Assembly: GCF_002979415.1 (NCBI RefSeq)
Contig: NZ_PCOT01000003.1
Coordinates: forward strand, 62,001 to 126,000
Reading direction: 5' to 3'
DNA from: Microbacterium sp. MYb72
GTDB taxonomy: Bacteria; Actinomycetota; Actinomycetes; Actinomycetales; Microbacteriaceae
DNA length: 64,000 bases
Part shown: positions 1 to 64,000 of the stretch, one piece after another
Numbering within the stretch: the stretch's first letter is position 1
How the letters are laid out: every line of letters begins with the position of its first letter
Position numbers and translations under genes: made by a program
Notes under the pieces: model-generated
Told to the model about the DNA's origin: nothing
Seen by the model: only the letters and a program-made list of their open reading frames with translations
Database searches by the model: none

Positions 1-199
1 CCGCCGAGGGATCCGCCAGCACGGAGGGTGCCTCGGCCGCCGCCTCGCTCGCGCTCTCCAAGTGCTGGTAGGCGAGGGAACCGCGGATGCCGATCCACAC
101 CGCGCACACGGCGGCGGCGAGCAGGATGCCGCCGAACACCCAGGCGGAGATGCGCCCGGCCCGGCGTCGGCGACGGGAGGTGCGGGGCGCGGAGGTCAC
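1..199 (-). CDS. Partial membrane protein, probably DUF4012 family (N-terminus only)
   Basis: Only the first 66 codons lie in the window; the gene continues past base 1. The protein starts with an Arg-rich segment (residues 4-13), then a single hydrophobic helix (about residues 15-32) and the stretch RGSLAYQHLESASEAAAEA. A basic start, one membrane anchor and an RGxLAYxHLExA segment match my memory of DUF4012 proteins, which are often found in actinobacterial exopolysaccharide loci, as here. The GTG at 199 is chosen because TATCGT (206-211, minus strand) lies exactly six bases upstream, and the only nearby upstream GTG (207) runs straight into a stop. The family call is inference from a short fragment. 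Confidence 0.6.
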   Translation of the reverse strand, partial: MTSAPRTSRRRRRAGRISAWVFGGILLAAAVCAVWIGIRGSLAYQHLESASEAAAEAPSVLADPSA

Positions 200-257
200 A
201 GGGACACGATAGTCGTATTGGTATATCGGATGCCTCGGCACCGCGTAGTCTCGCAGG
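200..257. promoter_or_regulatory. Divergent leaderless promoters for the DUF4012-like and GT4 genes
   Basis: On the minus strand TATCGT (206-211) precedes the GTG at 199 by six bases. On the plus strand TAGTCT (246-251) precedes the GTG at 258 by six bases. Both fit a -10 box placed so that transcription starts at the start codon. No Shine-Dalgarno sequence is evident at either start. Confidence 0.55.
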
Positions 258-1532
258 GTGAGTGACCTCGGCATCGAAGGAGCGGGTGTGGACGATGGGG
301 AATCGCAGGGACGGGAGCGGCTCCTCTTCGTCGCGCCGTGGGTGCCGTCTCGGCAGCGCCCGCGCAGCCTCGGCATCTTGAAGGCGCTCGCCGAGGACTA
401 CGACGTCACCGCGCTCCTCCTCGTCTGGTCGGCCCAGGACTCCGCGGACGTGCACGAACTGATCGCCCTCCTCCCCGAGCACACCGACATCCGCGTCGTG
501 CGTCTCGGCAGGATCGGCGGGCTCGCCCGCGCTGCATGCGCCGTGTTCTCGCGGCGGCCTCTGCAGCAGGCGTTCACCGGAGCGCGGAAAGCCGACGCCG
601 CGATCAGACGCGCCATCGCCGACACCGCGCCCGACATCGTCTTCTTCAACGTCATCCGCTCGGCGAACTTCCTGCCGCTGGCGCGGGGGATGCGCGTCGT
701 CGACCTCGACGAGTTCCGTAGCGACTACTACCGCCAGCTGCTCGCCACCGGCCGCAATCCGCTGTGGCGTGTCATCGCGAGGATCGAGGCCGGCCGGCTG
801 AGCCGCGCGGAGGAGCAGGTCGTCGACGAAGCCGACGCGGTTCTCGTCTCGTCTCCCGCGGAGCTGCGTCCGGACGGGGTCGTCCGCCTCGTGCGCTCGC
901 CGCACGCTCTCGACCTCTCGCCGGGCGACGGCGCGGAGGTGAGGCTGGCTCCGTCATCGGCGCTGTTCGTCGGACGGCTGTCGTACCGGGCGAATCGCGA
1001 GGCGCTCGCGTGGTACGTCCAGCACGTGGTCCCCGAACTGCGCAGGCGCGGTGCGGCGGGAACGCTGTACATCGTCGGGCGCGGCGCCGGCCCCGATGTC
1101 CGTGCGCTCGTCGCCGACGGGGTCGAGCTGATCGGCGCGGTCGACGAGGTGGCGCCCTACTACGCCGCCGCGGACGTGTGCATCGTCCCGATCCAGATGG
1201 CCACGGGCGTGCAGATGAAGCTGATCGAGGCGGCCGTGCTGGGCAGGGCGATCGTGACGACGAGGATCTCGGCGGAACGCGCCGGCCTGGTCGACGGCAT
1301 CCACTGCCTCGTCGCGGAGTCGCCGACGGAATGGGCGGATGCCGTGCAGCGCCTGCACGGATCGCCGCAGCTGCGAGCGGAGCTAGGCGTGCGCGCGCAG
1401 GCGTGGGCGGCGGACGCGTACGACAGCCGCGCCATCGGAGAGAGCCTGCGCATCGCGCTCGCCGACGGGAGGGCGCGACGTGACCTGGCCCCACATGAAC
1501 CCGAAGCAGAACATCCCCAGCGACAGCACTGA
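258..1532 (+). CDS. GT4-family glycosyltransferase
   Basis: A 424-residue cytosolic glycosyltransferase likely to add a sugar to a lipid-linked exopolysaccharide repeat unit. The N-terminal half opens with RLLFVAPWVPSRQRPRS, like the donor-independent Rossmann half of GT-B enzymes. The C-terminal half shows ALFVGRLSYRANREAL, the nucleotide-sugar region IVGRGAGPDV and VQMKLIEAAVLGRAIVTT, the GT4 equivalent of the E-x7-E region. The GTG start follows TAGTCT by six bases (leaderless). The last 49 codons overlap the convergent polymerase gene; the tail after about residue 400 is poorly conserved in character. The substrate cannot be read from the sequence. Its place beside the ligase, pyruvyl transferase and UndP-sugar transferase indicates exopolysaccharide assembly. 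Confidence 0.85.
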   Translation: MSDLGIEGAGVDDGESQGRERLLFVAPWVPSRQRPRSLGILKALAEDYDVTALLLVWSAQDSADVHELIALLPEHTDIRVVRLGRIGGLARAACAVFSRRPLQQAFTGARKADAAIRRAIADTAPDIVFFNVIRSANFLPLARGMRVVDLDEFRSDYYRQLLATGRNPLWRVIARIEAGRLSRAEEQVVDEADAVLVSSPAELRPDGVVRLVRSPHALDLSPGDGAEVRLAPSSALFVGRLSYRANREALAWYVQHVVPELRRRGAAGTLYIVGRGAGPDVRALVADGVELIGAVDEVAPYYAAADVCIVPIQMATGVQMKLIEAAVLGRAIVTTRISAERAGLVDGIHCLVAESPTEWADAVQRLHGSPQLRAELGVRAQAWAADAYDSRAIGESLRIALADGRARRDLAPHEPEAEHPQRQH

Positions 1533-2717
1533 CGTCGCGAGCATCCCCCAGCCCGTGTAGGCGATCATCACCATCGGCAGGGCGCTGGCGACGATCGCGC
1601 GGGCGGCGTCCCCGTTCGCCGACACCAGGTTGCGTCGCCTCCACGCGGCGACGGTCATGACGACGATCGGTGCGAAGAGCATGACGAAGCCGACGATGCC
1701 GAGCTCGGCGAGGGCGAGCACGAACGAGTTGTGGACGGGGATGAACGAGCCCGTCAGCGGGGCGTTCTCGATCGTGTAGCGGTTCGGGCCCGTGCCCGTC
1801 CAGAAGAACGTCGACACGATGCGGGCCGCGTACGAGAGGATCTCGCCGCGGACGCCGCCCGTGGGGTCCTCCTCGAACCGGGTGATGATCACACCGGAGG
1901 CGGCGAGACCTGCGACGCCGAGGCCCAGGATCACCGAGAGCTTGCGGGAGAGGTGCAGGGACGGCTGCAGCAGGACCCAGCCGGTCACGAGCGCCGCGGC
2001 CGCGGCGAGGTTCGCCCGGCCCTGAGCGAGCACGAGCGGGACGAAGGCGATGCCGATCGTGATCCAGATGAGCCGGGCGCGGTCCTTCGCGGAGTTCAGC
2101 AGACTCAGCAGGAGCGCGATCGAGATGACCAGGATCTTCCCGAGGTTGTTGGGGTGGTTCGAGAGCCCGTTCACGCGGGAGCCGAGGATCTCCTGGTCGG
2201 CGGCGGCCACGGCGTTGATGTTCAGACCCAGCGCCTGCAGCACGGCGACTCCGGAGTGCGCGAGCACCACGATGACGATCAGGACGATCAGGCCGCGGCG
2301 CAGCCTCGAGTCCGGGTCGGAGCGGGCCGCGCGCATCCCGATCCCCCAGGCGAGGACGGCGATGCAGAGCTGCACGATGCCGGCGATGCCCGGCGGGTCG
2401 GAGGGCCAGATGAAGAGGGCGCCGATCGCGATCCAGAGCAGCAGCGGGACGAAGATCCCCACGAGAGGGGGTTTCGCGATGAAGGTGAGGAGCACGGCGC
2501 CGACGGCGATGACGAGGGTGAAGGTGCGCAGGTCGGGGGAGGAGCCGGCGATCCCCACGTGGAAGGCGCCGGAGTCGGAGATCAGCGACACCGGCACGAG
2601 GGCGAGGGAGAAGAAGGCGGCGTACGCCACGGTGGCGACGAGTCCTATCCTCGTCGTGACGATCGCGGCGGCCACGACCGCGCAGATCCCGAGGGCGACG
2701 ACGGCCTCGATGCTCAT
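1383..2717 (-). CDS. O-antigen ligase / Wzy-type polysaccharide polymerase
   Basis: A 444-residue integral membrane protein with about a dozen hydrophobic segments. It has the hallmark of the O-antigen ligase (Wzy_C) family: a large loop ending in PVHNSFVLALAELGIVG at about residues 327-343, where His-Asn precedes a membrane helix. Such proteins polymerise undecaprenyl-linked repeat units or transfer a finished chain, acting on the outer face of the membrane. The ATG at 2717 overlaps the stop of the upstream pyruvyl transferase by four bases (ATGA), so the two are translationally coupled. The charged C-terminal tail overlaps the end of the GT4 gene on the other strand. Polymerase versus ligase cannot be decided here; the single polymerase candidate in the locus favours a Wzy role. 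Confidence 0.85.
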   Translation of the reverse strand: MSIEAVVALGICAVVAAAIVTTRIGLVATVAYAAFFSLALVPVSLISDSGAFHVGIAGSSPDLRTFTLVIAVGAVLLTFIAKPPLVGIFVPLLLWIAIGALFIWPSDPPGIAGIVQLCIAVLAWGIGMRAARSDPDSRLRRGLIVLIVIVVLAHSGVAVLQALGLNINAVAAADQEILGSRVNGLSNHPNNLGKILVISIALLLSLLNSAKDRARLIWITIGIAFVPLVLAQGRANLAAAAALVTGWVLLQPSLHLSRKLSVILGLGVAGLAASGVIITRFEEDPTGGVRGEILSYAARIVSTFFWTGTGPNRYTIENAPLTGSFIPVHNSFVLALAELGIVGFVMLFAPIVVMTVAAWRRRNLVSANGDAARAIVASALPMVMIAYTGWGMLATSVLSLGMFCFGFMWGQVTSRPPVGERDAQALSDGAAVVRVRRPRLRAHA

Positions 2718-3586
2718 GACGTGCTCCGCAACGGCGCCGCCGCCCTGTGCAGGCCCGTCACGAGCGCGGGGAGGGCCGCCCGTACGATCTCGGTCTGCGC
2801 GGCGACCTGATCGATCAGCGCGGCGGACGAGAGGTCTGCGACGACCGTGACGTCGGTGGGACGATGCCGCAGCCCGAACACCGACAGGTAGTCGTCGTAC
2901 TTGAAGTCGGGTTCGGCGTGCCCGGCCACGTCGACCGCGACCACCGGCGTGCCCAGTGCATGAGCGAAGACGACCCCGTGGAGGCTGTTCGTCGCGACGA
3001 CCGGGGCGCTCCGGATGGCCTCCGCCACGGCGAGAGGGGTGGTGGTCGGCAGCTGCACGTCCCACCCGCGGGCGCGGATGCCGGAGAGATGAGCGCGACC
3101 GGCGCGCTCGGCGAGCATCGTGAAGTGGGGGATGAACAGCGGGGCGCTCTTCCTGATCGTCGGGCCGCCTCCGTAGACGTCGCCGACGACCAGGGCGGGA
3201 TCGCCGAGGGGCTGCGTCGAGGGCAGGCCAAGGGCGTCACGGGTCAGGGTCCCTCTGACGGCGAGGATGCGGTCGGCGGCCATAGGGAGCGGCCTGTGGT
3301 CGGGCTCGCGGAGTCCGCTTCCGAACACCGTCGCGTCGGGCTGCGCCTTCCACGCCCTGTTGAGGATCGACCCGACGCCCAGCACATCCGCGGAGCCGAT
3401 TCCGCTGCGTCTGATCGGGCGTCCGCTGAGCTCGCCGAGGGCCACGCGGCTGGCCTCGTCGCCGAAGTTGAGGGGAGCACCACCCATCCTGACGGCGTGC
3501 GCCCAAGCCGACCCGTGTCGCAGGAGCTCCCCGGCGGCTGTGCGAGGATTGCCGAGTGGCCGCCACCAGTGGAGTGCGAGGGTCAA
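2714..3586 (-). CDS. Polysaccharide pyruvyl transferase family protein
   Basis: A 290-residue enzyme resembling the CsaB/WcaK pyruvyl transferases, which put ketal-linked pyruvate from phosphoenolpyruvate onto a glycan. Visible family traits are GGAPLNFGDEASR near the N-terminus, the central GDPALVVGDVYG and the late segment VATNSLHGVVFAHALGTPVVAVD, the typical H-G-x-x-x-A-x-A-x-G-x-P signature. The TTG at 3586 is chosen because GGAAGGA lies about seven bases upstream and the next gene begins divergently 28 bases away. The frame stays open upstream, but that extension would run inside the flippase gene. It is the first gene of a two-gene minus-strand unit with the polymerase. Its acidic product would make the polysaccharide anionic. 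Confidence 0.8.
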   Translation of the reverse strand: MTLALHWWRPLGNPRTAAGELLRHGSAWAHAVRMGGAPLNFGDEASRVALGELSGRPIRRSGIGSADVLGVGSILNRAWKAQPDATVFGSGLREPDHRPLPMAADRILAVRGTLTRDALGLPSTQPLGDPALVVGDVYGGGPTIRKSAPLFIPHFTMLAERAGRAHLSGIRARGWDVQLPTTTPLAVAEAIRSAPVVATNSLHGVVFAHALGTPVVAVDVAGHAEPDFKYDDYLSVFGLRHRPTDVTVVADLSSAALIDQVAAQTEIVRAALPALVTGLHRAAAPLRSTS

Positions 3587-3614
3587 GCTTCGTTCCTTCC
3601 GGGAAGGGCCTGCT
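3587..3614. promoter_or_regulatory. 28-bp divergent gap with back-to-back ribosome binding sites
   Basis: The gap between the TTG of the pyruvyl transferase gene and the ATG of the flippase gene contains CCTTCCGGGAAGG. Read on the minus strand it gives GGAAGG for the left gene; read on the plus strand it gives GGAAGGG for the right gene. There is no room for two promoters, so both must sit inside the opposing coding regions. Confidence 0.55.
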
Positions 3615-4940
3615 ATGGGCGAATCGGCGACCGTCGGTCCTGCGTGGCACAGGCTGCGCTTCGCGGCGATCCAGCTGGCCTCCGCGGGAGCGGGGATGGT
3701 CGCGTGGATGGTCCTTCCGCGCATCGCGAGTGGGATGGAACAGGGGCCCGCGATCGTGGCCTTCGCGCTGGGCCCCATCCTAGCGTTGCCCCTGACTATC
3801 GGTATACCGGTTACGCTCCCCAACGCGTTCCGCCGTGGGGCGGACGGGAGCCATCTGCGCCCAGGCGCGTGGGCGGTGCCTCTGCGGATCGTCTGCGGCA
3901 TCCTCGCCGTCGCGCTCGGGGTCGGGATCGTGCTCTCCATCGTCGGCATCGCGGGCCTCCCCGTGGAGACGGGAGCGCTGACCGCGTCCTATGCGGCGGG
4001 GATGGGGACGTGGCTGATCGCGGCGCAAGTCGCCCGCATCCGCGAGTCGACTCTCCTGATGGCCGCGGGTGGCCTGCTCAACCCGATCCTGCCGCTGGCG
4101 TGGATGCTCTTCGCCGGACTCGGGCTTCCGCTCGACCTCGCCGCGACGGCGACCGTCGCCGTGATGACCGTGCTGTGCGCCGGGATCTGGTTCGGGATGC
4201 GAGGGCTGCTGTCCGCGCATCCGTCCGCGCCGGGGGGAGAGGCTGGGAGGACGCTCGCGATGGCGACCGTGCTGGTGCCGCATCTGGCACTGTTCGCCGT
4301 GCTCATGCAGGGCATCCGGCTCTCGGCCATCGTCGCCGGCGCCCCCGCTCTGCTGGAGCAGGCTCATCTGGCCGCCCTCGGCGTCACGATGGTCAGCGTC
4401 CTGATCAACTCCGTCCACGCGCTGCTCTCGGTGCGGATGCAGATGGCCGACGACCCCGCGCTGACCGCGGCTGTGCGGGCCTCGTCGGTCGGCTACGGCG
4501 CCCTCGCGCTGACGAGCACCGTGATCACCCTGATCTTCTATCTCGTGCTCCCGATGGTGTCGGGCGTCGCCGTGCCCCTCGCGGTAGCCGCGCCGCTGGG
4601 CCTCACCGTGCCGGCGCTCGCCGTGTACTACTCCTCGTCGGCCATCCAGCTCCGGACCGGCTCCGCGATCAGGCTGCTCACCGCGTCAGGCGGCGCTGTG
4701 GTGCTGTGGGCGCTCGCGACCGTCGTGATGCGACCGGACACCCTTCAGGGGCTGTCCTGGGTCTACGCGATCGCTCCCGTGACGCTGGCCGCGGTCGCCG
4801 CCGTGCTGGGTTCGTTCAACCCCGACCCGGTCACGCGGGACGCCACCAGGCTGATGCTCCGCAGGATCGCGCTCCCGGTGGCCGCCTGCGTCGCCCTGCT
4901 CGCCGTCGCGGGCGTCGTGGTCGCGGTGACGGGCGTCTGA
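3615..4940 (+). CDS. Flippase-like polytopic membrane protein (MOP/Wzx type, putative)
   Basis: A 441-residue protein made almost wholly of hydrophobic segments, about 12-14 helices, with short charged loops such as FRRGADG and RMQMADDPAL. It has no cytosolic domain or catalytic motif. Size, topology and position between the pyruvyl transferase and the UndP-sugar transferase genes suggest the repeat-unit flippase of the locus (MOP superfamily), moving lipid-linked oligosaccharide across the membrane. The ATG at 3615 has GGAAGGG about five bases upstream. Sequence similarity to Wzx is not obvious by eye, so the function is inferred from context. Confidence 0.65.
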   Translation: MGESATVGPAWHRLRFAAIQLASAGAGMVAWMVLPRIASGMEQGPAIVAFALGPILALPLTIGIPVTLPNAFRRGADGSHLRPGAWAVPLRIVCGILAVALGVGIVLSIVGIAGLPVETGALTASYAAGMGTWLIAAQVARIRESTLLMAAGGLLNPILPLAWMLFAGLGLPLDLAATATVAVMTVLCAGIWFGMRGLLSAHPSAPGGEAGRTLAMATVLVPHLALFAVLMQGIRLSAIVAGAPALLEQAHLAALGVTMVSVLINSVHALLSVRMQMADDPALTAAVRASSVGYGALALTSTVITLIFYLVLPMVSGVAVPLAVAAPLGLTVPALAVYYSSSAIQLRTGSAIRLLTASGGAVVLWALATVVMRPDTLQGLSWVYAIAPVTLAAVAAVLGSFNPDPVTRDATRLMLRRIALPVAACVALLAVAGVVVAVTGV

Positions 4941-4959
4941 CGGGGTCGATCGCCGCACG

Positions 4960-6507
4960 CTAGTGGGCGCTGTTCCCCGGCAGGATCACCGCTCTCAGCG
5001 TCTTGAGCAGGATGCCGATGTCTCCTAGGAGCGACCAGTTCTCCACGTAGTACAGGTCGAGGCGGACCGTCTCCTCCCACGTCGTGGTCGAGCGGCCGCT
5101 GACCTGCCAGAGGCCGGAGACGCCGGGCCTGGCGAGGAGCCGCCGCCGCGCGGCATCGGAGTACAGGGCGACCTCGGCGGCCACCTGGGGGCGGGGGCCG
5201 ACGAGGCTCATCGATCCGCCGAGCACGTTGAAGAACTGCGGCAGCTCGTCGAGCGAGTACTTGCGGATGAACCGTCCGACCGGTGTGATCCGCGGGTCGT
5301 CCTTCACCTTGAACAGCGGCGTCTCGCTCGTGCCCTGGGCATCGAGCAGGGCGCGGAGCTCGGCGTCGGCTCCCACGCGCATGGATCGGAACTTCAGCAT
5401 CCTGAACGGGGTGCCCTTCAGCCCGATCCGCTCCTGGGCGAAGAGGAGGGGGCCGGGGCTCGTGGCCTTCACGGCGATCGCGACGCCGAGGAGGAGCGGC
5501 GAGGAGAGCGCGATGAGCGCGAGCGCGCCGATGATGTCCATGGTGCGTTTGACGATGCGCTGCCCCGAGCTGAACCGGGGGATCTCGACGTGGATGAGGG
5601 GGAGGCCGGCGACGGGGCGCGAGTGGATGCGCGGCCCCGCGATGTCGGTGATGCTCGGAGCGAGCACGAGGTGCTGTCGCCCGGCCTCCAGAGACCAGGA
5701 GATCTGCTTCAGCCGCGAGGGCGGCAGGTCGCCGGTGCTGGTGACCGCGACGGTGTCGGCGCCCGTGCGGACGAGGCCGAGCTCGACGTCGTCGACGGAG
5801 CCGACGACGGGGACGTCCGTGCCGGGGACGAGGTCCCCGATCCGCGCGCCGGGGATGCACGCCCCGACGACCGTGTAACCAGCGTCGGACACTCGGCGGA
5901 GCTCGTTGGCGATCGCCGTCACCGACTCGCCGGATCCCACGAGGAGGACGCGTGCCGAGTAGCCTCCGGCGCGACGGTTGGACACCAGCCACTGGCGCCA
6001 GAGCCACCGGACGAGCGCGAGCGTGACGATGCCCGCGGGGAGACTGATCAGCAGGTAGCCGCGTGCGACCTCCGACTTGGTCAGGAAGGCGACGATCGCG
6101 ATCATGCCGAAGACGCCGAGGCTGGCGCGCGCGACCCGGACGTACTCCGTCGTTCCGGTGCCGATCACGCGATGGCTGCGGGAGTCGGCGAGGCCGAGCG
6201 CGCAGGCCCAGGCGATGACGAGCCCCGCGGAGAAGAGCCAGTAGGAGATGTTGCCCACGCCCAGCAGGTTGTCGGTCGGCACCGAGGTGTTGCCGAATCC
6301 CAGCCAGGCGATCTGCGTGCCGTACACGACCCAGATGAGCGCGAGGAGATCGGTGATCCGGAGGTTGCGTGCGTAGCGCGCGCGCCAGTCGAAGCCGGCC
6401 CGCGTGCTGCCGGCTGCGGAACCGAGCGCTCTCCTGTCTGCGCCCGCCCCGGTGTCACTCTCTTCCTGCGTCTTCTTCGTCGCGTCGATGTCGTGTGTCG
6501 ACGTCAC
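4960..6507 (-). CDS. Polyprenyl glycosylphosphotransferase (exopolysaccharide initiating enzyme)
   Basis: A 515-residue enzyme that moves a sugar-1-phosphate from a UDP-sugar onto undecaprenyl phosphate, the first step of repeat-unit synthesis. The N-terminal third has four to five membrane helices, then a Rossmann-like CoA-binding region starting ARVLLVGSGESVTAIANEL. The C-terminal catalytic domain begins at the membrane hairpin KRTMDIIGALALIALSSP. It then carries LKFRSMR, KVKDDPRITPVGRFIRK, SLDELPQFFNVL and GSMSLVGPRP, the WcaJ/PssY/CpsE signature. The GTG at 6507 has GAGG about six bases upstream. A 129-base gap separates it from the BY-kinase gene upstream on the same strand. Confidence 0.93.
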   Translation of the reverse strand: MTSTHDIDATKKTQEESDTGAGADRRALGSAAGSTRAGFDWRARYARNLRITDLLALIWVVYGTQIAWLGFGNTSVPTDNLLGVGNISYWLFSAGLVIAWACALGLADSRSHRVIGTGTTEYVRVARASLGVFGMIAIVAFLTKSEVARGYLLISLPAGIVTLALVRWLWRQWLVSNRRAGGYSARVLLVGSGESVTAIANELRRVSDAGYTVVGACIPGARIGDLVPGTDVPVVGSVDDVELGLVRTGADTVAVTSTGDLPPSRLKQISWSLEAGRQHLVLAPSITDIAGPRIHSRPVAGLPLIHVEIPRFSSGQRIVKRTMDIIGALALIALSSPLLLGVAIAVKATSPGPLLFAQERIGLKGTPFRMLKFRSMRVGADAELRALLDAQGTSETPLFKVKDDPRITPVGRFIRKYSLDELPQFFNVLGGSMSLVGPRPQVAAEVALYSDAARRRLLARPGVSGLWQVSGRSTTTWEETVRLDLYYVENWSLLGDIGILLKTLRAVILPGNSAH

Positions 6508-6636
6508 TGTGACCTCGTAATATTCTGGTATTTCCCCCGCGTGAACAGTAGCAGAGCGGGGGATGCCGGAAGGTGCTCGAGGTCGCGGATTTCACGCGGA
6601 TGTAACAAACCGCCCGGGGCTCGGGGTGCTGGCGGC
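6508..6636 (-). promoter_or_regulatory. Spacer upstream of the UndP-sugar transferase gene
   Basis: The 129 bases between the BY-kinase stop and the sugar-transferase GTG include an AT-rich patch (about 6518-6532, AATATTCTGGTATT on the plus strand), unusual in this GC-rich window. It lies just before the ribosome binding site and is a plausible promoter for the downstream gene. No terminator hairpin is clear here. Confidence 0.3.
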
Positions 6637-8121
6637 TCAGCCGCGCTTGAGCAGGTCGTCGAACGCGTCGGCGGAGTCCGACTCCGCAGGCATCACGGCC
6701 TTGCCGGTCGAGCGCCTCTTCGCCGCCGAGGACGCCGACGAGGCGCCCGCCTTGTGGCCGTGACCGTACCCGTATCCATAGCCGTACCCGTACCCGTAGG
6801 TGTACGCGTCGGCGCCCTTCGTCGGGACCATCGTCAGGACCACTCCGGCGACCTTCGCGCCCACGGTCGCGAGGGCGTCGAGAGCCCCCTGGAGCTGGTG
6901 CGTCGTCGTCCTGCCGACGGCGACCGCCATGATCGCCCCCGACGTCACCCGGGACAGCACAGCGGCATCCGTCACCGGCAGCAGGGGAGGAGCATCGCAC
7001 AGCACGACGTCGAACTCCTCGGCCAGCGCGTCGAGGAGCTTCTTCATCCGGGCGGAGCCGAGCAGCTCGCTCGGGTTCGGCGGGATCTTGCCCGCGGGGA
7101 GCACGTACATCGAGCGGTTGCCCCAGGGCAGCAGCACGTCCGACACCTTGGCGCGGCCGATCAGGACGTCGGTGAGGCCGGTGCCGCCCTCGATGCCCAG
7201 GTACTCGGCGACCTTCGGCTTGCGCAGGTCCGTGTCCACCAGGGCCACGCGCTTGCCGCTGTCGGCGAGCGCGATCGCCAGGTTGAGCGTCGTCGTGGAC
7301 TTGCCCTCCGTGGGGATGCTGGAGGTGATGACGAACGTGTGGCCGCCGTCCATCTCCAGGAACTGCAGGTTCGTGCGCAGCGAGCGGAACGCCTCGGAGC
7401 GAGGGTTGAGCGGATCGGCCTGGATGATGAGCGGCCGCTCCTTCGCCTTCGGGTCGAGCGGGATGGCGCCGATCAGCGGTCGATCGGTGAGCTCCTCCAC
7501 GTCGCGAGGGGAGCGGACGCGGTTGTCCAGCACCGAGCGCAGCACGGCGATGCCGATGCCGATCGCGAGGCCGACGAGCAGGCCGAGGGCGAGGTTCAGC
7601 GGGATGTTGGGGCTGACGGGGGCGTACGCGGCGGCGGCATCCCGCACCCGGGTGAGCTTGATGGCGCTCTGGTCCTGGCCGGCGGGGGTGTCGATGCGCT
7701 CCACAGCCGCGGCGAGGCTCGCACCGAGCGCGTTGGCGATGTCGGCCGCCATGACGGGATCGGGGTCCTGCACCGTGATCTGGATCAGCGTGCTGTTCAG
7801 CGGGCTCGACGACCTCACGTTCTCGGCCAGGTCGTCGGCCGAGGTGTCGAGGCCGAGCTGGGTGATCACGGGGTTCATCACGACGGGTTCGCGCACCAGG
7901 CTGACGTACGTCGTGATGCGGGACTGCGCGAAGGACGACCCCTGCTGCAGCTCGGTCACGGTGCTGCCCGCCTGCGACTGCACGAAGACCACGCTCTGCG
8001 ACTCGTACATCGGCGTGCGGGTGAGGGAGTATCCGGCGGCGGCGGCGAGTCCGAGCAGCGTCGCGATCACGATCGCGAGCCAGCTCTTGCGCAGGATGCG
8101 GATGTAGTCGCTGAGCTCCAT
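6637..8121 (-). CDS. Polysaccharide co-polymerase / BY-type tyrosine autokinase
   Basis: A 494-residue fusion of a Wzz chain-length domain (residues 1-195, two membrane helices at about 12-32 and 172-194) with a bacterial tyrosine kinase. The kinase has Walker A TEGKST (271-276), Walker A' VALVDTDLRKP and Walker B VVLCDAPPLLPV (about 375-386). The C-terminal tail holds seven tyrosines, mostly in alternating Tyr-Gly pairs (about 442-455), followed by a basic and Ser-rich stretch. It controls chain length and export through cyclic autophosphorylation. The ATG at 8121 follows GAGAGG; an upstream extension of the frame would overlap the divergent CPBP gene. The tyrosine phosphatase at 8990-9670 is the likely partner. 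Confidence 0.93.
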   Translation of the reverse strand: MELSDYIRILRKSWLAIVIATLLGLAAAAGYSLTRTPMYESQSVVFVQSQAGSTVTELQQGSSFAQSRITTYVSLVREPVVMNPVITQLGLDTSADDLAENVRSSSPLNSTLIQITVQDPDPVMAADIANALGASLAAAVERIDTPAGQDQSAIKLTRVRDAAAAYAPVSPNIPLNLALGLLVGLAIGIGIAVLRSVLDNRVRSPRDVEELTDRPLIGAIPLDPKAKERPLIIQADPLNPRSEAFRSLRTNLQFLEMDGGHTFVITSSIPTEGKSTTTLNLAIALADSGKRVALVDTDLRKPKVAEYLGIEGGTGLTDVLIGRAKVSDVLLPWGNRSMYVLPAGKIPPNPSELLGSARMKKLLDALAEEFDVVLCDAPPLLPVTDAAVLSRVTSGAIMAVAVGRTTTHQLQGALDALATVGAKVAGVVLTMVPTKGADAYTYGYGYGYGYGYGHGHKAGASSASSAAKRRSTGKAVMPAESDSADAFDDLLKRG

Positions 8122-8207
8122 GTCGCCTCTCGTCGGTTCCCCTTGGCGGTTCATTGTCGCATAGGAACAGCATTCTGATATTCCGGTTGGCGCTACGGTG
8201 GATCCCG
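8122..8207. promoter_or_regulatory. Divergent promoter region, BY-kinase / CPBP protease
   Basis: The 86-base gap holds TACGGT (8194-8199) eight bases before the ATG at 8208, compatible with a leaderless or near-leaderless start of the CPBP gene. On the other strand GAGAGG precedes the kinase ATG. Confidence 0.4.
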
Positions 8208-8981
8208 ATGACCGACTCCGCCGTTGACCCGTCGCATCGCTCGCGCGCGCCTCGACGGAGGGCGTGGTGGAGCGGCGGCTCGACCGTGCGCGCATGGAAC
8301 GGGGAGCTCCTCGGCTGGAGCGTGATCGGCCTCGGCGCAGGCATGCTCCTGGGGGCGTGGCTCGGGATGCTCTTCGGGGGCGTGTGGGGCCAGGCCGCGC
8401 TGTGGGCGGCGCTGCTGACACCGGTCATCCTCGCGTTCCGGAGGGGGATCCCCCGGGGGCTGCTCGCCGTCCGCCCTGTGGACCTGCTCTACGGCGTCGT
8501 CCTCGGCCTCGTGCTGCGGATCGTGCAGGGATGGTCGGCGGTCGCGTTCGGAGGCTCCGGCGCCCTCCCGTCCTACGCATCCCTGGACGGCTCGCTGCCG
8601 AGGCTCTGGTGGGCGGAGGACCTCCTGGCCGGGGGGATCGTGGCCCCCGTGATCGAGGAGCTCTTCTTCCGCGGGGTTCTCCTCGTCGCCCTGTTCAGCG
8701 TGGTGAGGCGGAGCGCGCGGAGAGCATCGCCGGATCGTCGGGGCGCCGGCATCCGGAGGGCCGGCGTCGTATCGGTCGCCGTCACCACCGTGCTCTTCGT
8801 CCTGACGCATCAGCTCGTGTCGGCTCTGACGCCGGATGCCGCGGTCGCGCTGACGCTCCTCGGCATCGCGACCGGCGCGCTCGTCGTGCTCACCGGGCGG
8901 ATCTGGCCCGCGGTGCTGGTGCACATCGTGTTCAACCTGAGCGGGGTCGGGTTGATCGTCGCCGGGACGCTGCTCGGCTGA
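8208..8981 (+). CDS. CPBP-family intramembrane metalloprotease
   Basis: A 257-residue membrane protein with about seven helices. The CPBP (CAAX/bacteriocin-processing) motifs are complete. Motif 1 is EELFFRGVLL at about residue 149, motif 2 is LFVLTHQL at about 195-202 and motif 3 is HIVFNLSG at about 238. These give the paired Glu and His residues of the glutamic-type intramembrane protease. The ATG at 8208 is preferred over an in-frame ATG 54 bases upstream, which lies too near the divergent kinase promoter. The substrate is unknown. It sits inside the exopolysaccharide locus but has no visible link to it beyond position. Confidence 0.88.
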   Translation: MTDSAVDPSHRSRAPRRRAWWSGGSTVRAWNGELLGWSVIGLGAGMLLGAWLGMLFGGVWGQAALWAALLTPVILAFRRGIPRGLLAVRPVDLLYGVVLGLVLRIVQGWSAVAFGGSGALPSYASLDGSLPRLWWAEDLLAGGIVAPVIEELFFRGVLLVALFSVVRRSARRASPDRRGAGIRRAGVVSVAVTTVLFVLTHQLVSALTPDAAVALTLLGIATGALVVLTGRIWPAVLVHIVFNLSGVGLIVAGTLLG

Positions 8982-8989
8982 CCGGCCAC

Positions 8990-9670
8990 TCAGAGCAGCG
9001 CGGCTCGCAGGACTCTGGCGACCTCGTCCACGGCGGGGATCAGCTGCGACGCGGACTCCTCGTACACGGCGCGATCGCGACGATACGGGTCGATCACATC
9101 GTCGTCCTGCGTTCTGGCGGGGGGCATCTGCCCTCGTCGCCCAGCGACGAGCGCGAGCACGGCCGCGAGGCGCGCACGCGGGGCCGTGCCCGCGGCATCC
9201 GCGGTCCGGCGGATGGCGTCGTCGTCCAGAGCAGTGGAGAGCGCGGCGAACTCCCGCACGGTGAACGCGCGCCGCAGAGCCGAGGGAGCGAGCTCGACGG
9301 ACGCGGTCCGGTGCTCGCGGGACATGGCGAGGACGAGGTCGGCTCCCGCGACGATCGGCTCGGTCAGCCACCGCGCGCGGTGGGTCACGACGTCATCGGG
9401 GGAGGCTCCGTGCGCCACGGCGATCTCCTGCGACATGCCCGTCATCTCGGCGCCGACCGGCGCGTGCGTGCCTGCGCTGTGCACGGTCGCGTCGACCCCG
9501 TGCAGGCGGGCGCGGAGCACGGTCTCCGCCAGGGGGGACCGGCAGATGTTGCCCGTGCAGACGGTGAGGATCACGGGCGTCCCGGAGTCCGCCGACGCAT
9601 CGGAGGACCGGTCGAGCGCCCGCGGCGCGCTCCGGTCCGCCCGCGCGTCGAAGGAGTCGAGATCCTTCAT
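8990..9670 (-). CDS. Low-molecular-weight protein-tyrosine phosphatase
   Basis: A 226-residue phosphatase. The P-loop is CTGNICRSP, a C-x5-R-S signature beginning at about residue 37, and the late DPYRRD supplies the general-acid Asp. It carries a 30-residue N-terminal extension that is polar and probably disordered. Such enzymes dephosphorylate BY-kinases and allow cycling of capsule export, so the partner is probably the kinase at 6637-8121. The ATG overlaps the stop of the Ppx-type phosphatase gene by four bases (ATGA), so both are made from one transcript. Confidence 0.92.
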
Positions 9671-10614
9671 CGCCCCGCGCCGCTGCTCCAGTTGAGCTGC
9701 TCGATGTAGCGCAGCAGCACGCCTTCGCGCAGCGCCCACGGCGAGACCTCCAGCTCGTCGATGTCGAGCACCGTCATCGCGGTGTGCAGGGAGACGGCGG
9801 CAGCGACGATCTGGAACGTGCGGTCGGGCGTGATGCCGGGCAGCTCCTGACGAGCGGATGCGGGGAGGCGCGCCAGCCGGGGGATCCAGGACCCGAGGGA
9901 TGCGCGGGGCAGCAGCATCCGCTCGATCCCCGACCAGCCGGGTACCGGGTAGCCGACGAGCCGCGCGAGCGAGCGGATCGCCTTCGAGGAGCCGACCACG
10001 TGGTCGGGGCGGGGGAGCGACGCGAACCGGGGGAGGATCTCGGCGAGCGTCGCCCTGGCGTGCTCGCGCAGACGCTCGACGTCGTCTTCGCCCGGCGGGT
10101 CGTTCGGAAGGAACTGCACGGTCATCCGACCGGCGCCCAGGGGGACGGATGCCGCAGCATCCGGCATCTCGTCGCCACCGGCCGCGATCTCGAGAGAGCC
10201 GCCGCCGATGTCGAGCAGCAGGAGCTGCCCGGCCGACCAGCCGAACCACCGTCGGACGGCGAGGAAGGTCAGCTCGGCCTCGGTCTCTCCGTCGAGCACC
10301 TGCAGCGGCTGGCCGAGAGCCTTCTCGATGCGCGCGATCACGTCGGCGCCGTTGTGGGCGTCGCGCACCGCGCTGGTGGCCGTCGCGAGCAGCTCGTCCA
10401 CCCGCTCCTCCGCGGCGACCCTGCGCGCCTGCGTGACCGCGGCCTCGAGTGCCAGGACGCCCTCTTCGGAGATCGCGCCGTCCGGGGTGAGATAGCGCAT
10501 GAGCCGCAGCACGGTGCGGTCGCTCGTCGTCGCGAGAGGCCTCCCGCCGGGGCGGACGTCCGCCGCGAGCATATGGACGGTGTTCGATCCGATATCGAGG
10601 ACTCCCAAGCGCAC
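9667..10614 (-). CDS. Ppx/GppA-family phosphatase
   Basis: A 315-residue member of the exopolyphosphatase / guanosine-pentaphosphate phosphatase family, an ASKHA-fold hydrolase. It starts [19 protein letters not shown], the phosphate-1 loop, and has [14 protein letters not shown] as phosphate-2 loop at about residues 132-145. At about 310 residues it matches the short actinobacterial Ppx proteins that lack the C-terminal HD-like part. It may act on polyphosphate or (p)ppGpp; the sequence does not decide. TAGTCT (10621-10626, minus) lies six bases before the GTG at 10614, indicating a leaderless mRNA. It is the first gene of a unit with the tyrosine phosphatase. Confidence 0.88.
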
Positions 10615-10650
10615 GGGAAGAGACTACCGGTGCCCCGTTACGATGTATGC
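10615..10650. promoter_or_regulatory. Overlapping divergent leaderless promoters, ppx-like / coaA
   Basis: TAGTCT at 10621-10626 (minus) lies six bases from the GTG at 10614. TACGAT at 10639-10644 (plus) lies six bases from the GTG at 10651. The two -10 boxes are only 12 bases apart, so two polymerases cannot bind at once and each promoter's -35 region lies over the other gene's start. Confidence 0.6.
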
Positions 10651-11595
10651 GTGACCACCGTCGACCCCACGCTGCCACTGTCTCCGTACCGGGAGATCGA
10701 TCGCGCCGAGTGGGCGCGGCTCGCGGCAGGTCTCGATCAGCCGCTCACCGAGACCGAGGTCGTCGAGCTGCGCGGCATCGGCGACCGGCTCGACCTCACC
10801 GAGGTCCGCGAGGTGTACCTCCCGTTGAGCAGGCTGCTCAGCCTGTACGCGACGTCGACCAAGAAGCTCGGCGCGGCGACGTCGTCCTTCCTGCAGGAGG
10901 ACGACTCCACCACGCCGTTCGTCGTCGGCGTCGCCGGCTCCGTCGCCGTGGGCAAGTCGACCATCGCCCGACTGCTGCGCGAGCTGATGAGCCGCTGGCC
11001 GGGCACGCCCCGCGTCGAGCTCGTCACGACCGACGGCTTCCTCTACCCGAACGCCGAGCTCGAGCGCCGCGGCCTCATGGACCGCAAGGGGTTCCCCGAG
11101 TCGTACGACCGCAGATCGCTGCTCCAGTTCCTCACCGAGGTGAAGAGCGGTGCGCCTGAGGTCCGTGCGCCCTTCTACTCGCACATGCGCTACGACATCG
11201 TCCCCGACGCCCACGTCGTGGTGCGCCGCCCCGACGTGGTGATCGTCGAGGGCCTCAACGTCCTGCAGCCGCCGCCCGCGCCGAACGACGTCGCCGTGAG
11301 CGACCTGTTCGACTTCTCGATCTTCGTCGACGCCGACACCGCGCACATCGAGAAGTGGTACGTCGACCGCTTCCTCGCGCTGCGCCAGGGGGCGTTCTCG
11401 AATCCGTCCTCGTACTTCAACGTGTTCGCGCACCTCACCGACACCGAGGCGATCACCACGGCGCTCGGGTACTGGAACGAGATCAACATGCCGAACCTCG
11501 TCGAGAACGTGATGCCGACGAAGCATCGAGCGCGGCTCGTCCTGAACAAGGGCGTCGACCACTCCGTCGAGAGCGTGCTGCTGCGCAAGCTCTGA
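10651..11595 (+). CDS. coaA: Type I pantothenate kinase
   Basis: A 314-residue kinase that phosphorylates pantothenate, the first step of coenzyme A synthesis. It has the prokaryotic CoaA P-loop [12 protein letters not shown] at about residues 93-104, then [24 protein letters not shown], and the late DFSIFVDAD and [10 protein letters not shown], all typical of type I enzymes (about 310 residues). The GTG at 10651 is chosen because TACGAT stands six bases before it. An in-frame GTG at 10630 would place the -10 box inside the gene. Confidence 0.96.
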
Positions 11596-11639
11596 CCGAC
11601 TCTTCCTCCGCCTTTCCGGTCGTCGAGCATCCGCCTCCC

Positions 11640-11670
11640 GGTCGTTGAGCGAGCACAGCGAGTCGAAGCG
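11640..11670 (+). repeat. Dispersed intergenic GTTGAGCGAG...GAGTCGAAG repeat
   Basis: The gap between coaA and glmS carries a segment that begins GGTCGTTGAGCGAGC and ends AGCGAGTCGAAGCG, with internal partial self-complementarity (GAGCGAG versus CTCGCT on the other strand). A shorter related piece, CCGGTCGTCGAGCAT, precedes it at about 11616-11630. A rearranged relative seems present near 28574-28624. From memory, this kind of sequence is scattered between genes in Microbacteriaceae genomes. Confidence 0.45.
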
Positions 11671-11723
11671 CGGCCTCACGCGACATCCGCTATTCGTTCG
11701 GAATCCTGCCAAAAGTGTGCGCT

Positions 11724-11736
11724 TACCCTTGAGGGT
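11724..11736 (+). promoter_or_regulatory. Leaderless promoter of glmS
   Basis: TACCCT (11724-11729) is followed by seven bases and then the ATG at 11737. No ribosome binding site precedes the ATG, and no glmS-type leader ribozyme would fit in a leaderless transcript. Confidence 0.5.
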
Positions 11737-13584
<1,848 letters not shown>

Positions 13585-13654
13585 ACCTCCTGCGGGATTC
13601 GTCCGATGCTGAGGCCGGGTCCGTGTCGCTTCGTGCCGCGGGCCCGTGCTGCTT

Positions 13655-13729
13655 TGTCGGCTCAGAGATCCGATTGTCGGCCCGACCGGGCCCACCGCGC
13701 CGACAGAGTGGCCTCGGCGCCGACAGAAC
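13655..13729 (+). repeat. Structured palindromic repeat, left copy (beside the DUF559 gene)
   Basis: Between the convergent ends of glmS and the DUF559 gene lie two TGTCGGC (13655, 13675) followed by two GCCGACA (13699, 13719). The spacing is symmetric, 20-24-20 bases between unit starts. The whole can fold as a nested hairpin. A diverged copy in the same orientation is at 14744-14819. Confidence 0.6.
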
Positions 13730-13783
13730 GACGCGTCAGCGGCGTATGAACGGCGCGCAGGGCGGACCGTGCGCGGCGCGGAA

Positions 13784-14617
13784 TCAGCGCGCGGCGCGGA
13801 GGAGGGCCTGCTCGATGGCGGCGACCACGCTCGGCCACTCGTGCACGACCATCGCGTAGTCGAATCGCAGGGTTTCGAATCCCAGGGCGGATGCTGCGGC
13901 ATCCCTCACCAGATCACGGTGCCTCCGGTCGACGCCGGCGTGATTCTCTCTGCCGTCGACCTCGAGGATCAGCCGGCGTCCGACGACGAAGTCGACCCGG
14001 CCGACGCCGGCGATGTCGACTTGGCAGTCGAGTCGGATGCCGAGCAGGTGCAGTCGGAGCCGTAGGAGCGACTCGAGCCCGCTCTCCGCATCGGGGCGTG
14101 CGAGATCGAGCATCCATTCGGCGGAGCGGGGCAGGGCGGTGCGGATCCGTGCGCGGTCGTGGGCGTCGATCAGCCGTTTGTTCCACGCCGATTCGTAAGC
14201 GGCGAAGAACGCCTCCCCGTCGATGCAGCGATAGGCGTGGATGAGGCAGTCGGCGACCGGCGCGAGTCCGAGGGCCGATCTCCCGACGGAGAAGTGCACG
14301 CTGCAGGCGCAGTCGGGGTGCGCATGCGCGCGTCCGGCCTTGCCGAGCCAGACGTGGATCGATCGGTCCGACTCAGGCAGCACCCAGACTCCCCACGCGC
14401 GCAGGGCGGAAGCGCAGGTGAGCGCCCCTCCATGCGCCGCCGCAGTGACGATGTCGGGGTCGAGGTCCGGGAGCGCGTACACCCCCTGACGGACCCGATT
14501 GATGCGGCCGGCATCGGCTGCTCTTCTGACCTCGCTTCTGGAGCATCCGTACTGCTGGATGCGGGAACCGTGGCTGATGCCGCCGAAGCGCTCAAGCAGG
14601 TATGCAGGATCGAACAT
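13784..14617 (-). CDS. DUF559-domain protein (VSR-like endonuclease fold) with AbiEi-like N-terminus
   Basis: A 277-residue protein. The N-terminal 60 residues (GISHGSRIQQYGCSRSEVRRAA, then VRQGVYALPD) resemble the winged-helix antitoxin-type domain seen in AbiEi-like proteins. The C-terminal 100 residues show GLESLLRLRL, VGRVDFVVGRRLILEVDGRENH and RHRDLVRDAAASALGFETLRFDY, the DUF559 core. Its Glu, Asp and E-x-D residues fit a PD-(D/E)XK nuclease site. There is no partner toxin or restriction gene nearby. The role is unknown; proteins of this type are common in many copies in actinobacteria. The GGAGG before the ATG at 14617 abuts it closely, so the start is uncertain. Two copies of a structured repeat flank the gene. 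Confidence 0.8.
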   Translation of the reverse strand: MFDPAYLLERFGGISHGSRIQQYGCSRSEVRRAADAGRINRVRQGVYALPDLDPDIVTAAAHGGALTCASALRAWGVWVLPESDRSIHVWLGKAGRAHAHPDCACSVHFSVGRSALGLAPVADCLIHAYRCIDGEAFFAAYESAWNKRLIDAHDRARIRTALPRSAEWMLDLARPDAESGLESLLRLRLHLLGIRLDCQVDIAGVGRVDFVVGRRLILEVDGRENHAGVDRRHRDLVRDAAASALGFETLRFDYAMVVHEWPSVVAAIEQALLRAAR

Positions 14618-14743
14618 CCTCCGAGCATCCGTCCGTTTCCGTGTCCGTGGCGGCTCGGAGCGGCGTTGTGGACGGATTCCGGGATCTTCGCGATTGTGGA
14701 CGACGAGTCGTGCGACGTGGGGAAGGTGAGTCGAGCGACGCTC

Positions 14744-14819
14744 TGGCGGCTCAGATCACGGAGTGTCTGCGGAACCCGGGCCTCTCAGCCGACAGCAAGG
14801 CCTTCGCGCCGACGAACGG
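14744..14819 (+). repeat. Structured palindromic repeat, right copy
   Basis: The 257-base gap between the DUF559 start and acpS contains TGGCGGC (14744), TGTCTGC (14764), GCCGACA (14788) and GCCGACG (14808), with the same 20-24-20 spacing as the copy at 13655. By hand alignment the two copies agree at roughly two thirds of positions, including TCAGA after the first unit and CGCGCCGAC near the end. The rest of the gap shows no gene. Confidence 0.55.
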
Positions 14820-14862
14820 AGGGCGCGAAGAACACGGAGGGGATGCCGGAACCGGCGCCTAC

Positions 14863-14874
14863 TAGGCTGAACGG
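14863..14874 (+). promoter_or_regulatory. Leaderless promoter of acpS
   Basis: TAGGCT (14863-14868) is followed by exactly six bases and then the GTG at 14875. It probably drives the acpS-alr-tsaE run. Confidence 0.55.
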
Positions 14875-15234
14875 GTGATCATCGGGACCGGCATCGACCT
14901 CGTGGACATCCCGCGATTCGAGCGGACCATCGAGCGCACGCCCAGACTGCTGCAGCGCCTCTTCACGCCGAGCGAGCAGACCCTGCGGCTGCCGTCGCTG
15001 GCCGCGCGCTACGCCGCCAAGGAGGCGCTCATCAAGGCGCTCGGCGGCTCGGACGGCGTGCACTGGACCGAGATCGAGATCGCATCCGAGGCCTCAGGTC
15101 GACCCCGGTTCGTGCTCAGCGGCACGACCGCCGCCGTCGTCGACGAGCGCGGCATCACCACGCTGCACCTGACCCTCACCCACGACGCAGGCCTCGCCGC
15201 CGCGTTCGTCGTCGCCGAAGGAGAGCCGCTGTGA
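14875..15234 (+). CDS. acpS: Holo-[acyl-carrier-protein] synthase
   Basis: A 119-residue enzyme transferring the phosphopantetheine arm from CoA to acyl carrier protein. It has the AcpS signature IIGTGIDLVDIPRFER at the N-terminus (Mg-binding Asp) and RYAAKEALIKAL at about residues 43-54 (catalytic Glu and Lys), then LTLTHDAGLAAAFVV at the end. Length is normal for the family. The stop overlaps the GTG of alr by four bases (GTGA). Confidence 0.96.
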   Translation: MIIGTGIDLVDIPRFERTIERTPRLLQRLFTPSEQTLRLPSLAARYAAKEALIKALGGSDGVHWTEIEIASEASGRPRFVLSGTTAAVVDERGITTLHLTLTHDAGLAAAFVVAEGEPL

Positions 15235-16337
15235 CCGTTCCGTTCCGCGAGGCGAGCATCGACCTCGGCGCCATCAGCGAGAACGTGCGCCACTTCACGA
15301 GGCTCACCGGCGTGCAGGTCATCGCCGTCGTCAAGGCCAACGCCTACGGACATGGCGCCGCGGCCGCGGCCGTCGCGGCTCTGGCCGGGGGCGCGACCCG
15401 ACTGGGGGTCGCGGAGATCCCCGAGGCTCTCGATCTGCGACGACAGGGCATCACGGCCCCGATCGTGGCGTGGCTGCATGCCCCGGGGGAGCGGTTCGAG
15501 CAGGCGGCCGCGCAGGGCATCGAGCTGGGGATCTCGTCGTTCGACCAGCTCGAGGCCGCTGCCAGGGCGGCTGACGTCGACCATCCCGTCGGCGTGCATC
15601 TGAAGTTCGAGACCGGGCTGTCGCGCAACGGCATCGCCCCCGCCGACTGGGGCCGCGTGCTCGCGGAGGCCGCTCGGCTGGAGCGCATCGGACGTCTGCG
15701 GATCGTGGGGCTCTTCAGCCATCTCTCCAACACCTCTCCCGAGGACGACAGGGCGGCTCTCGCCCGGTTCGAGGAGGGTGTCGCGACGGCGGCCTCCTTC
15801 GGCATCCGCCCAGAGATCCGGCACATCGCGGCCACCGCCGCCGCCATCGACCTGCCGGAGACGCGCCTCGACGCGGTGCGCATCGGCATCGGCATCTACG
15901 GCGTATCGCCCTTCGAGGAGCGCACGTCGGCGTCGCTCGGCCTGCGTCCGGCCATGACCCTGCGCGGTTCCATCGCGGCTGTGCGCAGGGTGCCGGCCGG
16001 CACGGGCGTCTCATACGGCTACGCCCACCGCACCGATCGGGACACGACCCTGGTTCTGGTGCCGCTCGGGTACGCGGACGGGGTTCCGCGGAACGCGTCC
16101 GGCCGGCTTCCGGTGTCGATCGGGGGGCGCCGTTTCCTGAACGCGGGACGCATCGCGATGGACCAGTTCGTCGTCGACGTCGGCGACACCCCCGTCTCGA
16201 TCGGCGACGAGGTCGTGCTGTTCGGCGACCCCACGCTCGGCGTCCCGTCGGCGGCGGAGTGGGGGGATGCCGCGGATACGATCGGCTACGAGATCGTCAC
16301 GCGCATCGGCGCCAGGGTTCCGCGGAGGACCACGTGA
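15231..16337 (+). CDS. alr: Alanine racemase
   Basis: A 368-residue PLP enzyme making D-alanine for peptidoglycan. The PLP lysine lies in VIAVVKANAYGHGA at about residue 35, and the substrate-contacting Tyr in GVSYGYAHRT followed by VPLGYADGVPR. NAGRIAMDQFVVD is the usual C-terminal barrel motif. The length is normal. It overlaps acpS before it and tsaE after it by four bases each, which indicates translational coupling. Confidence 0.96.
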   Translation: MTVPFREASIDLGAISENVRHFTRLTGVQVIAVVKANAYGHGAAAAAVAALAGGATRLGVAEIPEALDLRRQGITAPIVAWLHAPGERFEQAAAQGIELGISSFDQLEAAARAADVDHPVGVHLKFETGLSRNGIAPADWGRVLAEAARLERIGRLRIVGLFSHLSNTSPEDDRAALARFEEGVATAASFGIRPEIRHIAATAAAIDLPETRLDAVRIGIGIYGVSPFEERTSASLGLRPAMTLRGSIAAVRRVPAGTGVSYGYAHRTDRDTTLVLVPLGYADGVPRNASGRLPVSIGGRRFLNAGRIAMDQFVVDVGDTPVSIGDEVVLFGDPTLGVPSAAEWGDAADTIGYEIVTRIGARVPRRTT

Positions 16338-16819
16338 GCGTCGACCCCTCCCTCCTCGGACGTCGGGAGATCGAGACCGCGGACGACATGGAGGAGCTCG
16401 GGCGGACGCTCGGGGCGACTCTGGAGGCTGGGGACCTGCTGATCCTCACCGGTCCGCTCGGTGCGGGAAAGACCACCTTCACCAGGGGGCTGGCCGAGGG
16501 ACTCGGGGTGCGCGGACCCGTGCAGAGCCCGACGTTCGTCATAGCGCGCACGCATCCGTCGCTCGTCGGTCGCGCACCGCTCGTGCACGTCGATGCCTAC
16601 CGGCTCGGCTCCGGTGCGGAGCTGGAAGACCTCGATCTCGATCTCGCACGGTCCGTCGTGGTCGTCGAGTGGGGCCGGGGCATGGCCGAGGATCTCGCCG
16701 ACGCGTGGTGGGACGTCGAGCTGGAGCGACCAGTCGGGCGTGCGGACGGCCTCGACGCGTCCGAGCTGGACGCCGACGCTCCCAGGATCGTGACGATCGC
16801 TCGAGAGGAGCGTCGATGA
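16334..16819 (+). CDS. tsaE: tRNA threonylcarbamoyladenosine biosynthesis ATPase TsaE
   Basis: A 161-residue ATPase that works with TsaB and TsaD in forming t6A37 on ANN-decoding tRNAs. Walker A is GPLGAGKTTFTRGLAEGL; then SPTFVIARTH and VHVDAYRLGS follow, and VVVVEWGRGM is the Walker B-like segment. The GTG at 16334 overlaps the alr stop by four bases; its own stop overlaps the response-regulator ATG by four bases. Its partners tsaB and tsaD are 3.7 kb away, beyond an inserted signalling cassette. Confidence 0.95.
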   Translation: MSVDPSLLGRREIETADDMEELGRTLGATLEAGDLLILTGPLGAGKTTFTRGLAEGLGVRGPVQSPTFVIARTHPSLVGRAPLVHVDAYRLGSGAELEDLDLDLARSVVVVEWGRGMAEDLADAWWDVELERPVGRADGLDASELDADAPRIVTIAREERR

Positions 16820-17601
16820 GCATCGTCTCGGAGTCCGCGCGCGTCGCCGTCATCATCGAGGACGACGTCGACGTGCAGACGCTGCTGGACGAGGTCTTCC
16901 GCGCCGCAGGGTTCGAGACCGTGCTGGCGGGTTCTGCGCCCGAGGGCATCGCCGCCGTCGTCGCGCACCACCCCGTGATCACGACGCTCGACGTGAATCT
17001 GCCGGGGATGGACGGCTTCGAGGCCGCGCGACGGATCCGCGAGGTCAGCACGACGTTCATCATCATGCTCTCCGCGCTCTCCGAGGAGCCGGACGTCGTC
17101 CTCGGACTCTCTGCGGGGGCCGACGACTATCTCGTGAAGCCCGTCCGCCCGCGCGAGCTGCGCGCCCGGATCGAGGCCGTGATGCGTCGTCCGCGCTTCG
17201 AGGCGCCGCTCGCGCACGGATCCTCCTCCACCGGAGCCACGATGCCGTCGCTCCCGGCCGGCCTGCAGACGCATCGCGACCTCTCCCTCGATCCCGATAC
17301 GCACACGGTGCTCGTCGGGGGCGGAGAGGTCGAGCTCACCCCGACCGAGTTCGATCTCCTGGCGACCCTGCTCGATTCGGGACGCCGTGTGCGCAGCAAG
17401 GCCGAACTGGCCCTCGTCCTCCGCGGCGACACCGTGGGAGGGGTGTCCGACTACGTCGGCGAGCCCGACAAGCGCACCGTCGAGGCGCACATGACGAATC
17501 TGCGTCGCAAGCTCGGCGACACCCCCGCCGACCCTCGCTTCATCGAGACGGTTCGCGGTGTGGGCTATCGCCTCACCTCCGCTGATCTCCCGACCGGCTG
17601 A
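16816..17601 (+). CDS. OmpR/PhoB-type response regulator
   Basis: A 261-residue DNA-binding regulator. The receiver domain has EDD at residues 14-16, the phosphoacceptor Asp59 in TTLDVNLPGMDG, Ser in IIMLSALSEEP and Lys in YLVKPVRPREL. After a 30-residue linker comes a winged-helix Trans_Reg_C domain: VELTPTEFDLLATLLDSGR, then RTVEAHMTNLRRKLGD and FIETVRGVGYRL. The ATG overlaps the tsaE stop (ATGA), so it is coupled to a housekeeping operon. The sensor kinase gene follows after a 184-base gap holding a strong hairpin. Targets are not evident. Confidence 0.93.
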   Translation: MSIVSESARVAVIIEDDVDVQTLLDEVFRAAGFETVLAGSAPEGIAAVVAHHPVITTLDVNLPGMDGFEAARRIREVSTTFIIMLSALSEEPDVVLGLSAGADDYLVKPVRPRELRARIEAVMRRPRFEAPLAHGSSSTGATMPSLPAGLQTHRDLSLDPDTHTVLVGGGEVELTPTEFDLLATLLDSGRRVRSKAELALVLRGDTVGGVSDYVGEPDKRTVEAHMTNLRRKLGDTPADPRFIETVRGVGYRLTSADLPTG

Positions 17602-17625
17602 GTCCCGGAGGCCTCGGGCGGTCGA

Positions 17626-17649
17626 GGCCGCGGTTCCCCAACCGCGGCC
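17626..17649 (+). terminator. Strong GC hairpin after the response regulator
   Basis: A perfect 10-bp stem (GGCCGCGGTT / AACCGCGGCC) with a CCCC loop, without a U-tract. It is followed by two more CCCCAGCCGCG units (about 17650-17673) that repeat part of the loop and stem. Probably a terminator or attenuator between regulator and kinase. Confidence 0.5.
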
Positions 17650-17741
17650 CCCAGCCGCGCTCCCCAGCCGCGGTTTCCGTCCCCATCAGGATCGTATTGC
17701 CCGCGCCGCCCCCGGCGGACGCAGCATCCGCCTTCTTTGAG

Positions 17742-17747
17742 TAATCT
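17742..17747 (+). promoter_or_regulatory. Probable -10 box of the sensor-kinase gene
   Basis: TAATCT lies 38 bases before the kinase ATG. It would give a leader of about 30 bases with GAGGGAGAGG as ribosome binding site. No clear -35 box is seen. Confidence 0.35.
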
Positions 17748-17785
17748 TGCGAGAACGTTGAGGATCGAGGGAGAGGCGGTCGACG

Positions 17786-19375
17786 ATGTCCCGCACGCTG
17801 TCGATCTGGCGATGGCAGCTGATCTTCACGGGCAGCATGCTCGCGGTCGTCGTGGTGATCGCCGCCTTCTCACCGCACACCTTCGGCAACCCGCTGGTGG
17901 CGCTGGGGCTCGTCGTTCTCGTCGCGACCACCCTGGCGACGCTCATGGTTCCGTGGCCGCGCATCCCGCAGTCGATCGTCGTCGCGGTGCCCCTCCTCGA
18001 CGCGCTCGCCGTTGGTCTGGCGACGAGCGCTCCCGGCATGCGCATCGAGCTCCTCTGGGTGTTCCCGGTCGCCTGGCTCGCGTCGTACTTCGCGCTGCCG
18101 TGGGTGTTCGCGGGCATCGGCTTCATCAGCGCGTGTCTTCTCCTCTTCACGAGCCGCAGCGGAGAACCCGCCGACGTGCTCGTGCGCGTGCTCATCGTCG
18201 TGCTGACGCTGAGCTTCCTCGGCACGACGATCCGCATCGGCGCACAGCGCTCGCGGGCCGCGAGACGGCTCCTGCAGCGGCAGTCCGAGCAGGCGGAGAG
18301 GGCCGCCGATCGTGCGCAGACCCAGGAGCAGCGGGTCACGCAGGTGATCGACGCCCTGGACGTGGCGCTCGTCGTGGTCAACGCGGACGGTCGGATCCTG
18401 AAGATGAACGACGCCTATCGCACGCTGTACGGGCGTGATCGATTCGGGGCCGCTCTGCCGTCGACGGCCGTGGAGTACGACGAGCGCAGGGGTGCGCCGC
18501 TGTCACCAGAGCGGACGACCCTGTCGCTCGCGGCACGTGCCGAGGAGCTCAGGAGCGAGCGGATCTGGCTCTTCGATCAGGAGGGGCGGTGGCGCGCACT
18601 GCAGGCGAGCACGCAGCGCCTCGCCGACGCGACGGCTCGCGACCGCAGCACCCTGCTCATCATCGACGACGTCACCGCGCTGATCGAGGCCGCCGAAGAG
18701 CGGCGCACCCTCACCGCGATCGTGTCGCACGAGCTGCGCAACCCGTTGATGGCGATCCTCGGCCACGTCGACCTCCTGCGGGAGCGGCACGACCTGCCCG
18801 GCTCCGTCGTCGCGCAGCTGGAGGTCATCTCCAACGCCAGCGAACGGATGCAGCGGCTGGTGGAGAGCACGCAGGACGAAGCGAGGCGCGCGTCGGAGTC
18901 GCTGCCGGAACCGGTCGATCTCCGCCAGGTCGTCGATGCGTCGGCGGCGTCGTACTCGGCGATCGCGAGGAGCAACCGGCAGGAGCTCGTCGTGGAGGGA
19001 CTCGACAGGCTCGTGGTGCGCGGAGACGCCTTCCGTCTGCGCCAGGTGCTCGACAATCTGCTGAGCAACGCGGTCAAGTACACCCCGGGCGGTGGCGGCA
19101 TCCGGGTGAGTCTCGGTGCGGACGACGGCGGGGCGGTGCTCACGATCGCCGACACGGGCGACGGGATGACGGCCGACGAGGTCGCGCGGGTCTTCGACCC
19201 CTACTTCCGCACCGCGCGGGCCGTGGTCGGGGGCGCCCCCGGCACCGGGCTGGGCATGGGCATCGCCCGCGACATCGTGTCCGACCACGACGGGAGCATC
19301 GAGGTGGGCAGCGCTCCCGGCGCGGGAACCCGTGTCACGGTGCGGTTCCCGCTGACCGAGGAGGACGGATCATGA
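17786..19375 (+). CDS. Membrane sensor histidine kinase
   Basis: A 529-residue kinase. Residues 1-155 contain about five membrane helices with short loops and no large extracellular domain. Then come a coiled linker (RRLLQRQSEQAERAADRAQTQ) and a PAS-like domain (VIDALDVALVVVNADGRILKMND). HisKA follows with the phosphorylated His at about 315 in IVSHELRNPLMAILGH. The HATPase domain has N-box QVLDNLLSNAVKYT, G1 IADTGDGMT and G2 GTGLGMGIARDIV. It is the likely partner of the regulator at 16816. The stop overlaps the following membrane-protein gene by four bases. The signal sensed is unknown; a compact membrane domain suggests an envelope or membrane cue. Confidence 0.93.
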   Translation: MSRTLSIWRWQLIFTGSMLAVVVVIAAFSPHTFGNPLVALGLVVLVATTLATLMVPWPRIPQSIVVAVPLLDALAVGLATSAPGMRIELLWVFPVAWLASYFALPWVFAGIGFISACLLLFTSRSGEPADVLVRVLIVVLTLSFLGTTIRIGAQRSRAARRLLQRQSEQAERAADRAQTQEQRVTQVIDALDVALVVVNADGRILKMNDAYRTLYGRDRFGAALPSTAVEYDERRGAPLSPERTTLSLAARAEELRSERIWLFDQEGRWRALQASTQRLADATARDRSTLLIIDDVTALIEAAEERRTLTAIVSHELRNPLMAILGHVDLLRERHDLPGSVVAQLEVISNASERMQRLVESTQDEARRASESLPEPVDLRQVVDASAASYSAIARSNRQELVVEGLDRLVVRGDAFRLRQVLDNLLSNAVKYTPGGGGIRVSLGADDGGAVLTIADTGDGMTADEVARVFDPYFRTARAVVGGAPGTGLGMGIARDIVSDHDGSIEVGSAPGAGTRVTVRFPLTEEDGS

Positions 19376-20529
19376 GGGAGCTGACGCACACCGCGATCAG
19401 CGTCGACGTCATGACCAGCATGGTCGCGGTGGTGACGGTTGTGACGGTGGTCGTGATCGGGCTCGCGACGCTCGCGCGGCCGAGCAGGGCGACGATCACC
19501 TGGGGGGCGGCGTTCGCACTGGGGATGCTCGGCACCTACCTGTGGGTCGGCGGTCTCCAGCTGCATGAGCCGCGTCTGACGGCCGGAGCCTCCGGTCTGC
19601 TGCTCTGCTTCGAGCCGCTCCTCTGGCTGGGACTGCGGATGCACAGGGGCGCGCGCCCGCTCTGGTGGCCGTCTCTCGGCTTCATGGTGCTCATCCCGAC
19701 CGTGCTCGTGCTCGCGGCGGGGACACCGGCGTTCCAGGTGACGTTCCGCCTCTCGTTCCTCAGTGCGAGCGTCTTCGCCGGGCTCGTCGCGTGGGAGCTG
19801 ATCCGACTGAAGACGGTGTCGCGCGACATCACGATGCCGCTTCTCCTGGCCGCGTGCTCGTTCGTCGTCGTCGCGATCGCCGGCGCCGTCTCCGTGCTGC
19901 TGGACAACGGCGTGAGCTCGGGCGAGCAGCTGAGCGTGCTCCGCGGCGTCAACAGCGTGGGCACCGTGGTGACCAGCATCTGCGCGGCGTTCACCCTCGT
20001 GCTCCTCGTGCGGTCCGATCGGGTCGCTCCGGCCACGGGCGATGCGGCCGGGCGTGCGGCGCGCAGGCTGCGCAAGGCGGAGGCCCAGAACGACCACTCC
20101 TGGTCCGTCCTCGACGTGCGGCTGGACGATCCGCTGGACCTCAGGGAGGCGTCGACGAGCACCGGATATGCGGCGATCGTCGAGCGCTTCCACTCCGACA
20201 TCGAGGAGGTGCTCCCCGCGAGTGCCGACGCCGATCGCGTCGACGACTCCCACTCGATCATCGTCATCCGCGGGAGCGAAGAGGAGATCCGGCACCACAT
20301 CCGCGCTCTGCTGCAGCGGATCTCGGCGATCGAGCACGATGCGGGCGCCTCCGGGATCCGGGTGTCGGCGAGCATCGGCTGGGCGAGCGCATCGGCCTGG
20401 GGGCACGACTACGACGCGCTGGCGGCAGCGGCCGGCACGGCATCGGCGTCCGCCCGCGCCGATGGCGGCGACCGCTGGAAGCGCGCGGAGGAGAACGGCT
20501 CAGCATCCCCGGCTACCCTGGAAGCGTGA
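19372..20529 (+). CDS. Seven-helix membrane protein with a degenerate GGDEF-like C-terminal domain
   Basis: A 385-residue protein. Residues 1-225 form about seven hydrophobic helices. The cytosolic part from about residue 235 has the outline of a diguanylate cyclase domain: WSVLDVRLDDP near its start, a middle strand SHSIIVIRGSEEEIRHHIR where GGDEF would stand, then RVSASIGWAS and the final YDALAAAAGTASASARADGGDRW, which match the S-x-G-x-A and AD-x-A-x-Y-x-AK-x-x-G ends of GGDEF domains. The GGDEF signature itself is missing, so cyclase activity is unlikely; it may bind a nucleotide or serve as a partner. It is coupled by four-base overlaps to the kinase before it and to tsaB after it. The domain call is by eye. 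Confidence 0.65.
   Translation: MRELTHTAISVDVMTSMVAVVTVVTVVVIGLATLARPSRATITWGAAFALGMLGTYLWVGGLQLHEPRLTAGASGLLLCFEPLLWLGLRMHRGARPLWWPSLGFMVLIPTVLVLAAGTPAFQVTFRLSFLSASVFAGLVAWELIRLKTVSRDITMPLLLAACSFVVVAIAGAVSVLLDNGVSSGEQLSVLRGVNSVGTVVTSICAAFTLVLLVRSDRVAPATGDAAGRAARRLRKAEAQNDHSWSVLDVRLDDPLDLREASTSTGYAAIVERFHSDIEEVLPASADADRVDDSHSIIVIRGSEEEIRHHIRALLQRISAIEHDAGASGIRVSASIGWASASAWGHDYDALAAAAGTASASARADGGDRWKRAEENGSASPATLEA
20514..20525 (+). promoter_or_regulatory. Internal leaderless promoter of tsaB
   Basis: TACCCT (20514-20519), inside the end of the preceding gene, lies six bases before the GTG at 20526. It would let tsaB-rimI-tsaD be transcribed independently of the signalling genes upstream. Confidence 0.55.
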
Positions 20530-21137
20530 TCCTCGCCGTCGACACCTCCCTCGGTACCGCCGTGGCCCTCATCGACGCCGACGGCGCCCTCCGCGCCGAG
20601 GCGGCGACCGCCGACCCGCTCGGGCACGCCGAGGTGATCGGCGATCTGCTCGCCGATGTCCTGAAGGGCGCGGGGGCGGGGGAGATCACCCACGTCGTGT
20701 CCGGCATGGGCCCCGGGCCCTTCACCGGCCTGCGCATCGGCATCGCGGCGGCTCGTGCCTTCGCCCTCGGGCGTGGCATCCCCGTGGTCCCGGTGCCGAG
20801 CCATCTCGCGGCGGCGCTCTCGGTGTCCGCCGACGGTCCGTTCGCCATCGTCACCGACGCGCGTCGTCGAGAGGTCGCGGTCACGGTGTTCGACGGGACG
20901 GATGCTGCCGGCATCCCCACCGTCGTCGCCGACACTGTTCTCGTGCCCGCGGTCGAGGCCGATGCGCACCTGGGCGGCATCCGGCGGATCGACGTGTCTG
21001 AACTGTCCGGCGCCGACCTGGCGCGGGTCGCGGCGCGTGCACTCGCGGCAGGACGCGTCCTGGCCGACGACGAGCCGCTGTACCTGCGGCACCCCGACGT
21101 CGTGCTCCCCGGAGCGCCGAAGCGGGTGGGATCATGA
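20526..21137 (+). CDS. tsaB: tRNA threonylcarbamoyladenosine biosynthesis protein TsaB
   Basis: A 203-residue ASKHA-fold scaffold that pairs with TsaD in t6A synthesis. It starts ILAVDTSLGTAVALID and has the motif VVSGMGPGPFTGLRIGIAAARAFA cut here into its recognisable halves VVSGMGPGPFTG and LRIGIAAARAF. Length is normal. The GTG overlaps the preceding stop (GTGA) and is also preceded by a -10 box at leaderless distance. The stop overlaps rimI by four bases. Confidence 0.94.
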   Translation: MILAVDTSLGTAVALIDADGALRAEAATADPLGHAEVIGDLLADVLKGAGAGEITHVVSGMGPGPFTGLRIGIAAARAFALGRGIPVVPVPSHLAAALSVSADGPFAIVTDARRREVAVTVFDGTDAAGIPTVVADTVLVPAVEADAHLGGIRRIDVSELSGADLARVAARALAAGRVLADDEPLYLRHPDVVLPGAPKRVGS

Positions 21138-21625
21138 CGCTGCGTCCCGCGACTCCGGCCGATCTCGACGGGATCATGGCGATCGAGAACCGCGCGTTCC
21201 CGACCGACGCGTGGAGCGCCGAGTCGATGGCGTCCGAGCTCGCCAGCCCGCACGCCCGCTACCTCGTCGACGAGGTCGACGGCGTGATGATCGGCTACGG
21301 CGGTGTGCGGGCGCTGCAGGGCGGGTCGGATGCCGACATCCAGACCATCGCGTTCGACGCCGATCGTCGCGGTGAGGGCCGAGGACGGGCCCTGCTGCGC
21401 GCGCTGCTCGAGGCGGCAGTGGGGCGGGGCGCACGAGAGGTGTTCCTCGAGGTGCGCGACGACAACCCCGCCGCGGCGGGGCTGTACGTCTCGGAGGGTT
21501 TCGAGGAGATCGGCCGCCGCCCCCGCTACTATCAGCCGGACGATGTGGATGCGATCGTGATGCGCCTCGACCTGCGCGCGTGGGATGCGCGGCGCACCGC
21601 GACGCCGAAGGAGCAGACCGCATGA
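21134..21625 (+). CDS. rimI: RimI-type N-acetyltransferase
   Basis: A 163-residue GNAT enzyme; RimI acetylates the N-terminus of ribosomal protein S18 in E. coli. It shows [18 protein letters not shown] at the start, the acetyl-CoA-binding loop [17 protein letters not shown] (R/Q-x-x-G-x-G/A), and [28 protein letters not shown], split here as [18 protein letters not shown]. The tsaB-rimI-tsaD order is typical of actinobacteria. It overlaps both neighbours by four bases. Confidence 0.92.
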
Positions 21626-22686
21626 CCGCCGCCCCCCTTGTGCTCGGCATCGAGACGAGCTGCGACGAGACCGGTATCGGCATCGTCCGCGGACGCACCC
21701 TGCTCTCGAACACGATCGCTTCGAGCATGGACGAGCACGCCCGCTATGGCGGCGTCGTTCCGGAGGTGGCCGCGCGCGCTCATCTGGAGGCGCTGCAGCC
21801 GTCGATCGACGCGGCTCTCGACGAGGCCGGCATCCGTCTGCAGGATCTCGACGCGGTGGCGGTCACCAGCGGCCCGGGACTCGCGGGGGCGCTCATGGTC
21901 GGCGTCGGTGCGGCCAAGGGCCTCGCGGTGTCGATCGACAAGCCCCTGTACGCGGTCAACCACCTGGTGGGGCACATCGCGGCCGACATCCTCACGGCGG
22001 ACTCCGCGCCGCTGGAGTACCCGACCATCGCGCTCCTCGTCTCGGGTGGGCACACCTCGCTCCTGCACGTCCGCGACCTCACGACCGACGTCGAGCTGCT
22101 CGGCGAGACCATGGACGATGCCGCGGGCGAGGCCTTCGACAAGGTCGCAAGGCTCCTCTCTCTGCCCTACCCCGGCGGGCCCGAGATCGACAGGGCTGCG
22201 GCCGACGGCGACCCGAACGCGATCCGCTTCCCCCGTGGCCTGTCCAAGGCGTCCGATCTGGCGAAGCACCGCTACGACTTCTCCTTCTCCGGACTCAAGA
22301 CCGCCGTCGCCCGCTGGGTCGAGCGCTGCGAGGCCGATGGCGTCGAGGTGCCGGTGGCCGATGTGGCGGCGAGCTTCCGCGAGGCCGTCGTCGACGTGCT
22401 CGTGACGAAGGCGCTGGCGGCGTGCGAGGATCTCGGAGTCCCGCGACTGCTGCTCGGCGGAGGCGTCATCGCGAACCGCAGGCTGCGCGAGGTCGCGCTC
22501 GCCCGTGCCGAGAAGGCGGGGGTGACGGTGCGCATCCCGCCGCTGTCGCTGTGCACCGACAACGGCGCCATGATCGCGGCGCTCGCCGCAGAGCTGATCT
22601 CCTCTGGTCGGCGGCCGTCGACCCTCGCCTTCGGCGCCGACTCGACCCTCCCCGTCACGGAGATCCAGGTGGCCGAGCGCTCATGA
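21622..22686 (+). CDS. tsaD: tRNA N6-adenosine threonylcarbamoyltransferase TsaD
   Basis: The 354-residue catalytic subunit of t6A synthesis. It begins [17 protein letters not shown], has the metal-binding HxxxH in [11 protein letters not shown], and [32 protein letters not shown] and [15 protein letters not shown]. Length fits the family. The stop overlaps the next gene by four bases. Confidence 0.97.
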
Positions 22687-23147
22687 CCACACCGGACGAC
22701 GGGCTGCGCGCCCGCATCGAAGGACCCAGCGGCGAGGTCGAGCGCCCGGCGGGGTCTGCTCGTCTCCCCGGCGCCAGACGCGACGCGTACACGAAGCTGC
22801 CCACCGGGCCGGTGACCGTGGAGCCGGTCGTCGCCAGCGGGCCGCACCTCGAAGACGACGACGAATACGACGGGTGGGAGCCCTCGGCAGCGCCCGCATC
22901 CGTCGACGAGACGCGGCTCGCGCCCTGGGCGCTGCTCGCCGCGATCGTCTCGCTGTGCGCCTCGTTCTTCGTCGGCTGGGTGATCCCGGTCGCGGTGGTG
23001 GCCGTGATCGCGGCGATCATGTCGCTGCGGCGTCCGGCCGAGAGCAGAGCCGTCGCGACGTGGGCTCTCGTGCTCGGCCTCGCGGCGACGACGTACAGTC
23101 TGGGCTGGCTGGTGTGGGCCGGTCTGCAGTTCGAGAGGTTCGGGTAG
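22683..23147 (+). CDS. Small two-helix membrane protein
   Basis: A 154-residue protein of unknown function. The first 80 residues are polar and acidic ([15 protein letters not shown]), probably cytosolic and unstructured. Then come two close hydrophobic hairpins, [20 protein letters not shown] and [15 protein letters not shown], and a third, [19 protein letters not shown]. This resembles DUF4190-type small membrane proteins. The ATG overlaps the tsaD stop (ATGA), so it belongs to the tsaD operon. Confidence 0.7.
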
Positions 23148-23192
23148 CGGATGCTCGACGCCGACCGGACATCGATGTCATCAGGGGGGCCG

Positions 23193-24383
23193 ATGCCGCA
23201 CGATCATGACGGCGAGGAGCGTCGTGCGCTCCAACGCAAGGCGTATGGCCGCGAGGCGTCGCTCACGGATGCCGAGGCTCGGCGTCTGCACGAGCTCGAG
23301 CACGCCCTCCGCGAGAGCGCCCGCCCCGAGGCCACGGCGGAGCGTTCCGCGCGGACGGCGGTCCGCGACACGGGGCCGGTGGACGGAGCCCGCCTGGACG
23401 GCATGCGGGCGGGCGAGGTGCAGCCTCCCGTCACGCGGGGAGTCCTCGACGAGGAGAGCACCGCAGCGGCGTCCGTGGCCGAAGAGCCCATGACCGAGAG
23501 CGCGGCAGACGAGGCGGCGCCGGGCATCTGGAGGACTCTGCGGTCGCACGGGAAGCCCGTGGCCGTTGCGTCCGCCGTCCTGCTGGCGATCGGACTCGGC
23601 GCGGGTTGGGCGCTGTTCTCTCCGCGTGCGAGCGACATCCCGCTCAGCGCGGAGGAGGTGGAGCGCAAGCTGGAGCTCTACACGGCGCAGAAGTTCGACG
23701 ACGGCTCGCTGCGCGCCGTCGCGCGCGATGGAGACGCCCTCGTCTGGTTCGCCACCAAGAGCGCGCCGGAGCCGCAGTCGTGCCTGACGCTCGATGTGGG
23801 GGAGCAGTCCTCCATCAACTGCGTCACCGATGACGAGTTCGCCACGTTCCCGTTGAACGCGTCGATCTCGGTGCCTTCTGACGAGGGCGGTTCGATGGGT
23901 GGGAGCAGTGTGAACGCCACGGGCATGCTGACCACCGCCGGCGAGGTGATGGTCGCGATCAACCGCTGGAACTACGACGACTCCATGCTCGATCAGTTCG
24001 AGGGCGAGGAGAAGGTGCGTGCCCAGGCGCTCATCGACGAGGGGTACCAGCCGGGGATGTCCCTGATCGGACACTTCCGCGGAGAGCCCGTGTGGGTCGC
24101 CGACCGCTTCACCGACACGGGCTCGATGGAGAGATGCCTGATCGTCGATGTCGTGGATGCATCGAAATGCGCCGCGCCGGACAACAGCGGGAAGCAGGCG
24201 CCGATCCGGCTGAGCTCCGGAGACGCGGATGACTCGCCGTGGTCCCTGACCGTGGAGTTCACCGGCTGGGGCATGCCCTACCTGACGATCACCGAGGGTC
24301 CGACCGGCGGATCGCTCGTGGTGATCGACACCGAGTCGGGGGATCCGATCGAGGTCCAGGTCCCCGTGGACCCTGCCGGCTGA
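23193..24383 (+). CDS. Single-pass membrane protein with large extracytoplasmic domain
   Basis: A 396-residue protein I do not recognise. The N-terminal 120 residues are charged and cytosolic, including EERRALQRKAYGREASLTDAEARRLHELE (seen in parts such as LTDAEARRLHELEHAL). A single helix, PVAVASAVLLAIGLGAGWAL, crosses the membrane at about residues 126-145. The exported 250 residues contain conserved-looking SCLTLDVG and ERCLIVDVV, each with a cysteine, which may form a repeated fold of two similar halves. The ATG at 23193 is chosen for AGGGGGG placed about four bases upstream. The stop abuts the convergent methyltransferase stop without a gap. Confidence 0.6.
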   Translation: MPHDHDGEERRALQRKAYGREASLTDAEARRLHELEHALRESARPEATAERSARTAVRDTGPVDGARLDGMRAGEVQPPVTRGVLDEESTAAASVAEEPMTESAADEAAPGIWRTLRSHGKPVAVASAVLLAIGLGAGWALFSPRASDIPLSAEEVERKLELYTAQKFDDGSLRAVARDGDALVWFATKSAPEPQSCLTLDVGEQSSINCVTDDEFATFPLNASISVPSDEGGSMGGSSVNATGMLTTAGEVMVAINRWNYDDSMLDQFEGEEKVRAQALIDEGYQPGMSLIGHFRGEPVWVADRFTDTGSMERCLIVDVVDASKCAAPDNSGKQAPIRLSSGDADDSPWSLTVEFTGWGMPYLTITEGPTGGSLVVIDTESGDPIEVQVPVDPAG

Positions 24384-25595
24384 CTAGGCCGCAGACACCC
24401 GGTCGGCGAGGATCGCCAGACGCTCGTCGCCGATGCGGGTGAGGATCAGCGTCGCCGACTCCGCGCCCTTCAGCACGAGCTTCCTGCGGAAGGCCGCAGG
24501 GTCGACGTCCATGCCGCGCTTCTTGATCTCCAGGGTGCCGATGCCGTTCCTCTTGAGCACCGCGCTGATCGCCTTGGGATTGGCGGGCATCGTCTCGCGC
24601 ACGCGGAACGACTGCACGAACGGACTCGTGAGCGCCGCATCCGAGGTGAGGTATGCGATGCGCTCGTCGAGCATGCCCGCCTCCAGGCTGCGGGCGACGT
24701 CGCCGATGAGCCGCGCGCGGATGACGGCTCCGTCCGGTTCGTGCAGGAAGGCGCCGAGCGGGCGCACCGGCGCGTCCTCGGCGTCGGCGCCCGCGGTGAG
24801 CTCGTAGGAGCGCTCGCCGCGGATGAGGAGCGCCGCTCTGCGAACGCCCTCTCTGGCGAGGACACCGGTCCAGACCACGAGCTCCACGACGCTGCCGTCC
24901 GCGCTCACCCACTGTGCCTCTGCGTCGGCGGGGAGGCTGTCGCGATCGTGCGCGGGTCCGAGCTTGATGCCGGTCGGCGTGCGCGATGCCACGTCGAAGG
25001 CCCAGTCCAGCGACGGTGAGTAGTCGTCGGCCGAGACGCGGCGGGTCTCGCTGTGCCCGGAGGTGCGTCGCGCGGGGTCCATCCAGATCGCGCGAGCGGC
25101 GGGCGCGGTCGCCGTGCTCAGCTCCCGGTACGCATCCTCCGCCGTGCTGTGGCGCACGTCCGATCCGAACGGCGCGAGGTTGTACGCGGCGATCGCGGCT
25201 GTGACCTCGTCGGCGTCGACGGCCGTCACCTCGAGTCCTGCCCCGGCGAAGGCGAGGGCGTCGCCGCCGATTCCGCAGCCGAGATCGGCGACGCTCGTCA
25301 GACCGGCGCTGCGGATGCGCTGGGCGTGCCGTGCGGCGACCCCCAGCCTCGTCGCCTGCTCGAGGCCGGCGCGGGTGAACAGCATCCGCTCGGCGAAGTC
25401 GCCGAACTTCGCCCGTGCCCTGGCGCGCAGGTGGGCCTGACCCACGACCGCCGAGACGAGTTCGGGGGAGTGGCCCGCAGCGCGCAGTCGCGACACGGCC
25501 CTGGCGACCTCGCCCGTCGACTCGATCGGCCCGAGGGCGTCGAGGAGCTCGAGTCCGTCGGGGGTGAGCAGGGCGCGCAGCTCGGACATCTCCAC
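24384..25595 (-). CDS. Class I SAM-dependent methyltransferase with THUMP-like C-terminal domain
   Basis: A 403-residue protein. The central Rossmann domain has SVADLGCGIGGDALAFAG at about residues 101-118 (motif I) and VTAVDADEVTAAIAAYN (motif II), with IWMDPARRT in place of the usual motif IV. The C-terminal part (RNGIGTLEIKKRGMDVDP, KLVLKG) is the THUMP-like domain found in this actinobacterial family, suggesting an RNA substrate. The true substrate is unknown. The start is GTG at 25595: TAAGCT (25602-25607, minus) lies six bases upstream, so the inner ATG two codons later is less likely. Confidence 0.8.
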   Translation of the reverse strand: MEMSELRALLTPDGLELLDALGPIESTGEVARAVSRLRAAGHSPELVSAVVGQAHLRARARAKFGDFAERMLFTRAGLEQATRLGVAARHAQRIRSAGLTSVADLGCGIGGDALAFAGAGLEVTAVDADEVTAAIAAYNLAPFGSDVRHSTAEDAYRELSTATAPAARAIWMDPARRTSGHSETRRVSADDYSPSLDWAFDVASRTPTGIKLGPAHDRDSLPADAEAQWVSADGSVVELVVWTGVLAREGVRRAALLIRGERSYELTAGADAEDAPVRPLGAFLHEPDGAVIRARLIGDVARSLEAGMLDERIAYLTSDAALTSPFVQSFRVRETMPANPKAISAVLKRNGIGTLEIKKRGMDVDPAAFRRKLVLKGAESATLILTRIGDERLAILADRVSAA

Positions 25596-25619
25596 CCGTT
25601 CAGCTTAGGTCGTGCCCGG

Positions 25620-25646
25620 CTGGCACTCGCATTGCATGAGTGCCAG
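25620..25646. promoter_or_regulatory. CIRCE operator 1 (HrcA site)
   Basis: A perfect inverted repeat CTGGCACTC-N9-GAGTGCCAG. The core GCACTC-N9-GAGTGC matches CIRCE. It covers the -35 box TTGCAT (25632-25637) of the groES promoter. Confidence 0.75.
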
Positions 25647-25661
25647 CTGAGCGCTTAGACT
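25632..25661 (+). promoter_or_regulatory. groES promoter
   Basis: A -35 box TTGCAT (25632-25637), an 18-base spacer and a -10 box TAGACT (25656-25661). Transcription would begin near 25668, inside the second CIRCE element. Confidence 0.6.
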
Positions 25662-25664
25662 GGA

Positions 25665-25691
25665 TTAGCACTCTCGGGTTGAGAGTGCGAA
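25665..25691. promoter_or_regulatory. CIRCE operator 2 (HrcA site)
   Basis: TTAGCACTC-N9-GAGTGCGAA, close to the consensus TTAGCACTC-N9-GAGTGCTAA. It overlaps the predicted transcription start. Its centre is 45 bases from that of CIRCE 1. Confidence 0.85.
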
Positions 25692-25731
25692 CAAGTCTTT
25701 CGTGTCAGCGTCAAGAAAGAAGAGGTAGACC

Positions 25732-26028
25732 GTGTCGGTTTCCATCAAGCCGCTCGAGGACCGCATCGTCATCAAGCAGGTCGAGGCCGAGCAGACCACC
25801 GCGAGTGGCCTGGTCATCCCCGACACCGCCAAGGAGAAGCCCCAGGAGGGCGAGGTCGTGGCCGTGGGCCCCGGCCGCATCGATGACAACGGCAACCGCG
25901 TCCCGCTCGACGTCGCCGTGGGCGACCGCGTGCTCTACAGCAAGTACGGCGGCACCGAGGTGAAGTTCGGCGCAGACGAGTTCCTCGTCCTGTCGGCTCG
26001 CGACGTCCTCGCGGTCGTCGTCCGCTGA
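25732..26028 (+). CDS. groES: Co-chaperonin GroES
   Basis: A 98-residue lid of the GroEL chaperonin. It begins [21 protein letters not shown], of which [12 protein letters not shown] is the family start, has the mobile-loop region [16 protein letters not shown], and ends [14 protein letters not shown]. Length is normal. The GTG at 25732 follows AAGAAGAGG. It is heat-shock regulated by HrcA through two CIRCE sites. A strong terminator follows directly and no groEL gene is present, so it is monocistronic. Confidence 0.97.
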
Positions 26029-26041
26029 TCCAGCGCACATC

Positions 26042-26083
26042 GCAGAAGGGGTTCGGATGCTTCGGCATCCGAACCCCTTCTGC
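26042..26083 (+). terminator. groES terminator
   Basis: A perfect 19-bp stem starting GCAGAAGGGGTTCGGATGC closed by a TTCG tetraloop. The apex is GGATGC-TTCG-GCATCC. There is no long U-tract. Confidence 0.8.
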
Positions 26084-26169
26084 ATGTCCGGAGCAGTCAC
26101 GCGGCGATCGATTCCTGCCGAACCGCGGTCGTGGCGGGTGAACACGCGCTCAGCCTCCGCCCACGGGCA

Positions 26170-26181
26170 TAGGGTTGTGCG
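26170..26181 (+). promoter_or_regulatory. Leaderless promoter of rarD
   Basis: TAGGGT (26170-26175) is followed by six bases and the GTG at 26182. There is no ribosome binding site. Confidence 0.5.
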
Positions 26182-27117
26182 GTGACCCCTGACGCCCCCG
26201 CCCGCACCGGCCAGACCGCGGGGGCCGTCTACGCCGTCGCCGCCTACCTGCTCTGGGGCGTGCTGCCGCTGTACTTCCTGCTGCTGGTGCCCACGGGCGC
26301 GTGGGAGGTCGTCGCCTGGCGTGTGCTGCTGTCTTTCGTCTTCTGCCTGATCCTGCTCACCGTCACACGCGGATGGAAGGCCTTCGGCGTCATCATCCGG
26401 CAGCCGAAGCTGCTCGGCCTCACGGCGCTCGCGGGCCTGCTGATCTACGTGAACTGGCAGGTGTTCGTCCTCGGCACCCTGAACGACCGGGTGGTGGAGA
26501 CGAGCCTCGGCTACTTCATCAATCCGATCACCACGGTGCTGCTGGGCGTCTTCGTGCTGCACGAGCGGATCCGCCGGATGCAGTGGGCGGCCATCGGCAT
26601 CGCCGCCGTCGCGGTGATCGTGATCGTCGTCGCCTACGGGGAGTTCCCCTGGATCGCGCTCTCGCTCACCGCGTCCTTCGGCATCTACGGACTCATCAAG
26701 AAGAAGATCGGACCGGCGGTGGATGCCGTGAGCGGTCTGACCCTCGAGTCCTTCTGGCTCATCCCCATCGCGATCGTGCAGCTCATCCTGGTGGCCTTCA
26801 CCCCCGCAGGCATCACCATGGGGGCGAACGGCGTCCCCCACGCACTGCTGCTGGGCTTCGCCGGCGTCGCGACGGCGGTGCCGCTGCTGCTGTTCGCGGC
26901 GGGGACACGACGGATCGACCTCACCATCATCGGGATGATCCAGTTCATCACCCCGATCATGCAGTTCGTGATCGGCGTCGCCTTCCTGCATGAGGAGATG
27001 CCTCCCGCACGCTGGGCGGGCTTCATCCTCGTCTGGATCGCGATCGGCGTGTTCGTGGCCGACCTTCTCCTCGCGGGGCGGCGGAGCCGTGGAAGCGGCC
27101 CTGCAGAACTCGTCTGA
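26182..27117 (+). CDS. rarD: EamA-family transporter RarD
   Basis: A 311-residue inner-membrane protein with about ten helices in two EamA repeats. RarD-specific features are AAYLLWGVLPLYFLLL near the N-terminus, LLIYVNWQVFVLGTLNDRVVETSLGYFINP (recognisable part NWQVFVL and SLGYFINPITTVLLG), and AGTRRIDLTIIGMIQFITP. The transported molecule is unknown; E. coli RarD was named for a chloramphenicol phenotype. It is a single gene between two terminators or gaps. Confidence 0.88.
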   Translation: MTPDAPARTGQTAGAVYAVAAYLLWGVLPLYFLLLVPTGAWEVVAWRVLLSFVFCLILLTVTRGWKAFGVIIRQPKLLGLTALAGLLIYVNWQVFVLGTLNDRVVETSLGYFINPITTVLLGVFVLHERIRRMQWAAIGIAAVAVIVIVVAYGEFPWIALSLTASFGIYGLIKKKIGPAVDAVSGLTLESFWLIPIAIVQLILVAFTPAGITMGANGVPHALLLGFAGVATAVPLLLFAAGTRRIDLTIIGMIQFITPIMQFVIGVAFLHEEMPPARWAGFILVWIAIGVFVADLLLAGRRSRGSGPAELV

Positions 27118-27199
27118 ACCTCGGGTGCATCGACGGCGGAACCCGGTGCCGGATCGTTAACGCACCGAAACCTAAGCACCCACTACGCGCTCCTGCCAC

Positions 27200-27215
27200 G
27201 CTCTAGGGTTAGAGC
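27200..27215 (+). promoter_or_regulatory. Palindrome over the probable -10 box of the liv binding-protein gene
   Basis: GCTCTA-GGGT-TAGAGC is a perfect 6-bp inverted repeat. It contains TAGGGT (27204-27209), a likely -10 box, 52 bases upstream of the ATG. It could be an operator. The rest of the 144-base gap shows only AAGGGAGC, the ribosome binding site. Confidence 0.4.
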
Positions 27216-27261
27216 ACCCGATCGTGGTCGCATTCCACGCTCAGATATCCAAGGGAGCAAC

Positions 27262-28521
27262 ATGAACGCACTGAAGGGCTCGCGCGCAGCGAAGGTCCTC
27301 GCCGGGGTCGCGCTGGTCAGCGCGTCGGCACTCGTCATCTCGGGCTGTGCGAGCAGCACGCCGTCCGACTCCGGCGACGGCGGCAGCAAGCCGTCCGCCG
27401 ACCTCACTCTCAAGCTCGGGTCGCTGCTGCCGCAGACCGGCGCTCTGGCCTTCCTCGGCCCGCCCATGGAGTCGGGCGTCGGCCTCGCGGTCAAGGAGAT
27501 CAACGACGCCAAGGCCGGAATCACCATCGACCTCACTGCCGAGGACGAAGGCGACACCGACACGAAGGCCTATGAGACCTCGATCACCAAGCTGCAGGGT
27601 GCAGGCGTGTCCGCCATCGTCGGCGCCGCGGCGTCCGGCGTCTCGAAGCTCATCCTCGACGGCAACGTCGCCGCGGGCATCCTCCAGATCTCGGCCTCGA
27701 ACACCTCTCCCGACTTCACCACGTGGGACGACAAGGGCCTGTACTTCCGCACCGCCCCCAGCGACCTGCTGCAGGGCGAGGTGCTCGGCAACCTGATCGC
27801 CGAAGACGGTCACAAGACCCTCGGCATCATCTACCAGAACGACGCGTACGGCACCGGCCTCAACGACGCCATCAAGAAGACGTTCGAGGGCACCGGCGGC
27901 AAGGTCGTCGCCGAGGCGTCGTTCAACGTCGGCGACGCGCAGTTCGACGCGCAGGTCGAGACCATCAAGGCGCAGAACCCGGACGCCGTCGCCATCGTCT
28001 CGTTCGACCAGTTCAAGACGATCGCCCCGCTGCTGGTGAACGCCGGCATCACGGCCGACAAGTTCTACATGGTCGACGGGAACCTGTCCGACTACGGCAC
28101 CGACATCCCCGTCTCGCTCGAGGGCGCCCAGGGCACCAAGGCCGGCCCCAAGCTCGCCGACGACTTCACGAAGCGTCTGCAGACCTTCTGGACGGGCGAG
28201 GGCAACGCCGAGGTGAAGGACTTCACCTACGCGGGTGAGGCGTACGACGCTGTCGTGCTCGTGGCTCTCGCGTCGCTCGCTGCCGGCTCCACCAAGGGCG
28301 CCGACATCGCGGCGAAGATGCAGGAGGTCTCGGGCGGCTCCGGCGACGGCGAGAAGTGCACGACCTTCGCCGACTGCGCCAAGATCATCAACTCCGGCAA
28401 GGTGGCCGACTACGACGGATACTCCGGCGAGGTCACCTTCGACGAGAACGGCGACCCGCAGGGCGCCACGATCGGCATCTACAAGTACGGCGCGGACAAC
28501 ACCATCACCCGCACCAACTGA
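27262..28521 (+). CDS. Branched-chain amino-acid ABC transporter substrate-binding lipoprotein
   Basis: A 419-residue periplasmic-binding-protein type I. The signal ends in a lipobox, ALVISGCASS, with Cys30 as the likely lipidation site. The mature protein has LKLGSLLPQTGALAFLGPPM and VGLAVKEINDAKAG, then VGAAASGVSKLILDG and LGIIYQNDAYGTGL, as in LivJ/LivK. A Ser/Gly/Asp-rich linker follows the lipidated Cys. It presumably feeds the livHMGF transporter encoded on the opposite strand just downstream. SD AAGGGAGC precedes the ATG. Confidence 0.92.
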   Translation: MNALKGSRAAKVLAGVALVSASALVISGCASSTPSDSGDGGSKPSADLTLKLGSLLPQTGALAFLGPPMESGVGLAVKEINDAKAGITIDLTAEDEGDTDTKAYETSITKLQGAGVSAIVGAAASGVSKLILDGNVAAGILQISASNTSPDFTTWDDKGLYFRTAPSDLLQGEVLGNLIAEDGHKTLGIIYQNDAYGTGLNDAIKKTFEGTGGKVVAEASFNVGDAQFDAQVETIKAQNPDAVAIVSFDQFKTIAPLLVNAGITADKFYMVDGNLSDYGTDIPVSLEGAQGTKAGPKLADDFTKRLQTFWTGEGNAEVKDFTYAGEAYDAVVLVALASLAAGSTKGADIAAKMQEVSGGSGDGEKCTTFADCAKIINSGKVADYDGYSGEVTFDENGDPQGATIGIYKYGADNTITRTN

Positions 28522-28528
28522 TATCGCT

Positions 28529-28564
28529 GAGAAGGCCCCGGATGCTCGCATCCGGGGCCTTCTC
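28529..28564 (+). terminator. Terminator after the liv binding-protein gene
   Basis: A 16-bp perfect stem, GAGAAGGCCCCGGATG with its complement, and a CTCG loop. The apex again reads GGATGC/GCATCC. Confidence 0.75.
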
Positions 28565-28573
28565 CGTGTCCTG

Positions 28574-28624
28574 CGCGTTCGTCTCGCTCGTAGAACGAGG
28601 AGCGCAGTGACGAGACGGAACGCG
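28574..28624. repeat. Inverted repeat between convergent liv genes
   Basis: Arms CGCGTTC-GTCTCG (28574-28586) and CGAGAC-GGAACGCG (28611-28624) pair with one bulged base. The loop contains GAACGAGGAGCGCAGTGA. It may be a second terminator, acting for livF. Parts resemble the intergenic repeat at 11640 (GAGCGAG, GACGAA). Confidence 0.45.
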
Positions 28625-28626
28625 TC

Positions 28627-29364
28627 TCAGGCGGCGTCGGTGCCCAGCGTGCCGAGGTAGAGCCCGATGACCTTGGGATCGTTCAGCAGGTCGCGCCCCG
28701 TGCCCTCGTACGCGTCCTTGCCCTGGTCGAGGACGTACCCGCGGTCGCAGATCTGCAGGCAGCGACGGGCGTTCTGCTCGACCATGATCGTGGTCACGCC
28801 GGCCTTGTTGATGTCGGAGACGCGGATGAACGCGTCATCCTGCCGCACGGGGGAGAGGCCCGCGGACGGCTCGTCGAGCAGGAGCACCGACGGGTCCATC
28901 ATCAGAGCGCGCGACATCGCGACCATCTGGCGCTCTCCACCCGACAGAGAGCCGGCGCGCTGCTTGAGCCGCTTGCCGAGCTCCGCGAAGATGCCGCTGA
29001 CGAACTCGAGCCGCTCGGCGTAGATCTTGGGGTTCTGGAAGAGCCCCATCTGCAGGTTCTCCTCGATGGTCAGCGAGGGGAAGACGTTGTTCGTCTGCGG
29101 GACGAACGCCACTCCGCGCTTGACGAGCTTGTCGGCCTTGAGGCCGACGATGCTCTCGCCGTTCACGGTGATGTCGCCGGAGCGCACGTTCACCATGCCG
29201 AAGATCGACTTCAGCAGGGTCGACTTGCCGGCGCCGTTCGGGCCGATGATCCCGATCAATTCGCCCTGCCTGGCCACCAGATTCGCCCCGTTGAGGATGT
29301 TCACGCCCGGCAGGTACCCGGCATGGACGTCCTTCAGCTCGACGATCACCTTCTCATCGCTCAT
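28627..29364 (-). CDS. livF: Branched-chain amino-acid ABC transporter ATPase LivF
   Basis: A 245-residue ATPase subunit. Walker A is GIIGPNGAGKSTLLKS, the Q-loop PQTNNVFPSLTIEENL, the signature GSLSGGERQMVAMSRALM, Walker B VLLLDEPSAGL and the switch His is replaced in context IMVEQNARR, as usual in LivF (Gln instead of His). The ATG overlaps the livG stop by four bases (ATGA). It is the last gene of livHMGF. Confidence 0.94.
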   Translation of the reverse strand: MSDEKVIVELKDVHAGYLPGVNILNGANLVARQGELIGIIGPNGAGKSTLLKSIFGMVNVRSGDITVNGESIVGLKADKLVKRGVAFVPQTNNVFPSLTIEENLQMGLFQNPKIYAERLEFVSGIFAELGKRLKQRAGSLSGGERQMVAMSRALMMDPSVLLLDEPSAGLSPVRQDDAFIRVSDINKAGVTTIMVEQNARRCLQICDRGYVLDQGKDAYEGTGRDLLNDPKVIGLYLGTLGTDAA

Positions 29365-30383
29365 GCGCGACCCTCCTCGGGGGAATCGGTCTCTTCCGCG
29401 GCGAGCTCCGCCTCGGCTTCGGCCTCGATCTTCTCGCGCAGTCGTGCGGCCGCGGCGTCCTCCAGCACGGGGATGCGACCGGTGACGGCTCCGAGGTCGA
29501 GGTCCTGGTGCGCGCCGAGGTAGGCGTCGACGACCGCGGGGTCCTCCATGACGTCCTCCGGCGGACCCTCCGCCACCACGCGCCCCTCGGCCATGACGAC
29601 GACCCAGTCGGCGATGTGCCTGACCATGTGCATGTCGTGCTCGACGAAGAGCACGGTCATCCCCTGGTCCTTGAGGTCGAGGATGTGGTCGAGCAGAGAC
29701 TGGGTGAGGGCCGGGTTGACGCCGGCCATCGGTTCGTCGAGCATCACCAGCGTGGGGTCGCTCATCAGCGCCCGAGCCATCTCGAGCAGCTTGCGCTGAC
29801 CTCCGGAGAGCGCTGCCGCGAAGTCCTTCTCCTTGGCGTCGAGCTTGAAGCGCGCGAGCAGCTCGCGCGCCTTCGTCTCGATCTCGGTGTCCTGCGAGCG
29901 CCAGAGGAACGGGAAGAGCGAGGCCCAGAAGCCCTCGCCCTTCTGGTGCGGGGCGCCGAGCTTCATGTTCTCGAGCACGGTCAGCAGCGACAGGGATTTC
30001 GTCAGCTGGAACGTGCGGACCTGGCCCATCCGCGCGACCTTGAACGAGGGCACTCCCGCGAGGTTGTTCCCGTCGAACGACCAGGAGCCGCTGTTGGGGC
30101 GGTCGAACCCGCACAGCAGATTGAAGAGTGTCGTCTTGCCGGCGCCGTTCGGCCCGATCAGGGCCGTGATGGCGCCACGGGGGATCTCCACGTGGTCCAC
30201 GTCGACCGCGGTGAGACCGCCGAAGCGACGCTGCACCGCGTCGACCACCAGGATCGGATCGACCTTCGCAACGCCGGGCGCCGCAGGTCCCTTCGCGAGG
30301 CCCGTCGTCTTCGGACGGCGGATGCTTCCCGTCGCGGGGGCGGCGGACTCCGCGGAGCCCTCGGGGTTCAGTTCACTTGACAA
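29361..30383 (-). CDS. livG: Branched-chain amino-acid ABC transporter ATPase LivG
   Basis: A 340-residue ATPase subunit. Walker A is ALIGPNGAGKTTLFNLLCGF, signature ALSGGQRKLLEMARAL, Walker B LVMLDEPMAGV and switch VLFVEHDMHMVRHIAD. It has a 40-residue Ala/Pro-rich N-terminal extension and an acidic coiled C-terminus (REKIEAEAEAELAAEE), so it is longer than the usual 255 residues. The TTG at 30383 is used because GAGGGAG lies about seven bases upstream and there is no other good start before the core domain; it overlaps the livM end by 11 bases. Confidence 0.92.
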   Translation of the reverse strand: MSSELNPEGSAESAAPATGSIRRPKTTGLAKGPAAPGVAKVDPILVVDAVQRRFGGLTAVDVDHVEIPRGAITALIGPNGAGKTTLFNLLCGFDRPNSGSWSFDGNNLAGVPSFKVARMGQVRTFQLTKSLSLLTVLENMKLGAPHQKGEGFWASLFPFLWRSQDTEIETKARELLARFKLDAKEKDFAAALSGGQRKLLEMARALMSDPTLVMLDEPMAGVNPALTQSLLDHILDLKDQGMTVLFVEHDMHMVRHIADWVVVMAEGRVVAEGPPEDVMEDPAVVDAYLGAHQDLDLGAVTGRIPVLEDAAAARLREKIEAEAEAELAAEETDSPEEGRA

Positions 30384-31350
30384 AGGTCATCTCCCTCTTG
30401 TCTCCGAGGATGCCCTGCGGGCGGAAGATCACGAGCAGCATGAGTGCGACGCCGACGAAGATGAACACGAGTGTCGAGGCCTGGCTGTCGGACATCGGAA
30501 GCACGCCGGCCTTCGCCATGCCGGGCAGCAGGTTCGCGAGGAATGCGAACACGACCCAGAACAGCACGGCCCCGAGCGTCGGCCCGAACACCGTGGCGGC
30601 GCCGCCGAGCAGCAGGATCGTCCACAGGAAGAAGGTGAGCGAGGTCGTGTAGTTGCCTGGCACGACGGCCGAGGGGAGCACGAACACGATGCCGCCGGCG
30701 GCGCCGATCACCCCGCCTACGACGAGCGCCTGCATCTTGTAGGCGAACACGTTCTTGCCGAGCGAGCGCACCGCGTCCTCGTCTTCGCGGATGCCCTTGA
30801 GCACGCGACCCCAGGGGCTGCGCATCAGAGACCAGACCAGCAGGATCGACACGGCCAGCAGCAGGATGCCGAACACTCGGTTCCACAGGTCGTCGGCCGA
30901 GAACGTCCACGGGCCGAACCCGTAGGTGCCCTCGGGGAAGGGGTTCGCGTCGCGGAAGCCGCCGTTGTACTGGGCGAGTCCGTCTGCGGAGTTCGTCCAC
31001 TCGTCGAACAGCTGAGTGGTGAACAGCAGTCGCACGATCTCTCCCGCCGCGATCGTCGCGATGGCGAGGTAGTCGGCGCGCAACCGCAGGGTCGGGATGC
31101 CGAGGAGCACGGCGAACAGGGCGCCGCCGGCCATGCCGATCAGCATGCCGAGCCACCAGGGGAGCCCGAACGAGAGCACGGAGATGGCGTAGCCGTAGCC
31201 GCCGATCGCCATGAACGCCGCCATGCCGAAGTTCAGCAGGCCCGCGTAGCCGAAGTGCACGGCCAGGCCCGTCGCCGCCAGGGCGTACGCGATCGTGACC
31301 GGGCTGATGAGGTAGACGGCGGTGTTGGAGAAGATGCTTCCGAAGTCCAT
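30373..31350 (-). CDS. livM: Branched-chain amino-acid ABC transporter permease LivM
   Basis: A 325-residue permease with about nine helices. Family features are GLAVHFGYAGLLNFGMAAFM near the N-terminus, LRLRADYLAIATIAAGEI, and the EAA-like loop GRVLKGIREDEDAVRSLG that contacts the ATPases. It ends LLVIFRPQGILGDKRE, the usual ending. The start is ATG 31350, two bases after the livH stop. Confidence 0.94.
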   Translation of the reverse strand: MDFGSIFSNTAVYLISPVTIAYALAATGLAVHFGYAGLLNFGMAAFMAIGGYGYAISVLSFGLPWWLGMLIGMAGGALFAVLLGIPTLRLRADYLAIATIAAGEIVRLLFTTQLFDEWTNSADGLAQYNGGFRDANPFPEGTYGFGPWTFSADDLWNRVFGILLLAVSILLVWSLMRSPWGRVLKGIREDEDAVRSLGKNVFAYKMQALVVGGVIGAAGGIVFVLPSAVVPGNYTTSLTFFLWTILLLGGAATVFGPTLGAVLFWVVFAFLANLLPGMAKAGVLPMSDSQASTLVFIFVGVALMLLVIFRPQGILGDKREMTFVK

Positions 31351-31352
31351 GA

Positions 31353-32702
31353 TCAGCCCAACCTTTCCTTGCGTCCGAGCAGACCCTGCGGCCTGACCAG
31401 GAGGATCACGATCAGCACGACGAGGGCGCTCGCGTACTTCAGGTCGGAGGGGATCCACAGGGTGGAGACCTCGACCGCGATGCCGACGATCAGCGAGCCG
31501 ATGAGCGCGCCGAACGCGGTGCCGAGTCCGCCGAGCGTGATCGCGGCGAACATGAGCAGCAGCATCTGGGTGCCCATGTCCCACTTCACGCCGGGGCGGA
31601 AGTACGCCCACAGGATGCCGGAGATCGCGGCCAGCACACCGGCGACGACCCAGACGATCCGGACCACCCGGTCGACGTCGATGCCGGAGGCGGCGGCCAG
31701 CTGCGGGTTGTCGGAGATGGCTCTGGTCGCCTTGCCGATGCGGGTGCGGGTGAGGAAGTAGGCCACCGCGAGGATGACGATGATGCTCACGCCCATCGCG
31801 ATCATGTCGATGTACGACAGCGAGATCGGCCCGAGCTGGATCGGTGTGGGGCTCGCGCCGGGGAGCTGGTAGGTGCCGCCCCCGACGAAGTACTGGAAGA
31901 CGTACCGCAGTGCCAGGGACAGGCCGATGCTGACGATCATCAGCTGGACGGTGCCGAGACCGCGATGGCGGAGCGGGCGCCAGACCGCGGCATCCATGCC
32001 CCAGCCGAACAGGCCGCCTCCGACGACAGCGGCGATGAGTCCCGCCCACAGGGGGAGGTGCCAGAAGGTGGTCGTGACCATGGCGAGCAGTCCGCCCCAG
32101 GTGACCATCTCGCCGTGCGTGAAGTTCGACATGCGCGTGGTGCCGTAGATCAGCGCCGCACCCATCGAAGCCAGCGCGAGCAGCAGCCCGAAGTTGAGCC
32201 CGCCGACGAGACGGGAGAAGAGCTGATCCCAGAAGGAGACCGTGATCCGCTCTCCCTCGCCGAGGAAGAGGTTCATGATCTTCGTGCCGGTCAACCCGAA
32301 CTCGACCTCGAACGACGCCGTCGTCCCCGCGATGGGCTGCGTGCCCTCGGGGAGTTGCGCGGCGTCGACGATCACGCCTTTCGGCAGCGTGTCCTCGTCG
32401 ACGGTGAGCGTGTAGGTGGCCTTCTCGGGCACGTACAGCCGCCACTTGCCGTCGGCATCCGTCTTGGTCTCTCCGTCGAAGCCCTTGCCCTTGATGGTCA
32501 TGACCACATCGGGTACGGGCTTGTCATCGAAGGTGATGACGCCGGCGAAGTAGAAGTCTGTGATCTCCTGGCCGTCGTCCGTCGTGTCGGCTGATGCCGT
32601 GGCCGGAGGCTGCAACCAGAGGAACGCGATGGCGAGGAGTGCGCCGAGCACCACCACGATCCATCGGGTTCCGCTCCGTCTCGCCGTGATCGTCAGACTC
32701 AC
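31353..32702 (-). CDS. livH: LivH-type permease with N-terminal secreted beta-sandwich domain
   Basis: A 449-residue protein. The C-terminal 290 residues are a standard LivH permease: NFGLLLALASMGAALIYGTTRMSNFTHGEM (recognisable part GAALIYGTTRMSNFTHGEM), the loop KATRAISDNPQLAAASGID and the ending LLVRPQGLLGRKE. Unusually it is preceded by a signal-like helix (about residues 14-30) and a 110-residue outside domain, FAGVITFDDKPVPDVVMTIKG with TKTDADGKWRLYVPEKATYTL, resembling a carboxypeptidase regulatory-like / Cna-B type beta sandwich. The GTG at 32702 has GGAGG five bases upstream; an upstream in-frame ATG lacks one. Being first, it sets the operon's expression. Confidence 0.92.
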   Translation of the reverse strand: MSLTITARRSGTRWIVVVLGALLAIAFLWLQPPATASADTTDDGQEITDFYFAGVITFDDKPVPDVVMTIKGKGFDGETKTDADGKWRLYVPEKATYTLTVDEDTLPKGVIVDAAQLPEGTQPIAGTTASFEVEFGLTGTKIMNLFLGEGERITVSFWDQLFSRLVGGLNFGLLLALASMGAALIYGTTRMSNFTHGEMVTWGGLLAMVTTTFWHLPLWAGLIAAVVGGGLFGWGMDAAVWRPLRHRGLGTVQLMIVSIGLSLALRYVFQYFVGGGTYQLPGASPTPIQLGPISLSYIDMIAMGVSIIVILAVAYFLTRTRIGKATRAISDNPQLAAASGIDVDRVVRIVWVVAGVLAAISGILWAYFRPGVKWDMGTQMLLLMFAAITLGGLGTAFGALIGSLIVGIAVEVSTLWIPSDLKYASALVVLIVILLVRPQGLLGRKERLG

Positions 32703-34465
<1,763 letters not shown>

Positions 34466-34483
34466 GCCCGGCGTAGGCGAGAG

Positions 34484-34518
34484 AAGGGGGGCGGATGCTG
34501 CGGCATCCGCCCCCTTTT
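34484..34518 (+). terminator. guaB terminator
   Basis: A stem AAGGGGGGCGGATGC pairing with GCATCCGCCCCCTTTT (one G-T pair), loop TGCG, with a TTTT at the 3' side. The GGATGC/GCATCC apex is shared with other terminators here. It also serves the convergent MFS gene. Confidence 0.8.
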
Positions 34519-34529
34519 GCATCCCCGGC

Positions 34530-35966
34530 TCAGTGCGCGAGCGCCGGCTCCGTCTCGACGGCCTCGGACACGGCGGCATCCGTCGACTTCCCGGACGGGA
34601 GCCACAGTGCGATCACCGTCGCCGCGAACAGCACGGCGGCTCCCGTGAACACGGCGGGCTTCGCGGCGTCCACGTAGAGGTCGGGAGTGAGCTGGCCGCC
34701 CGCTCCGACGAAGATCGCGGTCATCACCGCGGTGCCGAGTGCGACGCCGAGCTCGCGGATGGTCGAGTTGACGCCCGATGCCTTGGCGTGGTCGACGAGT
34801 CCGAGGGTCGCGAGCAGCGCCGTCGCCGACGGGGCGAAGACGAGTCCCATCCCGATGCCCGCGAGGATGAACGGGGCGATCAGGTTCGGGTACTGCAGGT
34901 CGGGGGCGGTGATCTGCGCGATCCACGCGAGGGCGACGCCCTGCAGCAGCAGGCCGGGCACGAGCAGTGCGCGCGTGCCGACGCGCGGGGCGATCATGCC
35001 GGCGAGCGGAGCGACGAACATCGGGGCCAGTGTCCACGGCGTGGTCTGCACCGCGGCCTCCAGAGGGGTCGACCCCTGCACGACCTGCAGGTACTGGATG
35101 AGGATGAACACCGAGCCGAAGGTGCCGAAGCTGAAGGCGAAGCCGACCACGTTCGTGATCGAGAAGGAGCGGTCGCGGAACAGGCGCAGCGGCACCAGAG
35201 GGGCCTTCGCGCGCATCTGCCAGATCACGAAGGCCACGAGCAGCACCGCGCCGAGCACCAGCTCGAGGATCACGCCGAGGGAGTCCCAGCCGTCGTCGTT
35301 GCCGCGCACGATCGCGTGGACGAGAGCGAGGACGCCGGATGCCGCGAGCACGGCTCCGGGGATGTCGATGCGGGAGCGGGCGCCGAAGTCGTTGCGGAGC
35401 ACGAGCAGAGCGAGCGGGATGGCGACGATCGCGACGGGGATGTTGATCCAGAAGATCGCCTGCCAGTTCCAGCCCTCCATGATGGCGCCGCCGACGAGCG
35501 GCCCGACCGCGACTCCGAGTCCGGAGACGCCGCCCCAGATCCCGATGGCGAGCGGGCGACGCGATGCGGGGACGGCCCCGGTGAGGAGCGCGAGCGAGAG
35601 GGGCATCACCGCTGCGGCTCCGAGCCCCTGGACGGCACGGGCGGAGATGAGCTGGCCGGGGTCGGAGCTGAGGGCGGCGAACAGGGAGCCGACGCCGAAG
35701 AGGGCGATGCCGATCGCGAAGACGGTGCGGCGGCCGAACCGGTCGCCGAGAGCGGAGGCGATGAGGATCGCGCCGGCGAACGCGAGGGCGTAGGCGTTGA
35801 CGAACCACTGCAGCTCCTCGACGCTCGCGCCCATCTCCTGGTGCAGCACGGGAAGGGCGTTGGTCATGACGAGGTTGTCGAGCGTGGCCATGAACATCGG
35901 GAGGGATGCCGCGGCGATGACGAGCGCGACCGGGCGACGCCTGATCGCGGAGGTGGGCTGAGACAT
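34530..35966 (-). CDS. MFS drug exporter, DHA2 (EmrB/QacA) family
   Basis: A 478-residue transporter with about 14 helices. It shows the DHA2 motif D1, TLDNLVMTNALPVL, the first-loop motif ALGDRFGRRTVF and motif C-like GGVSGLGVAVGPLVGGAIME (in parts). Such pumps expel cationic or lipophilic compounds by proton exchange. The divergent TetR gene and a duplicated operator in the shared promoter region indicate substrate-induced expression. The substrate is unknown. Confidence 0.9.
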   Translation of the reverse strand: MSQPTSAIRRRPVALVIAAASLPMFMATLDNLVMTNALPVLHQEMGASVEELQWFVNAYALAFAGAILIASALGDRFGRRTVFAIGIALFGVGSLFAALSSDPGQLISARAVQGLGAAAVMPLSLALLTGAVPASRRPLAIGIWGGVSGLGVAVGPLVGGAIMEGWNWQAIFWINIPVAIVAIPLALLVLRNDFGARSRIDIPGAVLAASGVLALVHAIVRGNDDGWDSLGVILELVLGAVLLVAFVIWQMRAKAPLVPLRLFRDRSFSITNVVGFAFSFGTFGSVFILIQYLQVVQGSTPLEAAVQTTPWTLAPMFVAPLAGMIAPRVGTRALLVPGLLLQGVALAWIAQITAPDLQYPNLIAPFILAGIGMGLVFAPSATALLATLGLVDHAKASGVNSTIRELGVALGTAVMTAIFVGAGGQLTPDLYVDAAKPAVFTGAAVLFAATVIALWLPSGKSTDAAVSEAVETEPALAH

Positions 35967-35978
35967 GATGCTCCAGTT

Positions 35979-35994
35979 GTAATTGAATGATTAC
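35979..35994. promoter_or_regulatory. TetR operator copy 1 (MFS side)
   Basis: GTAATTGAATGATTAC, a near-perfect 6-bp inverted repeat around GAAT, lies 13 bases before the MFS ATG in its leader or promoter. Confidence 0.65.
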
Positions 35995-36013
35995 TTGTCC
36001 TGGAAGCAATGTA

Positions 36014-36029
36014 GTAATCGAATGATTAC
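36014..36029. promoter_or_regulatory. TetR operator copy 2 (tetR side)
   Basis: GTAATC-GAAT-GATTAC, a perfect inverted repeat that differs from copy 1 by one base. It covers the -35 region of the tetR promoter. The centres of the two copies are 35 bases apart. Confidence 0.7.
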
Positions 36030-36049
36030 AAAGTCAAGTGATTCGCTGA

Positions 36050-36061
36050 TAGCCTTTCGAC
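36050..36061 (+). promoter_or_regulatory. Leaderless promoter of the tetR gene
   Basis: TAGCCT (36050-36055), six bases, then ATG 36062. There is no ribosome binding site. Confidence 0.55.
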
Positions 36062-36697
36062 ATGACCTCAGCCGCCGCATCCGACGTCCTCTCCGACGAC
36101 TCGGGCAGGCGACTCTCCTCGGAGGAGCGGCGCGCGCAGATCGTCCAGGCGGCGCTCGCGGTGTTCGGCGCGCGTGGCTACGAAGGCGCGAAGACCGACG
36201 AGGTCGCTCGGGCGGCCGGCGTGAGCCAGCCCTACGTCGTCCGCCTCTTCGGCTCGAAGGAGAACCTCTTCCTCGCCGCGGTGGAGGAGGCGCTCGCCCG
36301 ACTGCTGACGTCGTTCCGCGCCGCCCTCGCCCGCGAAGACGACGACCTCCCCGCGGGCAAGCGCATCGGCGAGGCGTACGTCGATCTCATCGAGGTGCGC
36401 GGACTCCACCAGACCCTCGCGCACTCGTACCTGCTCGGCAGCCACCCCGTGATCGGTCCGGCCGCGCGCCGAGGGTTCGCACAGGTCTGGCGTTTCTTCC
36501 GCGACGAGGTGGGGCTCGATGCCGACGAGGCGAGGGCGTTCTTCGCCGAGGGCATGCTCATCAGCACCATGATCGGGCTCCGCATCGTCGACGACTACGG
36601 ATCCGACCCCCAGATCACCGAGCTGTTCCGCTCCTGCTTCCCGAGCGAGCTGCCGCACGTGCTCGACGTGCTCCCGCGCGGCGCCGAGCGCTGGTAG
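36062..36697 (+). CDS. TetR-family transcriptional regulator
   Basis: A 211-residue repressor. The N-terminal helix-turn-helix is clear: RAQIVQAALAVFGARGYEGAKTDEVARAAG followed by VSQPYVVRLFGSKENLF (seen in parts as FGARGYEGAKTDEVARAAGV and LFGSKENLFLA). The C-terminal ligand domain is helical. It is divergent from the MFS exporter gene and very likely represses both by binding the two GTAATY-GAAT-GATTAC sites. Ligand unknown. Confidence 0.92.
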   Translation: MTSAAASDVLSDDSGRRLSSEERRAQIVQAALAVFGARGYEGAKTDEVARAAGVSQPYVVRLFGSKENLFLAAVEEALARLLTSFRAALAREDDDLPAGKRIGEAYVDLIEVRGLHQTLAHSYLLGSHPVIGPAARRGFAQVWRFFRDEVGLDADEARAFFAEGMLISTMIGLRIVDDYGSDPQITELFRSCFPSELPHVLDVLPRGAERW

Positions 36698-36715
36698 CCC
36701 CAGGCTCCGCACAGA

Positions 36716-36759
36716 CGAGAAGCGGGGACGGATGCCATGGCATCCGTCCCCGCTTCTCG
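36716..36759. terminator. Bidirectional terminator, tetR / DUF4190 gene
   Basis: A perfect 44-base palindrome from CGAGAAGCGGGGACGGATGC to its complement, centred on CCATGG. It lies between convergent genes. The core is GGATGCCATGGCATCC. Confidence 0.8.
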
Positions 36760-36769
36760 TAGCGACGCG

Positions 36770-37234
36770 TCAGCCGCAGGTGTAGGTGACTCCGTTGACG
36801 TCCCACACTCCGGGGCCGAGGTCGGAGCACATCGAGAACAGGCTCGAGAACAGCATCACGATCACGATGAAGCCGATGATCTCGACGATGGTGAGGATGA
36901 GTCCGACCCAGAACCCCGCGGTCGCGAGACCCGTCGGCGCGCCGGCCTTCTTCAGCTTCGAGCGGGCCACGAGGCTCAGGATCATGCCGACGAGCGGCAG
37001 GACGAAGGCGAGGATGAGTCCGACGATCGACAGGGTGCGGCCGGGGACCGGCGCCGTGGCGGGGTAGCCCTGGGGTGCGGCGGGGTAGCCGGGAGCGGAG
37101 TACCCCGGTGCGGCCGGTGCGGCGGGGGCCGCGTACCCGGCCGGGCCGGGTGCGGGAGGCGCGGGGAATCCGCCGTCCTGAGCGGGCGGCGGCGTGGAGG
37201 AGGGCGGCTGGTTCTGCGGGTCCGGGGTCGACAT
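36770..37234 (-). CDS. DUF4190-type small membrane protein
   Basis: A 154-residue protein. The first 65 residues are rich in Pro, Ala, Gly and Tyr (GYAAPAAPAAPGYSAPGYPA), a disordered cytosolic tail. Two helices follow, LSIVGLILAFVLPLVGMILS and ATAGFWVGLILTIVEIIGFI, separated by ARSKLKKAG. The short exported end carries two cysteines (SMCSD and TYTCG) that may pair. Function unknown. The ATG has AAGGAGCG upstream. Confidence 0.8.
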   Translation of the reverse strand: MSTPDPQNQPPSSTPPPAQDGGFPAPPAPGPAGYAAPAAPAAPGYSAPGYPAAPQGYPATAPVPGRTLSIVGLILAFVLPLVGMILSLVARSKLKKAGAPTGLATAGFWVGLILTIVEIIGFIVIVMLFSSLFSMCSDLGPGVWDVNGVTYTCG

Positions 37235-37461
37235 GGATCGCTCCTTGATCTGGGGTGGAAAATCCGTCAGCCCGAGCGTAGCGACTGCGCGGAACGGACC
37301 ACCACCGGTTCGTGCGAGCGGCTCGCGCGCCGAGCATCCCTCCCATATGCCCGTATGCCAGAATCGTCATACCCCGCTCGCCCTTTCCCGCGTCACGGTG
37401 ATGAAGGCACCAGGATGCAGCGCCGTTCCCCACGGCAGGGAATCTCCCCAAGGAGAGCTGA
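37235..37461 (+). promoter_or_regulatory. Upstream region of the receiver-PIG-L operon
   Basis: The 227 bases contain no gene. Near 37353-37372 stands GTATG-N10-CATAC around CAGAAT, a possible -10 or operator, about 100 bases before the ATG. AAGGAGAG is the ribosome binding site. The promoter is not certain. Confidence 0.3.
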
Positions 37462-38508
37462 ATGACAACCGAGACCCCCACTCGCGTCCTCGTCGTCGAT
37501 GACGACCCCGACGTCGCGCTGCTCGTCAAGACCGTGCTCGAACGACGAGCCGGCTGCATCGTCGACCTCGCCGCCGATGGCCGTGAGGCCGTCGAACGCG
37601 TCGCGACGATACGCCCCGACGTGGTCGTGACCGACATCGAGATGCCCGGACTCAACGGACTGGAGCTCCTCGCGGAACTGCGCCGCTCCGCTCCCGCGAT
37701 CCCCGTGCTGGTGATGACCGCGCACGTGTCCGTCGAGTACGCGGTCTCGGCGCTCCGCGCACAGGCCGACGAGTTCCTCACCAAGCCCCTCGACAACGTC
37801 CGCCTCGTCGAGTCGGTCCAGCGCCTGGCCGTCGAAGGTCGTCGCCGGCGTGAGGCCGAGCGGCGCAGGGAGGTCGTGCTCGCCGTCGGCGCGCACCCCG
37901 ACGACGTCGAGATCGGCATCGGAGGACTCCTCGCCGCGCACGCCGCGGCCGGAGACGAGATCACGATCCTCACGCTCTCGCGCGGAGCACGGGGAGGGGA
38001 TGCCGACAGCCGCCAGCGGGAGTCGCTGGCAGCCGCGGACATCCTCGGCGCCCGGCTGTTCCTGCACGACCTCGTCGACACCGAGATGTCGGGCGGAGGA
38101 TCGACGGTGCGCCTCATCGAAGAGGTGGTCCAGGAGATCCAGCCCACCATCGTGTACACCCACTCGCCGCACGATCGGCACCAGGACCACCGCGCGGTGA
38201 ACGAGGCGACTGCCGTCGCGACCCGCGCCGTGGGGACCGTCGCCTGCTACCAGAGCCCCTCATCGACGATCGACTTCCGTCCGACGCGGTTCGTCCGCAT
38301 CGACGGATACGTGGAGCAGAAGCTGCGTCTGCTGGCGTGCTTCGACTCGCAGACGGCGAACCGCGACTACCTCGCACCGGACTTCGTCCGCGCGACGGCG
38401 CGGTACTGGTCGCGGTTCGGCGGCGGACTGGCGGTCGAGCCGCTGGAGATCGTCCGGGAGACCGCGGCCTTCGTGGGCGCCCACGAATTCGTGCGACAGG
38501 AAGGCTGA
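37462..38508 (+). CDS. Response-regulator receiver fused to PIG-L (LmbE-like) deacetylase
   Basis: A 348-residue two-domain protein. Residues 8-125 are a complete receiver: acidic VVDDDPD (about 11-17), phosphoacceptor Asp58 in VVVTDIEMPGLNG, Thr in VLVMTAH and Lys108 in FLTKPLD. After a basic linker (RRRREAERRRE) comes a PIG-L domain: zinc-site AVGAHPDDVEIGIGG (HPDD at 145-148), TLSRGARGGD and HSPHDRHQDHRAV (His243). PIG-L enzymes remove N-acetyl groups from N-acetylglucosamine-like sugars. Phosphorylation of Asp58, probably by the kinase at 42174, may control the hydrolase. It is the first gene of a seven-gene operon; ATG 37462 has AAGGAGAG. Confidence 0.92.
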   Translation: MTTETPTRVLVVDDDPDVALLVKTVLERRAGCIVDLAADGREAVERVATIRPDVVVTDIEMPGLNGLELLAELRRSAPAIPVLVMTAHVSVEYAVSALRAQADEFLTKPLDNVRLVESVQRLAVEGRRRREAERRREVVLAVGAHPDDVEIGIGGLLAAHAAAGDEITILTLSRGARGGDADSRQRESLAAADILGARLFLHDLVDTEMSGGGSTVRLIEEVVQEIQPTIVYTHSPHDRHQDHRAVNEATAVATRAVGTVACYQSPSSTIDFRPTRFVRIDGYVEQKLRLLACFDSQTANRDYLAPDFVRATARYWSRFGGGLAVEPLEIVRETAAFVGAHEFVRQEG

Positions 38509-38509
38509 C

Positions 38510-39496
38510 ATGCCCCGTGTACTCGTGACGGGAGCCGGAGGGCCGGCGGGAGTGGTGGTGATCCGCTCGCTCCTGAAGCGCCCGGAGCTGACCGTCTTCG
38601 CGGCCGACATGGACGGCTGGGCCGCAGGGCTCTACCTCGTCCCCGCCGAGCAGCGGCGACTGGTGCCCCCCGGCAGGGCGGAGGAGTTCGTGCCGACCCT
38701 CGCGCGACTGGTCGAGGAGGACGCGATCGACGTGGTCGTGTCGACCGTGGACGTCGAGCTCATCGCCCTCTCCGAGCGCCGCGATGAGCTGGCCCCCGCA
38801 GTCCTGGCGGCGCCGTCCGCCGACACGCTGGACGTCTCCCTCGACAAGCTGCTGCTCGCCGAGAGATGCGCAGACACGGGGCGCGCTCCCCGGACCGTGC
38901 TCGCAGGCCCCGCGGCGCAGGCCGTTGATTGGGAGTTCCCCGTCTTCGCGAAGCCCCGCCAGGGCGCAGGCAGCCGCGGCATCCGGCTCGTCCCCGACCG
39001 GGCGGCGCTCGATGCGCTCCCCGTCGACGAGGGGCTCATCGTGCAGGACTTCCTCCCCGGGGAGGAGTACTCCGTCGACGTGATCGCGGATGCCGCGGGG
39101 CAGGTCGTGGCCGCGGTGCCGCGCACCAGGGCCCGCGTCGACTCCGGGGTCGCGATCGCCGGCCGCACGGTGCACGACCCGGAGCTGGAGGAGACCGCGT
39201 CGGCCATCGCGAAGGCGATCGGACTCGTCGGCGTCGCCAACGTGCAGCTGCGCCGAGGCCGCGACGGGCGCGCCATGCTGCTCGAGGTCAACCCGAGGTT
39301 CCCCGGAGCGCTGCCGCTGACGATCGCCGCGGGCGTCGACATCCCGTCGCTCGTCGTCGACCTGTTCCTCGGCCGCGAGCTGCCGGCGAGCGTGCCGTTC
39401 CGCGAGGTCGCGTTCGTGAGATTCCTCGAGGACATCATCGTGGAGATCGACGAGGTGCTGGTCTCCGATCACGCGGGGCACCAGGAGGAGCTGTGA
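38510..39496 (+). CDS. ATP-grasp ligase (CarB/PylC-like)
   Basis: A 328-residue enzyme. The N-terminal Rossmann-like part starts PRVLVTGAGGPAGVVVIRSL. The ATP-grasp core shows the strand FPVFAKPRQGAGSRGIRLV (Lys and Gly-rich loop), LIVQDFLPGEEYSVDVI and the Mg site AMLLEVNPRFPGALPLTIAAG (Glu and Asn). Such enzymes join a carboxylate to an amine or similar nucleophile through an acyl phosphate. A free amine on a deacetylated sugar would be a natural acceptor, but this is inference. It begins one base after the PIG-L stop with AGGAAGG as ribosome binding site, and its stop overlaps the PHP gene (GTGA). Confidence 0.85.
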   Translation: MPRVLVTGAGGPAGVVVIRSLLKRPELTVFAADMDGWAAGLYLVPAEQRRLVPPGRAEEFVPTLARLVEEDAIDVVVSTVDVELIALSERRDELAPAVLAAPSADTLDVSLDKLLLAERCADTGRAPRTVLAGPAAQAVDWEFPVFAKPRQGAGSRGIRLVPDRAALDALPVDEGLIVQDFLPGEEYSVDVIADAAGQVVAAVPRTRARVDSGVAIAGRTVHDPELEETASAIAKAIGLVGVANVQLRRGRDGRAMLLEVNPRFPGALPLTIAAGVDIPSLVVDLFLGRELPASVPFREVAFVRFLEDIIVEIDEVLVSDHAGHQEEL

Positions 39497-40206
39497 GCGA
39501 CGCCCTGCTCCGGGGGGACCATCACGTCCATTCGACGTTCTCGGATGACGCGGTCTCCACCCCGGAGGAGAACGTCGCCGCGGCCGTGTCCGCGGGGCTC
39601 ACGACCCTCCGCCTCGTCGACCACGTCCGCCGCGACACCACCTGGGTTCCCGAGTACCTCTCCGCGATCAACGCGCTCCGCGTGCCGGAGGGGCTCACCG
39701 TGCTCACCGGCGTGGAGGCGAAGGTGCTCGACGCGTCCGGGCGCCTCGACATCCCCGTTCTCCCGACCGGCGTCGACCGCATCCTCATCGCCGACCATCA
39801 GTACCCCGGCGCCGACGGACCGCTGAGCCCGAGCGAGGTGCGCGAGCGGATCTCCGGCGGATGGGCGCCCCGCGACGTGCTCGACCAGTTCACCTCGTCG
39901 TTCATCGCGGCCATGGAGAGGCACCCCGGCAACCAGCTCGCCCACTGCTTCTCCCTGCTGCCCAAGATCGACCTCTCCGAGGAGGACCTCGGCGGGGAGG
40001 CTCTCGCGGCATGGGCCGAGACCGCGGCGCGGACGGACACGCTCGTGGAGGTCAACGAGAAGTGGGGATGCCCCGAACCGCGGACACTGCGCGCCCTCCG
40101 TGCGGCGGGGGCGAGGGTCGTGGCCTCCACCGACAGCCATGAGGCGGCGACCGTCGGGCGCTACGAGCGGGTGCGTCGTCTGCTGGCAGAGGAGGCGTGG
40201 GAGTGA
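39493..40206 (+). CDS. PHP-domain metal-dependent hydrolase
   Basis: A 237-residue PHP phosphoesterase-like protein. The metal motifs are all visible: GDHHVHSTFSDDA, LRLVDHVRRD, TGVEAKVLD, RILIADHQYPGAD, QLAHCFS, LVEVNEKWG and VASTDSHEA. Members cleave phosphate esters such as histidinol phosphate, or cyclic and polymer phosphates; the substrate is not clear. It may process a phosphorylated sugar intermediate. The GTG overlaps the ATP-grasp stop, and its stop overlaps the GT2 start. Confidence 0.88.
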   Translation: MSDALLRGDHHVHSTFSDDAVSTPEENVAAAVSAGLTTLRLVDHVRRDTTWVPEYLSAINALRVPEGLTVLTGVEAKVLDASGRLDIPVLPTGVDRILIADHQYPGADGPLSPSEVRERISGGWAPRDVLDQFTSSFIAAMERHPGNQLAHCFSLLPKIDLSEEDLGGEALAAWAETAARTDTLVEVNEKWGCPEPRTLRALRAAGARVVASTDSHEAATVGRYERVRRLLAEEAWE

Positions 40207-41693
40207 CCGCCGACCTGACCTGGCTGCAGACCGCCGTCGTGATCCTGCTCCTCCTCTGCGTCCTCGTCGGCACCCTGCCCGTCATCAACACCGGACTGCA
40301 GTTCCTCTCGCTGCCTCTGCACGCGTTCAGGAACCACTACGGGAAGGCGGCGCCCTTCCACCCGAACGTGGCGGTCGTGATCCCCGCGTGGAACGAGGGC
40401 AGGGTCATCGGCCCCGCGATCGAGCGCCTGCTGCAGCTGGAGTACCCGGCCGAGCGCCTGCGCGTGTTCGTCGTCGACGACGCATCCGACGACGACACCC
40501 CGGAGGTCGTGGCCGCCACGGCCGCCGCTCACCCCGGACGCGTCGTCCATCTGCGCCGTCAGGTCGGGGGAGAGGGCAAGGCCCACACCCTGAACCACGG
40601 TCTCGACGTCGTGCTCGCCGACGAGTGGACCGAAGCGGTGCTCATCATGGACGCCGACGTGATCTTCGCGAGGGATTCGCTGCGCAAGCTCACCCGGCAC
40701 CTCGCCGACGAGAAGGTCGGCGCGGTGACCGCCTACATCGCCGAGGGCAGCCGCGACCGCAACTACCTCACGCGGTTCATCGCGGTCGAGTACATCATCG
40801 GGCAGCTCTCCGCCCGGCGGACGCAGAACGTGCTGGGCGCGATGGCCTGCCTCGCGGGCGGCGCGCAGCTGCACTCCAGGGCCAACCTCGAGGCCATCGG
40901 CGGGCGGATCCCCGCTGGCACCCTCGCCGAGGACACCATGACCACCTTCGAGGGCCAGCTCAAGGGCCGTCGTGCGGTGTTCGAGCCGCATGCTCGGGTG
41001 CTCGCCGAGGAGCCGCGCTCCATCGACGCCCTCTGGAAGCAGCGCCTGCGCTGGGCCCGCGGCAACGTGCAGCTCACGTCGATCTACCGCTCGCTGTGGT
41101 TCCGGCCGAGCAGGGAGCACGCGCTCGGCAGCTTCTCCTTCGGGCTCGCGTGGTTCACGATCCTGCTGCTCCCCGCGTTCATGCTCCTCGCGGCCGCGGC
41201 GCTCCTGGTGCTCCTGATCCTGCACAGCGACATCGCCGAGTTCGTGTTCCGCTTCATGTGGATCGCGGCGGCGTGCATCTACCTGTTCTCGATCCTCTTC
41301 TCGGTGCAGCTCGACCCGAAGACATCACGGCACGCCTGGCGGGAGGCGATCATGTTCCCGGGGCTCGGGGCGCTCCTGCTCATGCTGATCGCACTGTTCC
41401 CCTGGGCGTTCGACGCGCTGATCCGCGCGCTCGGCGGGTCTCTCACCGAGCAGACCCGCTTCGCCTGGGCGGTGGTCTTCTTCCTCTGGGGGCCGATCTC
41501 GATGCTCGGCATCTGGCTCGCCCGCGCGGTGGAGCCGCTGCCCGGCGGCCGGTTCCTCGCCGGACTGCTCGTGTACATCTGCGGGTACGGATCGCTCCTG
41601 TGCGCGGTCACCGTGGACTCCTATCTCAAGGAGTGGCGCCGGGCCGACGCCACCTGGATCAAGACCGAGAAGATCGGGCGGGTCGACTCATGA
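40203..41693 (+). CDS. Processive GT2 membrane glycosyltransferase
   Basis: A 496-residue enzyme resembling hyaluronan synthase, PgaC and cellulose-synthase-like proteins. After one N-terminal helix the catalytic domain has NVAVVIPAWNEGRVIG, VVDDASDDD at about 90-98, MDADV at about 148, TLAEDTMTT at about 240 and QRLRWARGN at about 280, the D, DxD, TED and Q/RxxRW motifs. About five to six helices follow, forming a likely export channel. It probably builds a beta-linked glycan at the membrane from a UDP-sugar. With the PIG-L gene in the same operon, an N-acetylhexosamine polymer is a reasonable guess. GTG 40203 is chosen for the GTGA overlap; GTG 40197 is an alternative. Confidence 0.88.
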   Translation: MTADLTWLQTAVVILLLLCVLVGTLPVINTGLQFLSLPLHAFRNHYGKAAPFHPNVAVVIPAWNEGRVIGPAIERLLQLEYPAERLRVFVVDDASDDDTPEVVAATAAAHPGRVVHLRRQVGGEGKAHTLNHGLDVVLADEWTEAVLIMDADVIFARDSLRKLTRHLADEKVGAVTAYIAEGSRDRNYLTRFIAVEYIIGQLSARRTQNVLGAMACLAGGAQLHSRANLEAIGGRIPAGTLAEDTMTTFEGQLKGRRAVFEPHARVLAEEPRSIDALWKQRLRWARGNVQLTSIYRSLWFRPSREHALGSFSFGLAWFTILLLPAFMLLAAAALLVLLILHSDIAEFVFRFMWIAAACIYLFSILFSVQLDPKTSRHAWREAIMFPGLGALLLMLIALFPWAFDALIRALGGSLTEQTRFAWAVVFFLWGPISMLGIWLARAVEPLPGGRFLAGLLVYICGYGSLLCAVTVDSYLKEWRRADATWIKTEKIGRVDS

Positions 41694-41833
41694 CCGGGAT
41701 GCCGAACGAGCACGACGAGCGCGAGGAGATCGCGCGCGACGCCGAGAAGGAGCGGATGCTGGTGCCGCAGGCGCTGATCGCAATGGGCATCGTCGTCGTC
41801 ATCGTGATCGTCAGAGAGCTGTTCCTCCGATGA
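41690..41833 (+). CDS. 47-residue single-helix membrane protein
   Basis: A very small gene joined to both neighbours by four-base ATGA overlaps (41690-41693 and 41830-41833). The N-terminal half is charged (NEHDEREEIARDAEKER); the C-terminal half is one helix, ALIAMGIVVVIVIVRELFL. The double overlap and the clear amphipathic-then-membrane design support a real gene. It may assist the GT2 synthase or the sensor kinase. No family is recognised. Confidence 0.75.
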   Translation: MTGMPNEHDEREEIARDAEKERMLVPQALIAMGIVVVIVIVRELFLR

Positions 41834-42177
41834 GCGCGCGACGTCTGGCGCTCGTCGTGGAGGACAGCGAGGATCAGGCGGCACTGCTGCGCCGGCACCT
41901 GGAGCGCGAGGGGTTCGAGGTCTTCGTGGCGAAGGACGCCGAGACCGCCATCGCCGCGTTCGACGAGATCGAGCCCGTCATCGCCGTCCTCGACCTGCTT
42001 CTCCCCGGCATCTCCGGTCAGGAGTGCGCGCGTCAAGTGCAGCGGCGCTTCCCCGAGTGCTTCCTCGTGATCAGCTCGGTCCTCGACGCGGCGGACTACC
42101 CGCCGGCGGACGCCGCGCTCCCGAAGCCGATCATCGGCGCCGATCTCCGCGAGCTCGTCGGGAGGATCGGACGGTGA
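41830..42177 (+). CDS. Stand-alone response-regulator receiver protein
   Basis: A 115-residue single receiver domain. It has VVEDSED near the start, phosphoacceptor Asp in IAVLDLLLPGISG, Ser in LVISSVLDAAD and Lys in ALPKPIIGADL. There is no output domain. It could carry phosphate between the kinase downstream and the receiver-PIG-L protein, or act as a phosphate sink. Overlaps of four bases join it to the small membrane gene and to the kinase gene. Confidence 0.9.
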   Translation: MSARRLALVVEDSEDQAALLRRHLEREGFEVFVAKDAETAIAAFDEIEPVIAVLDLLLPGISGQECARQVQRRFPECFLVISSVLDAADYPPADAALPKPIIGADLRELVGRIGR

Positions 42178-43946
42178 GCGAGCTGACGACGACGGAGAAG
42201 GGGTGGCGCCGGTTCTTCGACGACCCCTCGCCGCTCGTCAAGCAGGCGCCGACGACCATCGCGGTCCTCGTTGCGGCCGTGCTCATGGTCACGATCCCGA
42301 GCTTCCCCATCACCAGCGCCGCCGCCGCAGTCGCGGGCGTCGCGGTCGTGATGGCAACGACCGCTCTCGCCGTCGTCCTCAGCATCCGGCATGTGCACGA
42401 GGGCTGGGTCGTGCTTCTCATCCCGATCGTCGACATCCTCGGGATCGGCCTGCTGAGAACGGGCACGGGCGGGTCGGGCTCCCTGTTCTCGTCGTTCGTG
42501 CTCCTGCCGGTCGTCTGGATCGCGGCGGCCCCCGGCATCCGCCACGTGTTCATCGTGGCGATCTTCACCTCGATCGCCCTGCTCATGCCGTACCTGACCT
42601 CGCCGCCGCCCGACACGGTGTCGTGGCTGCGCGGCGTGATCGGGCCCCTCGTCTTCGCGGCGGTCGGCGCCCTCGTCAACGAGCTGTCGCGGCAGCAGCG
42701 GCTGCGCATCGCGCAGGCCGAGCGTCTGGTGGCCGAGCGCACCGAAGCCCTCGCCGAGAACCTCGCCATGGTCGAGCAGCTCCGTGCGAGCGAGGCCCAG
42801 TACCGCACGCTTCTCGACTCCTTTCAGAGCCTGTGGCAGTCGATCACCGCCCAGGCCGTCATCGCGACAGACCTCGACGGGAAGATCGTCGAATGGAACC
42901 CCGGCGCGGTGCGCCTGCTCGGGTTGACCCCCGCGGAGGAGCTGGCCGACGTCCGGGTCGATCGCTTCTTCCCCGCCTCCGCGCTCTCGACGTTCGAGGA
43001 CTGTCCGGCCACGGCTCCGGCAGATCACGCCCCCGAGCTCCCCGAGGGGCTGCGGCGCCTCTTCGCAGCGGCCGACACCGACCAGTTCGTCGAGGCCGAC
43101 CTCGATGTCAGGACAGCCGGAGGTTCGTCGGTCCCCGCCCGCCTGACGGTCACGGCGCACCGCGACGGCTCCGGCGTGCGACGAGGGTATCTGCTCGTCA
43201 TCACCGACGAGACGAAGGCCGTCGAGGTCGCCCGCATGAAGGACGAGTTCGTGGGGATGATCTCGCACGAGCTGCGCACCCCTCTCAGCGCGATCATCGG
43301 ATTCCTCGATCTGCTGCAGAACGACCCGGGGCAGCCGCTGACCGCCGACCAGACCGAGTTCGTCGCGGTGATCGAGCGCAATGCGAAACGGCTGCTGAAC
43401 CTCGTCGGAGACCTCCTCTTCACCGCGCAGGTGGAGTCGGGCCGGTTCCCTCTGGAGAAGGCGGATGCCGACATCGGCGCCCTCGTCGTCTCCGCCGTGG
43501 CCTCGGCGCGGCCGCACGCGCAGCGCGAGGGCATCGAGCTCGCCGCGGAGATCCCCGTGGACTCCTCCTTCCGGCTCGACGCCGACGCCGGCCGCATCGG
43601 GCAGGCGCTCGACAACCTGCTCTCCAACGCGATCAAGTTCACCCCGCGCGGCGGCAGGGTGACGGCGCGGGTCGAGCGAGGGGACGGCGTGATCCGGCTC
43701 TCGGTCGCCGACACCGGCATCGGCATCCCCGAGGACGAGCAGGGCATGCTCTTCACCCGCTTCTTCCGCGCGTCCAGCGCGACGAGGAACGCGGTGCCGG
43801 GCGTCGGGCTCGGGCTCACGATCACGCGTGCCATCGTGCTCGCGCACGGCGGATCGATGGACGTCAGCAGCCAGGAGGGGGTCGGCACGGAGTTCCGCAT
43901 CACCCTGCCGCTCGCGCCCCGGACCGAGGCGCTGCGCCTGGGCTGA
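42174..43946 (+). CDS. Membrane sensor histidine kinase with PAS domain
   Basis: A 590-residue kinase. Residues 25-170 hold about six helices with little extracellular sequence. A coiled segment (AERLVAERTEALAENLAMVEQL, in part ERLVAERTEALAENLAM) leads to a PAS domain (QAVIATDLDGKIVEWNPGAVRLLG). HisKA has His at about 364 in MISHELRTPLSAIIGF; HATPase shows QALDNLLSNAIKFT, VADTGIGIPEDEQ and GVGLGLTITRAIV. It ends the operon. With two receivers and no DNA-binding regulator in the operon, it probably controls enzyme activity rather than transcription. Confidence 0.93.
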   Translation: MSELTTTEKGWRRFFDDPSPLVKQAPTTIAVLVAAVLMVTIPSFPITSAAAAVAGVAVVMATTALAVVLSIRHVHEGWVVLLIPIVDILGIGLLRTGTGGSGSLFSSFVLLPVVWIAAAPGIRHVFIVAIFTSIALLMPYLTSPPPDTVSWLRGVIGPLVFAAVGALVNELSRQQRLRIAQAERLVAERTEALAENLAMVEQLRASEAQYRTLLDSFQSLWQSITAQAVIATDLDGKIVEWNPGAVRLLGLTPAEELADVRVDRFFPASALSTFEDCPATAPADHAPELPEGLRRLFAAADTDQFVEADLDVRTAGGSSVPARLTVTAHRDGSGVRRGYLLVITDETKAVEVARMKDEFVGMISHELRTPLSAIIGFLDLLQNDPGQPLTADQTEFVAVIERNAKRLLNLVGDLLFTAQVESGRFPLEKADADIGALVVSAVASARPHAQREGIELAAEIPVDSSFRLDADAGRIGQALDNLLSNAIKFTPRGGRVTARVERGDGVIRLSVADTGIGIPEDEQGMLFTRFFRASSATRNAVPGVGLGLTITRAIVLAHGGSMDVSSQEGVGTEFRITLPLAPRTEALRLG

Positions 43947-44005
43947 GACGCTGGCACCGCCCCCGTGTGTCGCGCCGTGACGGCGGGTGACCGCGGGTGA
44001 CGCCG

Positions 44006-44025
44006 ACCGTGCGGCGCCGCACGGT
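44006..44025. promoter_or_regulatory. 20-bp palindrome upstream of the OsmC gene
   Basis: ACCGTGCGGCGCCGCACGGT is a perfect palindrome that ends seven bases before TACCTT (44033-44038). It is just after two GCGGGTGAC copies. It may be an operator over the -35 region, or the terminator of the kinase operon. Confidence 0.5.
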
Positions 44026-44032
44026 GCGCGGG

Positions 44033-44044
44033 TACCTTCGCCGC
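44033..44044 (+). promoter_or_regulatory. Leaderless promoter of the OsmC gene
   Basis: TACCTT, six bases, ATG at 44045. There is no ribosome binding site. Confidence 0.5.
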
Positions 44045-44596
44045 ATGACTCTTCTCCAGGAACAGCTCTCGATCATCGCCGACGTCACCGCCGAGGAGCG
44101 CGCTCAGCGTCTCACCTCCGCGGGCACCGCGTGGAACGAGCGCATCGCCGCCGATGCGGGCGCGGCCGCTCTCACCTACAAGGTCACAGGTCGCGGCATC
44201 GGATCCGTGGCGACCGAGATCCGCGCGGGGAAGCACCGCTTCCTCGTCGACGAGCCGGGTGCCCTCGCCGGAGACGACGCGGCGGCGAGCCCGGTCGAGT
44301 ACGCCCTGGGCGCGCTCGTCTCCTGTCAGGTCGTCGTCTTCCGCCTGTACGCCCAGGCGCTCGGGCTCACGATCGACGAGATCGAGATCACGGCCGAGGG
44401 CGACCTCGACGTGCGCAAGCTGTTCGGCATCGACGAGTCCGGTCGTGCGGGGTTCCACGACGTGCGCGTGCGGGTCGACATCACGGGTCCCGACACGGCC
44501 GAGCAGTACGAGGAGCTGCGCCGGGTCGTCGACGCGCACTGCCCCGTGCTCGACCTGTTCGCGAACCCGGTGCCGACCTCGGGCGCTCTCGTCTGA
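44045..44596 (+). CDS. OsmC-family protein
   Basis: A 183-residue member of the OsmC/Ohr superfamily, thiol-dependent peroxidases. The two redox cysteines are in ALGALVSCQVVVFRLYA (about residue 99) and VVDAHCPVLDLF (about residue 171). The spacing and the central helix fit OsmC-like proteins rather than Ohr. Probably removes organic hydroperoxides. Single gene, leaderless, with a palindrome over its promoter and a long hairpin behind it. Confidence 0.88.
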   Translation: MTLLQEQLSIIADVTAEERAQRLTSAGTAWNERIAADAGAAALTYKVTGRGIGSVATEIRAGKHRFLVDEPGALAGDDAAASPVEYALGALVSCQVVVFRLYAQALGLTIDEIEITAEGDLDVRKLFGIDESGRAGFHDVRVRVDITGPDTAEQYEELRRVVDAHCPVLDLFANPVPTSGALV

Positions 44597-44615
44597 TCGT
44601 CGCCGCGGAACCGAG

Positions 44616-44664
44616 CCGTCGCGGATGACGGGTGCGCCCGCACCGCACCCGCCGTCCGCGACGG
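44616..44664 (+). terminator. Terminator after the OsmC gene
   Basis: Arms of 21 bases (44616-44636 and 44644-44664) pair fully if two G-U pairs are allowed; the loop is CCCGCAC. The left arm starts CCGTCGCGGATGACGG. Confidence 0.7.
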
Positions 44665-44733
44665 TTCGCCGTGCGCCCCGAGTCCTGATAGCCTGGTCGG
44701 CTCGCCATGCGGGCGGAAGGACGGCCACGCACG

Positions 44734-46422
44734 GTGGGGTATATCGATGTCTCCGGCGTCTCATTGACGCTCCCAGACGGCAGACCGCTTCTCGATGAAG
44801 CGACATTCAGGGTCGGATCAGGCTCGACGAGCGCGCTGATCGGACCGAACGGCGCAGGCAAGACGACGATGCTGCGGATCATCCGCGGTGATCAGGCGGC
44901 GGATGACGGCGTCGTGACGATCGACGGCGGGCTCGGCGTGATGGACCAGTTCGTCGGCCACGGCGAGCCGGGGCAGACGGTGCACGAGCTGCTGGTGCGC
45001 GTGGCGCCTCGGCGCATCCGCGCGGCGGCCGAAGCCCTGGAGACCGCCGAGAACGCGCTCATCGAACGCGACGAGCACGACACGCAGATGGCGTACGCGA
45101 CCGCGATCTCCGAGTACGCGGATGCCGGCGGCTACGAGCACGAGACGGTGTGGGACCAGTGCACCGTCGCGGCGCTCGGCGTGCCCTTCGAGCGGGCGCG
45201 GTACCGCGAGCTCACGACGCTCTCCGGCGGAGAGCAGAAGAGACTCGCCCTCGAGGCCCTGCTCAGGGGGCCGGACGAGGTGCTGCTCCTCGACGAGCCG
45301 GACAACTACCTCGACGTGCCGGCCAAGCGCTGGCTCGAGGAGCAACTGCGGCAGACGCCCAAGACGGTGCTCCTCGTGTCGCACGACCGCGAGCTGCTGG
45401 CACGGGCGGCCGATCGCCTCATCACGCTCGAACCGGGCGGCGCCGGTGCGACGGCGTGGGTGCACGGAGGCGGCTTCGCGACCTACCACCAGGCGCGGAG
45501 CGACCGCATGGACCGGCTCGACGAGCTGCGCAGGCGGTGGGACGAGCAGCACGAGAAGCTGCGGATCCTGGTCGCGAACCTCAAGGTGAAGGCGTCGGCG
45601 AACGACGGCTTCGCGTCGAGGTACCAGGCGGCGCAGACCAGACTCCGCAAGTTCGAGGAGGCGGGGCCTCCGGAGGAGCGCCCGCCGGCGCAGGACTTCG
45701 ACATGCGGCTGCGGGGGTCACGGACGGGCAAGCGCGCGGTCGTGGCGACGGGTCTCGAGCTCACCGGCCTCATGCGTCCCTTCGACGCGGAGGTCTGGTA
45801 CGGCGACAGGGTCGCGGTGCTGGGCTCGAACGGCTCGGGCAAGTCGCACTTCCTGAGGCTGCTCGCCCGAGGGGGCACCGACCCCGATCCCACGCTCGGC
45901 CATGTGACGTCGACGGGGGAGCAGCTGAGCGAGGTCGCCCACTCCGGGCAGGCGGTGCTCGGCGCGCGCGTCGTCCCAGGGCTGTTCGCGCAGACGCACG
46001 CGCATCCGGAGTTCGTCGGACGCACCCTGCTGGAGATCCTGCACCGCGGAGACGAGCGCAGATCGGGGATGCCGAGGGATGCGGCGAGCTCGGCGCTCGA
46101 CCGGTACGGCCTCGTGCGGCAGGCCCAGCAGACCTTCGAGTCGCTGTCGGGCGGTCAGCAGGCGCGCTTCCAGGTGCTGCTCCTGGAGCTCTCCGGGGCC
46201 ACCCTGCTGCTGCTCGACGAGCCGACGGACAACCTCGACCTCGAGTCCGCTGAGGCGCTCGAGGATGCTCTCGCGCGGTTCGAGGGCACGGTGCTCGCAG
46301 TGACCCACGACCGCTGGTTCGCCCGCTCGTTCGACCGTTTCCTGGTGTTCGGCTCCGACGGCGAGGTCTACGAGGCCGACGCCCCGGTCTGGGACGAGAA
46401 GCGGGTGCTGCGAGCGCGCTGA
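44734..46422 (+). CDS. ABC-F family ATP-binding protein
   Basis: A 562-residue protein with two ABC cassettes and no membrane domain. Cassette 1: Walker A ALIGPNGAGKTTMLRI, signature TTLSGGEQKRLALEALL, Walker B VLLLDEPDNYLDV. Linker: a charged helix pair (RMDRLDELRRRWDEQHEKLR). Cassette 2: Walker A AVLGSNGSGKSHFLRLLA, signature ESLSGGQQARFQVLLLE, Walker B LLLLDEPTDNLDL. ABC-F proteins act on the ribosome, in translation control or antibiotic protection. GTG 44734, giving VGYIDVSGVSLTLPDG, is preferred because homologs start there and GGAAGGA lies upstream. ATG 44707 would add nine residues. TAGCCT at 44689-44694 is a likely -10. Confidence 0.88.
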   Translation: MGYIDVSGVSLTLPDGRPLLDEATFRVGSGSTSALIGPNGAGKTTMLRIIRGDQAADDGVVTIDGGLGVMDQFVGHGEPGQTVHELLVRVAPRRIRAAAEALETAENALIERDEHDTQMAYATAISEYADAGGYEHETVWDQCTVAALGVPFERARYRELTTLSGGEQKRLALEALLRGPDEVLLLDEPDNYLDVPAKRWLEEQLRQTPKTVLLVSHDRELLARAADRLITLEPGGAGATAWVHGGGFATYHQARSDRMDRLDELRRRWDEQHEKLRILVANLKVKASANDGFASRYQAAQTRLRKFEEAGPPEERPPAQDFDMRLRGSRTGKRAVVATGLELTGLMRPFDAEVWYGDRVAVLGSNGSGKSHFLRLLARGGTDPDPTLGHVTSTGEQLSEVAHSGQAVLGARVVPGLFAQTHAHPEFVGRTLLEILHRGDERRSGMPRDAASSALDRYGLVRQAQQTFESLSGGQQARFQVLLLELSGATLLLLDEPTDNLDLESAEALEDALARFEGTVLAVTHDRWFARSFDRFLVFGSDGEVYEADAPVWDEKRVLRAR

Positions 46423-46428
46423 CGGGCG

Positions 46429-46492
46429 CGGTGAGGGGTCGAGAAGCGCGGCATCCGACCGCACGCACTCGACGTTGCTCGACCCCTCACCG
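46429..46492. terminator. Bidirectional terminator, ABC-F / sarcosine-oxidase-like gene
   Basis: Perfect 15-bp arms CGGTGAGGGGTCGAG (46429-46443) and CTCGACCCCTCACCG (46478-46492) around a 34-base loop that contains GGCATCCGACC and CGTTG. It lies between convergent genes; the right arm covers the stop codon of the oxidase gene. Confidence 0.65.
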
Positions 46493-47578
46493 ACCGTCGG
46501 GCAGGCGGAACGGGGATGCTGCGCGCGCCGACGGGTCGAGGGCGAGGTCGGCGAGCACGGCGCCGACGCCCGGGGCGAACTTGAAGCCGTGCCCGGAGAA
46601 TCCGGCGCCGACCACGATCCGCCCACGCCGGTCGAGCACGAACGCCGAGTCGTCGGTCGAGGTGTAGGTGCAGCTGATCGGAGCGGCGGATGCCGGGTCG
46701 AGGCCGGGCATCCACTCCCGCACGTACTCGGCGAGAGCCTCCGCATGGGCGGGGCGGTGCGGTCGCGCGTCGGGGTCGACCACGTCGCCGACGCGATGGA
46801 AACCGACCTTCACGCCCTCACCGGGCGTCGGCATGCCGTACACCGTGGCCGGGTGGCGCTCGGGGTCCGCGTAGTGGTTGAACGAGGGCCACGCGGCGTC
46901 GCCGGTCGGCGCGAAGTGCGCGGGGGACTCCTCCGTGACCGTCAGCCGCGGCAGGTCGAGTGACGGCAGCATCCGCGATGTCCATGCGCCGACCGTGACC
47001 ACGGCGACCTCGGCGTCCAGCGTGCCCGAGGGCAGCGTCAGCCGCACCCCGGCATCCGTGTCGTCGATGCGGAGCACCGGCGTCTCCCACCGCACCTCTC
47101 CGCCCGCGGCGACGATGCGGCGCTCCAGCTCGACCAGCGCGGCCGACGCCCTGGCGACGCCCGCGTCGCGCGAGTACAGCACGTCGTCGTCGAAGCGCAT
47201 GCCCGGCCAGCGACGGGTCGCCTCGGCGGCGGACAGCATCACGGCGTGGATGCCGCGCTCGCCGAGGCGGCGGGCGATCGGGTCGAGGTCGAGGAGGCCG
47301 TGGGTGACCAGGCCGTGGAGACGCAGCAGCGGTTCGCCGTCGACGGCGCCGAGCGCATCCCACCCCTCGCGGGCCCGCACGAGGAGGTCGAGGTAGTGCT
47401 CGTCGTCGTAGGCGTTGTTGAAGTTGCGGGTGGCTCCGTGGGAGGCCCCCTCGTGGTGTCCGCGGGCGAAGCGCTCGAGCACCACGGGTCTGAGGCCTCG
47501 GCGCGCGAGTTCCCACGCCGTCGCCAGCCCCATCACGCCGCCGCCCACGACCGCGATCTGCACGGCATCCGTCTTCAT
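46487..47578 (-). CDS. FAD-dependent amine oxidase, monomeric sarcosine oxidase / N-methyltryptophan oxidase type
   Basis: A 363-residue flavoenzyme. The FAD-binding start is VQIAVVGGGVMGLATAWELARRG and the acceptor Glu in VVLERF. The segment GASHGATRNFNNAYDD is the family's S-x-G-x-x-R region. Near the C-terminus, APISCTYTSTDDSAFVLDR holds the Cys that covalently binds FAD in sarcosine oxidase, and VGAGFSGHGFKFAPGVG is typical. It would demethylate or deaminate a secondary amine and release peroxide; the substrate is not certain. The ATG at 47578 has AGGGAGG; the frame stays open upstream, into the divergent guaB3 gene. Confidence 0.88.
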   Translation of the reverse strand: MKTDAVQIAVVGGGVMGLATAWELARRGLRPVVLERFARGHHEGASHGATRNFNNAYDDEHYLDLLVRAREGWDALGAVDGEPLLRLHGLVTHGLLDLDPIARRLGERGIHAVMLSAAEATRRWPGMRFDDDVLYSRDAGVARASAALVELERRIVAAGGEVRWETPVLRIDDTDAGVRLTLPSGTLDAEVAVVTVGAWTSRMLPSLDLPRLTVTEESPAHFAPTGDAAWPSFNHYADPERHPATVYGMPTPGEGVKVGFHRVGDVVDPDARPHRPAHAEALAEYVREWMPGLDPASAAPISCTYTSTDDSAFVLDRRGRIVVGAGFSGHGFKFAPGVGAVLADLALDPSARAASPFRLPDGR

Positions 47579-47636
47579 GCGTCCTCCCTGAGGGTCGGCT
47601 CCAGTCTCCCAGCCGTCGATGCCTCCGCGTGCCGGG

Positions 47637-47648
47637 TAGTCTGGTCTG
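47637..47648 (+). promoter_or_regulatory. Leaderless promoter of guaB3
   Basis: TAGTCT (47637-47642), six bases, GTG at 47649. No ribosome binding site. Confidence 0.55.
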
Positions 47649-48770
47649 GTGACCACAGAGATCGATCTCGGCCGAGGAAAGCGCGCGCGACGCGCGTACA
47701 CGTTCGACGACATCGCGGTGGTGCCCTCGCGGCGCACCCGCAACCCCGAAGACGTGTCCACCGCATGGACCATCGACGCCTTCGGCTTCGAGATCCCGGT
47801 ACTCGGCGCGCCGATGGACTCGGTCGTGAGCCCGAAGACCGCGATCATGCTCGGTCAGCTGGGCGGCCTCGGCGTGCTCGACCTCGAAGGGGTCTGGACC
47901 CGCTACGAGGACCCGGAGCCCCTTCTCGCGGAGATCGCGGGTCTGAGCGACGAGAGCGCGACGACGCGGATGCAGGAGCTGTACTCCGAGCCGATCAAGC
48001 CCGAGCTCATCACGCGCCGCCTTGCGGAGATCCGCGACGCGGGCGTCACCGTCGCAGGCTCCCTCACGCCGCAGCGCACCCAGGAGTTCTACGACACGGT
48101 CGCCGCCGCCGGCGTCGACCTGTTCGTGATCCGCGGCACCACGGTGTCGGCAGAGCACGTGTCGAGCGTCGACCAGCCGCTCAACCTCAAGAAGTTCATC
48201 TACGACCTCGACGTCCCCGTGATCGTCGGCGGCGCCGCGACCTACACGGCGGCCCTGCACCTCATGCGCACCGGAGCCGCCGGCGTCCTCGTCGGGTTCG
48301 GCGGGGGAGCGGCGTCGACGACGCGCGCGACCCTCGGCATCCACGCCCCGATGGCGACGGCCGTGTCCGACGTGGCCGCGGCCCGCCGCGACTACCTCGA
48401 CGAGTCGGGCGGGCGCTACGTGCACGTGATCGCCGACGGCGGCGTCGGCACGTCGGGCGACATCGTCAAGGCTCTCGCCATGGGCGCCGACGCGGTCATG
48501 CTCGGCGTCGCGCTGGCCCGTGCCACCGATGCTCCCGGCCGCGGGTTCCACTGGGGCCCTGAGGCGCACCACCCGAAGCTCCCGCGCGGCCGTCGCGTCG
48601 AGGTCGGCGGCATCGGCACGCTCGAAGAGGTCCTGTACGGTCCCGCCCCGGTGGCGGACGGCACGGCGAACCTCATCGGGGCGCTCCGCAAGTCGATGGC
48701 GACCACCGGATACTCCGATCTCAAGGAGTTCCAGCGGGTCGAGGTCGTCCTGGCGCCCTACGAGGCCTGA
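47649..48770 (+). CDS. guaB3: GuaB3-family IMP dehydrogenase-related protein
   Basis: A 373-residue TIM-barrel protein, shorter than GuaB because the CBS domains are missing. It has the GuaB3-like YTFDDIAVVPSRRTRNPEDV, APMDSVVSP and the loop LVGFGGGAASTTRATLG where GuaB has the catalytic Cys; here a Ser stands in the Cys position. The later DYLDESGGRYVHVIADGGVG is conserved in the actinobacterial family. Its reaction is not settled for actinobacteria. True IMP dehydrogenase is encoded at 32963. SURF1 follows at 17 bases. Confidence 0.9.
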   Translation: MTTEIDLGRGKRARRAYTFDDIAVVPSRRTRNPEDVSTAWTIDAFGFEIPVLGAPMDSVVSPKTAIMLGQLGGLGVLDLEGVWTRYEDPEPLLAEIAGLSDESATTRMQELYSEPIKPELITRRLAEIRDAGVTVAGSLTPQRTQEFYDTVAAAGVDLFVIRGTTVSAEHVSSVDQPLNLKKFIYDLDVPVIVGGAATYTAALHLMRTGAAGVLVGFGGGAASTTRATLGIHAPMATAVSDVAAARRDYLDESGGRYVHVIADGGVGTSGDIVKALAMGADAVMLGVALARATDAPGRGFHWGPEAHHPKLPRGRRVEVGGIGTLEEVLYGPAPVADGTANLIGALRKSMATTGYSDLKEFQRVEVVLAPYEA

Positions 48771-48786
48771 GGGCCCGCGCTTCACC

Positions 48787-49578
48787 GTGACCACCCCTGC
48801 GCTGTTCCCGCCCACCCTGCGTGAGGTGATGCTCCGGGGACGCTGGATCGGCATGCTGCTGCTCTGCCTCGTCGTCGCCGGCGTGTTCGCCTGGCTCGGG
48901 CAGTGGCAGCTCGGGCGCGCGATCGACACGTCGCCGCAGGCCCCAGGAGCCACCGAGCAGGTCCGTCCGCTCACGGATGTCGTGGAGCCGGGGGAGTATC
49001 TGAACGAGCCGCTCGTGGGGCAGCGCGTGAAGACGACGGGGCACTGGATCCCCGAGGACTTCATCGTCGTGTCGACCCGCTTCAACGACGGCGCGCAGGG
49101 CTACTGGGTGACCGGTCAGCTGCGCGTCGCCGAGCGCACGTCGATCGCCGTCGCGATCGGCTGGGCGCCGGATCGGGAGTCGGCCGATGCCGCCGTCGCG
49201 GATCTGGAAGCGGATGCCGACGGCTCCGAGGTCTCGGTCACAGGGCGCATCATCTCCGATGAAGGGCCGGTCGTCCCGCCCCGCGACGAACCGGACAGGC
49301 TGGACCGCATGTCCCCGGCCGCGCTGCTGAGCCGCTGGCACGACGTGGACCAGCTGAGCGTGTACCGCCCGTATCTCGCGTCGATCTCGGCCGTCGACGG
49401 ACTGGTCGACATCTCGTCGCCGGCGCCGGAGGAGGGCTCCTCGGTGAACTGGCTGAACATCTTCTACGCGGTCGAGTGGGCGATCTTCGCCGGCTTCGCG
49501 TTCTACCTCTGGTACCGCCTCGCGAAGGACGCCTGGGAGCGAGAGGTCGAGGAGTTCGAAGACGCGGCATCCGCGTGA
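48787..49578 (+). CDS. SURF1-family protein (cytochrome oxidase assembly)
   Basis: A 263-residue membrane protein. One helix near the N-terminus (IGMLLLCLVVAGVFAWLGQW) is followed by an outside domain and a second helix near the end (WAIFAGFAFYLWYRLAKD). SURF1 traits are RWIGMLLLCLV..LGQWQL at the start, VKTTGHWIPEDFIVVSTR, and WLNIFYAVEWAIFAGFAFY. SURF1 helps insert heme into the aa3-type oxidase. GTG 48787 is the first good start after guaB3; no strong ribosome binding site is seen. Confidence 0.9.
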   Translation: MTTPALFPPTLREVMLRGRWIGMLLLCLVVAGVFAWLGQWQLGRAIDTSPQAPGATEQVRPLTDVVEPGEYLNEPLVGQRVKTTGHWIPEDFIVVSTRFNDGAQGYWVTGQLRVAERTSIAVAIGWAPDRESADAAVADLEADADGSEVSVTGRIISDEGPVVPPRDEPDRLDRMSPAALLSRWHDVDQLSVYRPYLASISAVDGLVDISSPAPEEGSSVNWLNIFYAVEWAIFAGFAFYLWYRLAKDAWEREVEEFEDAASA

Positions 49579-49688
49579 ACTCCGCGCATCCGCGCACCCG
49601 CTCGCGCGCATCTGCGCGATGATTGTGGGCTCTCTCCGAACGGTTTTGTCGATCGGATGAGCAATGCATGACGAATCGGCAAACAGCG

Positions 49689-49732
49689 TTGAGGATGTCC
49701 GGGCCCGTCCGTAAGCTCCCACACATATGTGT
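49689..49732 (+). promoter_or_regulatory. Promoter and palindrome of the secreted nuclease gene
   Basis: TTGAGG (49689-49694), a 17-base spacer and TAAGCT (49712-49717) form a good promoter. ACACATATGTGT (49721-49732), a perfect palindrome, lies on the predicted transcription start and may be an operator. The 238-base gap holds no other feature; GAGGAG is the ribosome binding site. Confidence 0.55.
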
Positions 49733-49816
49733 TGGCTGGGAGACCGGCGAGCACGATCGGAGGCTCCACAAGAGTCCTCCGCATACGAGATCCGCAATGC
49801 CGAGGAGACCTGCCGA

Positions 49817-52800
49817 ATGAACTTCGCCCCCGACGACGGCGCCCGAGAGGGCCTCGCTTCGTCTGCGCACCGGAAGCGGGGGCGCATCGGCGCTCTCGCT
49901 GCGACCTGCATCGCCGCCCTGAGCCTCGGCTCCCTGGTCGCGACGCCCGCCTTCGCCAGCACCGACGGAACAGGGGTGGTGATCAACGAGGCCTACCTCT
50001 CCGGCGGCAGCGCCGGCGCGGCCTTCACCAACAAGTTCGTCGAGCTCTACAACCCGACCTCCGCGCCGATCACGCTCGACGGCAAGTCGCTGCAGTACCG
50101 CTCGGCGACCGGCACGGCCGCCTTCTCCGGCGTCGCCGCCCTCACCGGCACGATCCCGGCCGGCGGCTACTACCTCGTGCAGGGAGGCAGCAACGGCGCG
50201 AACGGCGCGGCGCTCCCCAAGGCGGATGCCGTCAGCACCCTCAACCCGAGCGGCTCCTCCGGCACGATCGCACTCGTCGACGGAACCGCCGCGGTGAACC
50301 TCGCCCCCGGTTCGACCGCGGGCGCCGCCGGCGTCATCGACGTCCTCGGCTACGGAACCTCGAACACCTTCGAGACCGCGGCGGCGACCGCGCCGGCCGG
50401 GAACACCGACGTGAAGTCGCTGAACCGCACCGGCGGCGCGGACACCGACAACAACAGCGTCGACTTCACCCTCTCGGCGTCGGTCACGCCGCAGGGCTCC
50501 GGCGGCACCGATCCGGGCACCGACCCCGGCACGCAGCCCACCAAGGCCACCATCGCCGAGGTCCAGGGCACGACCGACGTCTCGCCGCTGAACGGCAAGA
50601 CCGTCACGGTCGAGGGCGTCGTCACCGCCGACTACCGCACCGGCGGCTACAAGGGCGTCACGATCCAGACGCAGGGCTCTGGCGGCGCGAACGACGCGAC
50701 GCCCGGAGCATCCGACGGCGTCTTCGTGTTCCTGAACGCTCTCACCCCGACGCTCGCGATCGGCGACCTCGTCTCGGTCACGGGCCCCGTGAGCGAGTAC
50801 TTCGGCCAGACGCAGGTGAACCCGGCGACCGCCTCCGCGATCTCCGTGGTGCAGGCGGGCGTCGGCGTCCCTGCAGCGACTCCGCTGCCCGACACGGCGG
50901 TCGGCGCCGCACGTGAGCAGTTCGAGAGCATGTACGTCGCTCCGACCGGCACCTACCGCGTCGCGTCCAGCCACCAGCTGTACAACTACGGCGCGCTGTG
51001 GCTGAACGTGGGTGGCGGACTCGCCCAGAAGAGCACCGAGGCCGCTCTTCCCGGCCCGGATGCCGCGGCGATCACCGCCGCCAACCGTGCGAACCGCATC
51101 CTCCTCGATGACGGATGGTCGATCCAGGTCACGAACAACGGCCACCCGAACGACCAGCCGTACTTCACCAAGGACGCGGTCGTGCGCAACGGCGACACCG
51201 TCGACTTCGGCGACAACGGCTACGTGCTGCAGTGGAGCTTCGACGACTGGCGTCTGCAGCCGGTGGTGCCGATCGACAGCACGTCGTCGGCCGACCTCAA
51301 GGTGGGCTTCACCGCCACGAACCCGCGCCCCGCGAAGGCTCCGGTCGTCGGCGGCGACGTGCAGGTCGCGTCGTTCAACGTCTACAACTACTTCACGACG
51401 CTGAAGAGCCAGAACTCGAACGCGCGAGGAGCGGCGACCGCTGCGGAGTTCGCGATCCAGAAGTCGAAGATCGTGGCGGCCATCAACGGCCTCGACGCCG
51501 AGATCGTCTCGCTCATGGAGATCGAGAACTCGGTCAAGCTCGGCGGCACGCTGGACTCGGCCCTCGCCGATCTGGTCGCGGGTCTCAACGAGGCCGCGGG
51601 CAGCGATGTCTGGGCCTACGTGCACACCCCGGCGGCGCTGAACAACGCGGCGACGACCGACTACATCACCAGCGCGATCATCTACAAGAAGGGCGCCGTC
51701 TCCCCGGTGGGCGACAGCATGACCGTCACGGATGAGACCGTCTGGGGCAACGCCCGCGAGCCGATCGCCCAGGCGTTCGACGTCGACGGCCGTGTCGTCA
51801 CGGTCGTCGCGAACCACCTGAAGTCGAAGTCCGACCCCAAGGACGGCACCCCGGTGCCGGCTGACGAGCAGGGCTTCTTCAACGCCGACCGCGTCGCCCA
51901 GGCGAAGTCGATCCTCGCGTTCACGCAGAAGATCGAGCAGACCACGGGCAGCGCCGACATGCTGCTCATCGGCGACTTCAACGCCTACGCGAAGGAGGAC
52001 CCGATCCGGGTCTTCACGGATGCGGGCTGGAGCGACGTCGCGCGTGAGAAGGCGGCGGACGAGCACACGTACAGCTTCGACGGGGAGGTCGGCTCGCTCG
52101 ACCACGTCATCGCCTCGCCGTCGCTCGCCTCGTCGATCACCGGAGCAGGCGTCTGGAGCATCAACTCGCCCGAGTGGAGCGACCGCGGCTACGCGTTCGG
52201 CGCCACCGAGTCGGGTACGCCCTACCGCTCCAGCGACCACGACCCGATCATCGTCGGCGTCTCGGCCACGACCCCGCCGGTGAGCATCGACGTCGTCACG
52301 GTCAACGACTTCCACGGTCGGATCGAGGCCGACGGGGCCGCTGCCGGAGCCGCGGTCCTCGCGGGCGCCGTCAAGCAGTTCCGCGCGGAGAACCCGAACA
52401 CGATCTTCGCCGGAGCCGGCGACCTGATCGGCGCCTCGACGTTCACCTCGTTCATCAACGACGACAACCCCACCATCGACGCGCTCAACGCCGCAGGACT
52501 CGACGTGAGCGCCGCGGGCAACCACGAGTTCGATCAGGGCTGGGCCGACCTGCGCGACCGCGTGCAGGAGCGTGCGAACTGGGAGTACATCTCCTCGAAC
52601 GTGTTCCTCACCGAGACCGGGCAGCCTGCGCTCGCCCCGGCCTGGGTCAAGGAGCTCGACGGCGTGCGCGTCGGCTTCGTGGGCGCCGTGACGGAGGACC
52701 TCGACTCGCTCGTGTCCCCCGACGGCATCAAGGACCTCGAGGTCCGCAGCATCGTCGACTCGGTGAACGCCGTGGCCGACGACCTGCGCGACGGCGACGA

Positions 52801-54451
52801 GTCCAACGGCGAGGCGGATGTCGTCATCCTCCTCGTGCACGAGGGCGCAGCCACGGTCGACGTGTCCAGCATCACGCCGGGCTCGCCGCTCGGGGAGATC
52901 GTCTACGGGGTGGACAAGGACGTGGACGCCATCGTCTCGGCGCACACGCACCTCGCCTACAACCACGTCATCGACGGCCGTCCGGTCGTCTCGGCCGGTC
53001 AGTACGGCGAGAACCTCGGCCTGATGAACATCAAGGTCGACCCGAAGACGAAGGACCTGATCTCGATCACCAACCAGATCAAGCCCCTCACCGCGGCCGG
53101 CAAGCCGCTCTACCCGGCAGTGCCGGAGGTGGCCGACATCGTCGCGAAGGCCAAGGCGGAGGCCGACATCCTCGGCGCCGTCAAGGTCGGCGACATCACG
53201 GGCGACCTCAACCGCGCTCGCCAGAGCGACGGCAAGACGGAGAACCGCGGTGGCGAGTCCACCATCGGCAACTTCGTCGCCGACGTGCAGAAGTGGTCCA
53301 CCGGCGCCGACCTGGCGCTGATGAACCCGGGTGGCATCCGCGCGAACCTCACCTACGCGTCGAGCGGGGCGAGCGACCCGAACGGCAACGTCACCTACCG
53401 CGAGGCGGCGACGGTCCAGCCGTTCGCCAACACGCTGGTCACGCTGACGCTCACGGGCGCCCAGCTGAAGAGCGTGCTCGAGGAGCAGTGGCAGCCGGCC
53501 GGCTCGGCGCGTCCGTTCCTCAAGCTCGGCGTCTCCAAGGAGCTGTCGTACACGTACGACCCCTCGGCGGCCCAGGGCTCGCGGATCACGACGATGACGC
53601 TGAACGGCGCACCGGTCGATCCCGCGGCGAACTACACGGTGGCGGCGAACTCGTTCCTTGCGGCGGGTGGAGACAACTTCACCTCGTTCAAGCTCGGCAC
53701 GGGCAAGCGCGACACCGGCAAGATCGACCTGCAGTCCATGGTCGACTGGTTCGACGCGAACAAGACGGCGACCCCCGACCTCGCGCAGCGTGCGGTCGGC
53801 GTCGCGGTCAGCGCTCCGGATGCCGACGGCTACAGCGCCGGCGACCAGGTCACCGTGTCGCTCTCCTCGCTGGCGTTCAGCGCGGGCGAGCAGGCGCCGG
53901 GCGAGGTGACGCTGAAGCTCGGCGACACCGTGCTCGCGACGGGCGCGATCGACCCGGCCATCGTCGACACCTTCGACGAGGTCGGCCGCGCGGCGCTCAC
54001 GTTCACGGTTCCGTCCGGTGTGTACGGCGCGACGTCGCTCACGGTCTCGGTCGCGGGCACCGGAACCACGGCGCAGGTGCCGTTCACGATCGCGGGCCAG
54101 CCCGTGTTCGCGGGCACCATCGCCCTGGACTCCTCGAAGGTCACCGCGGGCAAGAAGCTCACGATCACCGGAAAGGGCTACCAGCCCGGGGAGACCGTGA
54201 CGGTTCAGCTGCAGCCGAAGAAGGGTCAGCCGCTCACGCTCGGCACGGTCCAGGTGCGCGCGGACGGGACCTTCAGCACGTCGGTCGTCGTGCCGAAGAG
54301 CGTGCCTGCGGGCAAGTACACGGTCGCGGTGGCTCAGGCCGACGGCGACAAGGCGACCGCAACGGTCACCGTGAACAAGGCGGGTGGCATCGGCGGCATC
54401 ATCGGTGCGATCCTCGATTGGCTCTGGGACATCATCAAGGGCTGGTTCTGA
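49817..54451 (+). CDS. Secreted multidomain nuclease / 5'-nucleotidase
   Basis: A 1544-residue exported protein. Signal peptide 1-45 (IGALAATCIAALSLGSLVAT, then PAFAS). A lamin-tail-like domain follows (GVVINEAYLSGG..FVELYNP), then an OB-fold (IAEVQGTTDVSPLNGKTVTV, about 240-330). The ExeM/NucH endonuclease domain is at about 513-815: VQVASFNVYNYF, LMEIENS, LLIGDFNAYAKEDP, YRSSDHDPIIVGV. A calcineurin-like phosphoesterase begins at about 822 (VVTVNDFHGRIE, AGAGDLIGAS, AAGNHEFDQG, SAHTHLAYNHVIDG), with a 5'-nucleotidase C domain (about 1127-1324; LMNPGGIRANLTY). Two Ig-like domains and a hydrophobic tail (IIGAILDWLWDIIKGWF) end it; no LPxTG motif. It would turn external DNA into nucleosides and phosphate. 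Confidence 0.92.
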   Translation: MNFAPDDGAREGLASSAHRKRGRIGALAATCIAALSLGSLVATPAFASTDGTGVVINEAYLSGGSAGAAFTNKFVELYNPTSAPITLDGKSLQYRSATGTAAFSGVAALTGTIPAGGYYLVQGGSNGANGAALPKADAVSTLNPSGSSGTIALVDGTAAVNLAPGSTAGAAGVIDVLGYGTSNTFETAAATAPAGNTDVKSLNRTGGADTDNNSVDFTLSASVTPQGSGGTDPGTDPGTQPTKATIAEVQGTTDVSPLNGKTVTVEGVVTADYRTGGYKGVTIQTQGSGGANDATPGASDGVFVFLNALTPTLAIGDLVSVTGPVSEYFGQTQVNPATASAISVVQAGVGVPAATPLPDTAVGAAREQFESMYVAPTGTYRVASSHQLYNYGALWLNVGGGLAQKSTEAALPGPDAAAITAANRANRILLDDGWSIQVTNNGHPNDQPYFTKDAVVRNGDTVDFGDNGYVLQWSFDDWRLQPVVPIDSTSSADLKVGFTATNPRPAKAPVVGGDVQVASFNVYNYFTTLKSQNSNARGAATAAEFAIQKSKIVAAINGLDAEIVSLMEIENSVKLGGTLDSALADLVAGLNEAAGSDVWAYVHTPAALNNAATTDYITSAIIYKKGAVSPVGDSMTVTDETVWGNAREPIAQAFDVDGRVVTVVANHLKSKSDPKDGTPVPADEQGFFNADRVAQAKSILAFTQKIEQTTGSADMLLIGDFNAYAKEDPIRVFTDAGWSDVAREKAADEHTYSFDGEVGSLDHVIASPSLASSITGAGVWSINSPEWSDRGYAFGATESGTPYRSSDHDPIIVGVSATTPPVSIDVVTVNDFHGRIEADGAAAGAAVLAGAVKQFRAENPNTIFAGAGDLIGASTFTSFINDDNPTIDALNAAGLDVSAAGNHEFDQGWADLRDRVQERANWEYISSNVFLTETGQPALAPAWVKELDGVRVGFVGAVTEDLDSLVSPDGIKDLEVRSIVDSVNAVADDLRDGDESNGEADVVILLVHEGAATVDVSSITPGSPLGEIVYGVDKDVDAIVSAHTHLAYNHVIDGRPVVSAGQYGENLGLMNIKVDPKTKDLISITNQIKPLTAAGKPLYPAVPEVADIVAKAKAEADILGAVKVGDITGDLNRARQSDGKTENRGGESTIGNFVADVQKWSTGADLALMNPGGIRANLTYASSGASDPNGNVTYREAATVQPFANTLVTLTLTGAQLKSVLEEQWQPAGSARPFLKLGVSKELSYTYDPSAAQGSRITTMTLNGAPVDPAANYTVAANSFLAAGGDNFTSFKLGTGKRDTGKIDLQSMVDWFDANKTATPDLAQRAVGVAVSAPDADGYSAGDQVTVSLSSLAFSAGEQAPGEVTLKLGDTVLATGAIDPAIVDTFDEVGRAALTFTVPSGVYGATSLTVSVAGTGTTAQVPFTIAGQPVFAGTIALDSSKVTAGKKLTITGKGYQPGETVTVQLQPKKGQPLTLGTVQVRADGTFSTSVVVPKSVPAGKYTVAVAQADGDKATATVTVNKAGGIGGIIGAILDWLWDIIKGWF

Positions 54452-54469
54452 CCTTCAGGAGCAACAGCG

Positions 54470-54503
54470 CGGAGGCCGCCGGGAGTGATCCCGGCGGCCT
54501 CCG
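54470..54503 (+). terminator. Terminator after the nuclease gene
   Basis: A perfect 15-bp stem, CGGAGGCCGCCGGGA and complement, loop GTGA. Also lies at the end of the convergent VOC gene. Confidence 0.8.
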
Positions 54504-54535
54504 TCGTCTGTAGCGGGGAAGAGGATGCCCGCAGG

Positions 54536-55165
54536 TCAGAGGCTCGCGCCGGCCTCGACGGGGGCCCAGGCGAAGCCGTCGGGGTCGACGGCTGCTCCGA
54601 GCACGCCGTTGATGCGGAGCCGGTGCGAGCCGGAACCGGATGCCGCGACCCCCGCGTCCTTCGCGAGCGACGCGTGCCGGTAGAGTCCGAGCCCGATGGG
54701 GCTCGTCCCCGTGTCGAACTGCACGTAGCTGCGGCCGAAGCTCTTCGCGACGCCGATGCCGCGCTCCGTGTAGAACGTCTTCGAGGCGAGGACGTCCGCG
54801 GCGCCGAGCAAGAGGATGATCTCGTCGACGGTGCGGCTCGGGGGAGCGGTGTCCTTCTTCGCCGACGTGGCGATCTTCCAGATCGCACCGTCCGGAGCCT
54901 GCACGGTGCCGCCGACGCCCCAGAGGGACTTCGATACGGGCTTGATGACCGTGGCTCCCGCCGCGACGGCAGCGTCGACGAGCGCGTGCACGTTCGCGGG
55001 CTGGGCGACCACGAGCGAGAGGGTGTAGCCGCGGAAGCCGGAGCTCTCGGCATCGGCTGCACGGAATCGCAGCCTGTCGCCGAGCCCGAAAGCTGCGTCG
55101 TAGAAGGCCTGGGCGGTGGTGACGTCGGAGACGTCGAGGGTGAGGGATTCGATTGCGCTGTTCAT
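54536..55165 (-). CDS. VOC (glyoxalase/bleomycin-resistance fold) protein
   Basis: A 209-residue protein with two vicinal-oxygen-chelate modules. The first starts SLTLDVSDVTTAQAFYDAAF and ends VQAPDGAIWKIATS; the second has DEIILLLGAADVLASKTFYTE and ends AVDPDGFAWAPVEA. Metal-site Glu/His are not all obvious, so it may be non-enzymatic. Function unknown. TAGCGT (55173-55178, minus) lies seven bases before the ATG at 55165, suggesting a leaderless mRNA. Confidence 0.85.
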   Translation of the reverse strand: MNSAIESLTLDVSDVTTAQAFYDAAFGLGDRLRFRAADAESSGFRGYTLSLVVAQPANVHALVDAAVAAGATVIKPVSKSLWGVGGTVQAPDGAIWKIATSAKKDTAPPSRTVDEIILLLGAADVLASKTFYTERGIGVAKSFGRSYVQFDTGTSPIGLGLYRHASLAKDAGVAASGSGSHRLRINGVLGAAVDPDGFAWAPVEAGASL

Positions 55166-55243
55166 GCCCTCGACGCTACGGACGCGGCATGCTGCGTGCT
55201 TCTCGATTCCTGACCGGATCGGCGGAAGGGCGTGCGGCGACGA

Positions 55244-56050
55244 TCACGGGGTGAGGACGTCGACCTCAGCCTGGGCGAGTGCCTCCGCCATGCCGGTCTC
55301 CGGGAGCGCGTCCGTGACGAGGTAGTCCGCACGATCGAGGGGCGCTACCTGGGCGAACAGCCGACGGCCCAGCTTCGAGGTGTCGGCGAGGATCGCCGTC
55401 CGCTCCGCCCGTTGGATCATCTCCGACATCATGGCGGCATCGCCCAGGTTCGATGTCGAGTAGCCCGCCTCGTCCACGGCGCCCACCGCGATGAGAGCCA
55501 GGTCGCAGCGGATGTCGACCTCGGGGCCCCCGGGCGTCATGGTGAACGTCACCGGGCCGGTGGTCGCCTGGGTGATCGCTCTGACCGCCCCGCCGAAGAC
55601 GTAGAGGTCGCGGAAGGCCGAGGGGGAGATCTCCGCGGGGATGCGGAGATTGTTCGTCGCGATGGTGAGGTCCTTGTGATTGCGGAGGGCTCGAGCCAGC
55701 GCGAGCGTCGTCGTGCCCGCGTTGATCATGACGACGGCGCCGTCGTCGATGAGGCCGGCGGCGACGCGCGCGATCTTCTCCTTCTCCTCCGTCTGCATCT
55801 GGAGTCGCACGTCGAGTGCGCGATCCTTCAGCTGCCCCTCGGCGGCGCTCACCGCGCCGCCGTGCGTGCGGATCAGCACGCCCTCCCGGTCGAGCTGATC
55901 GAGATCCCGTCGGATGGTGTCGATCGAGACGTCGAAGTGCTCGGCGAGGTCGGCGACGGTGACCTGACCCGTCTGCTCGACGTACGCGGCGAGATCGGCC
56001 TTTCGTCCTGCGGGGAGGCGGCGTCTGCGGCCGGTTCCGGATGCTTCCAT
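55244..56050 (-). CDS. DeoR/GlpR-family transcriptional regulator
   Basis: A 268-residue repressor. The N-terminal DeoR helix-turn-helix is RKADLAAYVEQTGQVTVADL, then EHFDVSIDTIRRDLDQLDREG and LIRTHGGAV. The C-terminal sugar-phosphate-sensing domain has VMINAGTTTLALARAL, IATNNLRIPAEI and ILADTSKLGRRLFAQV. It is divergent from the ABC sugar operon and probably represses it until a phosphorylated sugar binds. The first 16 residues are basic. Confidence 0.92.
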   Translation of the reverse strand: MEASGTGRRRRLPAGRKADLAAYVEQTGQVTVADLAEHFDVSIDTIRRDLDQLDREGVLIRTHGGAVSAAEGQLKDRALDVRLQMQTEEKEKIARVAAGLIDDGAVVMINAGTTTLALARALRNHKDLTIATNNLRIPAEISPSAFRDLYVFGGAVRAITQATTGPVTFTMTPGGPEVDIRCDLALIAVGAVDEAGYSTSNLGDAAMMSEMIQRAERTAILADTSKLGRRLFAQVAPLDRADYLVTDALPETGMAEALAQAEVDVLTP

Positions 56051-56081
56051 GCAGTCTTCTTAGCACACGGTGCGCTTTTTC

Positions 56082-56094
56082 CCGCATGTTGCGG
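56082..56094. promoter_or_regulatory. Possible DeoR operator near the regulator gene
   Basis: CCGCA-TGT-TGCGG, a perfect inverted repeat, 32 bases before the deoR start. CCGCAT recurs at 56191 and 56221. Confidence 0.4.
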
Positions 56095-56181
56095 CAGAAA
56101 ACAGCAAGAAGGGGGACGCGTGCATGCGCCCTCGACGCCGCGCGTCGGCAGGGCTGTACGCGAAATCGTGCAGAGAATCTC

Positions 56182-56230
56182 TTGACCTGGCCGCATATCT
56201 CGGCATAACATTGCTTAAAACCGCATGAAC
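56182..56230 (+). promoter_or_regulatory. Promoter of the sugar ABC operon with paired CCGCAT sites
   Basis: -35 TTGACC (56182-56187), 18-base spacer, -10 TAACAT (56206-56211). CCGCAT occurs at 56191 inside the spacer and at 56221 after the predicted start, 30 bases apart, on either side of the -10 box. They are candidate DeoR half-sites. AGAGGAG is the ribosome binding site further down. Confidence 0.6.
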
Positions 56231-56276
56231 AAGCATTGAGGCGCGTGATGCGGCACGATCTCGAAGAGGAGAAGTG

Positions 56277-57575
56277 ATGATGACAGTGGGACGAGGGCGG
56301 CGACGTGCTCTGACGCTCGCCAGTGCGGTGACCGCGACCCTGACCGTTCTCGCCGTGGCCGGCTGCTCCGCCGGCGACAGCGGATCGGGCGGCGATGCAG
56401 GCGGAGACGTCACGATCGAGTTCGCCCAGTGGTGGGAGCCCGAACTCCCCGACGGCGAGTTCCGTGCGCTGATCGACAAGTTCGAGGACGAGAACCCCGG
56501 CATCACCGTCAAGCTCGTCAGCGGCCCGTACGCCTCCACGAAGGAGCAGCTGTTCGCCGGCGCGGCATCCGGCACCATGCCGGACGTCGTCGGTCTCGAC
56601 GGCGCCTGGGTCAACGACTTCGCGTCGCAGGGGGTCATCGCCGACCTCACGGCGCTCATGAAGGAGTACGACTACGACGACAGCGAGCTCGCCAGCCAGA
56701 TCCAGGTCGACGGCAGCACCTACATGATCCCGGTGGTGAACTTCGTCTACCCGATGTTCACCAACGACACCCTGCTCGCCCAGGCGGGCGTCGACGCACC
56801 GCCGGCGACGCGCAGCGAGTTCGCCGACGCGGCCGCGAAGGTCTCGGCCCTGGGCGGTGACGTCTCCGGCTGGGTGCTCCCGCTCTCGCTCGAGGCGCCG
56901 AACGGCGTACAGAACGACGTCATGTCCTGGGTGTGGGCCTCCGGCGGATCGATGCTGAAGGACGGCAAGCCCGATCTCACCAACGACGACGTCACGTCCG
57001 CGGTCGAGTACATCGGCGGCCTCTGGGACGACGGGGTGATCGCATCGGGCTCCTTCACGATGAAGGAGCAGGACAAGGTCGAGGAGTTCACGAACGGACG
57101 CGTCGGCATGATGATCGACTCGCTCGCGCACATCAACCTGATCAGGGAGACCAACCCCGATCTGAAGTTCTCGATCTCGGCACTGCCCGCCGAGGACGGA
57201 TACGACGGCGAGCGCGGCATCCCCTACGCCTCCTGGGGCATCGGCGTCGCAGAGAACTCCGAGCACAAGGAAGCGGCGTTCAAGCTGGTGTCGTTCCTGA
57301 TGAGCGAGAAGACGAACTCCGAGCTGTCGACGATGGCCAAGGCGTTCCCCGGCAACTCGAAGTCCGTCCCGGACTTCGTGAACGACGACGAGCTGTTCAA
57401 GACGGCGTTCGACATCTACCAGGCGGGTTACCCGGCGAACGAGTTCACCGGACTCCCCGTGGCGGAGGAGCTCATGCGCCAGCTCGGAGAGCAGCTGCAG
57501 TCCGCCTTCGACGGGCAGCAGTCGATTCCGGACGCGCTCAAGAAGGCCCAGCAGGCCTGGGAAGCGGAGTTCTGA
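56277..57575 (+). CDS. Sugar ABC transporter substrate-binding lipoprotein
   Basis: A 432-residue family-1 solute-binding protein. The signal ends in lipobox VLAVAGCSAG, followed by a Ser/Gly/Asp linker. The mature part has VTIEFAQWWEPELPDGEFRA, PGITVKLVSGPYASTKEQL, and PDVVGLDGAWVNDFASQG, as in sugar-binding SBPs of the MalE/UgpB class. The ATG at 56277 (or 56280) follows GAGGAG at good distance. It is the first gene of the operon; a hairpin after it may keep its mRNA at a higher level than the permease part. Confidence 0.92.
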   Translation: MMTVGRGRRRALTLASAVTATLTVLAVAGCSAGDSGSGGDAGGDVTIEFAQWWEPELPDGEFRALIDKFEDENPGITVKLVSGPYASTKEQLFAGAASGTMPDVVGLDGAWVNDFASQGVIADLTALMKEYDYDDSELASQIQVDGSTYMIPVVNFVYPMFTNDTLLAQAGVDAPPATRSEFADAAAKVSALGGDVSGWVLPLSLEAPNGVQNDVMSWVWASGGSMLKDGKPDLTNDDVTSAVEYIGGLWDDGVIASGSFTMKEQDKVEEFTNGRVGMMIDSLAHINLIRETNPDLKFSISALPAEDGYDGERGIPYASWGIGVAENSEHKEAAFKLVSFLMSEKTNSELSTMAKAFPGNSKSVPDFVNDDELFKTAFDIYQAGYPANEFTGLPVAEELMRQLGEQLQSAFDGQQSIPDALKKAQQAWEAEF

Positions 57576-57600
57576 CCCTCCCGCATCCCCTCTGAACGGG

Positions 57601-57631
57601 GTGCCGCATCGCACAGGATGCGATGCGGCAC
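57601..57631 (+). terminator. Intercistronic hairpin between binding-protein and permease genes
   Basis: A perfect 13-bp stem GTGCCGCATCGCA with its complement and loop CAGGA, 26 bases after the stop and before the AAGGAG of the next gene. More likely a stabiliser or partial attenuator than a full terminator. Confidence 0.6.
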
Positions 57632-57658
57632 CCGACCAACCAAGGAGCACCGGTTCCC

Positions 57659-58582
57659 ATGAGCCTGAGAACAACCGACGACACCGAGGTGATCGTCACC
57701 GGAGCCCCGCTGTCGCGTCGACGTCGGCAGCTGCGCAAGACCTCCGAGTCCTACGTCTTCCTCTCGCCGACGATCATCCTGCTGTTCGTTCTGATGATCG
57801 TGCCGATCGTCATGGTGATCGGGTACTCCTTCCAGGACAACGTCATCCTGAACAAGTCGCCGGAGTTCGTCGGCCTCGAGAACTACACGGGGATCCTCTC
57901 CGACCCCCGGTTCTGGAAGGCGACGGGCAACACCGTCCTGTTCACGGTGGCGAGCGTCGTCGCCCACCTCGTGCTCGGCCTCGCCTTCGCGATGATGCTG
58001 AACAGCCCGCTGCTGGGCCGGGTGTCGCGGGCGGTCTTCCGAGCCCTCTACATCCTCCCGTGGCTCTTCACGGTCGCCGTCATCGCGGTGCTGTGGCGCA
58101 TGCTCCTCGCCCCGAACGGCGTGATCAACTTCCTGCTCAACACCGACATCGAGTGGTTGGCCTCCCCGCAGCTCGCCCTCGGCACCATCATCTTCATCAA
58201 CATCTGGGCGGGGTACCCGTTCTTCATGGTGAGCCTGCTCGCGGGTCTCCAGGGCATCCCGACCGAGCTGAACGAGGCGGCCACGGTCGACGGGGCCGGC
58301 GCCGTGCAGCGCTTCTGGAACGTCACGATCCCGCAGCTGCGACCGATCATCGTCAGCCTCGTGCTGCTCGACCTCATCTGGACGTCGCAGCAGTTCGCCC
58401 TCATCTGGATGACGACCGGCGGCGGTCCGATCGACGTCACCGAGGTGCTGAGCACCTTCACCTACAAGCTCGCCTTCGCGAAGTACGACTTCTCGAGTGC
58501 GGCGACCTCCGCCGTGCTGGTCCTGCTGATGTCGATGGTGCTCGCCGTGTTCTATGTCCGTCATCAGAAAGCGAGGGACTGA
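57659..58582 (+). CDS. Sugar ABC transporter permease (MalF/UgpA type)
   Basis: A 307-residue permease with six helices and a basic N-terminus (SRRRRQLRK). The EAA loop contacting the ATPase is ELNEAATVDGAGAVQRFWNVTIP (in part NEAATVDGAGAVQRFWNVT). VGLENYTGILSDPRFWKATGN is typical of the family. It pairs with the permease encoded next. The operon has no ATPase gene, so a shared MsmK/MsiK-type ATPase encoded elsewhere must serve. Confidence 0.93.
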   Translation: MSLRTTDDTEVIVTGAPLSRRRRQLRKTSESYVFLSPTIILLFVLMIVPIVMVIGYSFQDNVILNKSPEFVGLENYTGILSDPRFWKATGNTVLFTVASVVAHLVLGLAFAMMLNSPLLGRVSRAVFRALYILPWLFTVAVIAVLWRMLLAPNGVINFLLNTDIEWLASPQLALGTIIFINIWAGYPFFMVSLLAGLQGIPTELNEAATVDGAGAVQRFWNVTIPQLRPIIVSLVLLDLIWTSQQFALIWMTTGGGPIDVTEVLSTFTYKLAFAKYDFSSAATSAVLVLLMSMVLAVFYVRHQKARD

Positions 58583-58584
58583 TC

Positions 58585-59430
58585 ATGGCTCTCACCGCCA
58601 CCCGCCGACGCACGGTCGCGAAGATCGCGGTCACTCTCGGTCTGCTGCTGGGCGCGGTCTTCGCCGCCGGCCCCGTGCTGTGGATGCTGTCGAGCTCGTT
58701 CAAGTCGAACACGCAGATCTTCGAGCTGCCGCCCCGGCTGATCACGGACACGTTCTCGTTCGACGCGTACATCGCGATCTTCACGAACCCCGAGACGATG
58801 AGGTTCTTCCTCAACAGCTACATCGTCGCGGGCGCCGTCACGATCCTGACCCTCGTCGTCGCCATCCAGGCCGCCTACGCGTTCAGCCGATTCGACTTCC
58901 GGGGCAAGCGCATCCTGAACGTGGTGATCGTCAGCGTCCAGGCCGTTCCGCCGATCACGCTGCTGATCCCGTACTTCGGGCTCATGGTCGCCCTCGGCCT
59001 CTACAACTCCTACCCGGGGCTCATCCTCACGTACATGGTGTTCACCCTGCCCTACGCGATCATCATGATGACCGGCTACTTCAACACCCTTCCCCGCGAG
59101 CTCGACGAGGCGGTCAGGGTCGACGGAGCCGGTTCGATGACGGCCCTGTGGCGGGTGCTCGTCCCCATCTCCGTGCCCGGGATCGTCTCCATCGGGATCT
59201 ACACGTTCATGATCGCGTGGAACGAGTACCTCTTCGCCCTGACGCTGACAAAGTCGATCGACATGCGCACCGTCCCCATCGGCATCCAGCTCCTCATGGG
59301 ACAGCACTCGTACGAGTGGAACCAGATCATGGCGATGAGCGTGCTCGGCTCGATCCCCGTCCTCATCCTCTTCCTCTTCTTCCAGCGGTACTTCATCAGC
59401 GGGCTCACGGCCGGGTCCGTGAAGAGCTGA
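58585..59430 (+). CDS. Sugar ABC transporter permease (MalG/UgpE type)
   Basis: A 281-residue permease. The first helix VTLGLLLGAVFAAGPVLWML is followed by SSFKSNTQIFELPPRLI. The EAA loop is RELDEAVRVDGAGSMTALWR, and the ending RYFISGLTAGSVKS is the usual one for this family. It starts two bases after the previous stop. Confidence 0.93.
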   Translation: MALTATRRRTVAKIAVTLGLLLGAVFAAGPVLWMLSSSFKSNTQIFELPPRLITDTFSFDAYIAIFTNPETMRFFLNSYIVAGAVTILTLVVAIQAAYAFSRFDFRGKRILNVVIVSVQAVPPITLLIPYFGLMVALGLYNSYPGLILTYMVFTLPYAIIMMTGYFNTLPRELDEAVRVDGAGSMTALWRVLVPISVPGIVSIGIYTFMIAWNEYLFALTLTKSIDMRTVPIGIQLLMGQHSYEWNQIMAMSVLGSIPVLILFLFFQRYFISGLTAGSVKS

Positions 59431-59474
59431 CCTTTCCGCCGCTGCCACCCACCACCACGAAACAGGAGAATCAA

Positions 59475-60338
59475 GTGCTCTACACCGGCAAGTCCATCCT
59501 CGACGTCGCGAACGCCAACAACTTCGCCATCCCCGCCTTCAACATCAGCGACTGGGCGATGTTCACCGGCATCATGGACGTCAGCGAGGAGAAGGAGGCC
59601 CCCGTCATCATCGCGATCCACCCCGACGAGGTCTCCCACATCACGACCGACCTCATCGCGGCCATGCATGCGCGGGCGCACCGCTCCAGCGTGCCGGTCG
59701 CGATCCACTGGGATCACGGCGGCACCTACGAGCAGATCATCACCGCCATCCGCTCCGGCTTCACCTCGGTCATGATCGACGCGTCGCTGCAGCCTTTCGA
59801 TGAGAACGTGGCACTCACCCGCAAGGTCGTCGAGGCGGCGCACGCCGTCGGCATCCAGGTGGAGGGCGAGCTCGGCACGATCGGAGCCAACGACAGCTAC
59901 GGCGAGTCGGGTGCCGCGGAGATCATCTACACCAACCCCGCGGATGCCGTGAGGTTCGTGGAGGAGACCGGCGTCGACAGCCTCGCGATCGCGATCGGAA
60001 CGTCGCACGGTCTCTACCCCGCCGACAAGAACCCGGAGCTGCGTCACGACCTGCTGGAGGAGATCAAGGCCGCCGTCGGCATCCCTCTCGTGCTGCACGG
60101 CGGATCCTCGAACCCCGATGCGGAGCTGCGTCGCGCCGTCGAGCTGGGGGTCAACAAGATCAACATCTCCAGCGACATCAAGGTGTCGTACCACAACCGC
60201 ATGCGCGAGATCCTGGGGACGGACGAGCGCCTTCGGGAGCCGAACGCGATCCAGCCCGAGCCGATCGCGGCGATGAAGGTCACCGCGGCGGAGAAGATCG
60301 AGCTGTTCGGGGCCGACGGCAAGGCTCCGCTGTACTGA
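59475..60338 (+). CDS. Class II ketose-bisphosphate aldolase
   Basis: A 287-residue zinc aldolase of the fructose/tagatose-bisphosphate type (FbaA/GatY/KbaY). Features are NFAIPAFNISDWAMFTGIMD at the start, VAIHWDHGGTYEQI (Asp and zinc His), VEGELGTIG (Glu), IAIGTSHGLY (zinc His), PLVLHGGSSNPD (zinc His) and VNKINISSDIK. It would split the bisphosphate made by the kinase next to it. GTG 59475 has CAGGAG eight bases upstream. Tagatose versus fructose specificity cannot be told. Confidence 0.93.
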   Translation: MLYTGKSILDVANANNFAIPAFNISDWAMFTGIMDVSEEKEAPVIIAIHPDEVSHITTDLIAAMHARAHRSSVPVAIHWDHGGTYEQIITAIRSGFTSVMIDASLQPFDENVALTRKVVEAAHAVGIQVEGELGTIGANDSYGESGAAEIIYTNPADAVRFVEETGVDSLAIAIGTSHGLYPADKNPELRHDLLEEIKAAVGIPLVLHGGSSNPDAELRRAVELGVNKINISSDIKVSYHNRMREILGTDERLREPNAIQPEPIAAMKVTAAEKIELFGADGKAPLY

Positions 60339-60375
60339 GCGGCAGGACGGGCGCGACAGGAGGATGATCGGCGAC

Positions 60376-61587
60376 GTGGGCAGGCGAAGACTCGTACTGG
60401 GACTCGGCGGGACCGTCGACTACGAGCTGCGGTGGGATTCCGCCGTGCTCGGAAGGCTGGCGCGGGCTCACGGGATCCGCAGGCACGAGGTGACCTCCAC
60501 CTCGCCGATCGTCGACGAGAGGTCGCTGATCGTGTCGATCCTCGCCTTCGTCGCATCGGGGACCGGTGCGGAGCGGTTCGTGTCCGACTCGGCGGTGATC
60601 GAGCGCTTCAGCGCGCACTTCGCGTACGACGTGACCCTCGGCGGCACCGGGGTGCGCGCGGGGCTCGCGCTCGCAGGCCTCGGCATCCCGAGCACTCAGC
60701 ACCTGGTCAGCATCGACGACACGGTGCGCAGGCTCCTGCCGGACGCGGTCTCGTACGTGTGCTCGGCCGACGCCGACACCCGCGACCCGCACCTCATCGT
60801 GCAGTACCCGGCCGGAGCTCAGGTGCAGCTCGTCGATGCCGATATCGTCTCGCCCGCGTCGAACCGTCTCATCTTCGCGAACGATCCTCCCAACCGTGAG
60901 ATGGCCATCTCCCCGGCGCTCTCCGCGGAGCTGACGGATGCCGGCGGATTCCTGGTCTCGGGGTTCAACACCATGCAGGACCACGCTCTCCTGGAGCGGC
61001 GCCTCGGCGAGCTGCAGGCCGCGATGCGGACGCTGCCCGCCGACGCGCTGCTGTACTACGAGGACGCGGGGTTCTACACGCGCGAGTTCTCCGAGACCGT
61101 CCGTGCGCGGCTGCTGCCGCGGATCGACGTCTACGGAATGAACGAGGACGAGCTCCAGGAGTACGTCGGCCGCTCCGTGCGGCTGCTCGATGCGGACGAG
61201 GTCGCCGATGCGCTGCGCGAGGTGCATGCGCTGATCCCGGTCCCGGCTCTCGTCGTGCACACACGTTACTGGGCCGTCGCCGTGGGCCCGCAGGCCGCGC
61301 GCCACAGGAAGGCTCTCGACAGCGCCGTCAGCGTCGCCGCGACCCGCTACCGGCTCGGAGACGGCATCACGGCCGACGACGTGGCTGCGACGACAGGGCT
61401 CCCGCGTCATGAGGGCGGCGGCGAGCTGGTCAGGGCGGTCGAGGGCTCTCTGCCCGAGGCGGCGGGCGTCGCGGCGTTCCACCTCGACGTGCTCGCTCCG
61501 ACCACGGTCGGGCTGGGGGACACGTTCGTCGGCGGCTTCCTGGCTGGCCACGTCGAACCCATGCGGGCGACGGGGCGGCGATCCTGA
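60376..61587 (+). CDS. ADP-dependent-type phosphofructokinase/glucokinase family sugar kinase
   Basis: A 403-residue ribokinase-fold enzyme resembling the ADP-dependent glucokinase/phosphofructokinase family known from archaea and animals. Supporting pieces are LVLGLGGTVDYELRW, TLGGTGVRAGLALAGLG, FLVSGFNTMQDHALLE, the segment LLPRIDVYGMNEDELQE (compare PHVDSxGLNExEL), VVHTRYWAVAVGP and the catalytic TVGLGDTFVGGF near the end. The donor could be ADP or ATP; the sequence cannot decide. It probably phosphorylates fructose-6-phosphate or a related sugar phosphate. GTG 60376 is chosen because AGGAGG abuts the ATG at 60364 directly. Its stop shares a base with the manA start. Confidence 0.78.
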   Translation: MGRRRLVLGLGGTVDYELRWDSAVLGRLARAHGIRRHEVTSTSPIVDERSLIVSILAFVASGTGAERFVSDSAVIERFSAHFAYDVTLGGTGVRAGLALAGLGIPSTQHLVSIDDTVRRLLPDAVSYVCSADADTRDPHLIVQYPAGAQVQLVDADIVSPASNRLIFANDPPNREMAISPALSAELTDAGGFLVSGFNTMQDHALLERRLGELQAAMRTLPADALLYYEDAGFYTREFSETVRARLLPRIDVYGMNEDELQEYVGRSVRLLDADEVADALREVHALIPVPALVVHTRYWAVAVGPQAARHRKALDSAVSVAATRYRLGDGITADDVAATTGLPRHEGGGELVRAVEGSLPEAAGVAAFHLDVLAPTTVGLGDTFVGGFLAGHVEPMRATGRRS

Positions 61588-62561
61588 TGCCGATCGCCCT
61601 GCCCTCGAACCGCCCTCGTGAACGCTTCTACCGTGGCGGGGTGCGGATCACGCGGTTCCGCGGTGAGGCCCCCGCGGCCGCACGCGAGCCGGAGGACTGG
61701 ATCGCGTCGACCACCACGATCCGTGGCGAGAGCGACCTCGGCCTGACGGTCCTGCCCGACGGGCGGATGCTGCGGGATGCGATCGCCGCCGACCCCGTCG
61801 CCTGGCTCGGTGCGGCGCACGTAGAGAGGTGGGGTGCGGATGCCCGCCTGCTGGTCAAGCTCCTCGACGCCGGTCAGCGCCTGCCCGTGCACGCGCATCC
61901 GCACGATGACTTCGCGGCGGCTCATCTCGGCCGGCCTCACGGCAAGGCGGAGGCCTGGTACATCCTCGAGGGCGGCGTCGTCCACGTCGGACTGCGCCAG
62001 GAAGCCGGGGCCGCGGTGCTCGCGGATCTCGTGTCCCGGCAGGATCCCGAGGGACTCCTCTCGCTGCTGCACGAGATCGAGGTCGCACCGGGGGACGTGG
62101 TCTGGGTGCCGCCGGGGGAGCTGCACGCGATCGGTGCAGGCGTCCTGCTGCTGGAGCTCCAGCAGCCAGAGGATCTCTCGATCCTCCTGGAGTGGCGCGG
62201 GTACGAGCTGGACGCGACGGATGTGTGGCATCTCGGCCTCGGCTCCGATCTGGCACTGAGCGCGGTCTCCACCGTCAGACGCTCGGAGCCCGAGATCGCG
62301 TCGTTCGTGCATCGGGCCCCGCGCACCGGTTCGGTGTTCCCGGCGGAGGCCGACCGGTACTTCCGGCTCGAGCGGGTCGATGTCGACGGCGTGACCGGTA
62401 TCGCAGCGGGCTTCTCCGTCGTCGTGGCGACGGATGGGCGGATGGAGGTGGGCGGCGAGACCGTTCACCGGGGGAGCGTTCTGCTCGTCGCCGCCGATGA
62501 GGGAGAGGCCGTCGTCGACGGGCGCGGCGAGCTGCTGATCGCCCGACCGCCGGCGCCGTAG
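61587..62561 (+). CDS. manA: Type I mannose-6-phosphate isomerase
   Basis: A 324-residue cupin-fold zinc isomerase linking mannose-6-phosphate and fructose-6-phosphate. Metal ligands are in LPVHAHPHDDFAAAHLGRPHGKAEAWYIL (parts VHAHPHDDFA and GKAEAWYIL) and VPPGELHAIGAGVLLLELQQ. It is shorter than E. coli ManA (391), like many Gram-positive forms. It starts with an ATG overlapping the kinase stop by one base and ends the operon, feeding the kinase and aldolase. Confidence 0.9.
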   Translation: MPIALPSNRPRERFYRGGVRITRFRGEAPAAAREPEDWIASTTTIRGESDLGLTVLPDGRMLRDAIAADPVAWLGAAHVERWGADARLLVKLLDAGQRLPVHAHPHDDFAAAHLGRPHGKAEAWYILEGGVVHVGLRQEAGAAVLADLVSRQDPEGLLSLLHEIEVAPGDVVWVPPGELHAIGAGVLLLELQQPEDLSILLEWRGYELDATDVWHLGLGSDLALSAVSTVRRSEPEIASFVHRAPRTGSVFPAEADRYFRLERVDVDGVTGIAAGFSVVVATDGRMEVGGETVHRGSVLLVAADEGEAVVDGRGELLIARPPAP

Positions 62562-62593
62562 GTGTGTGATCCGAGCTGACGGGCGAGCTCGCG

Positions 62594-62649
62594 AAACACA
62601 GGTGATCGCAGATTCATCATTGTGTTTGTGTTGTTATCTGTTGTATCGT
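62594..62649 (+). promoter_or_regulatory. Promoter and inverted repeat of the second deoR gene
   Basis: -35 TTGTGT (62620-62625), 18-base spacer, -10 TATCGT (62644-62649). AAACACA (62594-62600) and TGTGTTT (62621-62627) form a perfect 7-bp inverted repeat; the second arm overlaps the -35 box. A further TGTGTTG follows at about 62627. These are likely autoregulatory DeoR sites. Confidence 0.55.
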
Positions 62650-62681
62650 GTGGGAATCTTCCCTCAACAACGGAGTCGGCA

Positions 62682-63476
62682 ATGTATGCACTGGAGCGTC
62701 AGCAGCTGATCGAGCGCATTCTGCTCGACGAGGGTCGTGTCGCCGTCATCGAGCTCGCGCAGCGCTTCGATGTCACGACCGAGACGATCCGTCGCGATCT
62801 GGGAGCACTCGAAGACGCCGGCGCCCTCGTCCGCGTGCACGGGGGAGCCGTCGCACGGGATGCCGACAGCATCGACGAGCCGACGGTGCTCGAGAGGACG
62901 CACCGGCATGGAGCGGCCAAGCAGGCCATCGCCGCCCGCGCCCTCTCCGCCCTGGGGAGCGGCTTCCGCGGTTCCGTCTTCATCGACGCCGGCACCACGA
63001 CCGCGACCGTCGCCGACGCCCTGTCGGCGCGCAGCGCTCTCGCATCAGCCGGAGATGAGCACATCGAGGTGGTGACGCACTCTCTCACGATCGCGCCCGT
63101 CCTCGCGGCGGCGGAGGGGATGTCCCTCACCGTCATCGGCGGTCGCATCCGGGGGATCACCGCGGCGGCCGTCGGCGCCGAGACCGTCGGCGCGATCGGC
63201 CGTCTCCGCCCTGACGTCGCGTTCGTCGGTGCGAATGGCATCTCCGCGGGATTCGGGCTGAGCACGCCCGACCCTGACGAGGCCTCCGTCAAGGCGGCCA
63301 TCGTCCGCTCGGCACGGAAGGTCGTCGTCGTCGCGGACTCGAGCAAGCACGACAGGGAGCTGCTCGTCACGTTCGCCGCGCTGAGCGACATCGACATCCT
63401 CGTGACGGATGCCGAGCCGTCGCCCGAGCTCGCGGAGGCGCTGGCCGAGGCCGGAGTCGAAGTCTGGGTCGCATGA
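62682..63476 (+). CDS. DeoR-family regulator, FruR-like
   Basis: A 264-residue repressor. The helix-turn-helix is MYALERQQLIERILLDEGRV and ELAQRFDVTTETIRRDLGAL, with VRVHGGAVA next. The sensing domain has VFIDAGTTTATVADAL, VVTHSLTIAPVLA and VVVADSSKHDRELLVTF. The stop overlaps the kinase start (ATGA). Adjacency to a 1-phosphofructokinase gene suggests control of fructose uptake with fructose-1-phosphate as inducer. Confidence 0.92.
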   Translation: MYALERQQLIERILLDEGRVAVIELAQRFDVTTETIRRDLGALEDAGALVRVHGGAVARDADSIDEPTVLERTHRHGAAKQAIAARALSALGSGFRGSVFIDAGTTTATVADALSARSALASAGDEHIEVVTHSLTIAPVLAAAEGMSLTVIGGRIRGITAAAVGAETVGAIGRLRPDVAFVGANGISAGFGLSTPDPDEASVKAAIVRSARKVVVVADSSKHDRELLVTFAALSDIDILVTDAEPSPELAEALAEAGVEVWVA

Positions 63477-64000
63477 TCGTCACGCTCACCGTCAACCCGG
63501 CGCTGGATCGCACCATCACCCTCCGCGACGCACTGCGCCCCGGAGAGGTGCAGACCGCTTCGTCCGCCCGGGAAGACGCCGGCGGCAAGGGGATCAACGT
63601 CTCCCGGGTCGTCTCGGCGGCAGGCGTCAGGACGCGCGCGGTGCTTCCGCTGGCTGCCGACGATCCCTTCCGCGCCACGCTCAACGCCGCGGGCCTCGCG
63701 GTGCGCCCCGTCCCCGTCGAACGGCTCGCCCGCACGAATCTGGCGATCACCGATCCCGCCGGCGTCACGACGAAGCTGAACCTCCCCGGCGCCCCTCTCA
63801 CCGTGGCCGACGCCGACGCGATGCTCTCCGCCGTGGTCGAGACCAGCGCCGATGCGGACTGGCTGGTGCTCGCGGGGTCGCTCCCTGACACGCTCGACGA
63901 CATGTTCTATGCGGACGTCGTCCGTGCGGTGCGGGATCGATGGGGAACGCGCGCTCCGAAGGTCGCCGTCGACGCCTCCGGTCCCGCTCTGCGCAACGTC
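63473..64000 (+). CDS. fruK: 1-phosphofructokinase family hexose kinase (partial)
   Basis: The first 176 codons of a PfkB-family kinase; the gene runs off the window. It starts IVTLTVNPALDRTITLRDAL, has EDAGGKGINVSRVVSAAG (the PfkB first signature), and GVTTKLNLPGAPLT and VLAGSLPDTLDDMF, all as in FruK/LacC. The catalytic GxGD lies beyond the edge. It probably phosphorylates fructose-1-phosphate; a fructose PTS gene would be expected next. Confidence 0.88.
   Translation, partial: MIVTLTVNPALDRTITLRDALRPGEVQTASSAREDAGGKGINVSRVVSAAGVRTRAVLPLAADDPFRATLNAAGLAVRPVPVERLARTNLAITDPAGVTTKLNLPGAPLTVADADAMLSAVVETSADADWLVLAGSLPDTLDDMFYADVVRAVRDRWGTRAPKVAVDASGPALRNV

Follow-up and report, generated by a model that had tools for sequence, protein, structure and literature searches.

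A receiver-PIG-L fusion may link a two-component system to a putative N-modified amino-sugar polymer operon

Two-component systems act mostly through transcription or through second-messenger enzymes. We asked what a membrane histidine kinase could control when it is encoded in one operon with sugar-active enzymes, one of which is itself fused to a receiver. The window analyzed is a stretch of 64,000 nucleotides from Microbacterium sp. MYb72, a bacterium of soil. Seven tightly packed genes lie on its plus strand between positions 37462 and 43946 (Table 1), and the seven families that the first-pass annotation had placed there were all found at their positions, on that strand, with backing from Pfam or from the sequence. 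That annotation had described most junctions as four-base overlaps, and reading them from the sequence gave 4, possibly 5, of 6: GTGA between the ATP-grasp and PHP genes (39493-39496), ATGA between the GT2 gene and that of the 47-residue protein (41690-41693), ATGA again before the lone receiver (41830-41833), and GTGA between the lone receiver and the kinase (42174-42177). The PHP/GT2 overlap is 10 bases long from the GTG at 40197 or 4 bases from an alternative GTG start at 40203, and 1 spacer base separates the stop of the fusion, ending at 38508, from the ATG of the ligase at 38510. Moreover, the Pfam matches (E<=0.01) of the seven proteins include no DNA-binding family, in agreement with the earlier remark that the system has no DNA-binding output.

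Table 1. The seven genes of the operon, with their positions in the window.
Id	Product	Positions	Strand	Length (aa)	Pfam
P0001	Receiver-PIG-L fusion	37462..38508	+	348	Response_reg + PIG-L
P0002	ATP-grasp ligase	38510..39496	+	328	ATPgrasp_Ter, 110 bits
P0003	PHP-family metal hydrolase, likely phosphatase	39493..40206	+	237	PHP, 39.6 bits
P0004	GT2 glycosyltransferase, processive type	40197..41693	+		Glyco_tranf_2_3, 117.6 bits
P0005	47-residue membrane protein	41690..41833	+		No family
P0006	Stand-alone receiver	41830..42177	+	115	Response_reg, 46.9 bits
P0007	Membrane histidine kinase	42174..43946	+	590	PAS, HisKA, HATPase_c

In the fusion, Pfam places the receiver at residues 9-119 (111 bits) and the PIG-L domain at residues 140-253 (90 bits). 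The N-terminal receiver has its acidic pair D14 D15, the phosphoacceptor D58, T86 and K108, and the C-terminal PIG-L active site is intact (H145-P-D147-D148, E150 and H240-Q-D242-H243), a combination that gives the protein the make-up of an enzymatic-output response regulator. The PIG-L fold is backed by an AlphaFold model of the fusion (mean pLDDT 90.5, pTM 0.77) and by Foldseek, whose best matches for this part were BC1534, TT1542, BshB and diacetylchitobiose deacetylases, while the best match for the receiver alone was Spo0F. The fusion has no predicted membrane helix and no evident signal peptide.

The other proteins also keep the residues expected of their families. The ATP-grasp ligase is of the PRK12767 type (154 bits, below the model cut-off of 390), its closest solved chains are 2pn1 and PylC (4ffl), and K148, E186, E259 and R263 are kept in >=99% of 78 homologs. 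The PHP protein matched E. coli YcdX as the only solved chain and retains H11, H13, H44, E75, H102, H151, D214 and H216 in >=99% of 72 homologs. The GT2 enzyme combines the motifs of a processive synthase, DD (D94 D95), DxD (D152-A-D154), ED (E245-D246) and QRxRW (Q282-R-x-R-W286), kept in >=99% of 63 homologs, with six hydrophobic helices predicted by simple hydropathy. A single membrane helix (residues 23-41) is predicted in the 47-residue protein, which has E21 identical in 59/59 homologs and E13 and R42 in 57/59, and which persists in 10 loci without GT2. Stand-alone receivers 3' of the fusion keep the acidic pair, D55 and K99 in 88/88 cases, and the kinase, with six helices predicted by simple hydropathy, keeps H365, N481, D513, G515 and G517 in >=99% of 86 homologs.

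Loci pooled from several searches gave 106 distinct cases once six duplicates had been dropped. A wide scan returned >=80 loci, from which no frequencies were taken and 27 of which (L053-L078 and L085) entered the counts; L079-L084, L086 and L090 served as comparison loci outside the counts. L052, in which a receiver is fused to SpoIIE, was not counted either, and L191, a diverged second PIG-L protein from G454, was excluded from the tree and the 105-row counts. L193 was recoded from ligase present to ligase absent, since its ATP-grasp and GT2 matches (89 and 134 bits) are weak and lie in another gene group; the residue-intactness counts use the recoded state, and the kinship-aware tree and plain parsimony use the earlier one.

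Related genera conserve this gene neighbourhood, and the first-pass annotation had made its reading depend on such conservation. The order receiver-PIG-L, ATP-grasp, PHP, GT2 occurs in 59/106 loci from several Actinomycetota lineages, and looser versions of the set were found in Pseudomonadota among the matches listed, some of them in MAGs. The set recurs in other genomes, with exactly the same seven genes in 17/106 loci; others lack the lone receiver, have two of them, or have no GT2 at the locus. In 20/106 loci the kinase follows and downstream no stand-alone receiver was found, which makes the fusion the receiver at hand there. Across 150 genomes of the host family, the fusion is present in 25 and the ATP-grasp ortholog in 14, all within those 25, and the GT2 ortholog in exactly the same 14. 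This co-occurrence holds even where GT2 has relocated: in one genus with loci lacking GT2, the gene lies elsewhere in the genome in 9/9 genomes tested. A PHP relative (E<=1e-12) was found in 10/203 genomes of the host order, each time at a quartet locus of the pooled set. An ATP-grasp homolog (E<=1e-10) was absent from 22/22 genomes with the fusion but without the ligase set, four of these assemblies being <90% complete, with 5/5 controls positive. No plasmid copy of the set was matched in the plasmid collection (E<=1e-30). Considering this recurrence and the retained enzyme motifs, the operon is more than a chance grouping.

The two halves of the fusion appear, from sequence comparison, to be held by different partners, PIG-L by the biosynthetic set and the receiver by the kinase, so that the fusion would join both. 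All six catalytic residues of PIG-L are intact in 77/77 loci with ATP-grasp versus 15/28 without it, and the receiver residues in 86/86 loci with a same-family kinase nearby versus 9/19 without. PIG-L losses fall 8 to 0 on ligase-less versus other branches when losses are taken as irreversible (p 2e-6), and 3 to 0 by plain parsimony with the earlier coding of L193 (p 0.0013); the latter calls for an improbable 4 regains of catalytic residues, and both counts are therefore approximate. The PIG-L/receiver rate ratio is 1.12 on ligase-less branches and 0.51 on the others (permutation p 4e-4; 1.33 vs 0.49 before recoding), and PIG-L is thus the slower-evolving half where the ligase is present. The cassette changed independently 5-6 times, too few for a formal test of correlated evolution. 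The strictest kinship-aware tests, with the earlier coding and on too few pairs, gave 2-3 agreeing, 0 disagreeing and 2-3 uninformative pairs for cassette against PIG-L, and 1-3, 0 and 3-5 for kinase against receiver. A partial distance correlation for kinase-receiver co-divergence gave no special signal (receiver-DHp 0.13, PIG-L-DHp 0.31). The receiver is degenerate in 10 loci: D58 is missing in 5 (L077, L078, L195, L197 and L198, the last without any receiver), and in L051, L070, L075, L085 and L194 D58 is kept and the acidic pair or the lysine differs.

We propose, with about an even chance of being right, that the operon encodes a two-component system with a cytoplasmic PIG-L deacetylase as output, wired into the synthesis of a putative N-modified amino-sugar polymer. 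The membrane kinase would phosphorylate D58 of the fusion and so switch the deacetylase on or off, and PIG-L would free the amine on an N-acetylhexosamine; because the fusion has neither predicted membrane helix nor evident signal peptide, the substrate may be a nucleotide sugar, a lipid-linked sugar or the end of the growing chain. The PHP enzyme would take off a phosphate, the ATP-grasp ligase would add a new acyl, aminoacyl or carbamoyl group to the freed amine, and GT2 would polymerise the chain and extrude it, with the 47-residue protein as a possible anchor or helper of the complex and the lone receiver possibly acting as a sink for phosphate or giving the same kinase a second output. 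Sequence and comparison support the parts, the conservation of their linkage and the two constraints; together these suggest that control of a sugar polymer may be exerted directly on the enzyme.

The first-pass annotation had the kinase govern synthesis and modification of a putative surface amino-sugar glycan by phosphorylating the deacetylase rather than through transcription. This is partly supported: ATP-grasp, PHP and GT2 track the catalytic half of the fusion, GT2 has processive-synthase motifs, and in those 20 loci the fusion is the receiver at hand. The kinase/receiver module, however, often outlasts the ligase set, and PIG-L there often has altered catalytic residues, so that deacetylase control cannot be its only job. 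Conversely, the enzymes are retained in some loci where the receiver is degenerate or absent and no same-family kinase lies nearby; the pathway can thus do without phospho-control. A wider and more tentative reading, somewhat doubtful as a whole, is that this is a widespread undescribed glycan operon in which phosphorylation of the cytoplasmic deacetylase would quickly set polymer chemistry, the output being the acetyl versus the ligase-added group and not expression, and in which ligase-less fusions would drift into catalytically dead response regulators still serving the kinase.

The same genes could be read as a mycothiol-like pathway, tuned by the kinase, that makes a soluble pseudodisaccharide cofactor and not a polymer. 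Mycothiol is made by MshA, a phosphatase, MshB and MshC, and the operon has the matching classes of glycosyltransferase, phosphatase, PIG-L deacetylase and ATP-dependent ligase; the fusion is the sole PIG-L match in the host genome, no MshC there exceeds the cut-off (best match 279 bits vs 485), and MshC is somewhat rarer with the ligase set (5/14 genomes vs 82/136 others). The operon glycosyltransferase, however, belongs to GT2, with several helices and the Q-R-x-R-W motif, and is not a soluble GT4. MshC coexists with the set in 5/14 genomes, so that a simple replacement of mycothiol across the family is not supported; we consider this reading unlikely. A role in mycothiol synthesis itself was rejected for the host genome, for want of an MshC over cut-off.

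Two further explanations concern the fusion itself. PIG-L could serve the regulator mainly in signalling or in sugar binding, next to a separate co-transcribed pathway, as might be expected from ligase-less fusions that persist, mostly with kinase and receivers, with catalytic residues changed in 13/28 (the type seen in L046 and L050). This is decidedly unlikely, as where the ligase is present the residues are always intact and PIG-L evolves more slowly than the receiver, and L198 has an operon of receiver-less PIG-L, ATP-grasp, PHP and GT2 that ties the PIG-L enzyme to the pathway. Alternatively, the receiver could only dimerise or position the enzyme, for example at the membrane near the kinase, with phosphorylation having no strong effect on activity. 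D58-less receivers are indeed retained beside intact PIG-L residues in L077, L078, L195 and L197, with no same-family kinase nearby, but complete conservation of the phosphorylation residues wherever a kinase is near makes this quite unlikely.

How does the proposed kinase-controlled deacetylase compare with known systems? The Nod factor core NodC-NodB-NodA comprises a GT2, a deacetylase and an enzyme that N-acylates the freed amine, so that the chemistry runs in roughly the order proposed here. NodB is a CE4 enzyme and NodA an acyltransferase, whereas here we find PIG-L and an ATP-grasp ligase with kinase/receiver control added, and GT2 scored 73.9 bits against a NodC cut-off of 550. Mycothiol and bacillithiol arise by a short pathway in which PIG-L deacetylates an N-acetylglucosamine conjugate and which ends in amide/thiol attachment; the deacetylation step is shared, but MshA/BshA are soluble GT4 enzymes and the operon has a membrane GT2, and the fusion scored 87.8 bits against the BshB1 equivalog (cut-off 182.5). 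PNAG systems share with the operon a small membrane accessory protein (PgaD/IcaD) and are not known to include an ATP-grasp ligase or a phosphatase-like enzyme. Our GT2 scored 117.3 bits against the PgaC_IcaA equivalog, far below its cut-off of 422.3. As described in PMC5972031, PNAG pga/ica and Streptomyces MatAB resemble the operon in having a PgaC-type membrane GT2 and an amino-sugar deacetylase; the MatB deacetylase is an extracellular CE4 domain. Unlike in those systems, the deacetylase here is a PIG-L enzyme under a receiver and without predicted membrane helix, accompanied by the ATP-grasp and phosphatase-like enzymes, and the operon encodes no extracellular or periplasmic CE4 deacetylase.

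Receiver-enzyme fusions are already known as a kind. PMC5847659 reports receivers fused to BcsA-like GT2 in Methanobacteriaceae, with a narrow distribution, as enzymatic-output response regulators. Our fusion likewise joins a receiver to a metabolic or glycan enzyme without a DNA-binding domain; unlike those archaeal proteins, as described there, it carries PIG-L, its operon is conserved and includes likely pathway partners and often a kinase, and it occurs in two phyla among the matches listed. In the searchable papers we found no description of a receiver-PIG-L fusion and no described product of the PHP/ATP-grasp/PIG-L/GT2 set. The comparison connects a kinase with an amino-sugar-modifying enzyme that sits in its own pathway, and does so across several lineages of Actinomycetota and in some Pseudomonadota. 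If the proposal is true, a cell polymer would be controlled directly at enzyme level and the four-enzyme set would gain a function, and the receiver-less, kinase-less and ligase-less relatives are natural controls.

A role in anti-phage defence was rejected. PADLOC matches were weak and confined to the receivers and to the ATPase domain of the kinase, with no match (E<=0.001) for ATP-grasp, PHP, GT2 or the 47-residue protein. In favour of the main proposal, proteobacterial L070, L075 and L085 have, close to the set, TPR proteins whose starts by eye resemble signal peptides; the TPR half of the modelled protein folds fairly well and matches PgaA/BcsC models through its repeats only, and we make no claim of an outer-membrane pore, as its C-terminal half is at low model confidence (pLDDT about 22-38). 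The context of the relocated GT2, retrieved for 8 of the 9 genomes, was uninformative; in L173, the one locus typed, it lies beside a luciferase-like monooxygenase, an FMN reductase and an EamA transporter, and in L174 a short-chain dehydrogenase adjoins. The phosphatase slot also speaks for the proposal, being taken by another phosphatase family, His_Phos_1, in L075, and a HAD phosphatase is present in the related cluster L081.

The seven reading frames described by the first-pass annotation are present at 37462-43946, and Pfam and NCBIfam assign to them a receiver joined to PIG-L (the fusion), an ATP-grasp ligase, a PHP protein, a GT2, a receiver and a PAS/HisKA/HATPase kinase; the 47-residue protein has no match in either database. 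The description of most junctions as four-base overlaps also held, as it applies to four of six, with a fifth overlap of 4 or 10 bases according to which GT2 start is used, while one base separates the fusion gene from the ATP-grasp gene. In the whole genome, the fusion is the only PIG-L match and the search for MshC gave nothing over the cut-off, suggesting that this strain probably makes no mycothiol.

Genes flanking the operon in the window
Feature	Position	Strand
MFS transporter	34530	
TetR regulator	36062	
Protein with sub-threshold DUF4190 match	36770	other strand
OsmC protein	43997	

The comparison covered 106 distinct loci, out of 112 collected. The co-occurrence in conserved order that the annotation had proposed to look for was recovered for a quartet, the fusion, ATP-grasp, PHP and GT2 genes being found in the same order and on the same strand in 59/106 loci. 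The full seven-gene order stood exactly in only a part of them (17/106), the other loci differing in lone receivers or GT2: 15/106 have this order with two stand-alone receivers, 10/106 have all genes but GT2, and in 20/106 the kinase lies downstream without a stand-alone receiver between. For the GT2-less loci, a GT2 ortholog (55-59% identity) was found elsewhere in the genome in 9/9 searched of the 10. Among 150 family genomes, the same in which the fusion was counted, ATP-grasp and GT2 orthologs occur in the identical 14, and two more weak ATP-grasp matches (81-83 bits) are both in genomes without the fusion. A PHP relative was found in 10/203 order genomes, always at a quartet locus. In locus L198, a PIG-L gene without a receiver forms an operon with ATP-grasp, PHP and GT2, in this order, and a 44-aa gene comes after it.

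The surroundings of the operon also vary. Many of the 25 family loci, including L030, L035, L037, L041 and L042, are flanked by members of an 11-protein cluster typed as carbon-nitrogen hydrolase and, on the other strand, of a 13-protein cluster typed as class I aminotransferase (families typed on L035 only); both are absent beside the window's operon. In L078 (13397-15957) and L077 (13244-15492), where the receivers are degenerate, the quartet is followed by a pair of neighbouring genes. Pfam assigns no family to the larger one (500 and 606 aa) in either locus, nor to the smaller in L077. In the ligase-less L047 (= L067), the fusion stands in one row with three stand-alone receivers and four histidine kinases, which looks like an amplification of the signalling part. 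Three loci show possible duplications: L157 has another receiver-PIG-L match beyond the downstream end of the operon, and L066 and L146 each have two GT2 matches in tandem, perhaps a split frame in L146.

In the PIG-L half we scored H145, D147, D148, H240, D242 and H243, which we take to be the metal ligands and catalytic residues, as in MshB-type enzymes. All six were intact in 77/77 loci with an ATP-grasp gene (match of at least 140 bits), while of the 28 loci without one, 15 had them intact and 13 had changes (Fisher's test, which ignores kinship, 3e-9). This absence does not reflect relocation of the gene, since an ATP-grasp homolog at E<=1e-10 was absent from 22/22 ligase-less family genomes tested (four of these assemblies being 81-89% complete) and found in 5/5 controls. 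On a tree from a quick search, with the scored columns left out and many forks open, PIG-L losses fell 8:0 on ligase-less versus other branches when taken as irreversible (p 2e-6) and 3:0 by plain parsimony (p 0.0013), which also requires 4 regains. The PIG-L/receiver rate ratio, obtained with branch lengths fitted per half on 85 rows (25 ligase-less), was 0.51 in ligase-bearing and 1.12 in ligase-less lineages (p 4e-4, by permutation over branches, in which kinship is not kept), and 0.84 on ligase-less branches with all residues intact. Three ligase-less genomes (G243, G367 and G276; loci L167, L170 and L172) show an in-frame stop inside the fusion match, which may reflect decay, a match overrunning the gene or a sequencing error; we gave these stops no weight because ligase-bearing genomes show such flags too, as in the ATP-grasp match of G102.

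Receiver residues are intact in all ligase-less loci but L051 and L194, and in 86/86 loci where a kinase of this family lies close by (between some 4 kb upstream and 9 kb downstream, or within the retrieved stretch) versus 9/19 without; in Blastococcus L060 and L061, a kinase and receiver lie some 3-6 kb upstream, beyond the upstream limit. Five of the 10 changed receivers miss D58 (L077, L078, L195, L197 and L198, the last having no receiver) and five keep it with the acidic pair or lysine differing (L051, L070, L075, L085 and L194). On the tree used for PIG-L, receiver losses fell 5:0 on kinase-less versus other branches if irreversible (p 0.0014) and 4:0 by plain parsimony (p 0.005). The strictest test, on independent pairs, gave for PIG-L and the ligase set 2-3 in agreement and none against, too few pairs to reach significance, and kinase-receiver co-divergence did not exceed that of the whole operon. 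Stand-alone receivers kept their phospho-site residues in 88/88 examined. Considering residue retention, loss placement and rates together, we read PIG-L as functionally coupled to the ligase set (ATP-grasp, PHP and GT2), and the receiver to the kinase.

In the other proteins, the metal-ligand residues of PHP, the GT2 motifs D-D, DxD, ED and QRxRW, ATP-grasp K148/E186/E259/R263 and kinase H365 with the N/G boxes are each kept in at least 99% of homologs; positions that bind metal or ATP are among them. The predicted fusion structure (mean pLDDT 90.5) was compared with solved chains by Foldseek: its PIG-L half matched BC1534, TT1542, BshB and archaeal diacetylchitobiose deacetylases best, and the first chain consisting of a receiver alone was Spo0F. 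The top curated match of the window's GT2 is PgaC/IcaA, at 117 bits versus a cut-off of 422, and therefore we do not name the polymer; the GT2s of Legionella rowbothamii, a Rhodospirillales bacterium and a Solirubrobacterales MAG are likewise far below it (107-131 bits).

In L075, a His_Phos_1 phosphatase occupies the PHP position. The Geodermatophilus loci L081 and L083 combine a receiver-less PIG-L with GT2, ATP-grasp, UDP-GlcNAc 2-epimerase, a HAD phosphatase and a protein that weakly matches exosortase (cluster typed on L081; Actinoplanes L084 is similar by clustering), and their gene content indicates a related but distinct glycan pathway. The phosphatases of L075 and of the Geodermatophilus cluster suggest that PHP acts as a phosphatase in the operon. 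A TPR protein with a signal-peptide-like start, judged by eye, lies near the proteobacterial sets L070, L075 and L085, which would fit an exported product; for its C-terminal half no confident structure model was obtained.

The first-pass annotation had proposed that the kinase governs a surface amino-sugar glycan by phosphorylating the deacetylase itself. We consider a scheme of this kind probable, although substrate and product are inferred in it, as are the phosphorylation and whether it raises or lowers activity. The membrane kinase would sense its input through the membrane/PAS part and pass phosphate onto D58 of the fusion, and perhaps onto the lone receiver too. Phosphorylation would then alter how actively the fusion deacetylates an amino-sugar substrate in the cytoplasm, the freed amine would be re-capped by the ATP-grasp ligase, a phosphate would be cleared by PHP, and the chain would be made and exported by GT2.

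Receiver-enzyme fusions are a known kind: one study describes a methanogen family in which receivers are fused to a BcsA-like GT2 (PMC5847659); the window's fusion carries PIG-L instead. In Streptomyces, PNAG is described as being made by MatAB, where a GT2 works with a CE4 deacetylase that is extracellular (PMC5972031). Searches of the open full-text literature for PIG-L with receiver domain, CheY, response regulator/histidine kinase or ATP-grasp, and for LmbE with ATP-grasp, gave nothing on the subject, nor, by title among the matches listed, did LmbE with receiver terms. The principle is thus known already and we found no description of the receiver-PIG-L form in this literature, which mostly excludes subscription papers; an earlier mention is possible in those or in two older output-domain surveys, likewise outside it.

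The fusion is present in 3/16 sampled genomes of the window's genus, and with the window's genome included it was matched in 65/398 family genomes and 23/85 genera (E<=1e-50), in 22/347 order genomes (E<=1e-45; three of these match the PIG-L part only or miss the first 66 residues) and in 3/396 genomes drawn across the phylum. Among the matches listed, Microbacterium strains SA39, A20 and H83 have the fusion proteins closest to the window's, so that the window very likely comes from a Microbacterium, and the carriers include Microbacterium, Leucobacter komagatae, Leifsonia, Glaciihabitans, Blastococcus, Cellulomonas, Solirubrobacterales, Thermoleophilia, Miltoncostaea and Frankiaceae, Occultella and Serinicoccus (receiver degenerate in both), and the proteobacterial Legionella rowbothamii, a Rhodospirillales bacterium and two MAGs. 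In the 150 family genomes the fusion was found in 25, a 26th match (G122) being a receiver fused to SpoIIE. There, at L052:6971-8080, the SpoIIE phosphatase stands in place of PIG-L and is followed by an OpgC-type protein; its receiver is 57% identical to the window's over residues 3-136, so that, judged from sequence, a similar receiver has had its output exchanged.
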